Source of the DNA: an uncultured Roseibium sp.
Lineage (GTDB): Bacteria > Pseudomonadota > Alphaproteobacteria > Rhizobiales > Stappiaceae
Direction of reading: 5' to 3'
DNA: 64,000 bases
NCBI RefSeq assembly: GCF_947494555.1
Contig: NZ_CANLVF010000003.1
Location: 806,001-870,000, forward strand
Shown: piece after piece, positions 1-64,000 of the stretch
Position numbering within the stretch: position 1 is the first letter of the stretch
How the letters are laid out: each line of letters opens with the position of its first letter
Translations under genes and position numbers: made by a program
The notes under the pieces: model-generated
Database searches by the model: none
Seen by the model: the letters and a program-made list of their open reading frames with translations, nothing else
What the model was told of the DNA's origin: nothing

Positions 1-1
1 C

Positions 2-859
2 GTCTCGGGCAGGAAAGTGCGGATCGACGGACAGGAAGTCCGCGGCTCTGACGCACTTCTCGATTACATGCGGGTTCTGTGGCTGGTGCCTGCAATGGAC
101 GGCCTGTTCACGGGATCCGGATCGGACCGCCGCCGGTTTCTGGACCGCCTGACCCTTGCGATTGATCCCGCGCATGGCCGCCGGGTCGCCGATTTCGAAA
201 ATGCCCTCAGGCAACGCAACCGGCTTCTCGATCAGGGGGGCGCAGACGCTTACCTGAGCGCGCTCGAACAACAGGTTGCCGAAGTCGGGACGGCCGTTTC
301 GATTGCGCGCCAGGAAACGGTCGGGCTTTTGTCCCATACGATTGAGGACCAGGCAGCGCAGTCTCTGCCGTTTCCGCATGCTTCGCTAGCGCTCGAAGGT
401 GCCTTTGAAACCGAAACGTCAGGTCTGAGCGCGACGGATCGGGAAGAACGCTATCGGCGCTTCTTGTCGGATGGGCGCGCGCGGGATCGTGCCGCCGGAC
501 GGACGCTGAGCGGTCCGCACCTGAGCGACCTGAAAGTGCGCCATGCTGCCAAGGACATGCCGGCTGCCCAGTCTTCAACCGGAGAGCAAAAGGCACTTTT
601 GATCGGCCTTATCCTTGCCCATGCCGAATTGACCGCGAAAGTCAGCGGCATGACCCCGGTGCTGCTGCTCGACGAAGTCGCCGCGCATCTCGATCCGAAC
701 CGCCGGGCGGCCCTCTTTTCAAAGCTCGATTCACTTGGTGGACAGGTGTTCATGACGGGTACGGATGAAGCCCTTTTCGACGCCCTGCCACCGGCCGCCG
801 AGATCATAAAGATTTCCGCAGGCGCAAGCCGGCAGATACGGCCCGCTCAAATCCCATAA
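2..859 (+). CDS. recF: DNA replication and repair protein RecF, 3' part
   Basis: The reading frame is open from the left edge, so the N-terminal part with the Walker A motif lies outside the window; about 285 residues are visible. RecF is an SMC-like ATPase that loads RecA at single-strand gaps. Visible family hallmarks are the MDGLFTG...RRRFLDRL stretch, the ABC-type signature STGEQKALL and the Walker B/D-loop region LLLDEVAAHLDPNRR near the C-terminus. gyrB follows on the same strand about 130 bp downstream, the classical dnaA-dnaN-recF-gyrB order. Only the truncation by the window edge is unusual. Confidence 0.96.
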   Translation, partial: VSGRKVRIDGQEVRGSDALLDYMRVLWLVPAMDGLFTGSGSDRRRFLDRLTLAIDPAHGRRVADFENALRQRNRLLDQGGADAYLSALEQQVAEVGTAVSIARQETVGLLSHTIEDQAAQSLPFPHASLALEGAFETETSGLSATDREERYRRFLSDGRARDRAAGRTLSGPHLSDLKVRHAAKDMPAAQSSTGEQKALLIGLILAHAELTAKVSGMTPVLLLDEVAAHLDPNRRAALFSKLDSLGGQVFMTGTDEALFDALPPAAEIIKISAGASRQIRPAQIP

Positions 860-942
860 ATCCGCCTGAATCTTATGGTTTTCCACCAGAATCGCTTCGC
901 TGGTCTCGCGACGGCCCGCCTGCGGTTGAACGCGCCGGTGAA

Positions 943-957
943 CCCCGTATAACGGGG
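943..957. promoter_or_regulatory. Short perfect hairpin between recF and gyrB
   Basis: CCCCGT and ACGGGG are separated by three bases (ATA), a perfect 6-bp inverted repeat 35 bp before the gyrB start. No T-run follows, so it is a weak terminator candidate; it could equally be a leader hairpin or operator of gyrB. Confidence 0.35.
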
Positions 958-982
958 TGAGAAAAGACAAACCGATTGGTGA

Positions 983-3445
<2,463 letters not shown>

Positions 3446-3449
3446 TCCC

Positions 3450-3630
3450 TTGCAGGGAAGCGCATAGTGTTTCGCCGAGCGCATAAGATTTTGTGAAGCG
3501 ATGGCTTGGCGTTAACCTACTTTCATAATTTTCAACAGCTTAGACGGAAACCAACATTCTGTCTGAGTTTTGGGACATGAGCCTCACCTCGTCCCGAAAC
3601 GGATTTTCGGATTTCGAGTCGATCCGGAAA
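3450..3630 (+). repeat. Dispersed intergenic repeat, copy 1
   Basis: Begins just after the gyrB stop. Its left half (TTGCAGGG, GCGCATAGTGTTTCGCCG, CATAANATTTTG) matches the copy at 8218-8369. Its right half (CCAACATTCTGTCTGAG, GGGNCATGAGCCTCAC, GAAACGGATTTTCG) matches the copy at 21345-21512. The three copies have the same orientation and lie in gene-free stretches. I see no coding capacity. The rest of this gap (3631-3766) is A/T-rich and holds nothing else I recognise. Confidence 0.75.
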
Positions 3631-3766
3631 GTCGTACCCCACTGTTGATCAGAACATCTCATTGCTGCGAGGTACCCCATACCTCCCATTAGTTACGCAC
3701 CCGAACCTGATTTTAGTGTAAAGTCAGAAAACACAATCAAATTGAAAATGTGCGTATCGTTTTACA

Positions 3767-4924
3767 ATGTTGTTAAGTCTAGAGATATTAGCATACGCTG
3801 GCTTGGCGCTGACAGCTTTTTCGTCAGCTTGGGGCATGCTCCATGAAACAACTGAGGACCGTGGAGCCGGCAAGCGTGCTTTAACAAAGTCAGGGCAAGT
3901 TGCTATGATATTGATCGTAATTGGTTTAGCGATCAATATCAGCTCTCGGGCGATTAAGAGCGCAAATGATGCGTTTGCAGCGGAACAACGTATTTCTCAA
4001 AACCGACTTCAGGCTTTGCGGCTTGCCGTCGGATCGCAACCACTACAAACGCTTAAACTGCATTGGGAGTTTACGAATCTACCAGACCATGTGACGAACG
4101 AGATCAAAAAGCGCTTCGATGAAGTATCGGACGCCGTAAGCCTTGACGATGATCATAAGTATATAAGTCACAAAGATCATTTAACCTGGATAAATTCTTT
4201 AGAACGGGACCAAGTAGCATATCCATTCTTTTCCTATATTGCATCAAATCGATGGGACTATGGAGATGGGATTGTAATTCGTGTACCCATTTATGGAACC
4301 CAAGCTGCGGTACTCCCAATCGGCATCCTTCCCCTAGAGCAATCTGTGTTTGAGACAGATGCCCATAAGTCGAAGGCAAACTACCTCGCGGGATGGAACC
4401 TCGAAACAAATTTGCTTGCTGACGTCGGTGCTGGAATTGATTTTGAGCAGTACATTTACGCTGATCCGGCTTCAATTGACCATGAATTCTTTGAGCAAAG
4501 GACTCGCTGGCCTCAACTACAATCGACTTCGACCTTAGAAGGCAGCAAATTCACGTTTGTTGTGGAACTTGAGCTTGAAGCTTTGGGCGACGCAATTGAT
4601 CGGGTCAGCGAAGACCTTGCCGTTCTGGCTCAACTGCCAACCGAAATGGAAATCCTAATTCTTTCAGATGTCTCTGCTCTTCCGTGGCCAGCAAACAATC
4701 TATCAGGTCAATTAGCTAGTGCGGAAGAAAGTACAAGTGGGACCAATACACCTGAAATTGGCGATGCATTCCTAAAGATGGTACCCAACGGTATTGATGA
4801 ACTTGCTGTGCTTTACGATTTGCGACTGGCCTACCACGGTAAGCTTACAGAACGTTCCGGGCCAGAATCTTTAAACGCAGATTTCAGTGCCGCGGCGCGC
4901 CTGACAGCTATGGGTATGAAGTAA
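3767..4924 (+). CDS. Two-TM membrane-anchored protein of unknown function
   Basis: I do not recognise the family. The 385-residue product has two hydrophobic segments near the N-terminus (about residues 3-25 and 45-63), with a short charged loop between them, then a roughly 320-residue polar region that is probably on one side of the membrane. A short stretch around residues 65-80 (SANDAFAAEQRISQNRLQALR) looks helical or coiled. Codon use is clearly more A/T-rich than in gyrB or the genes after 8.8 kb, which suggests transfer. The DUF3800 gene follows 130 bp downstream on the same strand (25 bp if its longer frame is used), so the two are probably co-transcribed. Confidence 0.7.
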   Translation: MLLSLEILAYAGLALTAFSSAWGMLHETTEDRGAGKRALTKSGQVAMILIVIGLAINISSRAIKSANDAFAAEQRISQNRLQALRLAVGSQPLQTLKLHWEFTNLPDHVTNEIKKRFDEVSDAVSLDDDHKYISHKDHLTWINSLERDQVAYPFFSYIASNRWDYGDGIVIRVPIYGTQAAVLPIGILPLEQSVFETDAHKSKANYLAGWNLETNLLADVGAGIDFEQYIYADPASIDHEFFEQRTRWPQLQSTSTLEGSKFTFVVELELEALGDAIDRVSEDLAVLAQLPTEMEILILSDVSALPWPANNLSGQLASAEESTSGTNTPEIGDAFLKMVPNGIDELAVLYDLRLAYHGKLTERSGPESLNADFSAAARLTAMGMK

Positions 4925-5053
4925 CGTTACAATCGGCCCTGAGAGGTCATGGACTTACTGATACGCTGCCGCAAAGCAGACGTTGGCATGCTGAATTCAA
5001 TCTGCTGCGAGAAAAATCTTTTGCGGCAAGCCGAGCGCGCGTATCACAGCCAC

Positions 5054-5827
5054 ATGGCATACCTTTACCTTGACGACAGCAAACATCATCGTTTTGGGTT
5101 TTCGCTGGCTGCTTTTGTGATCTGCGAAGCTAATCCGTCGGGCTATCTTAGTTCGGTCTTCCGAGAGCGGCGATTCAATCCCAAAGAATTTGAATACAAG
5201 TCCTCGGCCAAGATGGCGGGAGACAACCGGCTTCGAGATCTACGAGATGCCATGAAGTACTATGTAGGCAGACATTGCAAGGTCGCCGTATGCGTTGTAA
5301 ATGGCGACAATAGGCTGGGACCTACAGCTCTCAGATTGCTAAGTCTCGCCCTGACCCACCCCAGTCTTGAAGGGCAAGATCACGAAGTATTTTTTGACGA
5401 AGGGTTGTTTAAATCGCCTAAATCAGCGGCTGACTTGGCCGCAACAGAAGCCAAGCTCGCTCGCTGCAATTTTCATTTTGAGCAAGACTCGAAAAAGCAC
5501 TTGGGCATTCAGCTCGCTGACCTTGTAGCCCACACGTGTAGTACGATTCTACTGGAAACACTGGGCCATGTAACCAAAAAAGTTGTCCTCGATACGCCTG
5601 GAGACAGCATTTATGATAGCCAAGAAGTCAAACTCGGCTTCGAAATGTGGGCGGGCATTCGCTATGCCTTCCTGGCTAGGAACAAACAGCTTCTGAGCGA
5701 TGACATCGATCCAGCTATGGTCGACGTTTGCCCGTGGGGCTTATTTATAGACGAAAGCGCAAGCGAACAGGTCTCGGAAGCAGCAATGCAGCGGTTTGGT
5801 GAGAATTACCTTGGATGCATTCACTGA
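5054..5827 (+). CDS. DUF3800 domain protein
   Basis: The product begins MAYLYLDDSKHH, which matches the DUF3800 N-terminus (a Y-x-D-[DE]-S strand). Other family features are FFDEGLF in the middle and QLADLVAHTCSTIL towards the end, where conserved acidic residues are expected in an RNase H-like fold. The frame stays open upstream to ATG 4949 (292 residues), but those 35 extra residues do not look like the family; ATG 5054 gives 257. Neither start has a strong ribosome-binding site. DUF3800 genes are common in prophages and defence islands; the activity is not established. A/T-rich codon use as in its neighbours. Confidence 0.8.
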   Translation: MAYLYLDDSKHHRFGFSLAAFVICEANPSGYLSSVFRERRFNPKEFEYKSSAKMAGDNRLRDLRDAMKYYVGRHCKVAVCVVNGDNRLGPTALRLLSLALTHPSLEGQDHEVFFDEGLFKSPKSAADLAATEAKLARCNFHFEQDSKKHLGIQLADLVAHTCSTILLETLGHVTKKVVLDTPGDSIYDSQEVKLGFEMWAGIRYAFLARNKQLLSDDIDPAMVDVCPWGLFIDESASEQVSEAAMQRFGENYLGCIH

Positions 5828-5950
5828 CGGCCCAAAGTGGAAGTTCGTTCGCCAATAATCAGATGACCGTTTTACGCCCCCCCCAAACTGACGTTCGTTA
5901 CGTTTCCACGACCAGCAGAAATAGACTGTAGGTGGCCTCCTATCTGATCA

Positions 5951-7852
5951 TCATCGCACCGCTACGGGTCCTGGAGCAGCATCAGGCTCAGCTGCGGGTT
6001 CGCTCCTGAATGTAAAACTATGCATGCCAGCATTTGTTTCGTGTGAGATGTCTACTCTTATTTCTTTTGGGCCGGAGATTTTTAGGACAGCGTTGAACTC
6101 TCTCTCTCCTCTTCTCTCAAATTCTTCGAGAGTTATCAGCTTGGCGATTCCAGATTGGGCCATAGTGAAATGAGCTTCGATCTGAGCTTTATCCCAGTTA
6201 GCTTTTCCGACCACAATCCCTTGGAGTTCATGAATATAGTCGCCGACATAAGCACGAAGCACTCTTTCTGTGTCTACTGCTGGTTTGGCAGGCAATGCAG
6301 CTATGCACTGGAATAGTTCACCATATCTATCTTCCAAGTTGTCATCTATAGCTCCACTTGCAAGCAACGCGACCTCGTCCATAACAGCTACTTTCTTTGC
6401 GCTGTCGGTGAGATCGTATCTTTCTCCGGAGTATGAGGGCAGATAATGCTCAAGCGCACCACCCCCTAGAAGAAAGATGTTTTTTGTCCTTAGCGCAGCC
6501 CTTATTTGACTCAGCCGACCTTCGATACTGGCGACAACTGGCTCTGTCAAAAGTGCTACAATTGCGTCGCGATCAGCGGCCATTTCGATAAGAACAGCTA
6601 CGCGCTGACGCTTCAGTTTCTTGTTATCTTCTGTGATAGACCGAAAGTAATTTTGAAGCGTCTCTATAACACCGACAGCATTATCAGCACCTTCGATAGT
6701 TCTGACTGCGTCCGTTAATTCGCGGTCAAGTGCGCCACAATAGGCAGCAAAATCAGCCCCAAGACCGAGGCTTGCAAGAAATTCCGCTATGCTTCCATCT
6801 TCGCGAATACACCGTCGAAGACTTCCTAAAAATAGACTATCAAGGTCGAACAGAAAGTAGGCGTTTTTCCCGTAGTGGCGACATAGTTCGACATATTTAG
6901 TCACTTCTTCACAACCTCCAACGTCAATAAGGCAGCTTCCCGCTGCGGTGATGGAGGTATTTCGGCGTTCCTGTATCGCTTCGATTATTTGGGCGTCAAA
7001 TACTCCTTCCACGAAAATTGGATTGTCAGAAAAGAATAGTTGTTTGTGATGAACGTTGAGTCGCGGGACAAGCGATGCGAAACGGGCACGTTCCGCTTCC
7101 GCTAATGCGCCAATATATTTTGGAGGACTGTGGTCCGTAGAAAAGCAGACAATGGTCTGCATATCGTCTACGCTTCGGAGATCCAATATAAATGGCGAAT
7201 GTGTTATTAGGATTATACCCTTGCGGCTCGTACCGGGTTCATGAGTACCTGCAACCTTTCGAACTTCTTGGACAAAAAAAGACTGGAACTGCGGGTGCAA
7301 GTTTAGTTCAGGCTCATCAACAATCAGAAACTGGTGTTCGTCATTATGCAAATGAGTGAGAAGGACCAAGAGTTCCCGAATGCCGTGGCATTCATCTCGG
7401 TCCATTCGATAATATGCACCGGTTCGAGCAAGCCGCGCTTTTGGAACGAGATTTCCAGAGTCCCATTCAAGTACGATTTCGCGACCAAAAAGCGAACTCA
7501 GTGTTGCTTCGACAATAACTCTAATGTCGGGTCGTTCTTCGAGTATGATAAACGTATCAATACCTGAGCCTTGACGACCAGCTGTGCGAAAATGTTGGAA
7601 GTGATTTTTTTGGAGTCCAGTTTTTAAGTTGTCTCCGAAGAAGTTAGAAAGACCAGTCACCGACATACGTTCGAGCCGATCTGTACCTAGCATTCGTGCG
7701 TTTGGAAGAACCGCATTTAAGGTCTCGGAAAAACGCGATTTTCCACTACCATTTGGTCCAACGAAAAAGGAGACGTCGCCAAAGCGCTCGATCGTGAATT
7801 GCTGTGTTTCCCACGGAACTGGCAAAGCAAATGTAACCGGTTGTTCGATCAT
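5951..7852 (-). CDS. OLD-like ATPase with TOPRIM nuclease domain
   Basis: A 633-residue protein with an SMC/ABC-type ATPase: Walker A GPNGSGKS (residues 32-39), Walker B FLIVDEPELNLHP (about 175-187) and ILITHSPF with the switch His (about 214-221). A TOPRIM-like part follows: FVEGVFDAQII (about 280) with the conserved Glu and FLFDLDSL (about 333-340) with the D-x-D. This order is that of overcoming-lysogenization-defect (OLD) nucleases and GajA of Gabija, but no UvrD-like helicase is next to it. The last 290 residues are not recognised. ATG 7852 is chosen because GGAG lies 8 bases upstream; the frame also opens at TTG 7870. Convergent with the DUF3800 gene. A role in phage or plasmid defence is inference. 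Confidence 0.85.
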   Translation of the reverse strand: MIEQPVTFALPVPWETQQFTIERFGDVSFFVGPNGSGKSRFSETLNAVLPNARMLGTDRLERMSVTGLSNFFGDNLKTGLQKNHFQHFRTAGRQGSGIDTFIILEERPDIRVIVEATLSSLFGREIVLEWDSGNLVPKARLARTGAYYRMDRDECHGIRELLVLLTHLHNDEHQFLIVDEPELNLHPQFQSFFVQEVRKVAGTHEPGTSRKGIILITHSPFILDLRSVDDMQTIVCFSTDHSPPKYIGALAEAERARFASLVPRLNVHHKQLFFSDNPIFVEGVFDAQIIEAIQERRNTSITAAGSCLIDVGGCEEVTKYVELCRHYGKNAYFLFDLDSLFLGSLRRCIREDGSIAEFLASLGLGADFAAYCGALDRELTDAVRTIEGADNAVGVIETLQNYFRSITEDNKKLKRQRVAVLIEMAADRDAIVALLTEPVVASIEGRLSQIRAALRTKNIFLLGGGALEHYLPSYSGERYDLTDSAKKVAVMDEVALLASGAIDDNLEDRYGELFQCIAALPAKPAVDTERVLRAYVGDYIHELQGIVVGKANWDKAQIEAHFTMAQSGIAKLITLEEFERRGEREFNAVLKISGPKEIRVDISHETNAGMHSFTFRSEPAAEPDAAPGPVAVR

Positions 7853-8217
7853 GCATGCGTCTCCAGACAAACAAATTATAACCTGAAGTAGTATATTTAA
7901 ATTGCAATCAATCCAACAACGTCATGTCCGGTTTGTCCGCGGAGTTGGCACTAGTTTCTGGTGTGGAGAAGGTCGGGAATCCGCTCATTTTACGAATTCG
8001 GTGCATTACACAATTAGTCCCTATGTAAGTGACTTTTTGCCATTTATTCAGTGCTCTGCGTTTAGAGAATCAAGAATCAATTCCCAGGATTGGCGTTTAG
8101 CGCTGCGTCGACGAAATTATTTGCGCTAAGTCCGCGAAAATTTATGCGTACAAAACTCTCCTAACTATTTGACTTTCCAAGAGGGCAAACGAAACATTAA
8201 GCGCTTCCCTACATCCG
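7853..8217. other. A/T-rich gene-free stretch at the end of the insert
   Basis: About 365 bp upstream of the OLD-like gene. It probably holds that gene's promoter (reading on the minus strand). Short frames here have no family features and no credible ribosome-binding sites. Nothing else recognised. Confidence 0.5.
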
Positions 8218-8369
8218 TTGCAGGGTAGCGCATAGTGTTTCGCCGAGCGCATAATATTTTGCGAGACGGCGGGCTGATATTCACCTACTTTCATAAATTA
8301 CAACAACTTAGGCGGAGTGTTTGATTCCGTCTAAGTTGTCAGGGGATGTGTTTCGTCTCGACTCGATAC
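8218..8369 (+). repeat. Dispersed intergenic repeat, copy 2
   Basis: Shares with copy 1 (3450) the left part TTGCAGGG, GCGCATAGTGTTTCGCCG, CATAANATTTTG, followed by ACCTACTTTCATAA and AACTTAGNCGG, in the same orientation. The two copies thus form direct repeats around the A/T-rich three-gene insert. The right half is more diverged than in copies 1 and 3. Confidence 0.75.
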
Positions 8370-8781
8370 AATGCCTCCTGATTTCAGTTTCATTTGAAAA
8401 ACCCGATTCCTGCCATTGCCCAACATTCGCTGTTTGGGTCGCATTACGTTCAAACTCCGACACAACTCGCCGCATTGATCAAATGGTGTCCCAGGTCCGG
8501 GACCAATGCCGACCTGCATTAGCTTTTCGGTCAACGACCACTTTGCGCGCACAAAACGGTCGCACTCTGATCTGAGATTGCACCCTGGAAGCCGACATTC
8601 GTTGTCATCGGAGCAAATCCATGGGATAGGCGGGAAGCAGTCTTTTGCTGCAGTTTGAATGAATGTCCGCGTTGCGGGACCTTCACGACTTTCGGCTTTA
8701 TACGAATGTCGGGCCGCCGCAGAAGACGGCCCCGCGGAACCATCACGATAGGTTCGGTGATTTAAGTGCAGACAAAGCAAA
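8370..8781. other. Gene-free stretch downstream of the oxygenase gene
   Basis: About 410 bp with no convincing gene. A 165-residue minus-strand frame covers it, but it is rich in Pro, Ser and Arg without domain features and is judged spurious. The piece CGAATGTCGGGCC near 8705-8717 resembles, in reverse, the GGCC-rich intergenic elements seen at 45.4, 50.3 and 60.2 kb. Confidence 0.4.
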
Positions 8782-9900
8782 TCATCTTTCTGAAATGAGC
8801 TTCGCTGAACGTTTAAAGGGATTTGCATCCGGCACTGCGAAATCCAGCTTGATCTCGCCCTTGTCGACGGCGTCGGAGATATAGCGGAAAGCGCCGACTG
8901 TCATGCGCATCAGGTGATCACCGGCCTTGATGGGCGGATATTTTTCAGCAGTTTCCGCCGTCTTGAATTTCGGCAGCGGCTCAACGACAGCATCATAATC
9001 AAGGCCGAAGAAAAGGGGCATCGAATACCGTTCCTTGCCGGTGTTCACGACGCGATGCTGGGTGGACTTGTAAAGGCCGCCTGACCAAGTCTCGAAAATA
9101 TCGCCTATGTTGACAATGAAAGTGCCGGGGATTGGCGGCGCTTCCATCCAATAGTCATCTGCGTTGAGTACCTGAAGGCCAGGACCGCCTTGGAGAAGGA
9201 TTGTAAAACACTCAAAGTCCGAATGGGCTTCGATGCCGACGAAGTCCTTGCTCGCCGGAACATCATTTTCCAGATAGCGCAAGAGACGCAGCTGGGATGT
9301 GGGGCAGTTGACGTGTTTCTTCAGCGTTCCAGCTTCAACGCCCAACTCCAGTTCAAGAGCGCCCAGAAGTTTCAGTCCAAGCCCGAAGACCGCGTCGTAG
9401 TATTGCGAGATCGTGTCCTTCCATCCGGGCAAATCGGGCCAGACATTTGGGCCGGTCATGCGCCAACCGGCAAGATAATCCGGATGATCGGCAGGGGCTT
9501 CAAATGACATGTCCCAGGCCTCGTTGTAGTTGATCGTAATTGGAAACGAGCTGCCGTTTTCTTCAAAGGGTACATAGCCCCGATGATTGGTGCTGTAGCC
9601 GCACCAGTATTTCATCTTGTAGCGCCGGGACTGGGTATGGAAGGCGCGGGACGCTGCGAAAGCCTCGTCGATCAGCGCCTGATCGACACCGTGGTTCTTG
9701 ATGTAGAAGAAGCCAGATGTTTTCGCCGCCTTTCCAAGCTCCTTGGCAACTGAGGCCAGAGCCGCCGGATCGCTTTCGTTGAGCCCGGTCAAGTCAATGA
9801 CCGGCAGTGACACGTTTTCAGAACTTAGTGCGATCTGGTCATCGGTTCCATCGGCCGCCATCTCCGGTTTAAGCGTCCTTTGGTCCAAGAGGTCGCGCAT
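8782..9900 (-). CDS. 2-oxoglutarate/Fe(II)-dependent oxygenase, IPNS family
   Basis: Non-haem iron dioxygenase related to isopenicillin N synthase and plant gibberellin-type oxygenases. With ATG 9900 (GGAG seven bases upstream) the product has 372 residues. The N-terminal DIOX_N region contains LPVIDLTGL and GFFYIKNHGV; the double-stranded beta-helix core carries the iron ligands H226-x-D228 (EAHSDFE) and H282 (STQHRVVN), with R291-x-S293 (ERYSMPL) for the 2-oxoglutarate carboxylate. The substrate cannot be read from the sequence. It is divergent from an ABC importer operon 330 bp away, which suggests that it acts on the imported compound or a product of it. Confidence 0.93.
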   Translation of the reverse strand: MRDLLDQRTLKPEMAADGTDDQIALSSENVSLPVIDLTGLNESDPAALASVAKELGKAAKTSGFFYIKNHGVDQALIDEAFAASRAFHTQSRRYKMKYWCGYSTNHRGYVPFEENGSSFPITINYNEAWDMSFEAPADHPDYLAGWRMTGPNVWPDLPGWKDTISQYYDAVFGLGLKLLGALELELGVEAGTLKKHVNCPTSQLRLLRYLENDVPASKDFVGIEAHSDFECFTILLQGGPGLQVLNADDYWMEAPPIPGTFIVNIGDIFETWSGGLYKSTQHRVVNTGKERYSMPLFFGLDYDAVVEPLPKFKTAETAEKYPPIKAGDHLMRMTVGAFRYISDAVDKGEIKLDFAVPDANPFKRSAKLISER

Positions 9901-10229
9901 GGTGAGGCTCCAAAGTTTAGCGTGACTGTTGAGGCAATAGGTTTCCGGTAGGCCGATCATGACTGTTGGGTCGGCGCGATCGCGTTGTGGTCAGAATATC
10001 ATCTGCACCTATTTGCACAATAAATGTATATGTAGAAAAAATAGGCAATTCGCCCACTAATCGCACAGACTTTATGTCCGGAGCATTGGTATTTTTTCTA
10101 ATCATTTGTTTTTGTTTGTTTTTTTGTTTGGCATGCAACGTGCTTGTTTGCACTCATGCCTCAAACTCAATGAGGTTCCACCAAGGTTGGCGAACGAGGG
10201 GCCGCCGAAAATTGAGAGGAACACGCTGG
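9901..10229. promoter_or_regulatory. Divergent promoter region, oxygenase / ABC operon
   Basis: A 329-bp A/T-rich spacer between two divergent start codons, with long T-runs around 10090-10130. It must hold both promoters; I cannot pick out individual -35/-10 boxes or an operator with confidence. The frame of the binding-protein gene is open through it, but no Shine-Dalgarno supports an earlier start. Confidence 0.5.
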
Positions 10230-11342
10230 ATGACGCAGAAATTCAAAACAAGGCGCGCGGGCGATCTGACACGCCGATCAATCCTGAAAGGTGCGGCAGG
10301 CACCGCCGTCCTGGCAGCTGGCAGTTCATTGCTTGCCATGCCCGCGATCGCCCAGGCGCGATCAATCAAGATTGGGTCTTATGGCGGCTACTTCGAAGAC
10401 AGTTTCAAGAAATTTGTGTACCCGGCCTTTACCGAGGCAACCGGTATAACAGTCGAATCCGTCACGCAGCCCAACTCGAGTGACTGGCTTGTGACGATGC
10501 AGCAGGCAGCAGCCTCCGGCACCGTGCCGGCTGACGTGTCGCTTTACGGCAAGGACACCATGATCAAGGCGACGCGTATCGGCGAAATGCTGAAACCTCT
10601 GGACGCGTCAAAGATCCCCGGGGTGACCAATCTGGACGCGGAATTTTTGTACGAAGGTCCCGATGGTCTCGTCGGCGTAGGCTCAATGGCGTGGTTCAAT
10701 GCCATGGTGATCAACCCCAACGAAGTGACGCCGGCACCAACCAGCTGGAAAGAGTTCTGGGAAAACCCCGCCTACGAGGGTTCGCTCGGCATTTCCAAGA
10801 AAATCGACGGTCGTCTTCTCGATATTACGGCAAAGACATTCTTTGACGGCGCAGAAACGCTCATGACGGAAGACGGGATCGTTGCGGTTCTGGACAAGGT
10901 CGCCGAGCTGAAGCCGCATGTCGCGCTCTGGTGGTCGGCTGAAAGCCAGATGGAACAGGCTATGAAGAACGAAGACGTCATCGCCGGATCCTACTATCTG
11001 GACGTCGCAAACATCATGGCGTCCGATGGTTTCCCGATCAAACCGCTCTTCCCTGTCGAAGGCAATCCGATTGGTTACGGGTCCTGGTGCCTGAGCCCGC
11101 TTTCGGAAAAAACCGGTGAAGCCTACGAATTCATGGCGTTTTCCAGTGACCCGGCCACCCAGGCACTTATGTCGCGCAACATCGGCACTGCGCCGCTTGT
11201 CAACCGGGAGCTGACGGATCTGACGGATGAAGAGTTCGCTTTCGTCTCCGGATCGCCGATCATCACGCCTGCTTATGAATCTTATCTCGACAACGAGACG
11301 TTCATCAAAGAGCGTTGGGACGCGATGCTCGCAGGCGCTTGA
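10230..11342 (+). CDS. Tat-exported ABC substrate-binding protein, polyamine type
   Basis: A 370-residue periplasmic binding protein. The N-terminus has a twin-arginine signal (TRRSILK at residues 14-20, then a hydrophobic stretch and AIAQA near 39-43). The mature part (IKIGSYGGYFEDSFKKF, FTEATGITVE) resembles PotD/PotF-type proteins for spermidine/putrescine and related cations. ATG 10230 is chosen because GAGAGG lies 10 bases upstream and it places the Tat motif near the N-terminus; the open frame reaches back to 9966. The ATPase and two permease genes follow, completing a type I importer. The true substrate is unknown. Confidence 0.92.
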   Translation: MTQKFKTRRAGDLTRRSILKGAAGTAVLAAGSSLLAMPAIAQARSIKIGSYGGYFEDSFKKFVYPAFTEATGITVESVTQPNSSDWLVTMQQAAASGTVPADVSLYGKDTMIKATRIGEMLKPLDASKIPGVTNLDAEFLYEGPDGLVGVGSMAWFNAMVINPNEVTPAPTSWKEFWENPAYEGSLGISKKIDGRLLDITAKTFFDGAETLMTEDGIVAVLDKVAELKPHVALWWSAESQMEQAMKNEDVIAGSYYLDVANIMASDGFPIKPLFPVEGNPIGYGSWCLSPLSEKTGEAYEFMAFSSDPATQALMSRNIGTAPLVNRELTDLTDEEFAFVSGSPIITPAYESYLDNETFIKERWDAMLAGA

Positions 11343-11496
11343 CGCCATTTGTGTGTGGAGCGGGTAATAAGGAACGTAGACCGTTGATCCCGCTCTTCCC
11401 ACCAGATCGCGTGCGAACCTGAGTTTCGCTTGCCGAATAATCTGATAGCGAAAGCCCGCAACCTTCCAGATTTCACATTTCGAGAGTAGCAGCTTC

Positions 11497-20572: not shown

Positions 20573-21118
20573 ATGAAACCGCTTATCGGGATCGCACTAG
20601 CAACCCTCGGCTTGGGAGCACTCGCCGTACCGGCTCAATCGGCAGGAAACCTTGTTGAAGTTCAACTGACTGACAGGCTGGACGACGCTCGCGGCTACTG
20701 TCTGGACATAGCTGGTGGACGGGGCAAAAATGCGCCGCTTGACAGCGGACTACAGGCACACACCTGCTACAACTACACGGGCGGCATCCTTGAAGATCAG
20801 GGCTTTGACGCGGATCTCATCGGCAAGGGAGAGTTCCGAATTCCCTATTTTGATGTCTGTATGACAGTTCCATCCGTTGAAGCTGGAGCGCCGATTGTGC
20901 TTGGCTCATGTACCGGGACAGACACACAGAAATTCACCCTGAAAGACAATGGACATCTGGTCACCCAGGCCGACCCGAAGCTGTGCGTAACGGTCAACAG
21001 TACGGAAAAACGGGAAGGACGCGGTGGCTCTCCCATCCATGTGATGCGCCCTTTGTCCCTCCAGCCCTGTGACGATGCCAACTTGGCCTACCAAACCTGG
21101 TCTTTGTTCCAATTGTAG
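20573..21118 (+). CDS. Secreted ricin-type lectin-like protein
   Basis: A 181-residue protein starting at ATG 20573 with AAGGAG 6 bases upstream. It has a Sec signal peptide (residues 1-22, cleavage after AQS/A). The mature part contains paired cysteines (YCLDIAGG, AHTCYNYTGG, FDVCMTVP, GSCTGTDTQKF, LCVTVNS, QPCDD...YQTWSLF), which resembles degenerate ricin B beta-trefoil repeats with a Q-x-W/Q-x-F element ending each repeat. A carbohydrate-binding or envelope role is possible. Probably regulated by the divergent MarR gene. Confidence 0.72.
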   Translation: MKPLIGIALATLGLGALAVPAQSAGNLVEVQLTDRLDDARGYCLDIAGGRGKNAPLDSGLQAHTCYNYTGGILEDQGFDADLIGKGEFRIPYFDVCMTVPSVEAGAPIVLGSCTGTDTQKFTLKDNGHLVTQADPKLCVTVNSTEKREGRGGSPIHVMRPLSLQPCDDANLAYQTWSLFQL

Positions 21119-21344
21119 GAGCATTCGATGAACACCAGTGTGACCAGAATTGCCTCATATGATGCCATTTCGTGGTACAGTCACTGGATCATCGCCGATG
21201 CGATGATTGGGATGAAGCCTTCCGGGCAAGGGTCGATCTTGCGCTCACTTGAAAGTTCTGCGCATTGCCACGACCGCATATTTCTGAGCTGATTTTGCGA
21301 ATATGGTTTGGGTCGAAGTCTATCCGGCCAGATGAACCTTAGGA

Positions 21345-21512
21345 CGGTGCCGCCGAGCGCATTAAATTTGCGAAGCGGCGGGCCAGCATCAATCTATATT
21401 CATAAATTACAAGACCTTAGGCGGCAACCAACATTCTGTCTGAGTTCTTGGGGCATGAGCCTCACTTCGCCTTGAAACGGATTTTCGATTTCGAAATCGA
21501 TCCGAAAATCCG
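21345..21512 (+). repeat. Dispersed intergenic repeat, copy 3, with terminal hairpin
   Basis: Closest to copy 1 (3450-3630) over CCAACATTCTGTCTGAG, GGGGCATGAGCCTCAC and GAAACGGATTTTCG, with GCCGAGCGCATNA and CATAAATTACAA shared with copy 2. It ends in a strong palindrome: CGGATTTTCG (21478-21487) pairs with CGAAAATCCG (21503-21512) around an inner GATTTCGAAATC. The hairpin is 17 bp past the sulP stop, so it may also end that transcript although no T-run follows. The rest of the gap (21119-21344) holds nothing I recognise. Confidence 0.72.
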
Positions 21513-21528
21513 TCTGCTGCCAGTACCA

Positions 21529-23826
21529 TCAATCGATCAGGGATCGGACAAGTGCGTTCGACTGATCGAGACGTTCGGCGATAGTGCGAATGAAGTGGCT
21601 GTTGAGTGCGTGGGCCAGTTCCGGCTGCGAGCGGGCAATCTGAAACAAATCGTTGTGGCTGAGCCGCCAGAGAACCGCTTCGGTTTCTGCTATTGCAGAA
21701 GCGGTTCGGGCGCGCTGCAAGAAGAATGACATCTCACCAACAGTCGTGCCTGGACCCAGCGTGCGCAAGTGCACTGGCTGTTCATTTAGGGTCTCGAGCT
21801 GAACTCTGACAAAACCACTTTCGATAAAATAGATATCTGTCCCCCCTTCGCCCTGGTTGATAATGCGGTTTTGCGTCTGGTATGTGATTTTTTCCAGGTA
21901 TGGCCGCATTGCTTCGAACGCGTGCGGATCGTCCAGATCGTGCGCGAGTCGATCAGCAAACCGCTGGGTGTGCTGCGTGCCGGGGCGGTTCTCCCATTCA
22001 TGCAGCAGACAGTCTTCGCACCATGCAACGGCTTGGTCTGTCTCATCGAAATGCAAAACGGCTGAACCGTGCATGCCTCCCAAAATCAGCCTGTTCAGCC
22101 TTTGGGACAGGGCCGGGTTGAGCCCGCTGACGATCAGCCTGCAGTCCTTTTCCCGAACCATCCCGCAAATCTTGGTCAAACTCTGAATGGCGGAGGAGTC
22201 AAAGCCCGTAACATCCCGGCAATCCAGAACCAGGAACCGAACGTCCGAGGTCTCGAAGCACTGTCGCACACGATGATACACCTGCTGTACACTTCCAAAA
22301 AAGATGAACCCCTGAAGCCTCAACACTTGTATTTTCGAGCCGTTTTTCCGCAGATAGGCCTGGTCATCGGGATGATGCTCCACGCGACTTTGATAGGTTT
22401 CGCCGCTGATGGCGTATTTCACAACCTCAACGCGTGCATATTCCAGCACAAAGAGCGCCGCTGCCGCGAAAACGCCCACCAACACACCCTCCAAAAGCCC
22501 GACATTGATAATCAGCGCGACGATAAGCAAGACGATGAGGTACTCACGACGCGACACCTTGGCGTAGATGCCGATCAGCCATTGATAGAGCAAGCCACCG
22601 CCGATCCAGAGCAGAAGGCCACCAAAAAGCGGGATTGGAATGAAGCTGAGCAGGGTCGCTCCATAGAGCAGAATGGCTATACAAACGGCCGCCACCAGCA
22701 GACCCGTGATGCGATAGGACGCGCCGAGATGGTGCGCCAATATCGTCAGGCCCAACCCCTGAAACCCTGCGGCCCCGCCCCCCGCACCGGCAAGCACATT
22801 CGCAAGGCCAGCGGCGCGCAACTCGCGGTCCAGATCAATGTCGCGGCGCACAGACAATTCGATGCCGCTGGATGCAAACAGCAGCGCCGCGCCGCTGATC
22901 GCCAGCAGAGCGCTGATTTTCGGAAGCTCCGACCAGATCGCCGTCCAATCGGCCTGCGCCAGCGGGTTGCCCTGAAATGGCAGGGTGATGCTGCCGTCCT
23001 GCGCAGGCGTAAAGAACCAGCCCTGGCCTTGCAGTTCAGCCATTGGCAGGCCGAGCACCCAGGCGGCCACATGGAACGCCACCAGGAAGACTGCAATGGC
23101 GAGCGGCAGGACCATCGGGCTTCCGCTGCGCCGCGCGGCAAGATCCACGACAAGAGCGAAGGCGACAGCGGGGAGCCATTTGATCAGGTTTGCGGTCTCA
23201 AACAGCGTGGGCAGGGTCTGTGCCGAGAGAGGATTGCCAAGGATGACCGCCATGGCTCCGGAGACGATCAGCCAGCCCATACCAGCCAGAAACCCGGCCA
23301 GCACCGGATAGGGAATGAAGCGGATCAGCCCGCCCAGGCCGAACACTCCCATCGCAAGGAGCGCAGCACCGGTGACGGTTGTTGCCAGTCCGATCATCAC
23401 GATGATGGTGGCCAGGATTTCGGCTTCGCTGTGTGCCGCGGACATGGTGCCGTGGATTGAAGCCGCGATGACGGCCAGCGTGACCACCGTCACCTCTTGC
23501 GTCACCGACAGCATTCCCGGGCAGGAACTGAAGAGTGCGATCACCATGCTCAGCACGATGGTGCCAAGAAGGCAAATGCCGATGGCCAGTGTGATGTGCG
23601 TGCTCAACACCGAAGAAAACAGCAGCGCTGCCGCAGAAATGGCAAACATCGCGGTGAGCACACCGCAGATCAGCCCGGCGGAGAGGATGGCCAGCAGGTC
23701 GGTCAGCCAGTGTGCGCCGGTCAGAGGGCCGAAGCCACCCTCTGCCACGGGCGCGCGTCCTGCGCCAGCGGCGACGGGGCCGCTGGTCTCCTCTGCGAAA
23801 GCCTCTGCGTGGGCGTGGTCATCCAT
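21529..23826 (-). CDS. SulP-family transporter with STAS and cyclic-nucleotide-binding domains
   Basis: A 765-residue membrane protein. Residues about 40-430 hold 10-12 hydrophobic segments of the SulP (SLC26) anion transporter fold, including RFIPYPVLAGFLAGMG. A STAS domain follows (about 485-590: LDCRDVTGFDSSAIQSL). The C-terminus is a CRP-like cNMP-binding domain (about 620-755: FIESGFVRV, LGPGTTVGEMSFFL, RTASAIAETEAVLWRL). This SulP-STAS-cNMP arrangement occurs in a subset of bacterial transporters and suggests gating by a cyclic nucleotide or other ligand. The first 26 codons are duplicated in fragmentary form 880 bp upstream. It lies downstream of two VPLPA-CTERM genes on the same strand. 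Confidence 0.93.
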   Translation of the reverse strand: MDDHAHAEAFAEETSGPVAAGAGRAPVAEGGFGPLTGAHWLTDLLAILSAGLICGVLTAMFAISAAALLFSSVLSTHITLAIGICLLGTIVLSMVIALFSSCPGMLSVTQEVTVVTLAVIAASIHGTMSAAHSEAEILATIIVMIGLATTVTGAALLAMGVFGLGGLIRFIPYPVLAGFLAGMGWLIVSGAMAVILGNPLSAQTLPTLFETANLIKWLPAVAFALVVDLAARRSGSPMVLPLAIAVFLVAFHVAAWVLGLPMAELQGQGWFFTPAQDGSITLPFQGNPLAQADWTAIWSELPKISALLAISGAALLFASSGIELSVRRDIDLDRELRAAGLANVLAGAGGGAAGFQGLGLTILAHHLGASYRITGLLVAAVCIAILLYGATLLSFIPIPLFGGLLLWIGGGLLYQWLIGIYAKVSRREYLIVLLIVALIINVGLLEGVLVGVFAAAALFVLEYARVEVVKYAISGETYQSRVEHHPDDQAYLRKNGSKIQVLRLQGFIFFGSVQQVYHRVRQCFETSDVRFLVLDCRDVTGFDSSAIQSLTKICGMVREKDCRLIVSGLNPALSQRLNRLILGGMHGSAVLHFDETDQAVAWCEDCLLHEWENRPGTQHTQRFADRLAHDLDDPHAFEAMRPYLEKITYQTQNRIINQGEGGTDIYFIESGFVRVQLETLNEQPVHLRTLGPGTTVGEMSFFLQRARTASAIAETEAVLWRLSHNDLFQIARSQPELAHALNSHFIRTIAERLDQSNALVRSLID

Positions 23827-24635
23827 GTTGCGCGATGCGGCATCAAGGATGCCGTCCTTCAGAGGTTAGCCGGGTATCAGCGAGCCTCGTCTGTCTTGCT
23901 CCGCGCTTGAACCAATCCGAGCCCGGCGAGCCCGGCGAGCAACAAAAGCCCACCCGCAGGAAGGGGAACGGCGGTGATCTGTGACGGGGTGAAACGGGCA
24001 AAGACAAAGTAGTCGATATTGGATGTATCATCAGCGACTTTTATGCTCGTGTTAGAATTTGTCGAAACTGCATCATCCCCGCCCAACACACCATAATTGA
24101 AAAAGGCGATTGTTCCTGCACGCATAAGCCCCGGTCGGAACTCATACGGAATGTTGATCCAACCACGGTTAAAAAAGTTTGTTTCAATACCGGCAGTCAG
24201 AGTATGATCACTGTCGAAATCTCCCAGGGGTCCATCGAGAAAAACCGTGTTCATGAGACTTGTGGCCGCTGCAGCGGCCAGAGTGCGTGTCGAGAAATCA
24301 AAGTCGGATGCGCTGGTGCACCCGTTAAACAGCGCCACGCAGGTGCCATCGACAAATTCAACATCATAAAACGTGCCATTGACATCGACGTTTCTGGCGC
24401 CCAGCAGCTGGCCGCCGGCGACGTTCAACTGCACGGTGGCCGCGAGGCCCGATGTGGTTGTCAGTGCAACCAGAGCGGCGGCGATGGCAAGTGACCTGAT
24501 GGTCATATCTATGTCTCCTTGTGAGTGGTCCTGATTGACAGGCCTTTGGGACGTTTGAACCCAGACAGTGACCGCTTGACCGCTCGGTACGAGGGCGCGC
24601 GACGACGTCCGAGACATGGGTTGCACCTGTCTGAC
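23757..24635 (-). repeat. Tandem segmental duplication, unit A
   Basis: This 879-bp unit contains the 5' end of sulP, the sulP leader with a GGCATC-AAG-GATGCC hairpin (23839-23853), one VPLPA-CTERM gene and its upstream region. Unit B repeats all of these in the same order. The offset between matching landmarks is 879 bp at the sulP end (TGCGCCAGCG at 23761 and 24640) and 871 bp at the other end (CGCTCGGTAC at 24581 and 25452), so small indels have accumulated. Confidence 0.88.
23877..24506 (-). CDS. VPLPA-CTERM secreted protein, copy 1
   Basis: A 209-residue protein with a Sec signal peptide (MTIRSLAIAAALVALTTTSG) and a C-terminal sorting tail AVPLPAGGLLLLAGLAGLGL followed by Arg/Lys. This tripartite tail is the VPLPA-CTERM form of exosortase substrates: motif, one TM helix and a basic end. 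ATG 24506 has AAGGAGA 7 bases upstream. The central part (LNVAGGQLLGARNVDVNG, FSTRTLAAAAATSLMN) is a conserved secreted-domain type seen with such tails. Its duplicate lies immediately upstream and sulP immediately downstream. No exosortase is in the window. Likely a surface or matrix protein. Confidence 0.85.
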   Translation of the reverse strand: MTIRSLAIAAALVALTTTSGLAATVQLNVAGGQLLGARNVDVNGTFYDVEFVDGTCVALFNGCTSASDFDFSTRTLAAAAATSLMNTVFLDGPLGDFDSDHTLTAGIETNFFNRGWINIPYEFRPGLMRAGTIAFFNYGVLGGDDAVSTNSNTSIKVADDTSNIDYFVFARFTPSQITAVPLPAGGLLLLAGLAGLGLVQARSKTDEAR

Positions 24636-24705
24636 GTCCTGCGCCAGCGGCGGCGGGGCCGTTGGTCTCCTCTGCGAAAGCCGCCGGGTGGGCGTGATCG
24701 TTCAT
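24636..24705 (-). pseudogene. Vestigial 5' fragment of the sulP gene
   Basis: From ATG 24705 the minus strand reads MNDHAHPAAFAEETNGPAAAGAGR, matching the real sulP start MDDHAHAEAFAEETSGPVAA. Similarity ends at the duplication junction near 24636, after about 23 codons, where the frame runs into the duplicated upstream region. It is a relic of the segmental duplication and not functional as a transporter. Confidence 0.85.
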
Positions 24706-24755
24706 GGGTCGCGTTGCGGCATCAAAGATGCCGTCCTTCAGAGGTAAGCCGGTTA

Positions 24756-25373
24756 TCAGCGAACCTCTTCTGTCTTGCGCCGCGCTTGAACCAATCCAAG
24801 CCCGGCGAGCCCGGCAAGCAACAAAAGCCCACCCGCAGGAAGGGGAACGGCGGTGATCTGCGACGGGGTGAAACGGGCAAAGACAAAGTAGTCGATATTG
24901 GACGTATCAGTAGTGAGTTTTATGGAAGAGAGCGTTGAAAGAATGTCGAAGTCGTCAGGCTCATTGAAAAAGTTGATTGTTCCTGCACTCAAAGATCCCG
25001 GTCGGAACTCATACGGAACAGCGATAAAGCCAACGTCCAAAAAGTTTTGTTCAATGCCGGCAGTCAGTGCTGGATCACTGTCGAAATCTCCCAGGGGTCC
25101 ATCGAGAAAAACTGTGTTCATGAGACTTGTGGCCGCTGCAACGGCCAGAGTGCGCGTCGAGAAAGCGAAGTCGGATGCGCTGGTGCACCCATTAAAAAGC
25201 GCCACGCAGGTGCCATCGACAAATTCCACATCGTAGAGCGCGCCGTTGACATCGACGTTTCTGGCGCCAAACAATTGGCCACCGACGACGTTCAACTGCA
25301 CGGTGGCCGCGAGGCCCGATGTGGCTGTCAGTGCAACCAGAGCGGCGGCTATAGCAACTGACCTGATGGTCAT
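24756..25373 (-). CDS. VPLPA-CTERM secreted protein, copy 2
   Basis: A 205-residue paralogue of the adjacent gene, with the same signal peptide (MTIRSVAIAAALVALTATSG), central region and AVPLPAGGLLLLAGLAGLGL tail. The main divergence is in the segment before the tail (about residues 115-155), where spacing and residues differ while the ends remain nearly identical. AAGGAGA precedes ATG 25373. Both copies are intact, so both are probably expressed; divergence limited to the exposed part suggests either relaxed or diversifying selection there. Confidence 0.85.
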   Translation of the reverse strand: MTIRSVAIAAALVALTATSGLAATVQLNVVGGQLFGARNVDVNGALYDVEFVDGTCVALFNGCTSASDFAFSTRTLAVAAATSLMNTVFLDGPLGDFDSDPALTAGIEQNFLDVGFIAVPYEFRPGSLSAGTINFFNEPDDFDILSTLSSIKLTTDTSNIDYFVFARFTPSQITAVPLPAGGLLLLAGLAGLGLVQARRKTEEVR

Positions 25374-25691
25374 ATCTATGTCTCCTTGTGAATGGCCCTG
25401 ATTGACAGGCCTTTGGAACGTTCGGGCGCAGCAGGACGTCGACCTCTTGACCGCTCGGTACGAGGGCGCGCGACGACGTCCGAGACATGGGCTGCACCCG
25501 TCTCACGGTAGTTCTCGTCCCGGTTGAAGTGGGCGGCGATTGCAGGCATCATCAAAACCAAGTTTGCTGTGTGAAGAAAACCGCGCGACTGACTTTTGAC
25601 CGAAACGTGGCCAATTTTGTCCCAAACAAGCGCAGTCGGATGCTGCGAATTCGCATGGAACCTTCGAAACACACAGTCTTGGTTGGGGACG
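25374..25691. other. Divergent spacer, VPLPA gene / 7TMR-AraC gene
   Basis: A 318-bp spacer. The first 130 bp (to about 25504) is the upstream region shared by both VPLPA genes and probably their promoter. The remainder leads to the 7TMR-AraC gene. No clear operator seen. Confidence 0.45.
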
Positions 25692-27443
25692 ATGATCAGA
25701 AATTGTGTGATCGCCTGCGTGCTGTTTTTGCTGTCTTGCGGCAGCGGTGCCGTCTGGGCTGACGATGCGCGGAATCCGGCATGCCAGCAGCCGGAGCAGA
25801 CTGCGCCAATGGCCAATTCGCTCTTGGACGAGCCGACCGACAAACTGCGCCCTCTTGGAGCCGAATACTACCTCGATCCTGCCGGAGACGCCGGGCCCGA
25901 CCGCATTTTCACCGAGGCCTTCGCCCCCGCCGCCTGCAACGGGATTTTCAAAGCGCCTTTGCCGGGTCAGTCCGCATGGCTGCGGTTTGCGCTCGCCAAC
26001 CCGCATGACGAAACCCACCGCTGGGTGATTGGCCTGATGGAGACGATCTTCGACGAGGTGACCCTGTTCGAAGAGAGGGATGCCAGGCTGGTCGAAGTCG
26101 GACGCACGGGCCGCGTGGTGCCCTGGATGGACAAGAACAACACCGCTATCCGGACAGGCATTGAAGTTACCATGCAGCCAGGAGACGAGCGGGTGTTTTA
26201 CCTGCGTCTCGCAGGCACCTTCGCGCCCACCATGACCGCTGTGATCATGTCGGCGGACCTGTTCTTCGGCTGGAGCACGCTGAGACTGATCATGACCGCC
26301 CTGTTTTTGGGGTATGTCGCGACAATCGCGCTGTTCAGCCTGATCCTGTTCCGGCAGATCGACGTGCGCTTTTATCAGTACTACACGCTCTACATCCTGT
26401 GCCTGTTTGTCTATTCGTTCATCTATGATGGCTGGCTAAGCAAATTCTTCGACGTCACGCTGCCGATTACCACACTCGCCCCGATCACCGAGTTATTCGC
26501 CGGACTGAGTACGCTCGCCATCGTGCAGTACTGCCGGATCCTGCTGAATACTCACGACGATCCATGGGTCTGGCGCCACCTGTTCACACTGCTGTCGGCT
26601 GTGGTGGTCGTCGTGATCGCGTTGGCGGTGGTTGACCCGTGGCGCCTGTCCGGACCGCTGCATCTGATCTACTTCCTCAGCCCACTGATCCTGCTGACGG
26701 TTGCTGTCCGCAAGATCATAGCGGGGCTGCCACAGGCAAGGCCCATTGCCTGCGCGCTGCTGTCGCTGAGTTTAGGGCTCTCGATCGCAGTCTTCGCGTT
26801 CATGTTCCCGCTGAACATCACCGGTGCGGCCCACGCTTATGAACTGGTGCTGCTACGGCCCCTGTCCTGGGGATATTATCTCGCGATCGCCGGCGAAACG
26901 CTGTTCATGATGTTGGCCATCTCAACAATGGTGCGCTCCATGCAGAGCGAACGGCATGTCGCTGCCGCTGAGCTCGCCTCATTGGGGCAGCAGATGCAAC
27001 ATATCGAACAAAAACACCGGGCGGTGGAGAAGACGACGACCGCGCGGCTTGAAGCGTTGGAGAATGCGCTGGCGGATGATCCGGAGAACCGGCAACACCT
27101 GTCCGCCAAGCAACAGTTCCTGGACCGTGTCACGGAGTGCGTTCTCGACAGCGTGAAGGATCAGGATTTCAGCGTTGAGAAACTCGCATCCTCCCTTGCG
27201 ATCAGTCAAAAGACACTGGGACGCCGACTGAAAGAGGCCAGCGGGCAGTCGCCCGCTTCGTTCATCAGGTCGGCGCGCTTGAACTTCGCCCGCAATCTAA
27301 TCCTTCTGGATCAATACAACACCGTTGCCGAGATTGCCCATGCATCGGGTTTCTCAAGCGTCAGCAACTTCGCCAAGCACTACCGGCAAGAGTTTGGCGA
27401 GATTCCAAGTAAGTCCATCAATTCACTCAGGAAAAATCAATGA
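25692..27443 (+). CDS. 7TMR-DISM sensor fused to an AraC-type DNA-binding domain
   Basis: A 583-residue membrane regulator. After a signal-like N-terminus (IRNCVIACVLFLLSCGSG) comes a periplasmic 7TMR-DISMED2-type sensor (LGAEYYLDPAGD to about residue 190, with SAWLRFALANP), then about seven TM helices (7TMR-DISM_7TM, about 195-405), a coiled coil (about 420-475) and an AraC HTH pair at the C-terminus (VEKLASSLAISQKTLGRRLKE, TVAEIAHASGFSSVSNFAKHY). Usually such sensors carry kinase or GGDEF output; a direct AraC output makes it a membrane one-component regulator. An alternative start at 25596 adds 32 residues. Divergent from the VPLPA genes, its possible targets. Confidence 0.88.
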   Translation: MIRNCVIACVLFLLSCGSGAVWADDARNPACQQPEQTAPMANSLLDEPTDKLRPLGAEYYLDPAGDAGPDRIFTEAFAPAACNGIFKAPLPGQSAWLRFALANPHDETHRWVIGLMETIFDEVTLFEERDARLVEVGRTGRVVPWMDKNNTAIRTGIEVTMQPGDERVFYLRLAGTFAPTMTAVIMSADLFFGWSTLRLIMTALFLGYVATIALFSLILFRQIDVRFYQYYTLYILCLFVYSFIYDGWLSKFFDVTLPITTLAPITELFAGLSTLAIVQYCRILLNTHDDPWVWRHLFTLLSAVVVVVIALAVVDPWRLSGPLHLIYFLSPLILLTVAVRKIIAGLPQARPIACALLSLSLGLSIAVFAFMFPLNITGAAHAYELVLLRPLSWGYYLAIAGETLFMMLAISTMVRSMQSERHVAAAELASLGQQMQHIEQKHRAVEKTTTARLEALENALADDPENRQHLSAKQQFLDRVTECVLDSVKDQDFSVEKLASSLAISQKTLGRRLKEASGQSPASFIRSARLNFARNLILLDQYNTVAEIAHASGFSSVSNFAKHYRQEFGEIPSKSINSLRKNQ

Positions 27444-27681
27444 AGACACAAAGCTTCATTGGAGTCCGGTCATTTTGATCAGTTTTGTGCCGCGGACGCG
27501 TTCAGCGTACAGCCCGGCAACGCCCTCGGAAGAGGAAAGACGCATAAGGAACGGAAGCGCTTTGATGACTGAAGGGGTACATGCGTCCCAATATTGGGCC
27601 GGATTGCGGTTTCGAAGCAAACGGCCGAAATACCGTTCTGTCCTATCGCCCGCAACAAGGAGCGCCGGCCCTTTTTCTTGC

Positions 27682-29784
27682 TCAGATTTCAGGCCAGGGT
27701 GCCGGCCTGCCGAAGTGGAAACCCTGCGCAGCGTCGATGTCGAGCGTTTTCAGAAGCTCCGCCTCACCTGGCGTTTCGATGTGTTTTGCAATCACCTTCA
27801 TTCCTAGATCACGGACCGTTCCGATCAACCCGTTGAGGATTTTCGCCTTTGACGGATCCAGCATCACCTGACGGATCAGACCGGCCTCCAGCTTCAGCCA
27901 TTCGACCCGCATACCATTCAGTCGCGACAGGACCGGCCAGTGGCCCGCAAAATCGTCGATTGCCGTCTGGCAGCCGAATTCTGCGACAAAGCCGAAAAAG
28001 GATTCCACGGTCGAAGGTTCCCGCAAAAGATCTTTTTCAGCGATTTCAAGGCACAAACGCGAGGCAAGCAGCGGGTTGACCGAGAGACGGTTGTGCAAGG
28101 CGTCCCGGAAGTCGGGATCCCGCGCCGACTCGGCAGACACATTCATTGTCAGAAGCGTTCGCGTCGCCTGTCTTTCGGCGGCGTCCAAGACCCGGTCCAG
28201 CGTCCAGGTATCGACCTGGGCGATAAAGCCGGACCGCTCCGCAGCTGAAATCCAGGCGCGCGAAGACATGCCTTTCGCCCTGTCCCCCTGAAGGCGCAAC
28301 AACACTTCGGCTCCGCACACCCGATCGTTCTTTAAAGACACGACGGGCATGGCATAGAGCGTCAATTCCTTGCCGCAGAAACTCTCCGGTTCGGGAACAC
28401 TTACCTGATCACCGGTAGCGCAGGAACACTCATCCGGCCGGACCTGGTGCACCTGGACGGAATGCCCCCCAATCCGTTTGCCACGTAAACACGCCCGGTC
28501 GGCGAGCCCGAGCAGTGATGCTGCGTCCTTCTTTTCGAGCGCCGCCGTTCCGTCAATGAAAGCGACCCCGACGGATCCGCTGATCGTGAAAACGCGATCC
28601 TTTACCTCAAGCCTGATGCGGCCGAAGCCTTCCAGGATCTGTTCGGCGAATTCGAGTGCCGTCTCCTCGCTCGAAACGGGCAGCATTGCCGCAAACTCGT
28701 CGCCGCCTATACGTGCAACCGTGCCGAATTCGCCAAGTGTCAGGGTCAAACACGAAGCGACGCGCAAAAGCATGTCGTCGCCTGCATCGTGCCCGCCAAG
28801 GTCGTTGACCTTCTTGAATTCATCCAGATCGATGTAATAGACGGCCAGGCCTGCTTCCGCCTCGCAGGTCATGCGTTCCAGCTCACGCCGCAGGGCCCGT
28901 GTGAATGCGCGGCGGTTCTCCAGCCCGGTCAGGGGATCCTGATAGGCCAGCCGCCTGTTTTCAGCAATCTCGTGAGGATTGTCCACATTGCGGCGGATCA
29001 CCGCCATGAAGGACCCGTTGCTTGTTTTTGTGTCCTGTTCCAGCGGACAACCGACGAGCCGGATTTCAGACATTTTCGCGCCGCCTGCGCTCCTGGCATT
29101 GCCCATGCCGGTATCTTCGGGGATGTGGAACGTATGCGGCAGTTCGTTTCGCGCCTGCTCGAGCGTATCGAAGATGACTTTCGGGTCGACACCTGTCCCC
29201 GTGCGCTCGACAAGCGTGGCAACGATGTCTCCCAGGCTTTCCGTCCCGTCAAAAATCAGCACGTCATCCGGGAAATGTTCCAGCACCCGTTTGTCCAGAA
29301 GCGCTTTTCGCACCTTCGGGGCATCTGCGGAAACCAGCGCGCTTTCGGTTACGCCGGAGCTTTCCGGAACCGGTTGACGCTCAACTTCGAACTGAACCAG
29401 CACTGCTTCGCTGTCTTCCTGCAGGAAAATGTGAGAGGTGCAGACTACGTGACTGCAAAAAATTTCGCCCGACGTCAGCCTGACCTCACCGCAAACTTCC
29501 GCCGGAAACCCGCCAAAGGCAGCGGACAAGACCAGTTCGCATCTTTTCCAGCTTTCCGCCGACAAAAGCGCATCAAGGCGCTTGGGTGCCGGACGCTCTC
29601 CAAGGTTTGCGCAGGCTGTCTCGAACAAACCATTGTGTTTCACAATAGCACCATCGCGCGCGACGTAAGCGGCCGCGAACGGAAGCACTTCCAAGAGGGA
29701 AGCGTGAAATGCCGATAGCGTATTGCTTTTCACACGACCGAGGTGATCCCGCCGGTCAAGCTCCAACCGATGGCTGATTTGCAC
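27682..29784 (-). CDS. GGDEF protein with a degenerate EAL domain
   Basis: A 700-residue cyclic-di-GMP protein. The N-terminus (about 25-255) holds two PAS-like stretches with no TM helix. The GGDEF domain (about 275-430) has DPLTGLENRRAF, the metal-binding FYIDLDEFK-like segment and an intact GGDEF (360-364), so cyclase activity is plausible. The EAL domain (about 470-700) is eroded: EVLLR replaces EALLR, the DDFGxG loop reads DDFAGHW, the K-x-D strand reads LKLEAG and AEGVE reads AKHIE. Loss of these metal-binding positions suggests no phosphodiesterase activity; it may bind c-di-GMP instead. Cytoplasmic. Confidence 0.9.
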   Translation of the reverse strand: MQISHRLELDRRDHLGRVKSNTLSAFHASLLEVLPFAAAYVARDGAIVKHNGLFETACANLGERPAPKRLDALLSAESWKRCELVLSAAFGGFPAEVCGEVRLTSGEIFCSHVVCTSHIFLQEDSEAVLVQFEVERQPVPESSGVTESALVSADAPKVRKALLDKRVLEHFPDDVLIFDGTESLGDIVATLVERTGTGVDPKVIFDTLEQARNELPHTFHIPEDTGMGNARSAGGAKMSEIRLVGCPLEQDTKTSNGSFMAVIRRNVDNPHEIAENRRLAYQDPLTGLENRRAFTRALRRELERMTCEAEAGLAVYYIDLDEFKKVNDLGGHDAGDDMLLRVASCLTLTLGEFGTVARIGGDEFAAMLPVSSEETALEFAEQILEGFGRIRLEVKDRVFTISGSVGVAFIDGTAALEKKDAASLLGLADRACLRGKRIGGHSVQVHQVRPDECSCATGDQVSVPEPESFCGKELTLYAMPVVSLKNDRVCGAEVLLRLQGDRAKGMSSRAWISAAERSGFIAQVDTWTLDRVLDAAERQATRTLLTMNVSAESARDPDFRDALHNRLSVNPLLASRLCLEIAEKDLLREPSTVESFFGFVAEFGCQTAIDDFAGHWPVLSRLNGMRVEWLKLEAGLIRQVMLDPSKAKILNGLIGTVRDLGMKVIAKHIETPGEAELLKTLDIDAAQGFHFGRPAPWPEI

Positions 29785-30113
29785 CAGACAACCCTTTCAA
29801 ATAAGTTTGCTCGCTTGGCGCCAACTCAAATACAACAGCGCCGCCCCCCGAAAATTATTACCACAGTTTAACTGTTATTCTCGCTCAAGCAAAATAACTC
29901 ACAGCTCTTAAAAAGTTTATGGTTAATTTTAAATTTACTAATAAGATTCAAATTTATTTCAAATTTATACTTCTCTCTACTCTTATTCTTATAAATTGCG
30001 GAATTTGCCTTATTTTGATCACGCGACTGACGTAAGGGCAGCCCGCAGCCGCTTCTGATATCCGAAATTCTGTTTGCGGTTTTTCCATTCACCTGCTTCT
30101 GAAGAGTCGTGTC
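29785..30113. other. Very A/T-rich divergent spacer
   Basis: A 329-bp spacer between the divergent GGDEF and RlpA-like genes, with an A/T tract at 29870-30010 (TTTAAATTTACTAATAAG and similar) unlike flanking DNA. It must contain both promoters; a binding site for a nucleoid protein is possible. No ORF of merit. Confidence 0.4.
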
Positions 30114-30530
30114 ATGAAGAGTATTTTGGCTTGGCCGGCATGCCGAATGTCTGTGCTTTGCGTCATCCCGTTTCTCGCATTAGGTGTAGGCCCGGCGGTT
30201 TCAAAGGACGCCTTTCAGCAATGTGGCAAAGCGTCCTGGTACAAGCTGGGCGGAACGACAGCGAGCGGAGAGCGCGCCAACCCCCAGGGCATGACGGCCG
30301 CGCACCGGACACTTCCCTTCGGAACGCTCGTGGATGTTACCAACCTGTCAAACGGCAGAACCGTGACAGTTCGAATTAATGACCGGGGGCCTTTCGCCAA
30401 GGGGCGGGTCATTGATGTCACCTTGGCGGCGGCGCGAGAGCTTGGCTTCGTTGGAAAAGGTATTACCAGGGTGCATGTCGCCAACGCCGGAGCCAAAAAC
30501 CGCGCCAAGTCTAAGCAGAAATGCCAGTGA
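30114..30530 (+). CDS. RlpA-like septal ring / cell-wall protein
   Basis: A 138-residue secreted protein with an N-terminal hydrophobic signal segment and a double-psi beta-barrel domain: CGKASWYKLGGTTASGERANPQGMTAAHRTLPFG, then VRINDRGPFAKGRVIDVTLAAA. These are the RlpA (rare lipoprotein A) motifs that include the conserved His and the RINDRGPF/D-x-S-like loop; here IDVT replaces the usual IDLS. There is no SPOR domain, which larger RlpA proteins carry. Probably acts on peptidoglycan in the periplasm. Confidence 0.88.
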   Translation: MKSILAWPACRMSVLCVIPFLALGVGPAVSKDAFQQCGKASWYKLGGTTASGERANPQGMTAAHRTLPFGTLVDVTNLSNGRTVTVRINDRGPFAKGRVIDVTLAAARELGFVGKGITRVHVANAGAKNRAKSKQKCQ

Positions 30531-30689
30531 TTGCCGAAGGCAACCGCAGTTTCACGCCCGGATAGCGAGACTCGAGTGGCAAGCTAGAGCGCTCCAACTT
30601 ACTGATTCAATTTGATAATTTTCGTACTTCACTTGTTTCGCAAACGACTCAGTATGAATAACGATCAGTCGCATTACGGTGAATCAAAA

Positions 30690-30809
30690 AATAAAATATT
30701 TTACGGTAATGACATTCAATTGAGATGCCGTTAGAGTTGCCGCCGTGGTCGATGGGGCCACGTGCACAGTAACTTATTTCGCGCAGTCTCACGGCTGCGC
30801 GTTTTTTTT
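30690..30809 (+). ncRNA. Candidate small RNA ending in an intrinsic terminator
   Basis: The gene-free 30531-30894 stretch has two consecutive stem-loops on the plus strand: CGTGG/CCACG (30744-30762) and GCGCAG/CTGCGC (30781-30800), the second followed by eight T. The terminator lies 250 bp past the rlpA-like stop, too far for a simple end of that transcript, and the opposite gene is convergent. I do not recognise an RNA family; the 5' end is a guess. Confidence 0.3.
30781..30809 (+). terminator. Intrinsic terminator
   Basis: GCGCAG-TCTCACGG-CTGCGC hairpin followed by G and eight T (30802-30809). Ends a plus-strand transcript, either rlpA-like read-through or the candidate small RNA. Confidence 0.75.
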
Positions 30810-30894
30810 AATCCTGCCAACAAATTAGGCACTATATGCGCTCGCGCTTTCCTTCTGCCGCACTGATCATCGTGGCCAAGGTGGAGGCAATGCA

Positions 30895-32451
30895 TCAAAC
30901 GCCGGCACCCCGGTCGAGCAGGCTCAGAAAAGACGCGGCACTGTCGCGCAGGTCCTGTTTTTTCCGATCATCCATGCGCTTCCACGTCGCGTAGGGCTGA
31001 CCTAACCTGGGGTTGTTTCCAAGCCGATCCTGGTTCCGATCCAGAAAGTCCCAATAAAGAGCGTTGAACGGACACGCTGTTGAACCGGTCTTCTGACGCA
31101 CGTCATAGGCACAGCTCTGACAATAGTCCGACATCTTGTTGATGTAGTTGCCGCTCGACATGTAGGGCTTGGAGGCGAGCAACCCTCCGTCCGCAAACTG
31201 GCTCATGCCGATCGTGTTGGGAAGTTCGACCCACTCATAAGCATCGGCATAAACGGCAAGGTACCATTCGTGTACTTCGTGCGGGTCGATGCCGGCCAGC
31301 AACGCGAAGTTTCCCGTCACCATCAGCCGCTGGATGTGATGCGCGTAAGCTTCCTCGATCGTCTGCCCGATCGCTTCGGCCATGCAGTGCATTTTGGTGT
31401 CACCGGTCCAGTAAAAATCCGGTAGCGAACGGGACGCCCCCAACGCATTGGAGCGCGCGTAGTCCGGCATATTGAGCCAGTAGATGCCGCGCACATATTC
31501 GCGCCAGCCGAGGATCTGCCGGATGAAGCCTTCCGCAGCGTTGAGCGGCGCCTTGCCTTCCCGGTGGGCGGCCTCGACCTTCAGGCATAGATCCATCGGG
31601 TCGAGGAGACCGGCATTCAGGTAAGTGGACACCACGGAGTGATAGAGGAAATTTTCACCGGTGAGCATGGCGTCCTGATACGTTCCGAAATCTGCAAGCG
31701 CGTTTTCCAGGAATACGTCGAAGGCGGTTTCAGCGTCTTGCCGCGTCACGGCGAACCAAAAGGGATATAGATCACCGAGGTGGTCGCCAAACCTTCGCTC
31801 GACCAACTTAAGAACGTCTTTTGTCAGTTCATCAGGTTCAAACTTCGCCGGCTGGGGCATGAAAAAATCTGAGCGCGCAGGTTTGCGGTTGTCGGCATCG
31901 AAATTCCATTTGCCCCCTTCCGGCTTTCCGTCCGCCATCAGAAGGCCGGTCTTTTGACGCATGTCCCGGTAGAAATGCTCCATGCGCAGTTGCTTGTGTC
32001 CCGTTGCCCACGCGTGAAATGCCGCCCGTGTTGCGATGAACCGCGTGTCCTCCAGGATCTCGACCGGAGACTCAAGGGCCGTCTGCCAGGACTGAGCGTC
32101 CTCCAAGACCCGCCATTCTCCGGGCTCGGTTAGAAGAACCTTCTGCGGAGACAGTCTTTCGCAAGCACGGACGACCTCGCCGCGAAAGCTGCCTGTATTT
32201 CCGGGGTCCTCCAGCTTCACATAATCGACCTGCCAGCCACCTTGGCGCAACTCATCGGCAAAATGGCGCATCGCCGACAGGATGAACGCGATCTTCTTCT
32301 TGTGGTGGCGAACGTAAGTGGTCTCGTCGTGCACTTCGACAAGAAGAACCCGATCCAGCGACTTGTCGGCCCGCCGCAGGCTGGAAATGGACGGCGTCAG
32401 CTGGTCTCCCAGGATCAGAACGAGGTTTCGGCAGCCGGAAAATTTGCTCAT
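30895..32451 (-). CDS. Photolyase-related protein, FeS-BCP type
   Basis: A 518-residue flavoprotein of the bacterial photolyase/cryptochrome branch that carries an iron-sulfur cluster and ribolumazine antenna (PhrB-like 6-4 photolyases). The N-terminus LVLILGDQLTPSISSL is typical. The C-terminal region contains GWREYVRGIYW, the W-rich FAD pocket, YCQSCAYDVRQKTGSTACPFNALYWDFL-type cysteines for the [4Fe-4S] cluster, and NPRLGQPYATWKRM. ATG 32451 (MSKFSG) is chosen; the open frame reaches to 32547 but the added residues are not family-like. Repairs UV lesions or acts as a photoreceptor. Confidence 0.92.
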   Translation of the reverse strand: MSKFSGCRNLVLILGDQLTPSISSLRRADKSLDRVLLVEVHDETTYVRHHKKKIAFILSAMRHFADELRQGGWQVDYVKLEDPGNTGSFRGEVVRACERLSPQKVLLTEPGEWRVLEDAQSWQTALESPVEILEDTRFIATRAAFHAWATGHKQLRMEHFYRDMRQKTGLLMADGKPEGGKWNFDADNRKPARSDFFMPQPAKFEPDELTKDVLKLVERRFGDHLGDLYPFWFAVTRQDAETAFDVFLENALADFGTYQDAMLTGENFLYHSVVSTYLNAGLLDPMDLCLKVEAAHREGKAPLNAAEGFIRQILGWREYVRGIYWLNMPDYARSNALGASRSLPDFYWTGDTKMHCMAEAIGQTIEEAYAHHIQRLMVTGNFALLAGIDPHEVHEWYLAVYADAYEWVELPNTIGMSQFADGGLLASKPYMSSGNYINKMSDYCQSCAYDVRQKTGSTACPFNALYWDFLDRNQDRLGNNPRLGQPYATWKRMDDRKKQDLRDSAASFLSLLDRGAGV

Positions 32452-32683
32452 TTTAATCTTGACCCCAGATCGGCATTTGCCGTTGATACGCACCGGATCG
32501 GCGCGCCTATCACCTTCTGCGGCAAAAAAGCTGACTTTTTCACGCAAGAGAAAAACGAAAGCTGCGCAGGCAGCGCACCTGCGGCGATATCTTGTCCAAA
32601 TTCGCAGAAACCCATTGCCGGACGCAGCCGGATCTAGTATCAGGACGCTCTATCCGCCGCGTGGACAACCCACGCGCGGCCTG

Positions 32684-32760
<77 letters not shown>

Positions 32761-32945
32761 AAAAAATCAATAATTTCAGTAAGTTACGGAGCGCTCTCAA
32801 AAAGAGAAGTTAAGGCACTGCAAATTTTTGCAAGTGTTTTCCGGCGATTTTCGAGTTGTGCTCGTACAAATCCCGTACAGCGCTTCTCTGAAAGTTGGAG
32901 GGGCAAATGCACTCGCCTTGCCTGCCTTCCGGCAAGGAGGCATGC

Positions 32946-33704
32946 ATGAGCGAGCGCCGCCCGTTCCGGGAAGTGAAGCTTCAATGGCTAAGACTGCTGA
33001 GCTGTGATGCCAATATCAACGACAATGCCAAGTGCGTAGCGCTCTATATCGTGACCGCACATGTGAACGGCCACACCGAGAAGGCGTGGCCGTCCTACAA
33101 GACCATTGCCGAGGCAACCGGCAAGAGTGTCAAATCCATCCAACGCGCCATCCGGGATCTGGAAATCGGTGGATGGCTCAGCGTTCAACGCGGGAATGGC
33201 GTCGGGCACAATACGGAGTATTGCCCTACCGACGCCTCGATCCTAAAGGCCTCCGAGCTTCGAGAAAAGACGGACAAATCTGCCCCCCTTACCCCGTCCG
33301 AAGGCGGACAGATCTGTCCCGAAAGGCGGTCAGACGTGTCCGGCAAACGCGGTCAAATCTGTCCACCAAACTTAGAGAAAGAAAAAAATATAAAACCTAA
33401 CGCGCGTGAGGTGCGCGCCAAGGCCGTCTCTCGCCGCTCCATTCCCGTCGTCGTCCTTCCAACAGCCCGGACTAGGCAGGTCAATGAATGGAATGCCTGG
33501 CTTGCCGAAAAGACCCTGCCAGACCTGGCGCGGTTCAATCTCGCAACCAGCGTTGACGGCTCATCCGGGTACCAGCTTCCAGGGCGTTGGCCCCCGGAAG
33601 GTGGCTCCGACAAAGAGCAGGATTGTTTGTCGTATTTCCTGAGCAGACTGCCAGCGAGTGCACACCAGGAAGCCGCTCAAGCAGCCTGTTTGGAGGCAGC
33701 ATAA
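32946..33704 (+). CDS. Helix-turn-helix replication-initiator-like protein
   Basis: A 252-residue protein with an N-terminal HTH_36-type winged helix (about residues 30-95: AWPSYKTIAEATGKSVKSIQRAIRDLEIGGWLSV), as in phage, plasmid and ICE replication proteins. The middle is a low-complexity linker with repeated GGQIC-type blocks (about 110-140); the C-terminus is not recognised. AAGGAGG lies 5 bases before ATG 32946. It follows tRNA-Arg by 185 bp, the position expected for the first gene of an element integrated there, but no integrase is present, so the element is probably degraded. Confidence 0.75.
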   Translation: MSERRPFREVKLQWLRLLSCDANINDNAKCVALYIVTAHVNGHTEKAWPSYKTIAEATGKSVKSIQRAIRDLEIGGWLSVQRGNGVGHNTEYCPTDASILKASELREKTDKSAPLTPSEGGQICPERRSDVSGKRGQICPPNLEKEKNIKPNAREVRAKAVSRRSIPVVVLPTARTRQVNEWNAWLAEKTLPDLARFNLATSVDGSSGYQLPGRWPPEGGSDKEQDCLSYFLSRLPASAHQEAAQAACLEAA

Positions 33705-33862
33705 CCGCAGCAGAATAGCCATTATTGCAGATACCGAGAGCTTCATCGACCTGGCCCAAACTCGAGTTGAAATCCTTGTTGAAACATCATTCAGCATCTG
33801 ATTGAAAGCTTAAGCACAACACTCAATGCGCGAATATGCAGCCGAAGAATTTGGGAATTCCC

Positions 33863-34741
33863 ATGATGAAAATTGTCGCGAGAATTGCAGCAATCGAGCT
33901 CGTTCGAGCCGTCTCGTTGACTGCCATCGCAATGTCAGCCTTTTGCATGGTGATGCTCACGTACTGTATCTTGGTGATTCCTTTGTCCCTCTATTTAGGC
34001 CGTATTCCGCTTGAAGACTGGCAGGTCTTTTCAATGGCATTTGGATTGGCGGTTCTGCCGGCTGTATTCGTCGCCAAGGTCCCATCCGTCGCCGCAGGAA
34101 ATTTCGATGTGATTTTCGCAACAAGGCGCCCTTCTGAGCGGGAAAAGACATTGATTGGCGAAGTCGAGGCGGTTCTGCAAGCGCGGTCTGTCGCGACGGG
34201 GATCAGGCTTCCCAGGCTGGTTTGGCGGATACAGGACAGCGGGGAGCTCAATGCTTTTGCCTATGCCCACAATCGGGTCGTGTTCACCAAGGGGCTATTG
34301 CTCAAGTATGGGGACACAGCTTCTGGGATTGAGCGCCTCAGCGGTGTCATCGCCCATGAAATCGGACACTTACGCAATTGGGATACTCGGATCCAAATGA
34401 TGCAACACTATCTCAATCTACCCATCAATTTCGGTGCTGAACTTGCCAACAGAACACTCAACCGGATCCCCTTCGTCGGTTTGCTGTTCACCGCCGGAAC
34501 AACAGTCCTATGCATCCCGGCCAAGGTCGCTGAGATGCTCATCAATTCGATATCGAGGTTCACCGAGTACGAGGCCGACCGATTTGCCGCCCGTCTTATT
34601 GAGGGAAACCGACTTTCTGAAATTCTAGACGACTTCTCGAAGATGGAAGAACAACAGAGCGACACTTTCAGCGCGTGGATACAGCGCTCTCATCCGCCGG
34701 CAGAATTGCGACATGAGGCCGTATCGAAACACGTTCTTTGA
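33863..34741 (+). CDS. M48-family membrane metalloprotease (HtpX-like)
   Basis: A 292-residue protein (301 from ATG 33836). Two N-terminal TM segments (about residues 12-40 and 50-68) precede a zinc protease domain with HEIGHLRNWD (metal His residues and catalytic Glu) and the third ligand in FTEYEADRFAA. Another hydrophobic stretch lies in between (about 205-230). HtpX-type enzymes degrade misfolded membrane proteins; mobile elements also carry members. It has no obvious partner. The 290 bp that follow (34742-35035) hold nothing I recognise. Confidence 0.88.
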   Translation: MMKIVARIAAIELVRAVSLTAIAMSAFCMVMLTYCILVIPLSLYLGRIPLEDWQVFSMAFGLAVLPAVFVAKVPSVAAGNFDVIFATRRPSEREKTLIGEVEAVLQARSVATGIRLPRLVWRIQDSGELNAFAYAHNRVVFTKGLLLKYGDTASGIERLSGVIAHEIGHLRNWDTRIQMMQHYLNLPINFGAELANRTLNRIPFVGLLFTAGTTVLCIPAKVAEMLINSISRFTEYEADRFAARLIEGNRLSEILDDFSKMEEQQSDTFSAWIQRSHPPAELRHEAVSKHVL

Positions 34742-35035
34742 AAAGACCAGTGCCCTATTGGTCAGGGCGCTGCTGACGAACGACCGCTTCGCGCCCCCAT
34801 TTCGGAAGTTCAGCAAGTTGGGGCCAGATCCCGAATACCGACATTCATTCCGAATGCAGCGAAAGTGAAGAGAGGGCGGATTCCGGACTTCCGCTGCGCG
34901 TGTGATCTCAATACTGAGGCAGCACCAAATCGGACATTCACGTTCGTGTGCAGTTGCATGCGACAGCTGCTTGGTGGCGCCAAGAACTTAAAGGTTTCCC
35001 TCTAACGGGAGACACGTTCGATTTCCTAACGTGCA

Positions 35036-35779
35036 TCAGCTGATTTTGAACAGATCGCCCCAGCCTTTCACACAGGAAGGGTTCACACCAACCATGTGCA
35101 TGGTATGGGCTGCCGTGACGGCAATGGAGTCGATGATCGGGATGTCCAATTCGGCCTCCAGCTCTGCCGCCACCGGAGCGCCTCGAAAGTTGGTGCAGAC
35201 GACCGCAATGGCGTCAGGACGTGCCTCGGCCACGTCGCGGATCATGTCGCGGATTGTTTCGAGACCATGTTCAGCGAAGCTGAAATTCCCGCGATCTTCC
35301 AGCCGGCGATCGCCTACGACGTCTATCCCTTGTGCGGCATAGTTGGCTATTATCCGCTCCTGAATTTCGGTCAGGTACGGTGTAACCAGCCCGAGACGCG
35401 TGACGCCGAGTCGGTTGAAAAGATCGTCGAAGGCCAGCATTGTCGAAGTCGCGCGAATACCCGTCCGGTCTTCGATCTGGTCGCATAGTGTCTTGTCCCG
35501 GTCCAACCCAAGCCAAGAGGCTGACGTGCCGTTCCAGGCGATACAGTGGACCTTGGCCTCGGCCAGCCGATCGGCTGCCTCCAGAATGGGACCCAGCTCG
35601 AACTGCGCCTGTGAGGCATCAGACATTGATATCTCGACCACACGAAACCGGGCGAAGTGGACTGTCGCCTGGCCACTGGTGGCTGCAAACATACTGGAAG
35701 TAATCGGCTCTAGAACCGTGTTGGACGATGGTGTCAGCATTCCAACCCGGCGCGGGATATTCGAATTGGGACTATTCAC
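35036..35779 (-). CDS. Maleate isomerase / arylmalonate decarboxylase-like enzyme
   Basis: A 247-residue member of the Asp/Glu racemase superfamily: N-terminal RRVGMLTPSSNTVLEP and a C-terminal catalytic region AIAVVCTNFRGAP with the second-half Cys. Racemases and maleate isomerases carry a Cys in each half; here the first-half motif reads AWNGTSASWLGL with no Cys, as in arylmalonate decarboxylase. That suggests a decarboxylase or other one-Cys reaction, but is inference. Its start overlaps the end of the GntR gene by eight bases, so they form one operon divergent from the TRAP cluster. Confidence 0.8.
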   Translation of the reverse strand: MNSPNSNIPRRVGMLTPSSNTVLEPITSSMFAATSGQATVHFARFRVVEISMSDASQAQFELGPILEAADRLAEAKVHCIAWNGTSASWLGLDRDKTLCDQIEDRTGIRATSTMLAFDDLFNRLGVTRLGLVTPYLTEIQERIIANYAAQGIDVVGDRRLEDRGNFSFAEHGLETIRDMIRDVAEARPDAIAVVCTNFRGAPVAAELEAELDIPIIDSIAVTAAHTMHMVGVNPSCVKGWGDLFKIS

Positions 35780-36467
35780 CGAGCAGGATCTCCTCGAGGG
35801 AAAGGGTTTCCGCCGGGCGCAGGTTTAGGTCAAGCCCAGCGGCAATGCCCTCAATATGCTCTTCAACCATGTTGGAGATGAGTTCGTCATCGCGCGTCTG
35901 CAGTGCCGCGACAATCTCGGCGTGCTCGTCCCGGGAACAGTTGTCATGAGCACGGATGCCAAACAACTGGATGATTAGGGACTCGCGCGCGACAAGGTCT
36001 TCCAAATACCGTTTCAAAGGCGCGTTGCCTGCTATTTCCGCGATCAGGATGTGAAATTCTCCGGAGAGTGCCACGATCTGAGCCATGTCACCATGTTCAC
36101 GCGCCTTTTGCTCGCGTGAAAGATGTTCTTGCAGTCGTTTGAGACCGCTTGGCGTCATATTTTGCGCTGCGATGCGGGCGACCGCAACCTCAATGCATTT
36201 CCTGGCTGCAAATAACTCCTTGGCCTCTTGCGCAGAAGGTTGTGCGACAGCTGCACCGCGGTTTAGCTGATGTTCGACGAGCCCCTCGTGGGTCAGACGA
36301 TTGAGAGCCTTACGCACTTCCCCACGCGAGGCGCCCAATATCTTTCCCAATCGAACCTCGCGCAACCGGGTTCCGGGCGCAAGCTTGCGTGACAGGATGG
36401 CATCACGCAGTGCATTTACGATCGCATCTTCGGAGGTGCTGGTAACGGTCATGAGCCTGAGTTTCAA
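35772..36467 (-). CDS. GntR-family (FadR/FCD) transcriptional regulator
   Basis: A 231-residue regulator. N-terminal winged helix (LRDAILSRKLAPGTRLREVRLGKILGASRGEVRKALNRLTHEGLV), C-terminal all-helical FCD ligand domain (about 85-215) with FHILIAEIAG, ARESLIIQLF and DEHAEIVAAL, which contain likely metal-binding D/H positions. It probably controls the divergent TRAP/catabolic operon and its own operon in response to a carboxylate. ATG 36452 (MTVTSTSED) is an alternative start. Confidence 0.92.
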   Translation of the reverse strand: MKLRLMTVTSTSEDAIVNALRDAILSRKLAPGTRLREVRLGKILGASRGEVRKALNRLTHEGLVEHQLNRGAAVAQPSAQEAKELFAARKCIEVAVARIAAQNMTPSGLKRLQEHLSREQKAREHGDMAQIVALSGEFHILIAEIAGNAPLKRYLEDLVARESLIIQLFGIRAHDNCSRDEHAEIVAALQTRDDELISNMVEEHIEGIAAGLDLNLRPAETLSLEEILLGE

Positions 36468-36773
36468 TTCGCAGGGCGCTTACTAATAGACGTATTTATC
36501 AAAACGCCCAACATTGAAAAGCAAAAATCGGATACCCCCGAGCTCACAGGCATCACACTGATAAATAGAAGAAAATTTGCTCAATAGCTCAGGAATTCAT
36601 CGCCGCGCAAAATATTTGTGCACAAAACTCGCTTGAATTGTTAACAAAAATTGAGTCTCACTGAATTGTCAAGAAATCGATCACTGCACAGCAACATCGC
36701 GATCGCACAAGGCTCGTCAACGTGGCGTTTAGCCGACACCGTCGTATTTCGAACTTCGAAAGGATCCACTGCC
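36468..36773. promoter_or_regulatory. Divergent regulatory region, GntR / TRAP operon
   Basis: A 306-bp A/T-rich spacer holding the promoters of both operons and presumably the GntR-type operator. I cannot identify the operator; AATAGACGTATTTAT near 36485-36499 is a loose palindrome. Confidence 0.5.
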
Positions 36774-37811
36774 ATGAGGCCCGTCTTTTTCGTCGCAACC
36801 GCCCTTGCCGGTACCGTTGCAATGACCACTTTGGCTGACGCGCAATCGATGCGCCTGATCACGCAGAACCAGGAACAGCGGGCGCAGTACCCCGCAGAAG
36901 CCGATGCTGTCGCCGCCCTTGCGGATGCAGGGTTTGAGGTCAACCGGAGCGAATATCAAGCAGTCGGGATAGACCTCGCCGACGGCCTGCGTCTTCTGAG
37001 TACCGGCGCGTTCGACATGGCCACGATTCAGGTCGGTAGTGTCGCCAAGGATGATCCGTTCCTCGAGGGCATCGACCTCATTGGAGTGTCGACCAATATG
37101 GAAGACCTCAAGGGTGCCGTCGATGCTTACCGCGACGTTTTTAACGCTCGATTGGCGGAAAAGTTTGGCGTGACCGCCGCTGCAATCTGGCCATTCGGGA
37201 CACAAGTGTTCCTTTGCAACGCAGACATGACGTCCCTGGCGAATCTGAACGGGTTGAAAGTTCGCTCATTCACTGCGTCCATGTCAACGCTCCTGGAAAA
37301 TCTCGGCGCGACACCTGTCACTCTTTCGTTCCCCGAGGTCTATCCGGCGCTCCAACGCGGGGTGGCGACTTGTGGCGTGACCTCACCGACCTCGTCCAAC
37401 ACCGGCAAATGGCCCGAAGTCACGACACATCTCTATCCGCTTTCGGTTTCCGGTTCGGTCCAGGCGCACATGGTCAACCTGGGTTGGCTTAACGGGCTGA
37501 GCACGGAAGATCGCGCTAAGTTCGATGAAGTCATGGCCGCTATGGAAGCCGAGCTTTGGGACGTGGCGATCAATACAAATGGCACTGCGCAGTCGTGCTC
37601 CACCGGCGGCGACTGCCCCGAAGGGGGGATTTACACCTCCTACGACATGACGCTCGTCCCCGTCAGCGATGCGGACAAGGCGCGGGTCGCTGAGATATCA
37701 GTGTCAAAGGTTCTGCCGGAATGGGCCGCAAAATGCGAAGCCTCTTATCCTGGCTGTACAAAGATCTGGAACGACACCGTCGGCGCTGCGCGCGGCCTGA
37801 CAATCGAATAA
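36774..37811 (+). CDS. TRAP transporter substrate-binding protein (DctP family)
   Basis: A 345-residue periplasmic protein with a Sec signal (RPVFFVATALAGTVAMTTLADA) and the DctP fold: LNGLKVRSFTASMSTLLENLGATPVTLSFPEVYPALQRGVATCGVTSPTS contains the Arg that binds the substrate carboxylate (VRSF). ATG 36774 has GAAAGG upstream; the frame extends to 36651 without a better start. Four cysteines near the C-terminus may form disulfides. First gene of a six-gene operon; the imported compound is probably a carboxylate related to ureides or amides. Confidence 0.92.
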   Translation: MRPVFFVATALAGTVAMTTLADAQSMRLITQNQEQRAQYPAEADAVAALADAGFEVNRSEYQAVGIDLADGLRLLSTGAFDMATIQVGSVAKDDPFLEGIDLIGVSTNMEDLKGAVDAYRDVFNARLAEKFGVTAAAIWPFGTQVFLCNADMTSLANLNGLKVRSFTASMSTLLENLGATPVTLSFPEVYPALQRGVATCGVTSPTSSNTGKWPEVTTHLYPLSVSGSVQAHMVNLGWLNGLSTEDRAKFDEVMAAMEAELWDVAINTNGTAQSCSTGGDCPEGGIYTSYDMTLVPVSDADKARVAEISVSKVLPEWAAKCEASYPGCTKIWNDTVGAARGLTIE

Positions 37812-37824
37812 AGGCTCGCAACGC

Positions 37825-38406
37825 TTGGACCGGCTCCTAAGAGTCTTCGAACATGGCGCTGCCACGCTCGCGTTGTTCGCGGGCGTGGCCATCGCCGTGC
37901 TTGCTGTGCTCATAACAATCGACATCGTGGGTCGGGATTTTTTTGGTGCGTCGATACAGGGTACAGATGAGATCGGTGGCTATGTCTTGGCCTTCGTCGG
38001 CTCACTTGGCATGGCACTGACGCTATTGCGGCGCGGGCACCCGCGGATCGAACTCTTTTTTCGTTTCTTCCCGCAGGCAATGCGCGACGGCCTGCACGCG
38101 CTGGCGCAGCTCACCATGGCGGGTTTCGCTCTTTTCATGGCCTGGCACGCATGGGGTGAATTGCAGACGACGCTCAGGTTCGGCGCAATCACGAACACGC
38201 CGCTGCAGACGCCGCTTTGGGTGCCGCAGGCGGTGTGGCTCGCCGGGATGGTGTTTTTCGCCGTAACCGCCTGCCTGACCAGCGTCCACATTCTAACCCT
38301 GCTAGTGACCGACCGCAGGTCAATAGAGCGGTGCTACGGCCCCTACACGATCGAGCAGGAGGTACGGCAGTACACTGGTGCGGAGGGCGACGATGCTCGG
38401 GATTGA
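37825..38406 (+). CDS. TRAP transporter small permease (DctQ family)
   Basis: A 193-residue protein with four TM helices, the small membrane subunit of the TRAP transporter (FEHGAATLALFAGVAIAVLAV, GTDEIGGYVLAFVGSLG). The only sensible start is TTG 37825, with AAAGG 10 bases upstream. Follows the binding-protein gene by 13 bp and overlaps the large permease by 14 bp. Confidence 0.9.
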   Translation: MDRLLRVFEHGAATLALFAGVAIAVLAVLITIDIVGRDFFGASIQGTDEIGGYVLAFVGSLGMALTLLRRGHPRIELFFRFFPQAMRDGLHALAQLTMAGFALFMAWHAWGELQTTLRFGAITNTPLQTPLWVPQAVWLAGMVFFAVTACLTSVHILTLLVTDRRSIERCYGPYTIEQEVRQYTGAEGDDARD

Positions 38407-39673
38407 AGACGCTGCCATCGGTTTCGCCCTGCTGCTGTTTTTGTTGTTCATCGGGTTGCACATCGCAACAGCGCTTTTCATCGTCGCCATCGCGGGTGCC
38501 TATATCTTCATAGGCGACGCGATGATTCGCCCGTTCGGCACCATGATGTGGGGGACGTTAAACAACTTCCTCCTGGTCGCGATACCACTGTTTGTTCTTA
38601 TGGGCGAGATCCTTGTGCGAGGCGGTGTGACTGAGCGAATGTACCGTGCGCTGGCGGATTGGACCCGGCCGCTCCCCGGCGGGCTTCTACATACCAATAT
38701 CGCCGCCTCTACCGTTTTCGCCTCGATCTCGGGATCATCGGTGGCAACAGCTGCAACCATAGGCACGGTCGCTTTCCCGACCTTTCGCCGCCAGAACTAT
38801 GCGGAGGCCTGGGTCGCGGGCAGCGTCGCCTCTGGCGCGACGCTCGGTATTTTGATCCCGCCTTCGATCAACCTAATCATCTATGGCGCAATAACCAACA
38901 CCTCCATTGGCGCGCTGTTCACGGCCGGCATCTTGCCCGGTCTGCTGCTGGCACTGTGCTTCATGCTGATGATTGCGGTCGCTTCGCTCTTGAATCCGGC
39001 AGTCGCAGGCCGTCCCGAGCCGCTGGCGCCGTGGTCAGAACGCCGCCGGAGGCTTACCGACCTGATCCCGCCACTTGTGATCTTCATTCTCGTGATGGGC
39101 TCGATCTACCTCGGTTTCGCCACCCCAACCGAGGCCGCAGGTGTTGGCGTCATGGCGGCGTTTGCGCTGACTGCGTTTTATCGCACGTTGAATTGGCGGA
39201 TGCTGCGTGAAGCGATGATGTCGGCGGTCACTACCACCGGCATGACGCTGCTGATCCTGATCGCTGCCTTCTACCTGAACTTCATTCTCGGCGTTCTCGG
39301 CGTCCCGGCCCAAGTCTCGGCCTTCGTGTCCTCGTTCGATGTTTCGCCGTTGGCGATGATTTTGCTGCTAGTGCTGCTTTACATGCTGCTCGGGTGCTTT
39401 CTGGACGCATTGGCCATGATGATCGCGACCATCCCTATCGTGCTGCCCGTGGTTACCTTGCTAGGGTACGACAGTATCTGGTTCGGGATCTTCCTTGTCC
39501 TGATGTGTGAACTGGCGCTGATCACTCCGCCCGTGGGCATGAACCTATATGTCACCCAGAGCGTGCGCGGGTGCGGTCATGTCGGAACCGTCATCGCGGG
39601 TGTGCTGCCTTTCGTTATTTGTATCCTTGCGGTCGTTGGCTTGATCGCGGTGTTTCCTTGGATCCTGATCTGA
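38393..39673 (+). CDS. TRAP transporter large permease (DctM family)
   Basis: A 426-residue integral membrane protein with about 12 hydrophobic segments. DctM family sequences include FASISGSSVATAATIGTVAFP, GATLGILIPPSINLIIYG and LLGCFLDALAMMIATIPIVLP. ATG 38393 has GGAGG 7 bases upstream; an in-frame upstream start at 38378 is less likely. It carries out ion-coupled uptake with the DctQ and DctP partners. Overlaps the racemase-like gene by one base. Confidence 0.95.
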   Translation: MLGIEDAAIGFALLLFLLFIGLHIATALFIVAIAGAYIFIGDAMIRPFGTMMWGTLNNFLLVAIPLFVLMGEILVRGGVTERMYRALADWTRPLPGGLLHTNIAASTVFASISGSSVATAATIGTVAFPTFRRQNYAEAWVAGSVASGATLGILIPPSINLIIYGAITNTSIGALFTAGILPGLLLALCFMLMIAVASLLNPAVAGRPEPLAPWSERRRRLTDLIPPLVIFILVMGSIYLGFATPTEAAGVGVMAAFALTAFYRTLNWRMLREAMMSAVTTTGMTLLILIAAFYLNFILGVLGVPAQVSAFVSSFDVSPLAMILLLVLLYMLLGCFLDALAMMIATIPIVLPVVTLLGYDSIWFGIFLVLMCELALITPPVGMNLYVTQSVRGCGHVGTVIAGVLPFVICILAVVGLIAVFPWILI

Positions 39674-40407
39674 TGCCTCCGCGCCTGCTGGTTGTGAACC
39701 CGAACACCTCGACGGAGGTGACCCAGGCCTATCTCGGCGCCGCTCGTGCAGTTGCACCCGAAGGTGTAACGCTGACCGGGGTGACCGGACGCTTCGGCGC
39801 GCGGATCGTGTCCACCGAGGCGGAGAATGTCATCGCAGGCCATTCGGCGCTGGACCTTGTGGCGGAACACGCTGCTGAATACGACGCTGTGATCCTGGCG
39901 ATTTCCTTCGATACGGCACTTGAGGCCCTGCGGCAGGTTTTGCCGGTGCCGGTCACAGGTATAACGGGTGCGGCGCTTCAGTCCGCAGGAGCCGGGGGGC
40001 GACGTGTTGGTGTTGTCATCTTCGGTGAAGTCAGTCGTGTGCTGTATGAAACCTTGATCGACCGGTATGGTGTCGTGCCTGCCGGGGTTGTTGCCGTCGA
40101 CATCGGCTCAGCGGCCGATTACTTGTCACCTGAGTCCAAGGATACGGCAGTCCTGGAAGCCTGCACGCGACTGGAATCCGATGGGGCGCAGGCCATCGTG
40201 ATCTGTGGAGCTGCCATCAGCGGTATGGCTGCGCGTCTCGCGACCCGGCTAACACTGCCTGTTTTCGACGGAACCGAGGCCGTAAACGTCTGCCTCGCCG
40301 ATCTCGCGGCGAACGATGGCGATCGGCCGGAGCGGCGTCCTCCGTTGTCGGAAAGCGTCGGGCTGTCGCCTGCGCTCATCCGACTTTTGCGAGGGGATCT
40401 CCGATGA
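39673..40407 (+). CDS. Asp/Glu/hydantoin racemase-family protein
   Basis: A 244-residue racemase-fold protein: N-terminal LLVVNPNTSTEVT is the hydantoin racemase signature. The first-half catalytic Cys position reads LAISFDTALEALR, with no Cys, while the second-half AIVICGAAISGMA keeps it. It may therefore racemise poorly or do another reaction. Start ATG 39673 overlaps the DctM stop; its end overlaps the amidohydrolase start by four bases, so it is strictly coupled to transport and hydrolysis of the imported compound. Confidence 0.87.
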   Translation: MPPRLLVVNPNTSTEVTQAYLGAARAVAPEGVTLTGVTGRFGARIVSTEAENVIAGHSALDLVAEHAAEYDAVILAISFDTALEALRQVLPVPVTGITGAALQSAGAGGRRVGVVIFGEVSRVLYETLIDRYGVVPAGVVAVDIGSAADYLSPESKDTAVLEACTRLESDGAQAIVICGAAISGMAARLATRLTLPVFDGTEAVNVCLADLAANDGDRPERRPPLSESVGLSPALIRLLRGDLR

Positions 40408-41915
40408 CCTTGCCCGTTCTTTTCCGCGACGTCCGTCTGCTGGATTTATGCGCTGATGACGGTATGACCGCGCCGACCGATTTGTTAACCCGCGACGGTC
40501 AAATCACAGCGATCGGGCCGCGGTTGCTGACTCACGGCGCACGCGTGATCGAAGGGCACGGACATTTGTTGATGCCGGGGATCGTGAATGCACATTTCCA
40601 TTCTTCGGTCAATCACATGAAGGGGCGGTTGCCTTGCCTGCCGCTTGAGCTCTTCATGCTATACGAGAGCCCGGCTCTCGATGTCCTCGCGCCAACCCCG
40701 CGCGAGGCTTACTTACGCACGATGCTGGGCTGTCTGGAGATGCTCAGCACCGGGACGACGACGGTCGGTGATGATTGCTTTTTCGTCCCGCGGCCAACGC
40801 CGGAGATCATCGACGCCGTGTGCCAAGCCTATGCCGATAGCGGCATACGCGCCACTGTCGCGCTGGACGAGCCGGAGCTGTCCGAACTCGAGAAGCTGCC
40901 GTTTCTGGGCGACATCGCCCCACCCGAGATACGTGCACGGTTGGCGCAGCGTCCATCGATGGACGGTAACGCACTTCTGGAGATGTATGCCCACCTGATC
41001 GGAACCTGGCACGGTGCGGCGGAGGGACGCATTGCGGCAGCGGTGTCCTGCTCGGCGCCACAGCGGGTTTCACCGGAGTATTTCGCGGCGCTCGACGACT
41101 TGAGCAGCCGCCATGGCCTGCCGTTCTTTGCCCATATGCTGGAGACACGGCTTCAACGCGTGCTGGGCACTGAGAAATTTGGCGGCCGTTCGCTGGTACG
41201 ATATACAAACGACATCGGCCACTTGAGCGAAAGGATGCTCATCATCCATGCGATCTGGGTCGATGCAGAGGATCTGGACCTTATCGCGGCTTCAGGCGCG
41301 TCGGTCGCACATAACCCGAACAGCAATCTGCGCCTTGGCAGCGGAATTATGCCGTTCCGTGCCCTGCGGGATCGTGGCATTCCGATCTGCCTGGGCGTCG
41401 ACGAGGCTATTGCCGACGACGCGGTCAACATGTGGTCTGTGATGAAGACCGCAGGGATGTTGCACACACTGAGCGGCGACGACCCTGACCGATGGCCCTG
41501 CGCGCGCGAAATCCTGACCGCCGCCACCAGCACCGGTGGCGCGGCTCTGCGGCGCGAGGGGCTGGGCAGCTTGACCGTCGGCGCGCCAGCGGATTTGGTG
41601 ATGGTGGACCTCAGCACACTCGCCTTTTTGCCTCTCAATGATCTGGCAAGGCAGTTGGTCCATGTTGAACTTGGCCAATCGGTTCGGCTTACCATGGTTG
41701 CCGGGCGGGTTGTGTTTGAGGACGGCCGCATTACGACCGTCGATCAAGGCGCCCTGATGGAAGAGGCACGCGCTTTGTTCAGTGGAAAACAAGCGGCACT
41801 GTCCAGGGCCGCAGAGGAAATGGCATCGCTCCTACCCTTCTATCGCGCTATGTACGACAAGGCAGTGGCGATGGAGGTTGGCATGGCGCGTAAACTCGCG
41901 GGGGAGTTGATTTGA
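40404..41915 (+). CDS. ATZ/TRZ-type amidohydrolase
   Basis: A 503-residue metal-dependent hydrolase of the TIM-barrel amidohydrolase superfamily, closest by eye to the AtzA/TrzN/SsnA/guanine deaminase-like branch. Metal ligands: H-x-H in NAHFHSSVNH (about residue 66), His in FFAHMLETR and in LIIHAIWVD, Asp in CLGVDEAIADD. The C-terminal barrel extension has GGAALRREGLGSLTVGAPADLVMVDL. Such enzymes deaminate or dechlorinate N-heterocycles or open amide rings. With the racemase-like and PuuE-like neighbours, a ureide, hydantoin or other N-heterocycle is the likely substrate. Confidence 0.9.
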   Translation: MTLPVLFRDVRLLDLCADDGMTAPTDLLTRDGQITAIGPRLLTHGARVIEGHGHLLMPGIVNAHFHSSVNHMKGRLPCLPLELFMLYESPALDVLAPTPREAYLRTMLGCLEMLSTGTTTVGDDCFFVPRPTPEIIDAVCQAYADSGIRATVALDEPELSELEKLPFLGDIAPPEIRARLAQRPSMDGNALLEMYAHLIGTWHGAAEGRIAAAVSCSAPQRVSPEYFAALDDLSSRHGLPFFAHMLETRLQRVLGTEKFGGRSLVRYTNDIGHLSERMLIIHAIWVDAEDLDLIAASGASVAHNPNSNLRLGSGIMPFRALRDRGIPICLGVDEAIADDAVNMWSVMKTAGMLHTLSGDDPDRWPCAREILTAATSTGGAALRREGLGSLTVGAPADLVMVDLSTLAFLPLNDLARQLVHVELGQSVRLTMVAGRVVFEDGRITTVDQGALMEEARALFSGKQAALSRAAEEMASLLPFYRAMYDKAVAMEVGMARKLAGELI

Positions 41916-42793
41916 GACTGCCCTGGACCCACTCAGTCTTGCCCGCCCGCCCGCCGTCTCGCTGGCCAGGCGGGCAAAAGGTTGCGCTTTGGGTTGCGGT
42001 CGGAGTCGAAACCTATCGCGAAGAGGGCCGCACGGAGGATATTCTCCCGCCGGGACCAGCTCCGGACCTTGTCAATATCAGCTGGCGCGACTACGGCAAC
42101 CGCGTCGGCGCTTTTCGTCTTATCAGCCGACTGACCGGCCTTGGCATTCGCCCCGCCCTCCTGCTCAACACAGACGTCTATGATGCGGCTCCCGAGGTTA
42201 TCGTTGCGGCCCGCGACGCCGGCGCCGAGATAGTTGCACATGGCCATTCGAATTCTGATTGCCTAACTGAGATGACCACCACGGAAGAGCAGGACTATAT
42301 TATAGCCTGCCGCGACAAAATCTCGTTGGCAGAAGGGCAGGCACCAGGTGGCTGGTCCAGTCCATGGCTGCAACACCGGCCAACGACGCTCGATCACCTC
42401 GAAAGGGCTGGATTTCGCTATGTCCTCGATTTTCGGCTCGACGATCAACCTGTCTGGCTCGACGCCGGCGCCTCGGAAATTTTGGCCATCCCGTATGCGA
42501 CGGAGCTCAACGACAGCACAACTGCTATCGGGCGCTTTGTGACGGGGACAGATTTCGCGGAAATGATAGCAAACGAATGTGACGAGCTTATCGAACCGCC
42601 GGGCGACCAAGCCGTGGTAATGAGCGTCGTTGTTCACAGCTTCATCTCCGGCCAACCCTTCCGGCTGCGTCCGCTAATTCGTGCGCTTGAGAAAATGGTA
42701 GCGCGGAAGGACCTATGGATCGCCACACCCGGCGAGATCTATGCCGCCGTATTAGCCAACCCTGATCTGGCAGCGGGGAAAGGCCAACCCTGA
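41912..42793 (+). CDS. PuuE-like polysaccharide-deacetylase-fold hydrolase
   Basis: A 293-residue NodB-fold hydrolase resembling the cofactor-light allantoinase PuuE rather than a chitin deacetylase: VALWVAVGVETY near the start, RVGAFRLISRLTGLGIRPALLLNTDVYDAAPEVI, then AHGHSNSDCLTEMTTTEEQ with the H-x-H-like pair, and SFISGQPFRLRPLIRAL. Starts at TTG 41912, overlapping the amidohydrolase stop, with GGGGGAG upstream. Last gene of the TRAP operon. Ring opening or deformylation of a ureide-like compound is inferred. Confidence 0.85.
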   Translation: MRLPWTHSVLPARPPSRWPGGQKVALWVAVGVETYREEGRTEDILPPGPAPDLVNISWRDYGNRVGAFRLISRLTGLGIRPALLLNTDVYDAAPEVIVAARDAGAEIVAHGHSNSDCLTEMTTTEEQDYIIACRDKISLAEGQAPGGWSSPWLQHRPTTLDHLERAGFRYVLDFRLDDQPVWLDAGASEILAIPYATELNDSTTAIGRFVTGTDFAEMIANECDELIEPPGDQAVVMSVVVHSFISGQPFRLRPLIRALEKMVARKDLWIATPGEIYAAVLANPDLAAGKGQP

Positions 42794-43012
42794 TCTCACA
42801 GCGCAGGGATCCGGACGACAATAAGGCCCTGCCGATAATTGGAGAAAGATCGAATTTTGCGGCCGTGCCGAATGGCTGCTTTCGAGATGCGCAACGCGGT
42901 ACAGAGGCACATCATCGAAGGTCTGCAATGGGCTTATTCCGTTGAAAAATTCCTGTTGTGCTGAGCCAAGAGCGCTGATTCAATCTCCTTATTGATTTTG
43001 GAGATCCGAGCA

Positions 43013-43220
43013 ATGATGGGTCCGAGGCAAGAAGCGCAAGGCGCTTTGTTTTACGAGTTTTCGGTTGATGATCATGTGCCGAAGGATCATCTGCTACGGG
43101 CGATTGACCGGTTTGTTGATCTGGCAGATCTTCGCAAGCATCTGGCTCCGTTTTACAGTTCCACTGGCCGCCCATCGGTCGATCCGGAACTGATGATCCG
43201 GATGCTGGTTGTCGGCTACC
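43013..43220 (+). pseudogene. IS1182-type transposase, N-terminal fragment
   Basis: From ATG 43013 the frame reads MMGPRQEAQGALFYEFSVDDHVPKDHLL..IDRFVDL..LRKHL.PFYS.TGRPSVDPELMIRMLVVGY, the normal start of IS1182-family (DDE) transposases. Similarity stops at about residue 69, where the typical continuation (SERRLCEEV) is missing and the sequence becomes the reverse of the traM-like gene. The catalytic domain and the right end are absent, so the copy is dead. DNA before it (42794-43012) likely holds the IS left end. Confidence 0.85.
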
Positions 43221-43420
43221 CGGTTCCGTTCGTCTTCCAGAAGTCCCTTGAGACGATCCCCGAAGGCATTGAGGATTGAGACCACCGCCAGGATCGGATC
43301 ATCCTTCTGATAGGAAATCCCGGTTTCCCGGTGGGCAACTTCGATTGCCTCTTCGAGCGTCATCTGCTGCCACTGCTCGCTGTCGGCAGCATCTATTTTC
43401 TGGGCAGTTGCCGAAGTCAT
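43221..43420 (-). pseudogene. traM: traM-like conjugation gene, 3' part replaced by the IS fragment
   Basis: The minus strand reads MTSATAQKIDAADSEQWQQM, then EAIEVAHRETGISYQKDDPILAVVSILNAF and DRLKGLLEDERNR, before running into IS sequence near 43221 and stopping as nonsense at 43094. The start overlaps the end of the traL-like gene by four bases, as in the IncP traK-traL-traM operon. About 67 residues remain of a TraM of roughly 140. The name rests on gene order plus weak similarity. Confidence 0.6.
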
Positions 43421-44175
43421 TGGACTGCCTCCTGCTCAAATCCATTGAGAAAGGCAGCGCTATCCAGGCGTTCGATCGCCCTGGTCCAGTAGATCTTGAG
43501 ACGTTGGCGCGCCATCACGTTGAAATCGTTTGAACAGATGGCTTCGTCGAAAGTGAGTTTGGCCTTCATCATCGCCCGGATGTCTTCTCCAAAGGTTCCG
43601 GCCTGGACCCTCGGATGGCACATCACAGCTGCAATTCGGTCGCGATTGTCCTGATAGACCTTGCTGTCTTCGAAACTACGCCCTTCATTGGCGACGGGAC
43701 CAAAAAACTCATTGAGCCAGACGATAACCGGCACGGTGGGAAAGTGACCGAGAATTGCAAGCAAGCTGTTGAACGTGTCGTCGAGCGCGGCTCCTCCGCA
43801 GATCGGGCAATGTATGAATACCCGCACGTCAAAGCTCTGGAGCAGATCAAATGCATTGTTCTCGGCAAGGTAGGAGCAGGTCGCGATAAAAGAAGACGTG
43901 CCTGTGTCGATGACTGTATGAGTTTCTTCCGGTGCTTCAAAAATCCGCGTCATCAGGTGATCGAAGAGGCGCGGGTTAATGTCGTCGCCGTCCATGATCT
44001 GGATCGGAAGCGCCTTGAGCCCCTTGATCGCGGAAAGGGTCGGTGTGGTCGGGTCCAGATCGATCGCCTGAACACTGTGATCAGCGTAGCGCAGATATTG
44101 GACGAGCATTGAGGACGTTAGGCTCTTGCCGGCGCCGCCCTTGCCTTGCATGACAAGATGCACGGTTTTCACCAT
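43417..44175 (-). CDS. traL: TraL-like P-loop ATPase of conjugative transfer
   Basis: A 252-residue ParA/MinD-type ATPase: deviant Walker A GKGGAGKS (11-18), VQAIDLDPTTPTLSAI and THTVIDTGTSSF. The N-terminus TVHLVMQGKGGAGKS and the size fit IncP TraL, whose precise role in transfer is unclear. It sits between a TraK-like gene and a TraM-like remnant, the IncP order. Both overlaps (7 bp with traK-like, 4 bp with traM-like) show an operon. No relaxase or type IV secretion genes are in the window. Confidence 0.8.
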   Translation of the reverse strand: MVKTVHLVMQGKGGAGKSLTSSMLVQYLRYADHSVQAIDLDPTTPTLSAIKGLKALPIQIMDGDDINPRLFDHLMTRIFEAPEETHTVIDTGTSSFIATCSYLAENNAFDLLQSFDVRVFIHCPICGGAALDDTFNSLLAILGHFPTVPVIVWLNEFFGPVANEGRSFEDSKVYQDNRDRIAAVMCHPRVQAGTFGEDIRAMMKAKLTFDEAICSNDFNVMARQRLKIYWTRAIERLDSAAFLNGFEQEAVQ

Positions 44176-44522
44176 TGGTCTCGTACTCCGTCAGAGCCGG
44201 TCGGCACTGTAAACTTGGTGATTTCCGGGAGTGGTTTTCTAGCCTTGTCCTGCTTGGCTGCAGGCAACTGATTGCAAGCAGGGCTTTCAGTTAACGGGGT
44301 CGTGACAACTTCTTCCGTTTGCTTTGCCTGCACCTTTTTCCAGGACTTGGCAAAGGCGTCATATTTGACGGTGATCAACCCTTCCGCCTGTAATCGGGCG
44401 AAGGCAGATTTCAGTGACGGAGAGCTGTCGACGATGGTCTTGATTTGAGCATAGTTGGTCACAAGCTCCATCGGAGCTTGTCCCCAAGGAGCCCGTGCAA
44501 CACCGGATGATGCAGACGTCAT
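44169..44522 (-). CDS. traK: TraK-like oriT-binding protein
   Basis: A 117-residue basic protein. VTNYAQIKTIVDSSPSLKSAFARLQAEGLITVKYDAFAKSWKKVQ (about residues 21-65) resembles the N-terminal DNA-binding part of IncP TraK, and the rest is a low-complexity tail. In IncP plasmids traK is the first gene beside oriT and its product wraps that DNA; here inverted repeats begin about 60 bp upstream. ATG 44471 (MELVTNY) is an alternative start. Identification rests on size, position and pattern. Confidence 0.65.
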   Translation of the reverse strand: MTSASSGVARAPWGQAPMELVTNYAQIKTIVDSSPSLKSAFARLQAEGLITVKYDAFAKSWKKVQAKQTEEVVTTPLTESPACNQLPAAKQDKARKPLPEITKFTVPTGSDGVRDQW

Positions 44523-44584
44523 GGGTCGTTAACGTTCTGAAACAGAACGCCCTCAATGTTGTTGATGAATATTGAAACTTGGGC

Positions 44585-44762
44585 GTATTGGCCGCACTGT
44601 TGGCGCGATTCAGCTAAAACCGCATCAGCCTGCCGAAAGCTGATACGGCCAATACAGACAAAGTTGGAGTTTGTAAGGGTCTCCTTATGCGGACATCAAA
44701 GGACGAGTTTGGTGTTCGCTAGGCTCGAGCGGTCCTGACTACCACATAAGGACCGCTCGAGC
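44585..44762. other. oriT: Candidate oriT region with three inverted repeats
   Basis: Three inverted repeats lie upstream of the traK-like gene: GTATTGGCCG/CGGCCAATAC (44585-44594, 44646-44655), CCGCATCAGC/GCTGATACGG with one mismatch (44620-44629, 44639-44648), nested in the first, and a perfect 14-bp pair GCTCGAGCGGTCCT/AGGACCGCTCGAGC (44723-44736, 44749-44762) with a 12-base loop. Position and symmetry fit an IncP-like oriT; a TCCTG like the IncP nic core occurs at 44733-44737, inside the third repeat. The exact nick is not established. Confidence 0.5.
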
Positions 44763-45489
44763 TGCTAACGGGATCTGTTTTACGATCCGTCGACTTGGTT
44801 GTACATCTTTTATTCTGTCAATCTAGGCGGGTTTTCCACAGCGTTAATTTGATGCTTAAAGTCAGGTTAAACCTCCCGCAGCGGCGGTTGTTGCGTTGAG
44901 ACGAAGGCGAATAAGTGTGCAAAATGAAAGATTTCGTGAGTTTTGCGCCCAGAAAGTGCCTCACTTTCTCTATCTTGCCGTCTTACCTACTTCCAAAAAA
45001 GTACGTTAAAGTCCTCAGTTATCCTCAAGCATATCCAAAGTTATCGCCAAATATCAAATCTCGTCCGTTTTCGTACAAGGTTGTGATCAGTAATCAAAAT
45101 AAGTCATTGAATTGTATGTGTTTTGAAAAGAAGGATTGGCAGAATTCCGAGCACCTTAAGAATTCGGTGCAATCGATGAGGATGGCTAAAGGCAGCACAA
45201 GAAAGAAGAAGATAAACATACAATTCAAAACCGGTCCGAATTTATCAAAATTCATCTAGGTAGTCTGTTTTTGTGAGCGACGGCGAGAAAGAGGGTTTCA
45301 AGGGTGTTCGCGAGCTAATGTGCTGCCGCTGACCCGACGCCCGTGTCCAAGCTTTGAAGTGGCTGAAATGGGGCCGGGAGCGGACTGTCGGGTTCCGTCC
45401 CTGAGCGGACCTTGGTACCGCTTGCAGCGAAGGTCCGGATCGAGCCCAAAGCCTCAGAATTCTGCGGTGCGACGAATGCCCGAAATGCG
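44763..45489. other. Gene-poor stretch with an A/T-rich short ORF and a GGCC-rich element
   Basis: About 730 bp. A plus-strand frame at 44915-45259 (114 residues, Lys/Ser-rich, A/T-rich codons) has no ribosome-binding site and no recognisable family; I do not accept it as a gene. Around 45369-45440 is an element GGGGCCGGGAGCGGACTGTC related to those at 50.3 and 60.2 kb. The right end of the tRNA-Arg element may lie here, but I could not see a copy of the tRNA 3' end. Confidence 0.4.
45369..45440 (+). repeat. GGCC-rich dispersed element, copy 1
   Basis: GGGGCCGGGAGCGGACTGTC followed by CCGTCCCTGAGCGGACC. Shares the opening GGGGCCGGNAGNGGAC with elements at 50297 and 60214. All are in intergenic DNA, same orientation. 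Confidence 0.5.
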
Positions 45490-46422
45490 TTAGTGTTTCT
45501 TGCTAGACCGAAACTCCCTCAGGTCCTCACTCAGCAAGTCGATGAAGCGGCGGACACGGGGTTCCAGCAGGCGCTTGTGAGGGTAGAGCGCGAGGATCGG
45601 AACCTTCCCCTGGTTCAGCCGGGGCAGGACTCGCTCAAGACGACCCTCCGCAATATCGGCTCCGACCAAAAGCTGCGGCAGCAAGACGATACCAAGACCA
45701 TCCAATGCCATTGCCCGCAAGGCTTCGGCGCTGTCGAGACGCAGGCGAACCTGACCCTGAGCGCGGACCCAGGTGCCGTTTTCCTCTTGCAGGTGCCAGC
45801 CTTGACGCTCACTGCGGCTTGCGAACTGAAGCAGCTCATGGCGCGTGAGCTGTTCGACATTCAGCGGCCTGTCACGCCCGTCAAAATACGCAGGCGCTGC
45901 ACACAGGACCGCCTCATCCCGCAGAAGCGTACGCGCGATGAAACCTTGATCCGGCGCACTTACGCCGATACGGATCGCGAGGTCGAAGCCTTTCTCGATA
46001 ATGTTGTCGACCCGATCCGAGAGTGACATTTCGATCTGCGTATCAGGCCATGTTTCCAGATACCGACGAACGGTAGGCAGCAAAAGCCTGCGCCCCAGAG
46101 CATCCGGTGCCGTGATTCGCAAGACGCCACGAGGGACACCGCTTTCACTGGCGATACTGTCGTCCGCGGCTGCGACCGCCGCACGAATAGCCTGCCCGTG
46201 TTCGTAGAGGCGCTTTCCCTCTTCGGTCAAGTCGAGGGCGCGTGTGCTTCGGTTCAAGAGCCGCGCGCCGTAGCCATCCTCCAGTCGTGCGATGGCCTTC
46301 CCGGCCGTCGAGCGCGACAGCCCGAACAACTTGCCAGCCGCAACGAAGCTTCCGGTCTCAACCACCGAGAGAAAGAGGAGGATGTCGTTCACCTTCGATC
46401 CAATCATTGGGCTTTGTAGCAT
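45490..46422 (-). CDS. LysR-family transcriptional regulator
   Basis: A 310-residue regulator: N-terminal HTH (NDILLFLSVVETGSFVAAGKLFGLSRSTAGKAIARLEDGYGARLLNRSTRALDLTEEG) and C-terminal periplasmic-binding-like effector domain (GVLRITAPDALGRRLLLPTV, DLAIRIGVSAPDQG). ATG 46422 gives the usual length; the frame is open to 46659 but that would overlap the divergent RidA gene. It probably controls the ridA-like and chloroperoxidase-like genes that diverge from it. Confidence 0.93.
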   Translation of the reverse strand: MLQSPMIGSKVNDILLFLSVVETGSFVAAGKLFGLSRSTAGKAIARLEDGYGARLLNRSTRALDLTEEGKRLYEHGQAIRAAVAAADDSIASESGVPRGVLRITAPDALGRRLLLPTVRRYLETWPDTQIEMSLSDRVDNIIEKGFDLAIRIGVSAPDQGFIARTLLRDEAVLCAAPAYFDGRDRPLNVEQLTRHELLQFASRSERQGWHLQEENGTWVRAQGQVRLRLDSAEALRAMALDGLGIVLLPQLLVGADIAEGRLERVLPRLNQGKVPILALYPHKRLLEPRVRRFIDLLSEDLREFRSSKKH

Positions 46423-46505
46423 GGAATTCGCGACTGAGGCGAACACTGTTCGTCGGATGTCGAGCCTAGATCTCTTCGCATCACATTCCATGAAAGGAGA
46501 AAGAC

Positions 46506-46913
46506 ATGTCCGCTTTAATTGATCGTATGAACCCGTCCGCCCTGCCGGATGCAAGTAAGATCGGATACTCCCAAATCGCCATCGCACATCCCGGGCCCCT
46601 GGCTTTTGTGTCCGGGCAGGTGGCCTGGCGACCTGACGGGTCTCCTGCACCGGTATCACTAGCTGAGCAAACCGCCATCGTCATCGAGAACCTGAAAGGA
46701 GCGCTCGATGCGCTTCAGGCAACCACGGATGATATCGCTCAGATGCGCATCTACATGACAGACCTGCGGGGCGAAACGCAAGAAATCGCCATGGGTGCCA
46801 TCCTTGGTTTCCTCAATGGCGCACAGCCTAGCCTGACCGGTATCGGCGTGGCCGCGCTGGCAGGTCCAGACCTTCAAATCGAGGTGGAAATGGTGGTGCA
46901 AGTCGCTGCCTGA
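46506..46913 (+). CDS. RidA-family (YjgF/YER057c) protein
   Basis: A 135-residue protein of the RidA fold, whose members deaminate reactive enamine/imine intermediates. GPLAFVSGQVAWRPDG, VIENLKGALDALQATTDDIAQMRIYMTDL and PSLTGIGVAALAGPDLQIEVEMVVQV follow the family pattern, but the Arg that binds the carboxylate in true RidA (R-x-x-V motif after the Ser) is not evident (SLTGIGVAAL), so it may belong to another Rid subgroup. GAAAGGAG precedes the ATG. In an operon with the alpha/beta hydrolase, 24 bp apart. Confidence 0.9.
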   Translation: MSALIDRMNPSALPDASKIGYSQIAIAHPGPLAFVSGQVAWRPDGSPAPVSLAEQTAIVIENLKGALDALQATTDDIAQMRIYMTDLRGETQEIAMGAILGFLNGAQPSLTGIGVAALAGPDLQIEVEMVVQVAA

Positions 46914-46937
46914 CACTCGCTAACGAAAGGCACACCC

Positions 46938-47906
46938 ATGACAGCTTCTACACCTTCCCAGCCCGGACCGAACCGGCGCGAGGTATTGCTGGCGGCCACT
47001 GCCGTTTCAGCGATTGCCTTGCTGCCGAGCGTCGCGTCCGCCCAAGCACAACCGGAATTCAAAGGACCGAAAGAAATGTCTACGTTCACAACCTCAGACG
47101 GGACCGAGATCTTCTACAAAGACTGGGGCCCAAAAACCGCGCAACCCATCGTGTTCCACCATGGCTGGCCACTTTCCAGCGATGACTGGGACAACCAGAT
47201 ACTGTTCTTTGCCTCAAAGGGCTATCGGGTGATTGCCCATGACCGCCGGGGCCACGGGCGCTCCAGCCAGACTGATTTGGGCCACGACATGGATACTTAC
47301 GCCGCTGATGTCGCGGAATTGGTCGCGCATCTGGACCTAAGGAACGCGGTTCATATCGGCCACTCCACCGGCGGCGGCGAAGCAGCCCGGTATGTCTCCC
47401 GCGCCCAACCCGGGCGGGTGGCCAAGGCTGCGCTTCTCGGGGCCATCCCACCCCTGATGCTGCAAACGGAAACGAACCCCGATGGCATCCCAATGGAGGT
47501 CTTTGACGGGTTCCGGTCTGCCCTGGCCGCCAACCGCGCTCAGTTCTACCTCAATGTCCCCTCTGGCCCCTTCTTCGGCTTCAACCGCGAGGGTGCCGAA
47601 GTCAACCAGGGGCAAGTTCAGGCCTGGTGGCGGCAGGGCATGATGGGCAGTGCCTCAGCCCATTACCAATGCATCAAGGTCTTCTCGGAGACTGACCAGA
47701 CCGAGGACCTCAAGGCCATCGACGTGCCGGTCCTTGTGATGCATGGGTCAGACGACCAAGTCGTCCCGATTGCCAACTCTGCCGAGAAAGCCGTGAATCT
47801 GCTGAAGAACGGTGCGCTCAAGGTCTATGATGGCCTGTCGCACGGCTTCTTCGCGACGCATCCCGACTCTGTGAATGCCGATCTGCTGGCGTTCATCGAA
47901 GCCTAG
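46938..47906 (+). CDS. Tat-exported alpha/beta hydrolase, non-haem chloroperoxidase-like
   Basis: A 322-residue hydrolase with a twin-arginine signal ([19 protein letters not shown], cleavage after SAQA near residue 38). The alpha/beta hydrolase core shows [16 protein letters not shown] (oxyanion region), [12 protein letters not shown] with the nucleophile Ser, [12 protein letters not shown] with Asp and GLSHGFF with His, the pattern of cofactor-free bacterial haloperoxidases/esterases. Cytoplasmic homologues start near [18 protein letters not shown], so a signal was added here. Confidence 0.92.
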
Positions 47907-47917
47907 TCACGTATTGC

Positions 47918-47939
47918 TGCGGGGAAAGTGCCCCCCGCA
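47918..47939 (+). terminator. Possible terminator hairpin
   Basis: TGCGGGG and CCCCGCA around eight bases, 12 bp past the hydrolase stop. The stem is strong but no T-run follows, so confidence is limited. Confidence 0.4.
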
Positions 47940-48031
47940 TCATTGCACCAGCCTGGTTTGAGCCCACTGTACCGCATCCTGTAGAGCGGACAAATGCCCG
48001 CTTGAATCTTCGAAAAGGAACTTGGGTGCTG

Positions 48032-48799
48032 CTAGAAAGAGTTTGCCAACCCGACTTCGAGCGCAAACAAAGAGCCGTCTGGATCGCAAAGGATAAAGCC
48101 ATGAGTTTGAGCAGTTCTATCTGCCTCCAGAGGAGCCAGACGCGCGCCATTGGCTTCCGCTAAACTGCGGGCATTGGAGACGGAAGCAACCTTTATACTT
48201 GGCACCCAAGCTGCGTTTGAGCTTGTTGGTACATTCGAGACATATCGAACTGCAACAACATCGCCCGAAGGCCCGGCGAAAGAGACGCATCCCGGATCGC
48301 GTTTCGAAGCAACCTGCCATTCGAAAAGCTCAACATAAAACTCTTCTGGAAACAGACCGCTGTTGCTGACATACACTTCACGCCCGAACTGACGGTGCGG
48401 CACCGGGAAGTTGTGCCGCGATAGGGATAGTCCGAAGGGCACGCCGAGCGGATCGCGGACGAGCGCATTGCGACCGACGCCCGGAACCTCGAATGGCTTT
48501 CGAACAGTCTTACCTCCGAGCGCATCGACGCGCTCCACCGCGGCGTCGACGTCGGGAACCTCAACATAGGCGATCCAACCGTTTTCATTGTCTGGAGGTG
48601 TCTCGGCGAAACCAGCACCCGCTTCATCGGCCAACAGCGCGAGGACGAAATCCTTCTCACCACCGCCCCAAGCAAAGTCGGTCGCCCGCTCGACTTGGTA
48701 GGTCCAGTCGGCGATGTGCTGGTAGAAATCCATCGAACGCTTTCTGTCCGAAGTGAAAAGATCGTGCCACACGACCTTCCCGGCTTTTGACTGCGTCAT
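48032..48799 (-). CDS. VOC-family protein with two glyoxalase-like domains
   Basis: A 255-residue protein made of two vicinal-oxygen-chelate modules: residues about 8-120 (VVWHDLFTSDRKRSMDFYQHI, YVEVPDVDAAVERVDALGGKTVRKPFEVPGVGRNALVRDPLGVPFGL) and about 130-250 (VYVSNSGLFPEEFYVELFEW, HGFILCDPDGSLFALE). Such tandem proteins include hydroxylases, lyases and antibiotic-binding proteins; activity unknown. ATG 48799 has GGGAGG upstream. Begins five bases beyond the rsgA stop, so it is co-transcribed with that gene. Confidence 0.88.
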   Translation of the reverse strand: MTQSKAGKVVWHDLFTSDRKRSMDFYQHIADWTYQVERATDFAWGGGEKDFVLALLADEAGAGFAETPPDNENGWIAYVEVPDVDAAVERVDALGGKTVRKPFEVPGVGRNALVRDPLGVPFGLSLSRHNFPVPHRQFGREVYVSNSGLFPEEFYVELFEWQVASKRDPGCVSFAGPSGDVVAVRYVSNVPTSSNAAWVPSIKVASVSNARSLAEANGARLAPLEADRTAQTHGFILCDPDGSLFALEVGLANSF

Positions 48800-48803
48800 C
48801 GTC

Positions 48804-49898
48804 TTACCTCCCGGAATCTTTAAGTTTCTTAACGCCGCGAACCATCTTCCCGAACGCCTTGTCCCGCGACCTGCGTTCCGCAAGACTGGCCGAATTGAAG
48901 GCATCTTCTGCCAAGAGTTTGCGCCATCTCCCTAGCCGAACAGCATCGAGGGCACCTTGTTCGACGGCCTTCAGTACAGCGCATCCCGGCTCGGTCTCGT
49001 GCTGACAGTCGTTAAAGCGGCAACCTGCGGCAAGCTCCTGAATGTCGGCAAAAAGGTCATTGATCCCGTCCACCGCATCGGTGAGCTTCAATTCTCGCAT
49101 GCCGGGGGTGTCTAGGATCAGGCATCCATTGGGCATCGCATGAAGTTCGCGCCTGGTTGTTGTATGCCTCCCCTTTGCATCGTCTTCGCGAATGGCCTGG
49201 GTCTCGATGGAATGGCTTTCGAGCAACGCATTGGTCAGCGTCGATTTCCCAACGCCAGAGGAGCCCAAAAACGCCACCGTCTTTCCCGGCCGGCACCACG
49301 AGGACAGTTGCGTCCGGGGCGCGCTTCCACGGGCGTCGAGTGCGACCACTTCGATCATCTCCGACACGCCGCGGGCCGCGTCAGTATAGCTTTGCGGGTC
49401 TGTCGCAAGCTCTGTCTTTGTTACGACGATGACCGGTGTGATCCCGGCCTCAAATGCCAGAGCGGCATAGCGTTCGAGCCGGGCCACGTTGAAGTCCTGA
49501 TTGCAAGACGTGACGATTAAGGCCGTATCAATGTTCGCTGCAATCAGTTGTTCCTGCCGGCCTGTGCCAGGTGCGCGCCGCTTAATTAGGCTTATGCGCT
49601 CAAGAACTCGACTGGATTGCGGGTGCGAAGGATACAGCATCAACCAGTCACCGACAGTCACATCCGGCCGGGGAGGAAGCAATGCGTCAACACTGTCACC
49701 GAGAACGTGCAGCCCATTGCGATGCACTTCAACGACGCGAGCAGGAGGTGTCGCTGCTAGCTCGTCTACACTGATCTGCTGGGCGAAAAAGGGTTGCCAT
49801 CCCAGTGCCTGAAGGGGGTTGAGATTGGTTCGTGATCCGGAGTCTCGCGCGCGTTGCAGAAGGAAAGTTGTAAGGAAAGTTGTGCGGTCCCGTTTCAT
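48804..49898 (-). CDS. rsgA: Small-ribosomal-subunit biogenesis GTPase RsgA
   Basis: A 364-residue circularly permuted GTPase that helps mature the 30S subunit. The OB-fold N-terminus is followed by permuted G motifs: G4 VVTKTEL, G1 LGSSGVGKSTLTNALL and G3 DTPGMREL, then the zinc-binding tail CRFNDCQHETEPGCAV with three Cys and one His. Longer than E. coli RsgA by about 15 residues at the N-terminus (RDRTTFLTTFLLQRARDSG), as in the YjeQ-like second paralogues of some alphaproteobacteria. Pairing with a VOC gene suggests horizontal or stress-related context. Confidence 0.93.
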   Translation of the reverse strand: MKRDRTTFLTTFLLQRARDSGSRTNLNPLQALGWQPFFAQQISVDELAATPPARVVEVHRNGLHVLGDSVDALLPPRPDVTVGDWLMLYPSHPQSSRVLERISLIKRRAPGTGRQEQLIAANIDTALIVTSCNQDFNVARLERYAALAFEAGITPVIVVTKTELATDPQSYTDAARGVSEMIEVVALDARGSAPRTQLSSWCRPGKTVAFLGSSGVGKSTLTNALLESHSIETQAIREDDAKGRHTTTRRELHAMPNGCLILDTPGMRELKLTDAVDGINDLFADIQELAAGCRFNDCQHETEPGCAVLKAVEQGALDAVRLGRWRKLLAEDAFNSASLAERRSRDKAFGKMVRGVKKLKDSGR

Positions 49899-50452
49899 GG
49901 GGTGTCCACTTTCATGTCTCTAGCCCAAGCTATTCTTGAGCAATGATGGCAGGAAACGAATGTGCACATCAAAACGAGCCGTCAGCCTCAAGGCTACGGA
50001 ACTGTTTCAATAGTTGGATGTGCACCGGAAGGCGTGCTGCCTCCCTTCATTACCAGGACATGAAGTCTCCATTTCGGATAACGAACACATGGGGTGTGGC
50101 AATACACAACGCAAGTGCTGACGACTAAGATGAAACGTTTATGCGTTTACTAGAAGCGTCTATCTGGCGGGATGAAAGGGAAGTCAGCTTTGTCCGCATT
50201 GCCGACGTCTGTTGGCCGCCCAACTTCGCGGACGCAAAGAATGACCGCCTTGGCGGACTGCACCGCAGCAGCGCTTCAAGGCGTGAATGCCCGGTTAGGG
50301 GCCGGAAGTGGACTGTCGGTTTTGCTATAGGATCACAAAACGGACACTCTTTCTGAGCTGTTAGGTGGACATTTTCGGCTCAGAGCGGACTTTTGGCGCG
50401 ACCGTCTCAAAATCAGGTTTGAGCGCAGAGTGGACGCTGCCATCGGCTATCG
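49899..50452. other. Gene-free stretch with a GGCC-rich dispersed element
   Basis: About 550 bp between rsgA (minus, upstream side) and the end of a LysR gene (minus). Short frames have no family features. Between 50297 and 50450 it carries GGGGCCGGAAGTGGACTGTC, AGGTGGACATTTTCGGCTC and GAGCGGACTTTTGGC, related to the elements at 45.4 and 60.2 kb. It also must hold the rsgA promoter. Confidence 0.45.
50297..50450 (+). repeat. GGCC-rich dispersed element, copy 2
   Basis: Opens GGGGCCGGAAGTGGACTGTC and contains further GGAC words (GGACACTCTTTCTGAGC, GTGGACATTTTCGG, GCGGACTTTTGG, GTGGACGCTGCC). Shares its opening with the elements at 45369 and 60214; no ORF. Confidence 0.5.
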
Positions 50453-51382
50453 TCAGTTGTGTTCAATGGCTTTTGTTGAATTCTCAGCCAAAACTGGGGG
50501 CAATTCTCGTTTCAAGAATTTGAGGAATGCTTCAATAGCTGGCAACAAGCCTTGGCGAGACGGCATCAAGAGGCTGATCTGCGGACTGCCCGCAGTCCAC
50601 CCCGGTAAGGCGCGCACAAGCGATCCTGCCTCCACCTCTTGTCGGCAGACGTAGGAAGGCAGGGCTACTAGCCCAAGGGACGAGGCTGCCGCGTTTTTGA
50701 GGGTCGACATATCATCACTGGCGAAACGAACTTGGCAAGGGACAGAGGCGGTTTGCCCATCATCGCCGGTCAGCAGCCATTGGTGCGTTGCTCGCGGCCG
50801 GCCAAGAACCAATGCGGGATGATTTGCTAACCTGGCCGGGTCATCAGATTGCTCCAACGTCTTATGGTAATCTGGCGAACAGAACAGGTGCCATTCCACC
50901 CGCGCCAGTCGCACCTGAATGAGACTGGAGTCCGGTAGCGTTTCCATATGCCCGCGGATTGCGACGTCGATCCCACCTTTGATAAGGTCCTCTATCTGGT
51001 TCGAGGCCCTCTGCACCACTGTTACGCCGGGATTGTCCTGCAAGAAACGTGGGAGGATCTGATAGAGGCCAAACTGCGCCATTCCTACTGAACAGGACAG
51101 CGCCACGGTCCCTTCGATCCTATTGGTTTTTCGGCGAACGGTCGTTTCGGCGGCTTCAAATCGCGCCAAGGCGTCTTGGGCGTGTCGAAAGTATTCTTCG
51201 CCGACCTCTGTCGTCGTAACGACGCGTGATGTGCGTTGCAAGAGGCGCACGCCAAGGTCACTCTCAAGTTGCCGCACGCGGCGGCTGAGCCGCGATTTTG
51301 GGATGTTCAGCGATCGCGCAGCTGCTGAAAATCCCCCCTTTTCAACAACCTGAACAAAATAGAAAGCGTCGTTAAGGTCCAT
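50453..51382 (-). CDS. LysR-family transcriptional regulator
   Basis: A 309-residue regulator: HTH in DLNDAFYFVQVVEKGGFSAAARSLNIPKSRLSRRVRQLESDLGVRLLQRTSR, followed by the effector-binding domain (VALSCSVGMAQFGLYQILPRFLQDNPGV). It diverges from a pirin gene across 108 bp that contains two overlapping palindromes, so it probably regulates the pirin/YcaC-like operon. Confidence 0.93.
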   Translation of the reverse strand: MDLNDAFYFVQVVEKGGFSAAARSLNIPKSRLSRRVRQLESDLGVRLLQRTSRVVTTTEVGEEYFRHAQDALARFEAAETTVRRKTNRIEGTVALSCSVGMAQFGLYQILPRFLQDNPGVTVVQRASNQIEDLIKGGIDVAIRGHMETLPDSSLIQVRLARVEWHLFCSPDYHKTLEQSDDPARLANHPALVLGRPRATHQWLLTGDDGQTASVPCQVRFASDDMSTLKNAAASSLGLVALPSYVCRQEVEAGSLVRALPGWTAGSPQISLLMPSRQGLLPAIEAFLKFLKRELPPVLAENSTKAIEHN

Positions 51383-51397
51383 GCTGCACCTCTTTTC

Positions 51398-51423
51398 GTT
51401 CTATCAGTAGAACAATATGTTCT
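51398..51423. promoter_or_regulatory. Candidate operator: two overlapping palindromes
   Basis: GTTCTATCAGTAGAAC (51398-51413) and AGAACAATATGTTCT (51409-51423) are two perfect palindromes sharing AGAAC, between divergent LysR and pirin genes. TGTTCTGAT here (51419-51427) is also the arm of the candidate MarR operator at 20492. The LysR link is by position only. Confidence 0.55.
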
Positions 51424-51490
51424 GATATTGGCGGATTTTCGATCGATTGTCTCGTTTGTATTGATAGTTCAGTAGATACGAGGGAATGAC

Positions 51491-52357
51491 ATGAACACGC
51501 AAGAGATCGATAAGTTTGCAGGCGTCACCTGCGACGACCATGCACGAAGTGACGGGCGCACGATCAGGATTGGCGATGGCTTTGAAGCCAAAAGCTATCA
51601 ACACGCGGATTTCCAAGGTCTGATGGATCCGCTGATCATGGTGGATCATTTCCGCATGACAATGCCTACATTCGGGACACATGCCCATGCTGGGCTCTCC
51701 GCGGTCACGGTGGTGTTTGAGGACAGCACCGGAGCCTTCCACAATCGCGATTCCCTTGGAAATGACGTCGACCTGGCCCCCGGTGATCTCTATTGGTTCA
51801 AGGCCGCACAAGGGGCTATTCACAATGAAGCACCGCGGCCGGGTGCCAGAACCCATGCGTTGCAGGTTTTCGTCAACCTGGCCGAAGAAAACCGGCATGA
51901 CGCGCCATCAGCGTTTCACCTTGCTGCCAAGGACATTCCAAAACTGCCGGGCGACCGCGCCACCGCACGGCTTGTCCTTGGCGAAAGCAATGGTGTTGCG
52001 GGCGCCGCAGCACCGGACATCCCATTGACGTTGCTCGACATTGAGATTCAGGCCGGGGGACGGTTCACGCATCAAGGCGACAGCCGCCACCATGCTTGGA
52101 TCCTCGGGGTCAAGGGAACATCCACCGTGTCGTGGAATGAAAGCACTGCCGAACTGACGACAGGCAAAGCCATTGCCTTTGCCGGCGCCATCGACATCTC
52201 ATTTTTCTCCGCACAGGGCGCGCACGTCGTCCTGTTTCGTGGCCCCCCTCTCCGCCAAGCCTTCGTCCAACGCGGCCCGTTTGCGATGGGCAACGCGGCT
52301 GAGCTTGACGCAGTCGAGGCCGACTATCGAGCCGGCCGCCTCGGCTCAATTGACTGA
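51491..52357 (+). CDS. Pirin-family protein
   Basis: A 288-residue bicupin. The N-terminal cupin contains DPLIMVDHFRM and FGTHAHAGLSAVTVVFEDS, with the His cluster for iron (THAHAG) and the downstream GDLYWFKAAQGAIHNEAP; the C-terminal cupin follows (LDIEIQAGGRFTHQGDSRHHAWILGVKG). Bacterial pirins bind Fe or other metals and some have quercetinase activity. GAGGGA precedes the ATG. The YcaC-like hydrolase follows 39 bp downstream. Confidence 0.92.
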   Translation: MNTQEIDKFAGVTCDDHARSDGRTIRIGDGFEAKSYQHADFQGLMDPLIMVDHFRMTMPTFGTHAHAGLSAVTVVFEDSTGAFHNRDSLGNDVDLAPGDLYWFKAAQGAIHNEAPRPGARTHALQVFVNLAEENRHDAPSAFHLAAKDIPKLPGDRATARLVLGESNGVAGAAAPDIPLTLLDIEIQAGGRFTHQGDSRHHAWILGVKGTSTVSWNESTAELTTGKAIAFAGAIDISFFSAQGAHVVLFRGPPLRQAFVQRGPFAMGNAAELDAVEADYRAGRLGSID

Positions 52358-52396
52358 ACACAACCCACTCAAGAGCAATCAGAAAAGGAGAAGACC

Positions 52397-53011
52397 ATGA
52401 CCAATCGACACAACCCGCTCCCCCTGACCCGTGACAATACCGCTGTCGTGTTTGTCGACAATCAGGTCGGGCTGATGACCGGCATCCGCGACTATTCGAT
52501 CGCGGATCTCAAGCACAATATTGTCGGTTTGGCCAAATCCGCGAAGATCCTCGGCCTGCCGATTGTCACGACTACTACTTCGTCAGAAACACTGTGGGGA
52601 CCCGCCATTCCGGAATTGACGGCAGCTCTGCCTGACCAGACTTTCATCGACCGGACAACCGTAAATGCCTGGGATGACCCGCGGGTGGAAGAAGCCATTC
52701 GCGCAACCGGGCGGAGCAAACTCATTTTCGCGGGTCTTTCCCTCGAGGTCTGCGCCGCGTTGCCCGCAATGCGTGCCGTTCGCGAAGGATTTGAAGCCTA
52801 TATCGCCGTGGACGCCAGCGGGACATTCAACATGACGAAGCGCGAAACCGCTTTGGTCCGTTTGACCCAAGCCGGAGTGGTCGTCGCCGATGGCGCAAGC
52901 CTTGTGATCGAAATCCTCGCGGACAATGCCAGCAATCAGGCTGGTGAAGTCTACAGCGCCCTGGGCATGGATTGGTCGCTTCTCGTCAGCCAGGTCCGAC
53001 AGAGCGCGTGA
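52397..53011 (+). CDS. YcaC-like isochorismatase-family hydrolase
   Basis: A 204-residue cysteine hydrolase. Asp21 (VVFVDNQVG) and Cys119 (LSLEVCAALPA) of the triad are visible; the usual Lys is replaced by Arg in FIDRTTVNAWDD, as in the YcaC subgroup. AAGGAG precedes the ATG. Follows pirin by 39 bp, a common pair in proteobacteria under a LysR regulator. Natural substrate unknown. Confidence 0.9.
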   Translation: MTNRHNPLPLTRDNTAVVFVDNQVGLMTGIRDYSIADLKHNIVGLAKSAKILGLPIVTTTTSSETLWGPAIPELTAALPDQTFIDRTTVNAWDDPRVEEAIRATGRSKLIFAGLSLEVCAALPAMRAVREGFEAYIAVDASGTFNMTKRETALVRLTQAGVVVADGASLVIEILADNASNQAGEVYSALGMDWSLLVSQVRQSA

Positions 53012-53370
53012 CTGCGCGCAATCCGTGAGAGACCAAAAATCGGAAGCTTCAGCGGGTCATTTTTGGCTGGATAGTCGTTGTATACGGACCCTACAGCTTC
53101 TCCAAGCAGTTACGAAGTGTGGAAAGCTGCGCTTCGTTCTCAAAAAAATTCCAACAGAACTCGGTCCGCGGAGCAGAATTTCGAGTCCTCCAGCACATAT
53201 TTCTGCTTTCCGCCGTCACTTCCCCGGGGAGAGACGCCCTGTAGCGGGCATTGATTTTATCTGCAACGAACCTCCGCTTCGGGCCAAGTGAGACAAAGCC
53301 TGGCAAGGGCAGACTACGGGCATGCACTTCAGCCACGAGCGCGCCTTTAAACCAACGCTCACTCTCAAGG
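53012..53370. other. Intergenic stretch between convergent genes
   Basis: About 360 bp between the YcaC-like gene and the convergent SRPBCC gene. Minus-strand frames covering it lack any family pattern. No RNA gene, terminator or mobile sequence recognised. Confidence 0.4.
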
Positions 53371-53874
53371 TCAGGCAGGGACGGCACCGGCTGCCACGGG
53401 CGAGGCGTGTTTCACGCCCTTGCTGTCGATCTTGCCACCGGTTTTCAGGTGATGTTCGAGGCTGTCGAGCATGAGCGACACACGCTTCTTCATCACGGGT
53501 TTCATCATCAGGTTCCCCATGATCGCGCCGAGGGGCCCCATGCCCAATTGGATATCCATCTCCACCGTAACATCGGTCGCGTTGCCGCGCGGAGAAAGGC
53601 GTATCACGGACGTGCCACCCTTCATCGGTTTCGGCGCCTCGCTGAGCGACAAGTGGACTGCACGGCCGTTCTCGATCTTGGTGATTGTTTCGACGATCGA
53701 GGTCTTGTCGACGAACTCGCAACGCCGTTTCGCGCCGACGCCCTCGTTGTTGTGGCTCAGCAGCGGCGAGCGCACGACCCAGGGCTGGAAGCGCCAGATG
53801 CCACCCCAGTCGTTGAAGGCCGCCCAGGCATCTTCCGCCGAAGCGTTGATCCGTTTTGTCAGTTCTGCACGCAT
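53371..53874 (-). CDS. SRPBCC (START-like) family protein
   Basis: A 167-residue protein of the polyketide-cyclase/MxaD-like group: MRAELTKRINASAEDAWAAFNDWGGIWRFQPWVVRS begins the hydrophobic-cavity fold; SIVETITKIENGRAVHLSLSEAP and SVIRLSPRGNATDVTVEMDIQL are its strands; the long final helix is VMKKRVSLMLDSLEHHLKT. No signal peptide. Ligand unknown. The divergently placed DsbD operon contains a second, secreted SRPBCC gene. Confidence 0.87.
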   Translation of the reverse strand: MRAELTKRINASAEDAWAAFNDWGGIWRFQPWVVRSPLLSHNNEGVGAKRRCEFVDKTSIVETITKIENGRAVHLSLSEAPKPMKGGTSVIRLSPRGNATDVTVEMDIQLGMGPLGAIMGNLMMKPVMKKRVSLMLDSLEHHLKTGGKIDSKGVKHASPVAAGAVPA

Positions 53875-54065
53875 GGTGGTTCCTTTCGCGTTTCAGGGTT
53901 TTCGATTGAATCTTCTTGGTTCGTGTCCGGAGGACAAAAACTCTGTCCTCGGCGGAATCGAGTGAGAGGTTGGAATGGTCGACATCGCGTGATGATGTCC
54001 GCCACCGCACCGTCTGCAGTTTCGGGCGTCTTGAGTTCGAGTTGAATTGTGGCGTGCTTGGTCAT
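53859..54065 (-). CDS. Possible small protein overlapping the SRPBCC gene start
   Basis: A 68-residue frame starting MTKHATIQLELKTPETADGA from ATG 54065, with AGAGGAC about 10 bases upstream, and ending 16 bases inside the SRPBCC gene, which could couple their translation. The first 25 residues look protein-like, the rest is Arg/Pro-rich. No family recognised; it may be spurious or a truncated gene. Confidence 0.25.
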   Translation of the reverse strand: MTKHATIQLELKTPETADGAVADIITRCRPFQPLTRFRRGQSFCPPDTNQEDSIENPETRKEPPCVQN

Positions 54066-54250
54066 TTCGGGCGCGTCCTCTGGCGCGATTTTGTTCGCTT
54101 GGCATTGTTGAAAGTGATTACCGCCCCTCGCTTTTGCCACTTCTAATTTTGCACCAGTGAGGTGCAAATTTCGAAGGTGATGGACGGAAATCCTTCCACT
54201 AAGAACATGCGGTACGACCCCACTCCCTGACCACCGCAGGAGGAAAGCCG

Positions 54251-56317
54251 ATGCGTCGTCTCATGCTCACTGCCCTCATGGCCGCTTTGCTTCATACGGC
54301 GCCGCAGGCGTCTTCAGCCGAGGAAGGTTGGACAGAACTCGATCTGTCCAAGACGCGGATCGTAGCAGCTCAGACGGCGCTGCCGGCGAACGGGGCGATC
54401 CGGATAGGCGTCGACATTGCGCTTGATGACGGATGGAAGACCTATTGGAGGAGCCCTGGCGACGCCGGCTATCCCGTCACCGTCGACTGGTCCAGATCGC
54501 AAAATGCGGAAGTCGGAGAGATGCAATGGCCCGCACCGTACCGTTTTTCGCTCTTCGATCTCGATACCTTCGGTTATGGTGAGCGGGTGGTCTTTCCCTT
54601 CGATGTGACGGTTCTCGATCCCTCACAGCCGACACATCTAAACGCCACTGTCGATTACCTGCTCTGCAAGGAGGTCTGCGTCCCGCAGGTCGCCCAGGTT
54701 TCTCTGACGCTGGAACCGGGTGTGTCGGTGGCCAGCACCGAAGCTCAGCTTATCGATCTTTACAGTTCACAGGTTCCTGGCAATGGGGCCGGGGCAGGGT
54801 TGGACCTTCGCATGGCTGCAATCGAACCGGGCGGGTCCCGCGTGAGTGTCGAGGTCGCGTCGATCTTTCCGTTCACCTCTCCAGACGTGATCATCGAGGG
54901 GCCGGAAGACGTTATCTTCGGCAGGCCTGAAATCGCGTTTCGCGAGGACGGACTTGTCCTATCGGCGTCCGTGCCAGCCGAGACCTTCGAAGGTGGGTCC
55001 GTGCGCCTATCAGCGGAAGACATCACGATTACGGTCGTTGACGGTGCGCGCGGCCTTGAGACGGGGATAAACAGCAACCCTGCAACGTCCCGCGCTCCGG
55101 TCCCGACGACGGCCTTCCTTGGGCTGCTGGGCATCGCCTTTGTTGGTGGCCTGATCCTGAACCTCATGCCCTGCGTCTTGCCGGTTCTGTCGATCAAGCT
55201 TCTGTCGGTCGTCTCGCATGGCGGGCAAAGCCCGACGCGCGTGCGTCTTTCTTTCTTGGCGTCAGCGTTCGGAATTATCGCCTCCTTCTGGGTGCTGGCC
55301 CTCGGCGCCATTGCGCTCGGCGTGCTTGGGGTCGCGGTGGGATGGGGCATCCAGTTCCAGAACCCGTACTTCCTGGTCTTAATGGCGAGCGTCGTTATGA
55401 TCTTCGCCTACAACCTCTTCGGCATGTTCGAGATATCCTTGCCGCAATGGATGTCCGTCGCCGCACAGATCGGCGACTCAGACAGCCTGCGCGGGCATTT
55501 CCTGACCGGCGTTTTCGCGACGCTCCTGGCCACGCCCTGTTCGGCGCCCTTCGTTGGAACGGCGGTCGGTTTCGCGCTGTCTTCGGGCGCGCCCGAGATC
55601 CTGGCCATCTTCACGGCTCTCGGCTTTGGGCTCGCGGCGCCGTTCCTGCTCGTTTCGATTTTCCCGAAAATGGCGACGTCGATGCCGAAGCCAGGCAAAT
55701 GGATGCTAAAGCTCAAGAAACTTCTGGGTCTGGCACTTGCGGCGACTGCGGTGTGGCTGCTGTTCGTTATCGCCGGCGTCTCAGGGAAGGTCCTCGCCCT
55801 GGTCGTTGCCACAGGGTTGGCGGGCATCGGGGCGGTACTCTGGGCCGGTCGCGGGGACGCAAACGGGTCGGCCTTTGTCGGCACAGCGATCGCAGCGCTC
55901 TCGCTTGCTCTCATGGCAAGTCCTGCCATTTTCTCTGCCGGGGGTGGATTTGCGTCCCAGGCTGCGACGGCAAATTTCGCGAATTTCAGCGTTGCGGAAC
56001 GCGATCGCCTTGTGTCCGCCGGAGATGTCGTGTTCGTGGACGTGACGGCGGACTGGTGCATCACCTGCCAGGTGAACAAGCGCCTCGCTCTCAGCGACGG
56101 GAACGTGCGGGCTGCGCTGGAGGCCGAAGGCATCACGCCGCTCCGGGCGGACTGGACCCAGCGCGACGACGCGATCCTGTCTTACCTGACGAGCCAAGGG
56201 CGTTACGGCATCCCGTTCAATGCCGTCTATGGGCCGGGCGCGCCTGACGGCATAGTGTTGCCGGAACTGCTAACGCCCGGCGCCGTCCTCGACGCGCTGC
56301 AAGAGGCGCGGGGTTAG
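54251..56317 (+). CDS. DsbD/ScsB-like membrane thiol:disulfide reductase
   Basis: A 688-residue protein that should carry electrons from cytoplasmic thioredoxin to periplasmic thiols. Signal peptide (RRLMLTALMAALLHTAPQASSA), a periplasmic immunoglobulin-like region (about 25-280) with the Cys pair LLCKEVCVP, about eight TM helices (about 290-560) with the DsbD Cys residues in NLMPCVLPVLSIK and LLATPCSAPFVGTA, and a C-terminal thioredoxin domain (about 575-688) with DWCITCQVNKRL. The larger N-terminal region makes it closer to ScsB than to E. coli DsbD. GGAGGAAAG precedes ATG. Likely partner: the DsbA-fusion protein encoded 2.1 kb downstream. Confidence 0.93.
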   Translation: MRRLMLTALMAALLHTAPQASSAEEGWTELDLSKTRIVAAQTALPANGAIRIGVDIALDDGWKTYWRSPGDAGYPVTVDWSRSQNAEVGEMQWPAPYRFSLFDLDTFGYGERVVFPFDVTVLDPSQPTHLNATVDYLLCKEVCVPQVAQVSLTLEPGVSVASTEAQLIDLYSSQVPGNGAGAGLDLRMAAIEPGGSRVSVEVASIFPFTSPDVIIEGPEDVIFGRPEIAFREDGLVLSASVPAETFEGGSVRLSAEDITITVVDGARGLETGINSNPATSRAPVPTTAFLGLLGIAFVGGLILNLMPCVLPVLSIKLLSVVSHGGQSPTRVRLSFLASAFGIIASFWVLALGAIALGVLGVAVGWGIQFQNPYFLVLMASVVMIFAYNLFGMFEISLPQWMSVAAQIGDSDSLRGHFLTGVFATLLATPCSAPFVGTAVGFALSSGAPEILAIFTALGFGLAAPFLLVSIFPKMATSMPKPGKWMLKLKKLLGLALAATAVWLLFVIAGVSGKVLALVVATGLAGIGAVLWAGRGDANGSAFVGTAIAALSLALMASPAIFSAGGGFASQAATANFANFSVAERDRLVSAGDVVFVDVTADWCITCQVNKRLALSDGNVRAALEAEGITPLRADWTQRDDAILSYLTSQGRYGIPFNAVYGPGAPDGIVLPELLTPGAVLDALQEARG

Positions 56318-57210
56318 GCCCCCCGGCCCTCGATCAGGTCCAGCTTGTCGGACACTGCGTCGTAGAGGTACTCCCGGAACCGGCGAAGCCGGACGCTGTC
56401 GCGCAGGTCCGGGTGGGTAAGGACCCACAGCGAGGTATGTGGCACGGCGCGGGCGCTGGGAACCCGTCGAAGATCCGGTTCGAGGTCACCCATCATGCAA
56501 GGCAGATAGGCCATTCCGAGTCCCCGTTTTGCGAACGCCATCTGCACGAACACGTCGTCGAAGCTGCCCATTACCGGCATGGGTTCCAGCCCGGCGGAAT
56601 GGACCCATTTCGGATACTCGACCACATCGTCCCAGCCCAACCATTTGGCGTTACGGTTCACGCCACTGAAGACATGCGCATCAATATAGTCGGCTGATGC
56701 ATACGCACAGGACGCCTGAGTCGCGAGGTTACGCCCAACGAGATAGTTGGGGGGCGAGTTGCCTTGTGACGTGAAGCGCATTGCGATGTCGGCCTCGCGC
56801 TTGGAAAGGTCGAGCAGATCCTCGGTCAGTTCCAGGGTCAGGTTGACGAGAGGATTTTGCTTGACGAAGCGCGTGAGGTCGTCGGTCAGCACGCAGACCG
56901 CCATCGGCAGGGGCAGGGTGAAGCGCACGTCCCCCGACAGTTCCGAGTCCCGTCCCGCAACCGACCGCTCAGCGGCGTGCATGGTTTCCTCAATCTTCTG
57001 CGCGGAGACCACGAGCTCTTCCCCGGACGGCGTAATCAGCAGTCCGTCGGGCGTGCGGTCGAAGAGCCGGGTCTTCAGTGCGAATTCCAGCGCATCCATG
57101 CGGCGCGACACTGTCGAATGTGCGACCTTGAGGTTTTCGGAGGCCCCGCGGATCGAACCGGCCCTGGCCACGGCGAGGAAAACCTTCAGGTCATTCCAGT
57201 CAACTGACAT
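56314..57210 (-). CDS. LysR-family transcriptional regulator
   Basis: A 298-residue regulator (start MSVDWNDLKVFLAVARAGS at 57210; the frame reaches back to 57243). HTH region GASENLKVAHSTVSRRMDALEFALKTRLFDRTPDG and an effector domain with DVRFTLPLPMAVCVL. Its end overlaps the dsbD-like stop by four bases (convergent), and it diverges from the secreted SRPBCC gene, which it may control. Confidence 0.93.
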   Translation of the reverse strand: MSVDWNDLKVFLAVARAGSIRGASENLKVAHSTVSRRMDALEFALKTRLFDRTPDGLLITPSGEELVVSAQKIEETMHAAERSVAGRDSELSGDVRFTLPLPMAVCVLTDDLTRFVKQNPLVNLTLELTEDLLDLSKREADIAMRFTSQGNSPPNYLVGRNLATQASCAYASADYIDAHVFSGVNRNAKWLGWDDVVEYPKWVHSAGLEPMPVMGSFDDVFVQMAFAKRGLGMAYLPCMMGDLEPDLRRVPSARAVPHTSLWVLTHPDLRDSVRLRRFREYLYDAVSDKLDLIEGRGA

Positions 57211-57382
57211 GCGTTCGGGGTCTCCTCGTCGTCTGAAGTGCAAAAATGGATGAGTCGTCAGTTACATGGTCCTAGCAATATTGACTGTTCCAATTTTCGT
57301 CCAGTGTGGCGCAAAAAAGGAACGTGCGGTGCGTTTTCAAGTAAGCTAGCACGATGGCGCAGGTATTAACAGGAGGTTTCCC

Positions 57383-58441
57383 ATGCGCCTGATTTCCACT
57401 TTCGAGACGACAGCCGCCGTCATCGCGGTCGTGACAAGCCTGGCCGGCGCTGCGACGGTGACCGCCGCACAGGAGATGCCGCCGCGCGTCGTCGGCGCCG
57501 TGTTGGTCGACGAACTGACACTGGCGCCGATGCAGTTCGAGATCGAAGTCGAATTGGCCGCATCGCCCACGGACGTTTTCGCCTTCGTCTCGGACAGCAT
57601 GAATGTTGGCAAAATCATCGACGGCGTTGCTGGTGTCGAGGTTTCTGGTGACGGCATGATGCGCGACTTGATGTTGGCCGACGGCACGGTGGTGTCGGAA
57701 ACAATCAAGGTGAGCGACGCCGGCCAGATGTCCTTTGCCTATAGCCTGCCCGCCGAGAACCCGATGGGTCTGTCGAACCACCTGGCCGTGATCCAGGTGC
57801 GCGCCGCCGACGAGCGCGGCGGGTCGGTTCTATCCTGGCAGCAGTATTTCGACGGAGAGGCTTCGGCCGACGCGTCGGCGCTCTACCTGGCGGCGGCTCA
57901 GCGGTTGGCAGAGCGGTTCGGCGGTTACATCAGCGGAGAGCACAGCGGCTTCGCCGAGGTGACGCTCTCACATACCCGGACTTTCGACGTCCCCGCCACG
58001 GTGGTCTGGGCGGAAGTTGCCGAGAACTACGCGAATGCGCACGAATGGGCCAGCGTAATCCAATCGATCGAGTTCGAAGATGCCGATGCCGGCGCGATCG
58101 GTGACGTCCGGTCGTGCTTCATCCCGGGTCTCGGGGGCGCCACGCGCGAAGTGATCACGCGATACGACGAAGACAGCTTCACGTATGCCTACACGATCGA
58201 AGAAGGAATGCCGCCCTTCGTGACGTCGAACGAGGCGGTCTGGAGCGTGACGCCGGTCGACGAGGACACCTCGGAAGTCAACGTTACGATCACCTTCTCG
58301 ACCGCGCCGGGCGTGCCGCCGGGGGCCATCGCCTTTGCCAGGTCGAACTTCTTTTTCTTCGCAGGGCTCGGGATCGAGGATCTCAGGTACTTCCTGGAAA
58401 ACGGTGAGCCGCACCCGCGCGAAATCGCGTCACGCTCTTGA
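57383..58441 (+). CDS. Secreted protein with two SRPBCC domains
   Basis: A 352-residue protein with a Sec signal peptide (about residues 1-28, ending TVTAAQ). Two START-like halves follow: about 45-190 (MQFEIEVELAASPTDVFAFVSDSMNVGKII, ending in helix ALYLAAAQRLAERFGGY) and about 195-340 (LSHTRTFDVPATVVWAEVAENYANAHEWASVIQSIEF, ending FFFFAGLGIEDLRYFLEN). Export of such a lipid-binding fold is unusual; it may bind a hydrophobic ligand in the periplasm. AGGAGG precedes ATG. The esterase-DsbA fusion starts 18 bp past its stop. Confidence 0.85.
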   Translation: MRLISTFETTAAVIAVVTSLAGAATVTAAQEMPPRVVGAVLVDELTLAPMQFEIEVELAASPTDVFAFVSDSMNVGKIIDGVAGVEVSGDGMMRDLMLADGTVVSETIKVSDAGQMSFAYSLPAENPMGLSNHLAVIQVRAADERGGSVLSWQQYFDGEASADASALYLAAAQRLAERFGGYISGEHSGFAEVTLSHTRTFDVPATVVWAEVAENYANAHEWASVIQSIEFEDADAGAIGDVRSCFIPGLGGATREVITRYDEDSFTYAYTIEEGMPPFVTSNEAVWSVTPVDEDTSEVNVTITFSTAPGVPPGAIAFARSNFFFFAGLGIEDLRYFLENGEPHPREIASRS

Positions 58442-58458
58442 TCGGAAAGGCGCAAGCC

Positions 58459-59826
58459 ATGGCATTCCTCAGATCACCACTCACGGCACTCTGCCTTGGC
58501 CTTTGTCTGACCGCCGGGGCCCCGACCGGGGCCCTGGCACAAGCAGAGCCGACGACGCTTTCGGTCGAAGCGGGCGGCAAGGAACTGACTGCGCGAGTCA
58601 TTCGTCGCGCGGCGACCGACAACGCCTCGCTGATCGTCGGATTGCACGGCTACGGAATGAATGAAGGACAGATCGAGACACTCGTGAATGTCGAACCCGC
58701 GTCGAGCAACAGCTTTGTTGCGCTCCGGGGGCCGGTCCCTGTGGAGGGCGGAGGACACGCCTGGTTTCCCGTCGATGACAGCCAAGTTTACGCCTTGAGC
58801 CAGCCTGCCGACTTCACGACCAACGCTGATATTGTCGCGGACGCGATTGCGGCCCTGACTGCGGAACTCAGTGCGGACCCGCGTCAGGTCTACGTCGTCG
58901 GCTTCAGCCAGGGGGCGTCGATGGCGCTCGGACTTGCGCTGACGCACCCCGATCTTGCAGCGGGGTACATCGCGTTCGCTGGTAGCCTTCCGCCTGAAGT
59001 GCGGACTGAAGACTGGACTATCAAAAACGGTGCCCCTGTGCTTATCGGCTATGGCACCCGCGACTCGCGGTTCAGCGCTGAGGAGCTTGACGCCACGATC
59101 GCGGCGCTGTCGGAGGCGGACCTGTCGGTTGAATTGCAGACCTTCGCCGTCCCCCACGTTGTCAGCGGTGCCGGGCGCCGAGCCATCGCGGCCTGGATCG
59201 ACGACCGCATCGCCGGACGACCGGTTGCACAAACCCGTCCGCTGCCGCTTGCGGTGACCGCAGCCCCCGATACCGGCGAAGACCCTCAGGCGATCATCGC
59301 CGAAGCGCTGGCCGCCGCCGAGGCGCGGGGCGGATATTTCGGGAACCCGGACGGCGATCTCGTGATCTACAAATTCTTCGACTTCAACTGCTCGATCTGC
59401 CGGATTGCGCACCGGCAGATGGGTCGTTTCCTTGCGCAAATGCCCGACAATACCCGCGTCGTCGCGGTGGACGTGCCGTTGATCGGGCCAGGTTCACGCG
59501 AGGCGACGGCACACACATTCTCGATCGTGTCCCCTGACGATTACAACCGCGCCTACCACGCGTTGATGGTCGGGCGGGGTCAGTTAAACGGCGTGCGGGC
59601 CTTGCGCGAACTTGAGAAACTCGGAATCTTGCCAAGTCTGACCGACTCTCAGGAAGCCATCGACGCCTACCAGAACGAAATGCGGATAAACACAGCCGCG
59701 ATGCGCGCTCTTGGGATACAAGGAACGCCGGGCTTCTATGTCCGGCTTGCAGATGGTCGCGAAGGGGCCTTTACCGGCTGGGATGCTGCCGCGATCGCCG
59801 CTTTCATAGGTGCCACACTCGAATAA
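58459..59826 (+). CDS. Secreted esterase fused to a DsbA-like thioredoxin domain
   Basis: A 455-residue exported protein. After a signal peptide (AFLRSPLTALCLGLCLTAG, cleavage near ALAQA) comes a phospholipase/carboxylesterase-type alpha/beta hydrolase (about 35-255): LIVGLHGYGMNEGQ, nucleophile GFSQGASMALGL, Asp in YGTRDSRF and His in VPHVVSGAG. A DsbA-like domain follows (about 275-455): VIYKFFDFNCSICRIAHRQM with the CSIC active site, and GIQGTPGFYV with the cis-Pro. Both active sites look intact. The start is ATG 58459 with GGAAAGG nine bases upstream. Lies with a DsbD-like gene, so its thiol domain may be kept reduced by that protein. Confidence 0.9.
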   Translation: MAFLRSPLTALCLGLCLTAGAPTGALAQAEPTTLSVEAGGKELTARVIRRAATDNASLIVGLHGYGMNEGQIETLVNVEPASSNSFVALRGPVPVEGGGHAWFPVDDSQVYALSQPADFTTNADIVADAIAALTAELSADPRQVYVVGFSQGASMALGLALTHPDLAAGYIAFAGSLPPEVRTEDWTIKNGAPVLIGYGTRDSRFSAEELDATIAALSEADLSVELQTFAVPHVVSGAGRRAIAAWIDDRIAGRPVAQTRPLPLAVTAAPDTGEDPQAIIAEALAAAEARGGYFGNPDGDLVIYKFFDFNCSICRIAHRQMGRFLAQMPDNTRVVAVDVPLIGPGSREATAHTFSIVSPDDYNRAYHALMVGRGQLNGVRALRELEKLGILPSLTDSQEAIDAYQNEMRINTAAMRALGIQGTPGFYVRLADGREGAFTGWDAAAIAAFIGATLE

Positions 59827-60422
59827 TCAGGCAGCAAGAGAGTCACGTTTCCACGACCGTAACCGTCATTTTCAGAGCGCAAATCAGGTGCACCAAAAGC
59901 CTTGCTTGCAATGAGACGACGCTGTGAATCAAAGCGCCAGTGCTTCAAAAAGTGTCTTATTGGGCAGCAGCGTTTATTGGCTTGTTCTGCTCCCAACGCG
60001 GGCAAATACCTTGTGGCGCGAGTCTACATCTGCGGATCGTAATAACATTCATAAGCAAAGTGGACCTTTATGCAAAACACTGAAAAAATCCGCTTCCCGC
60101 CCAATCCGTGAATTTGCTGCCTTTCGAATAAATGTCAGCTTTCGGGCTCAGGTTGCAATGTGTCGATCGTCCAAAATGGCGGGGCAATGCAGACAGGGGG
60201 ATATATCTGGTCTGGGGCCGGAAGAGGACATTCGGGTTTTGTCTTTGGGGACTGCGAAAGCGGCCATTGGTGATGAAAACAGTGAAGGTCTGCTTCGAGA
60301 CCATCCAAGACCTTCGGTGCGGCGCGCTGAACTCGAAACTCGGGTGGCCAACGGACATTTGATGCGAATCGAGCAGATGTCCGCTTCTAATTTCTGTATG
60401 TTTAAGTGCGATCGAGTAACGC
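59827..60422. other. Gene-free stretch with a GGCC-rich element
   Basis: About 600 bp. A plus-strand frame (59924-60529) crosses it but runs into the opposite strand of the CRP-like gene and has no family pattern; not accepted. Around 60214-60384 lies a GGGGCCGGAAGAGGACATTC element. Nothing else recognised. Confidence 0.45.
60214..60384 (+). repeat. GGCC-rich dispersed element, copy 3
   Basis: Opens GGGGCCGGAAGAGGACATTC and ends with AACGGACATTTGATGC and AGATGTCCGCTTC. Shares its opening with the elements at 45369 and 50297, same orientation. Confidence 0.5.
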
Positions 60423-60950
60423 TTATTTTCTTCGTCGTTTCGACAGTTCACGATAAAGTGCTTCCGGGGAGACACCGATTTCCGCGGCAATGTCCTTGGT
60501 CCGTCTTTCAGGAGAAGTGCCGGAATTGACCGCCAGCCAGAAATCGAGGCGATCAGCTACCTTTTTCAAGCTCCGGACTTCCGTGTTTAACCGCGCACGT
60601 TGAACGGAATGAGAAAGACTGGCCGCCCAGTTTTCTGCCCAGCTTCGATTTGATGCAAGGCGGTCCTTGAATGCGTCCGTCTCAAGCTGCGCGACGGTGC
60701 TTCGGCATCGGGCGATCGCATCGCAATGATAGGTTTCAGAATAGACAGAGGCCTCCGCTAAAACAGCGTCCCGGCCTGCACTTTGCAATACGATTTCGTT
60801 CCCCGAAGGGGTGACCCGAACTAGGTCGATTTCACCATCCAGGATCAGAAAAACACTCAACACGTTGTCGCCAGTATGAAAAAGGCAATCGCCCCTCTCA
60901 CACGATCTGCGGACTGCGTCTGAGAAAACCAGTGAAAGCCAATCGGACAT
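60423..60950 (-). CDS. Short Crp/Fnr-family regulator
   Basis: A 175-residue protein starting MSDWLSLVFSDAVRRSCERG at 60950 (frame open to 60962). The cNMP-binding-type beta-roll is FHTGDNVLSVFLILDGEIDLVRVTPSGNEIVLQSAGRDAVLAEASVYSE; after the dimer helix comes a compact HTH (TKDIAAEIGVSPEALYRELSKRR). It is shorter than the usual 220-250 residues because the linker and wing are reduced. No FeS-type Cys cluster, so the signal is not clearly oxygen. Divergent from the His-rich protein and next to copper genes. Confidence 0.85.
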   Translation of the reverse strand: MSDWLSLVFSDAVRRSCERGDCLFHTGDNVLSVFLILDGEIDLVRVTPSGNEIVLQSAGRDAVLAEASVYSETYHCDAIARCRSTVAQLETDAFKDRLASNRSWAENWAASLSHSVQRARLNTEVRSLKKVADRLDFWLAVNSGTSPERRTKDIAAEIGVSPEALYRELSKRRRK

Positions 60951-61018
60951 GATTGCTATCATATGTGCCTATGCGCCTTCGGGGTAGACCTTGGAGACCA
61001 TTACAAGGAGCCAACCTT

Positions 61019-61579
61019 ATGAAAAACCTTCTGATGCTGCCGATTTTCCTGACGCTCACCGCAGGTCAAAGCCTCGCTGAGACGTCAACGCACAGTCACT
61101 CTGCGGCGCATCAACACCAAGCTTCACAGATCGGCGCGCCAAGTGAGCCGGGTCAGGGTGCATTTGCTTCGATCCAGGAAATCGTCGAGCTCTTGCTCAC
61201 AGATCCCGAAACCGAATGGGAACGCGTTGATCTGGAAGCCTTGCGCGGCCATCTGGCCGATATGGACAATGTTACGCTCCGTTCAATCGTTGCCGTGGAA
61301 CCTCTGGCCAACGGGGCTCGCTTCACGGTTACATCCAAGCAAGGCAGCGTGCGCCAATCCATCAAGAACATGGTTCTGGCACACAGCCATGAAATGTCCG
61401 GGACTTTCGGTTGGAACTTGAGCGCGGAAGAGATTCCTGACGGAGCCATTTTGACGGTAACCGGAACAGTCGAAGATGCGCCCAGGATCCAGGGCCTTGG
61501 TTTTATCGGTGTCATGACGCTCGGCATGCATCATCAAAGCCATCATCTGGCAATTGCTCGCGGACATAATCCTCACTGA
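61019..61579 (+). CDS. His-rich periplasmic protein, probably metal-related
   Basis: A 186-residue exported protein with a Sec signal (KNLLMLPIFLTLTAGQSLA) and a His-rich N-terminus after cleavage (STHSHSAAHQHQAS) and C-terminus (LGMHHQSHHLAIARGHNPH). The body (VELLLTDPETEWERVDLEALRGHLADMDNVTL) is not recognised. Clustered His residues suggest metal binding. AAGGAG precedes ATG by 9 bases. It lies between a CRP-like regulator and copper genes, which supports a role in copper handling; an inference. Confidence 0.75.
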   Translation: MKNLLMLPIFLTLTAGQSLAETSTHSHSAAHQHQASQIGAPSEPGQGAFASIQEIVELLLTDPETEWERVDLEALRGHLADMDNVTLRSIVAVEPLANGARFTVTSKQGSVRQSIKNMVLAHSHEMSGTFGWNLSAEEIPDGAILTVTGTVEDAPRIQGLGFIGVMTLGMHHQSHHLAIARGHNPH

Positions 61580-61644
61580 AGCTTGACTGTCTTCAGGCTT
61601 GGCATGGGCGCACTCGCCGAACGTTCCCTGTGCAAGTAACCGGA

Positions 61645-61848
61645 TCAATTTGAAACGAGTGTCGTAGGTTCGTAGCCAGCGTCCCGGATAACACGCAAGA
61701 TGTTATCCGGTTGTCGCAAGCTCGAGATTTCGACGATGCGTTTTTCAAGGTCGCACGCAACGACAGCCGCCGGTTCTGCTGCCAAGACCGCCTTCTCGAT
61801 CGCCATTACACAATGGCTACAGCTCATATCCGGAATGCAGAGTTTCAT
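61645..61848 (-). CDS. copZ: CopZ-like copper chaperone
   Basis: A 67-residue heavy-metal-associated domain: MKLCIPDMSCSHCVMAIEKAV contains the M-x-C-x-x-C copper site (Cys11, Cys14), with the ferredoxin-like fold through VRDAGYEP-type residues (VIRDAGYEP). It shuttles Cu(I) to the exporter. Divergent from copA, with its own CueR-type promoter box, so the two are induced together by copper. Confidence 0.92.
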   Translation of the reverse strand: MKLCIPDMSCSHCVMAIEKAVLAAEPAAVVACDLEKRIVEISSLRQPDNILRVIRDAGYEPTTLVSN

Positions 61849-61881
61849 GATGTACCTCCTGCCTCAAACCTCGAGGGTTAT

Positions 61882-61907
61882 GGAGGTTCTTGCTAGGGGA
61901 AGGTCAA
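61882..61907 (-). promoter_or_regulatory. CueR-type promoter box of copZ
   Basis: Read on the minus strand: TTGACC (-35, 61907-61902) followed by TTCCCCTAGCAAGAACC, a partly symmetric MerR-family site, and a TATA-like ATAACC about 19-20 bp further on. The long spacer is typical of MerR-type promoters. CueR itself is not in the window. Confidence 0.65.
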
Positions 61908-61945
61908 CAGGTAGAACTACTTACAGGTTTTTTCGATAATTTCTG

Positions 61946-61976
61946 TTGACCTTCCAGCGACTGGAAACCCCATGTG
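61946..61976 (+). promoter_or_regulatory. CueR-type promoter box of copA
   Basis: TTGACC (-35) followed by CTTCCAGCGACTGGAAA, with CTTCCAG/CTGGAA arms that match the classic CueR site of copA promoters, and a candidate -10 near 61971. The copA start at 62011 follows closely. Confidence 0.75.
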
Positions 61977-62010
61977 AGGAGCAATCATCAACGTCACATT
62001 GGACCATGAC

Positions 62011-64000
62011 ATGTCCTCGAAACAGAAACTATCCTTGTCCGTTCAGGGGATGTCCTGTGCGTCCTGCGTCGGACGCGTGGAGCGCGGTCTTTCCGAGATT
62101 GAAGGGATCACGGACGTCACAGTGAACCTCGCGACTGAAACCGCACATCTGACCGCGGACACCGCTGAGCAGGCTTTGGACGCGATAACCAAACTCGGAA
62201 AGATGGGATATCCGGCACGAACGGAAACTCTGGTTCTCAACATAGGGTCGATGTCGTGCGCTTCCTGCGTGGGCCGCGTGGAGAATGCTCTGAAGAACGT
62301 GCCGGGCGTTGTCGAGGTGAGTGTCAATCTGGCTTCAGAAACCGCGAGCATCACCTATGCCGAGGGTGCTTCGACGCCTCAGGCGCTAATGGAAGCCTCG
62401 GGCGCTGCCGGATATCCGGCGTCACTTGCTGAAGCAGGAGCAACGCGTGTCCGCACTGAAAGGAAGCAAGAGGAAGCGCAGGATCTCTTTCACAAGATGA
62501 CCGTGGCGGCGGTTTTCGCGTTTCCTGTCTTCATTGTCGAAATGGGCAGCCACGTCATTCCGGGCATGCACCATTGGATCATCGCGACGATTGGGCAGCA
62601 AACGAGTTGGGTGCTGCAATTCCTCTTAACCACCATCGTCTTGGCTGGCCCGGGACGAGGTTTTTACTTGAAGGGGTTCCCGGCGCTGCTCAGGGGCGCT
62701 CCGGATATGAACAGCCTGGTCGCAGTCGGTACCGGCGCGGCATACCTGTATTCCGTCGTTGCAACGTTCCTTCCATCATTGATCCCGGATGCAGTCAGGG
62801 CTGTCTACTTTGAAGCGGCAGCCGTCATCGTGGTCTTGATCCTGCTTGGGCGGTTCCTGGAAGCCCGGGCCAAGGGGAGAACCGGTGCCGCGATTCAAAA
62901 ACTGCTTGGTCTTCAAGCGAAGACGGCGAGAGTACTGCGGGATGGTGAGCAGATTGAGGTTCCCATCGACGCCCTGGCGATAGGTGACACGATCGTCGTG
63001 CGCCCAGGGGAACGTATCGCAGTTGATGGCGATGTGATTGAGGGGTCATCGCATGTCGACGAGAGCATGATTTCCGGCGAGCCTGTTCCAGTTGAAAAGG
63101 CAGTTGGTGCTCAAGTCACTGGAGGCACGGTCAATGGATCGGGCGGCCTGCAATACACGGCGACGAGGGTTGGGGCAGACACGACGCTATCGCAAATCAT
63201 CCGTATGGTGGAGGAAGCTCAGGGTGCAAAACTCCCGATCCAGGGACTGGTCGACAAGATTACCCTTTGGTTTGTTCCGGCTGTGATGATCGTTGCCGCT
63301 CTCACCGTTGTCGCATGGCTGATCTTTGGTCCGGAACCGGCGCTCACCTTTGCGCTTGTTGCGGGCGTTTCGGTTCTGATCATTGCCTGTCCGTGCGCCA
63401 TGGGACTGGCCACACCCACGTCAATCATGGTCGGAACGGGCAGGGCAGCTGAAATGGGTGTCTTGTTCCGGAAAGGCGATGCCCTTCAACAACTGGCGGA
63501 AGTCGGTGTTGTTGCGCTCGACAAAACCGGAACAGTCACCGAAGGCCGGCCGGAACTGACCGATATGGTACTGGCGGACGATTTTGACTGCCAGGATGTG
63601 CTGGAAATGGTTGCTGCCGTTGAGAGCCGGTCGGAACACCCTGTCGCAGAGGCGATCGTTCGCGCGGCGTCCGTTGAAAACAAGAGACGTCTGGATGCTG
63701 AAGACTTTGTGTCGATCACCGGACACGGTGTAAGCGCTCTGGTTTCCGGGAAGAAAGTTCTGGTTGGTGCCGATCGTCTCATGCTCAAGGAAAACGTCGC
63801 GATTGGTCATCTGCGGGATCGGGAAGAGGATCTTGCGAGACGCGGCCGGACAGCACTCTTTGCGGCAATTGACGGCCAGGTTGCGGCTGTGATCGGGGTC
63901 TCCGATCCGGTCAAACCGTCGAGCCGGGATGCCATCGCTGCCCTTCATGCACAGGGGCTCAAGGTGGCAATGATTACCGGTGACAAACGGGAAACAGCCG
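62011..64000 (+). CDS. copA: Copper-translocating P-type ATPase CopA, 5' part
   Basis: P1B-type Cu(I) exporter cut by the right edge; 663 residues visible. Two N-terminal metal-binding domains each carry GMSCASC/SMSCASC (M-x-C-x-x-C at about 14-19 and 81-86). TM helices start near 163. The actuator loop has SGEP (about 355-358), the transmembrane copper motif is CPC (460-462), the phosphorylation site is DKTGT (504-508), and the nucleotide domain has SEHP (about 540-543) and, at the edge, ITGDK. ATG 62011 gives a sensible start; TTG 61999 is possible. Exports Cu(I) delivered by CopZ. Confidence 0.96.

Follow-up and report, generated by a model that had tools for sequence, protein, structure and literature searches.

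The fusion gene and its protein product

The window (by which we mean the whole 64,000-nucleotide stretch of uncultured Roseibium sp. DNA analysed here) carries on its plus strand a gene at 58459..59826, stop codon included, that is one open frame with an ATG start and without an internal stop. Its 455-amino acid product has an apparent Sec signal peptide at residues 1–28 (58459..58542), judged by eye (MAFLRSPLTALCLGLCLTAGAPTGALA-QAE), and this is followed on the same strand by an esterase domain of family PF02230 (residues 29–253; 58543..59217), a linker (residues 254–290; 59218..59328) and a ScsC/DsbA-type thiol domain (residues 291–455; 59329..59826) recognized by the Pfam families DSBA and Thioredoxin_4. 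The esterase assignment is based on Pfam, on PDB profile matches and on the columns of the catalytic triad, whose codons are Ser150 (58906-58908), Asp202 (59062-59064) and His233 (59155-59157). In the thiol domain the corresponding landmarks are C311 (59389-59391), C314 (59398-59400) and Thr423-Pro424 (59725-59730). Pfam places Abhydrolase_2 at residues 47–235 (E 2.9e-18, 67 bits against a cut-off of 23) and DSBA at residues 303–444 (E 6.4e-9, 36.3 bits against a cut-off of 25.6), and both domains are present in all seven aligned fusion members (the seven-member alignments omit L009, which is 99.8% identical to the window's fusion).

An alignment of 36 proteins (A3: 11 esterase-only, 18 thiol-domain-only and seven with both domains) was chosen from 35 single-domain candidates plus the fusions, L006, L020, L037, L051, L052 and L057 having been dropped as over-long, odd or near-duplicate. 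In it every one of the 18 esterase rows has S, D and H in the triad columns, and the two cysteines, the threonine and the proline named above are invariant across 25 of 25 thiol-domain rows. An earlier note, made from the letters of the sequence, had described one frame with a signal peptide, a Ser-Asp-His esterase and a CSIC/Pro thiol domain, and the two Pfam domains and the invariant triad and CXXC columns bear this description out (the signal peptide by eye). The CXXC pair is Cys311-Ser-Ile-Cys314 (CSIC) in the window's fusion and CAIC in L010. It supplies the sole cysteines of the mature protein in all eight known members when the signal peptide is left out; three members carry two extra cysteines inside the signal peptide.

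The esterase domain, which scores above the PF02230 gathering cut-off and has the Ser-Asp-His triad, is a PF02230 serine hydrolase. Its PDB profile matches include 4fhz, 5dwd, SOBER1 and acyl-protein thioesterase 2, and the closest of them are labelled esterase or phospholipase/carboxylesterase. It resembles the PF02230 carboxylesterases and acyl-protein thioesterases 4fhz, 5dwd, 1auo and 5syn in family and in the aligned triad, but differs from these four in having a signal peptide and a fused thiol domain.

Seven PDB entries matched a profile of the thiol domain alone: 3gyk, 7rgv, 6nen, 4xvw, 6mhh, 6eez and 4gxz. The closest solved sequence is 3gyk (E 1.4e-14), labelled '27kDa outer membrane protein', a 175-residue chain that, unlike the esterase-fused window protein, has no hydrolase; the label of 6nen and 6mhh is copper or metal resistance protein, that of 6eez DsbA-like. 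According to one report (PMC8900818), 7rgv, 4gxz and 5id4 (grouped with 4xvw) are ScsC proteins, the ScsC signature includes Thr-cis-Pro, and ScsC is kept reduced by ScsB, which is needed in three species. The fused domain has the thioredoxin fold with CXXC and Thr423-Pro424, and we infer that Pro424 is in the cis state. The domain is ScsC-like rather than a generic DsbA, and we conclude that the fusion is an esterase-ScsC protein. A DsbA oxidase depends on a DsbB that keeps it oxidised; the neighbour here is ScsB-like. Isomerase activity or Cu(I) binding are further traits of ScsC.

With the ScsC proteins of Caulobacter crescentus (7rgv) and Proteus mirabilis (5id4) it shares the DsbA-like thioredoxin fold, CXXC and Thr-cis-Pro; those proteins are paired with an ScsB (PMC8900818), and the fusion has an ScsB-like gene beside it as its probable partner. 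Those two are stand-alone trimers with a long N-terminal helix, whereas the window's domain lacks the long trimerisation helix and has on its N-terminal side only a short helix-like segment (residues 275–290, by eye) behind an esterase. ScsC is a stand-alone soluble protein; here an esterase lies in front in eight of eight members. The N-terminal helical trimerisation domain is also absent from Salmonella ScsC. The linker contains DPQAIIAEALAAAEAR, which on the alignment looks by eye like a shortened vestige of the N-terminal helix seen in the stand-alone relatives. The thiol domain forms a long isolated branch, 2.77 from the midpoint root, which counts against the interpretation favoured below; lacking the trimerisation helix and lying on such a branch, the fused domain may behave unlike the Caulobacter and Proteus ScsC proteins.

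The linker alignment is free of gaps in all seven fusion members compared. Over the 21 pairs of these seven sequences the esterase has a median dN/dS of 0.13 (all pairs usable), the linker one of 0.10 (20 usable) and the thiol domain one of 0.08 (19 usable); the signal peptide, at 0.40 (18 of 21), is the least conserved part. With dS near saturation, these values give no more than a rough indication that the esterase, linker and thiol domain are under purifying selection. An AlphaFold2 model built on seven close relatives was unusable (mean pLDDT 46), and so we draw nothing from it about contact between the domains.

The surrounding gene cassette

The fusion gene lies in a cassette whose order is the same in eight of eight copies: SRPBCC1 (minus strand), a ScsB-like gene (plus), a LysR gene (minus), a double-SRPBCC gene (plus) and the fusion (plus). 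In the window SRPBCC1 (53371..53874, minus strand) encodes 167 amino acids with a Pfam Polyketide_cyc2 match and no visible signal peptide. The ScsB/DsbD-like thiol electron transporter (54251..56317, plus strand, 688 amino acids) has the Pfam domains DsbD_N, DsbD_TM and Thioredoxin_7 and the cysteine pairs C139/C143, C308/C430 and C603/C606, and its six cysteines lie in the same motifs in seven of seven ScsB-like proteins compared. It thus has the N-terminal, membrane and C-terminal thioredoxin-like domains and the three cysteine pairs of the ScsB/DsbD proteins. Its only PDB sequence match, over residues 21–263, is 6c29, labelled 'putative metal resistance protein', which we take to be the N-terminal domain of P. 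mirabilis ScsB. It differs from the known ScsB/DsbD proteins in scoring 119 bits where the NCBIfam DsbD cut-off is 330, which also counts against the favoured interpretation, and in having SRPBCC and LysR genes as its cassette neighbours. The presence of a DsbD/ScsB-like gene in the same cluster had been remarked on earlier; it is found beside the fusion in all eight copies, and no ScsB match was found within 17–18 kb at the two unfused loci described in the next section.

The LysR-type regulator (56314..57243, minus strand; Pfam HTH_1 and LysR_substrate; eight of eight cassettes) is divergent from the double-SRPBCC and fusion pair, which it might regulate. The double-SRPBCC protein (START-like, here SRPBCC2; 57383..58441, plus strand, 352 amino acids) matches Pfam Polyketide_cyc2 in two stretches and has an apparent signal peptide by eye. 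Its stop codon lies 17 bases before the fusion's ATG, and the gap is 17 or 24 bases in the eight cassettes; the two genes may be co-transcribed. It has a single cysteine, Cys245, found at the same place in ten of ten relatives (including those of cassette B, below) and lying in CFIPG, the alignment's longest stretch without variation. That thiol reductases can protect lone cysteines in the envelope is already known, an example being DsbC and AraF (PMC5403849).

The divergent promoter region (57244..57382) contains a candidate operator, GCACC-N4-GTTC, on the minus strand from 57332. The form GCACC-N4/5-GTTC is found at both the ScsB and the LysR/SRPBCC promoters in six of the seven loci tested (L009 omitted); in the window it is present in the LysR/SRPBCC promoter only, the ScsB promoter being without it. 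Thirteen of 20 matches to the motif fall in 2,640 of 148,808 bases, a count to be read with the fact that the motif was picked after inspecting these same promoter regions, and as a shared candidate operator it is a lead only. Upstream of the window's ScsB-like gene there is a palindrome, TTGCACC-AGTGA-GGTGCAA, at about 54149-54167 (limits by eye); at this place other loci carry GCACC-N5-GTTC.

Between SRPBCC1 and the ScsB gene lies a CMD gene with a CxxC motif. Its protein scores above the Pfam CMD cut-off, and its nearest NCBIfam families are the peroxidase-related and AhpD families, whose cut-offs it does not reach. The gene is full length in three of the eight cassettes (L011, L012 and L013), which speaks for the favoured interpretation, and its loss or truncation in the other five counts against it: in L010 the match covers the first 124 residues only, no match was found in the L009, L014 and L015 cassettes, and the window holds a decayed AhpD-like CMD remnant (approximately 53859..54065, minus strand) of which N-terminal residues are recognizable by eye.

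Beyond the cassette, at 60423-64000 of the window, there are a Crp-like gene (cNMP_binding) and a copper-type P-ATPase gene (by eye, 61999 on), which are also present in the near-identical G069. Copper resistance is probably not a general role of the cassette, as a survey by open reading frame starts showed no copper genes beside the other cassettes, that of G069 excepted.

In the Roseobacteraceae copies the cassette is continued by ergothioneine genes. At L010, L011 and L012 egtB and egtD lie directly downstream of the fusion (about 7395-9590 of these loci), egtB being the next gene on the same strand, 28–29 bases after the fusion, and scoring above the NCBIfam cut-off in all three. It is thus intact in three of the four Roseobacteraceae copies, while L013 retains its first 91 residues only. 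The egtD gene that follows it scores above the NCBIfam cut-off in both copies scanned (L010 and L012) and has a tblastn match in L011, but it is intact in L012 only; it is interrupted by a stop in L011, about 22 residues short in L010 and absent from L013. Neither gene was found in the window, L014, L015, L017 and L018. The EgtB proteins of the three cassettes group in a single clade (100/99) to the exclusion of the second EgtB of G845, and egtB therefore travelled with the cassette in these copies. At the egt loci elsewhere in G845, G1133, G000, G069 and G064, nothing within 10–11 kb matched ScsB, the fusion or SRPBCC; a LysR gene, 33–37% identical, is present at two of these five loci. The ergothioneine genes belong to the Roseobacteraceae form of the cassette, yet look dispensable there, and the link to ergothioneine is weakened because two of the three egtD genes are broken or shortened. 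We found no description in the open-licence literature of ergothioneine genes together with DsbA-type proteins in Roseobacter.

Distribution, unfused relatives and origin

A search for the architecture, proposed when the fusion was first noticed, found eight distinct full-length fusion genes in seven genomes, 69–100% identical, in Roseibium and four Roseobacteraceae genera. The fusion is full length in all eight, so the circumstance that would have pointed to an artefact, the two domains occurring as separate genes in all relatives, did not arise, and a frameshift or misassembly is rejected. The total counts L009 (the copy of G069) and L014 (the copy of G064) once each; both genomes belong to the window's genus. 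The window's own genome has a second full-length copy (78% identical) on a different contig. In line with the earlier note, to which no family of this domain order was known, we found no report of an esterase-ScsC architecture, or of ScsB fusions, in the open-licence literature.

The fusion is rare. A scan of 84,980 species genomes, which requires exact short peptide patterns, found six loci, all full length and labelled Roseibium (two), Roseicyclus, Tateyamaria, Roseobacter and Ruegeria (one each). Full-length copies were found in three of 87 genomes of the family, the window's own genome included, one genome having two. In wider samples the only genome with a full-length match was the window's own: one of 397 in the order, one of 385 in the class and one of 200 in the phylum, where 50 other genomes (51 matching in total) had single-domain matches only. 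In a sample of the family of G846 the full-length match was in G846 alone (one of 394), a second genome matching the esterase only. These sampled-genome searches scored about 4–19 candidates per genome, so fusions that are rare or divergent may have escaped notice. The double-SRPBCC protein, used as query, had matches in 2 of 394, 1 of 1 and 1 of 13 genomes sampled. Among 72,556 plasmid records 160 had a tblastn match and none of these covers 80% of the fusion protein; plasmid-borne spread is rejected on this count.

The window's cassette proteins share 69–90% identity with their counterparts in the four Roseobacteraceae copies, while by eye the genes beyond the cassette differ between the two. 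Because of this similarity between differing flanks, and because the fusion is rare in both groups, the distribution suggests that the cassette spread by horizontal transfer.

Two Roseobacteraceae genomes carry a more distant, unfused relative, which we call cassette B (L022 in G1133 and L023 in G846), with SRPBCC, double-SRPBCC and exported esterase genes in the same order as in the fusion cassette. Its esterase is 36–39% identical to that of the fusion, and it differs from the fusion cassette in lacking the thiol domain and ScsB, neither of which was matched within 17–18 kb in G1133 or G846. At L022 the upstream LysR gene is only 29% identical. G846 holds both the fusion cassette and cassette B, and the esterase of its second set (L021) is the sister of the fused esterases in a tree (99/98 for the fused clade, 100/99 with L021) that has long branches and does not include the G1133 esterase. 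The comparison suggests that the thiol domain and the ScsB reductase were gained together. In G1133 the reading frame of the unfused cassette-B esterase (L022:7984-9120) continues into a LysR substrate-binding domain (PF03466), a second and different unusual fusion of this esterase, and in G844 (L024:7332-7682, minus strand) the last 117 of 241 residues of a cassette-B esterase remain, with no double-SRPBCC match beside them.

The fusion gene is itself a mosaic. Against L015 its DNA is 52–74% identical up to about codon 280 and 89–96% identical over the thiol domain, and against L014 the high identity begins near codon 160; both matches extend beyond the stop codon of the fusion. The trees of the two domains disagree in keeping with this mosaicism.

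Possible function of the fusion protein

The earlier reading of the protein as an esterase joined to a DsbA-like oxidoreductase is to be extended in three respects: the thiol domain is ScsC-like and not a generic DsbA, the gene belongs to a LysR cassette, and ergothioneine genes accompany some copies. We lean, with modest confidence, toward an exported esterase-ScsC enzyme that is reduced by ScsB and reduces thiols where its esterase acts, an SRPBCC protein being its likeliest partner and the whole a mobile LysR thiol-protection cassette. On this proposal a PF02230-type serine esterase or thioesterase and a ScsC-like thiol reductase domain would be exported as one enzyme, and the cassette's ScsB-like transporter would move electrons over the inner membrane to hold Cys311-Cys314 reduced. 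Thiols oxidised to mixed disulfides or sulfenic acids would be reduced by the thiol domain in the same compartment as the esterase, the esterase would act on an ester or thioester, and the tether would hold both activities in one place. The likeliest partner would be the neighbouring exported SRPBCC protein, with its hydrophobic-ligand fold and one invariant cysteine, and the cassette would be a LysR-controlled, horizontally mobile thiol-protection unit that has been joined to ergothioneine genes in some Roseobacteraceae.

The fused thiol domain is probably kept reduced by the cassette's ScsB. The main argument for this is that in the loci compared the thiol domain occurs only where ScsB occurs, a co-occurrence that rests on one gain and so counts as a single event. 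The substrates described for ScsB in PMC5403849 and PMC8900818 are the redox proteins ScsC and TlpA. G000 also carries DsbA-type genes, L003 and L004, and the cassette ScsB could serve their products instead of the fusion. Against the choice of partner, the SRPBCC2 cysteine is equally invariant in cassette B, which has no fused thiol domain, and so this cysteine does not need the thiol domain. The fusion and the adjoining ScsB-like gene hint at a coupled repair or detoxification step outside the cell membrane. If the proposal is right, a hydrolase with its own ScsC domain and its own ScsB would have an envelope reducing pathway wired directly to hydrolytic chemistry, and there is a concrete candidate partner, one cysteine of one exported protein, with a possible tie to the ergothioneine genes.

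The earlier interpretation stands only in part: the architecture is real and conserved, and an ScsB-like gene is present in every cassette (eight of eight). This gene and the tight tether with its conserved linker speak for redox control of the esterase, but a disulfide within the esterase, or between it and the thiol domain, is excluded if the signal peptide is removed, because only the CXXC cysteines remain in eight of eight members. Steric control by docking, or through a mixed disulfide with another protein, is possible. We nevertheless think it unlikely that the thiol domain is a sensor that toggles the esterase in either of these ways according to redox state, since the ScsC-like signature would suggest catalysis over sensing. 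It is similarly doubtful that the protein is a two-step enzyme whose esterase hydrolyses an S-acyl thioester, carried by an exported protein or by a small thiol, and whose thiol domain handles the thiol so freed. SOBER1 and acyl-protein thioesterase 2 among the profile matches, the neighbouring SRPBCC2 with its single invariant cysteine and the egtB gene downstream in Roseobacteraceae would fit such an enzyme; the closest PDB matches carry esterase or phospholipase/carboxylesterase labels, however, the egtD genes are mostly decayed, and we found no S-acylated exported proteins of these bacteria in the open-licence literature. A fuller version is very unlikely to be right as a whole: envelope cysteine repair in two steps, in which the hydrolase frees an exported thiol (the SRPBCC cysteine in the first instance) of its acyl adducts and the ScsB-fed ScsC domain then reduces it, in a cassette that arose coupled to ergothioneine synthesis as a LysR-controlled unit moving between Roseobacteraceae and Roseibium.

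The favoured reading, a tethered reductase that acts where the esterase acts, must also be weighed against a fusion of convenience, in which the domains act independently and are joined only for shared expression or export. That the unfused esterase relatives retain the same SRPBCC neighbour, and that recombination has affected the 3' part of the gene independently of its 5' part, would agree with independent domains. We regard this as improbable, given that the fusion has been retained in eight of eight genes and that constraint on its linker is about equal to that on the domains it joins.
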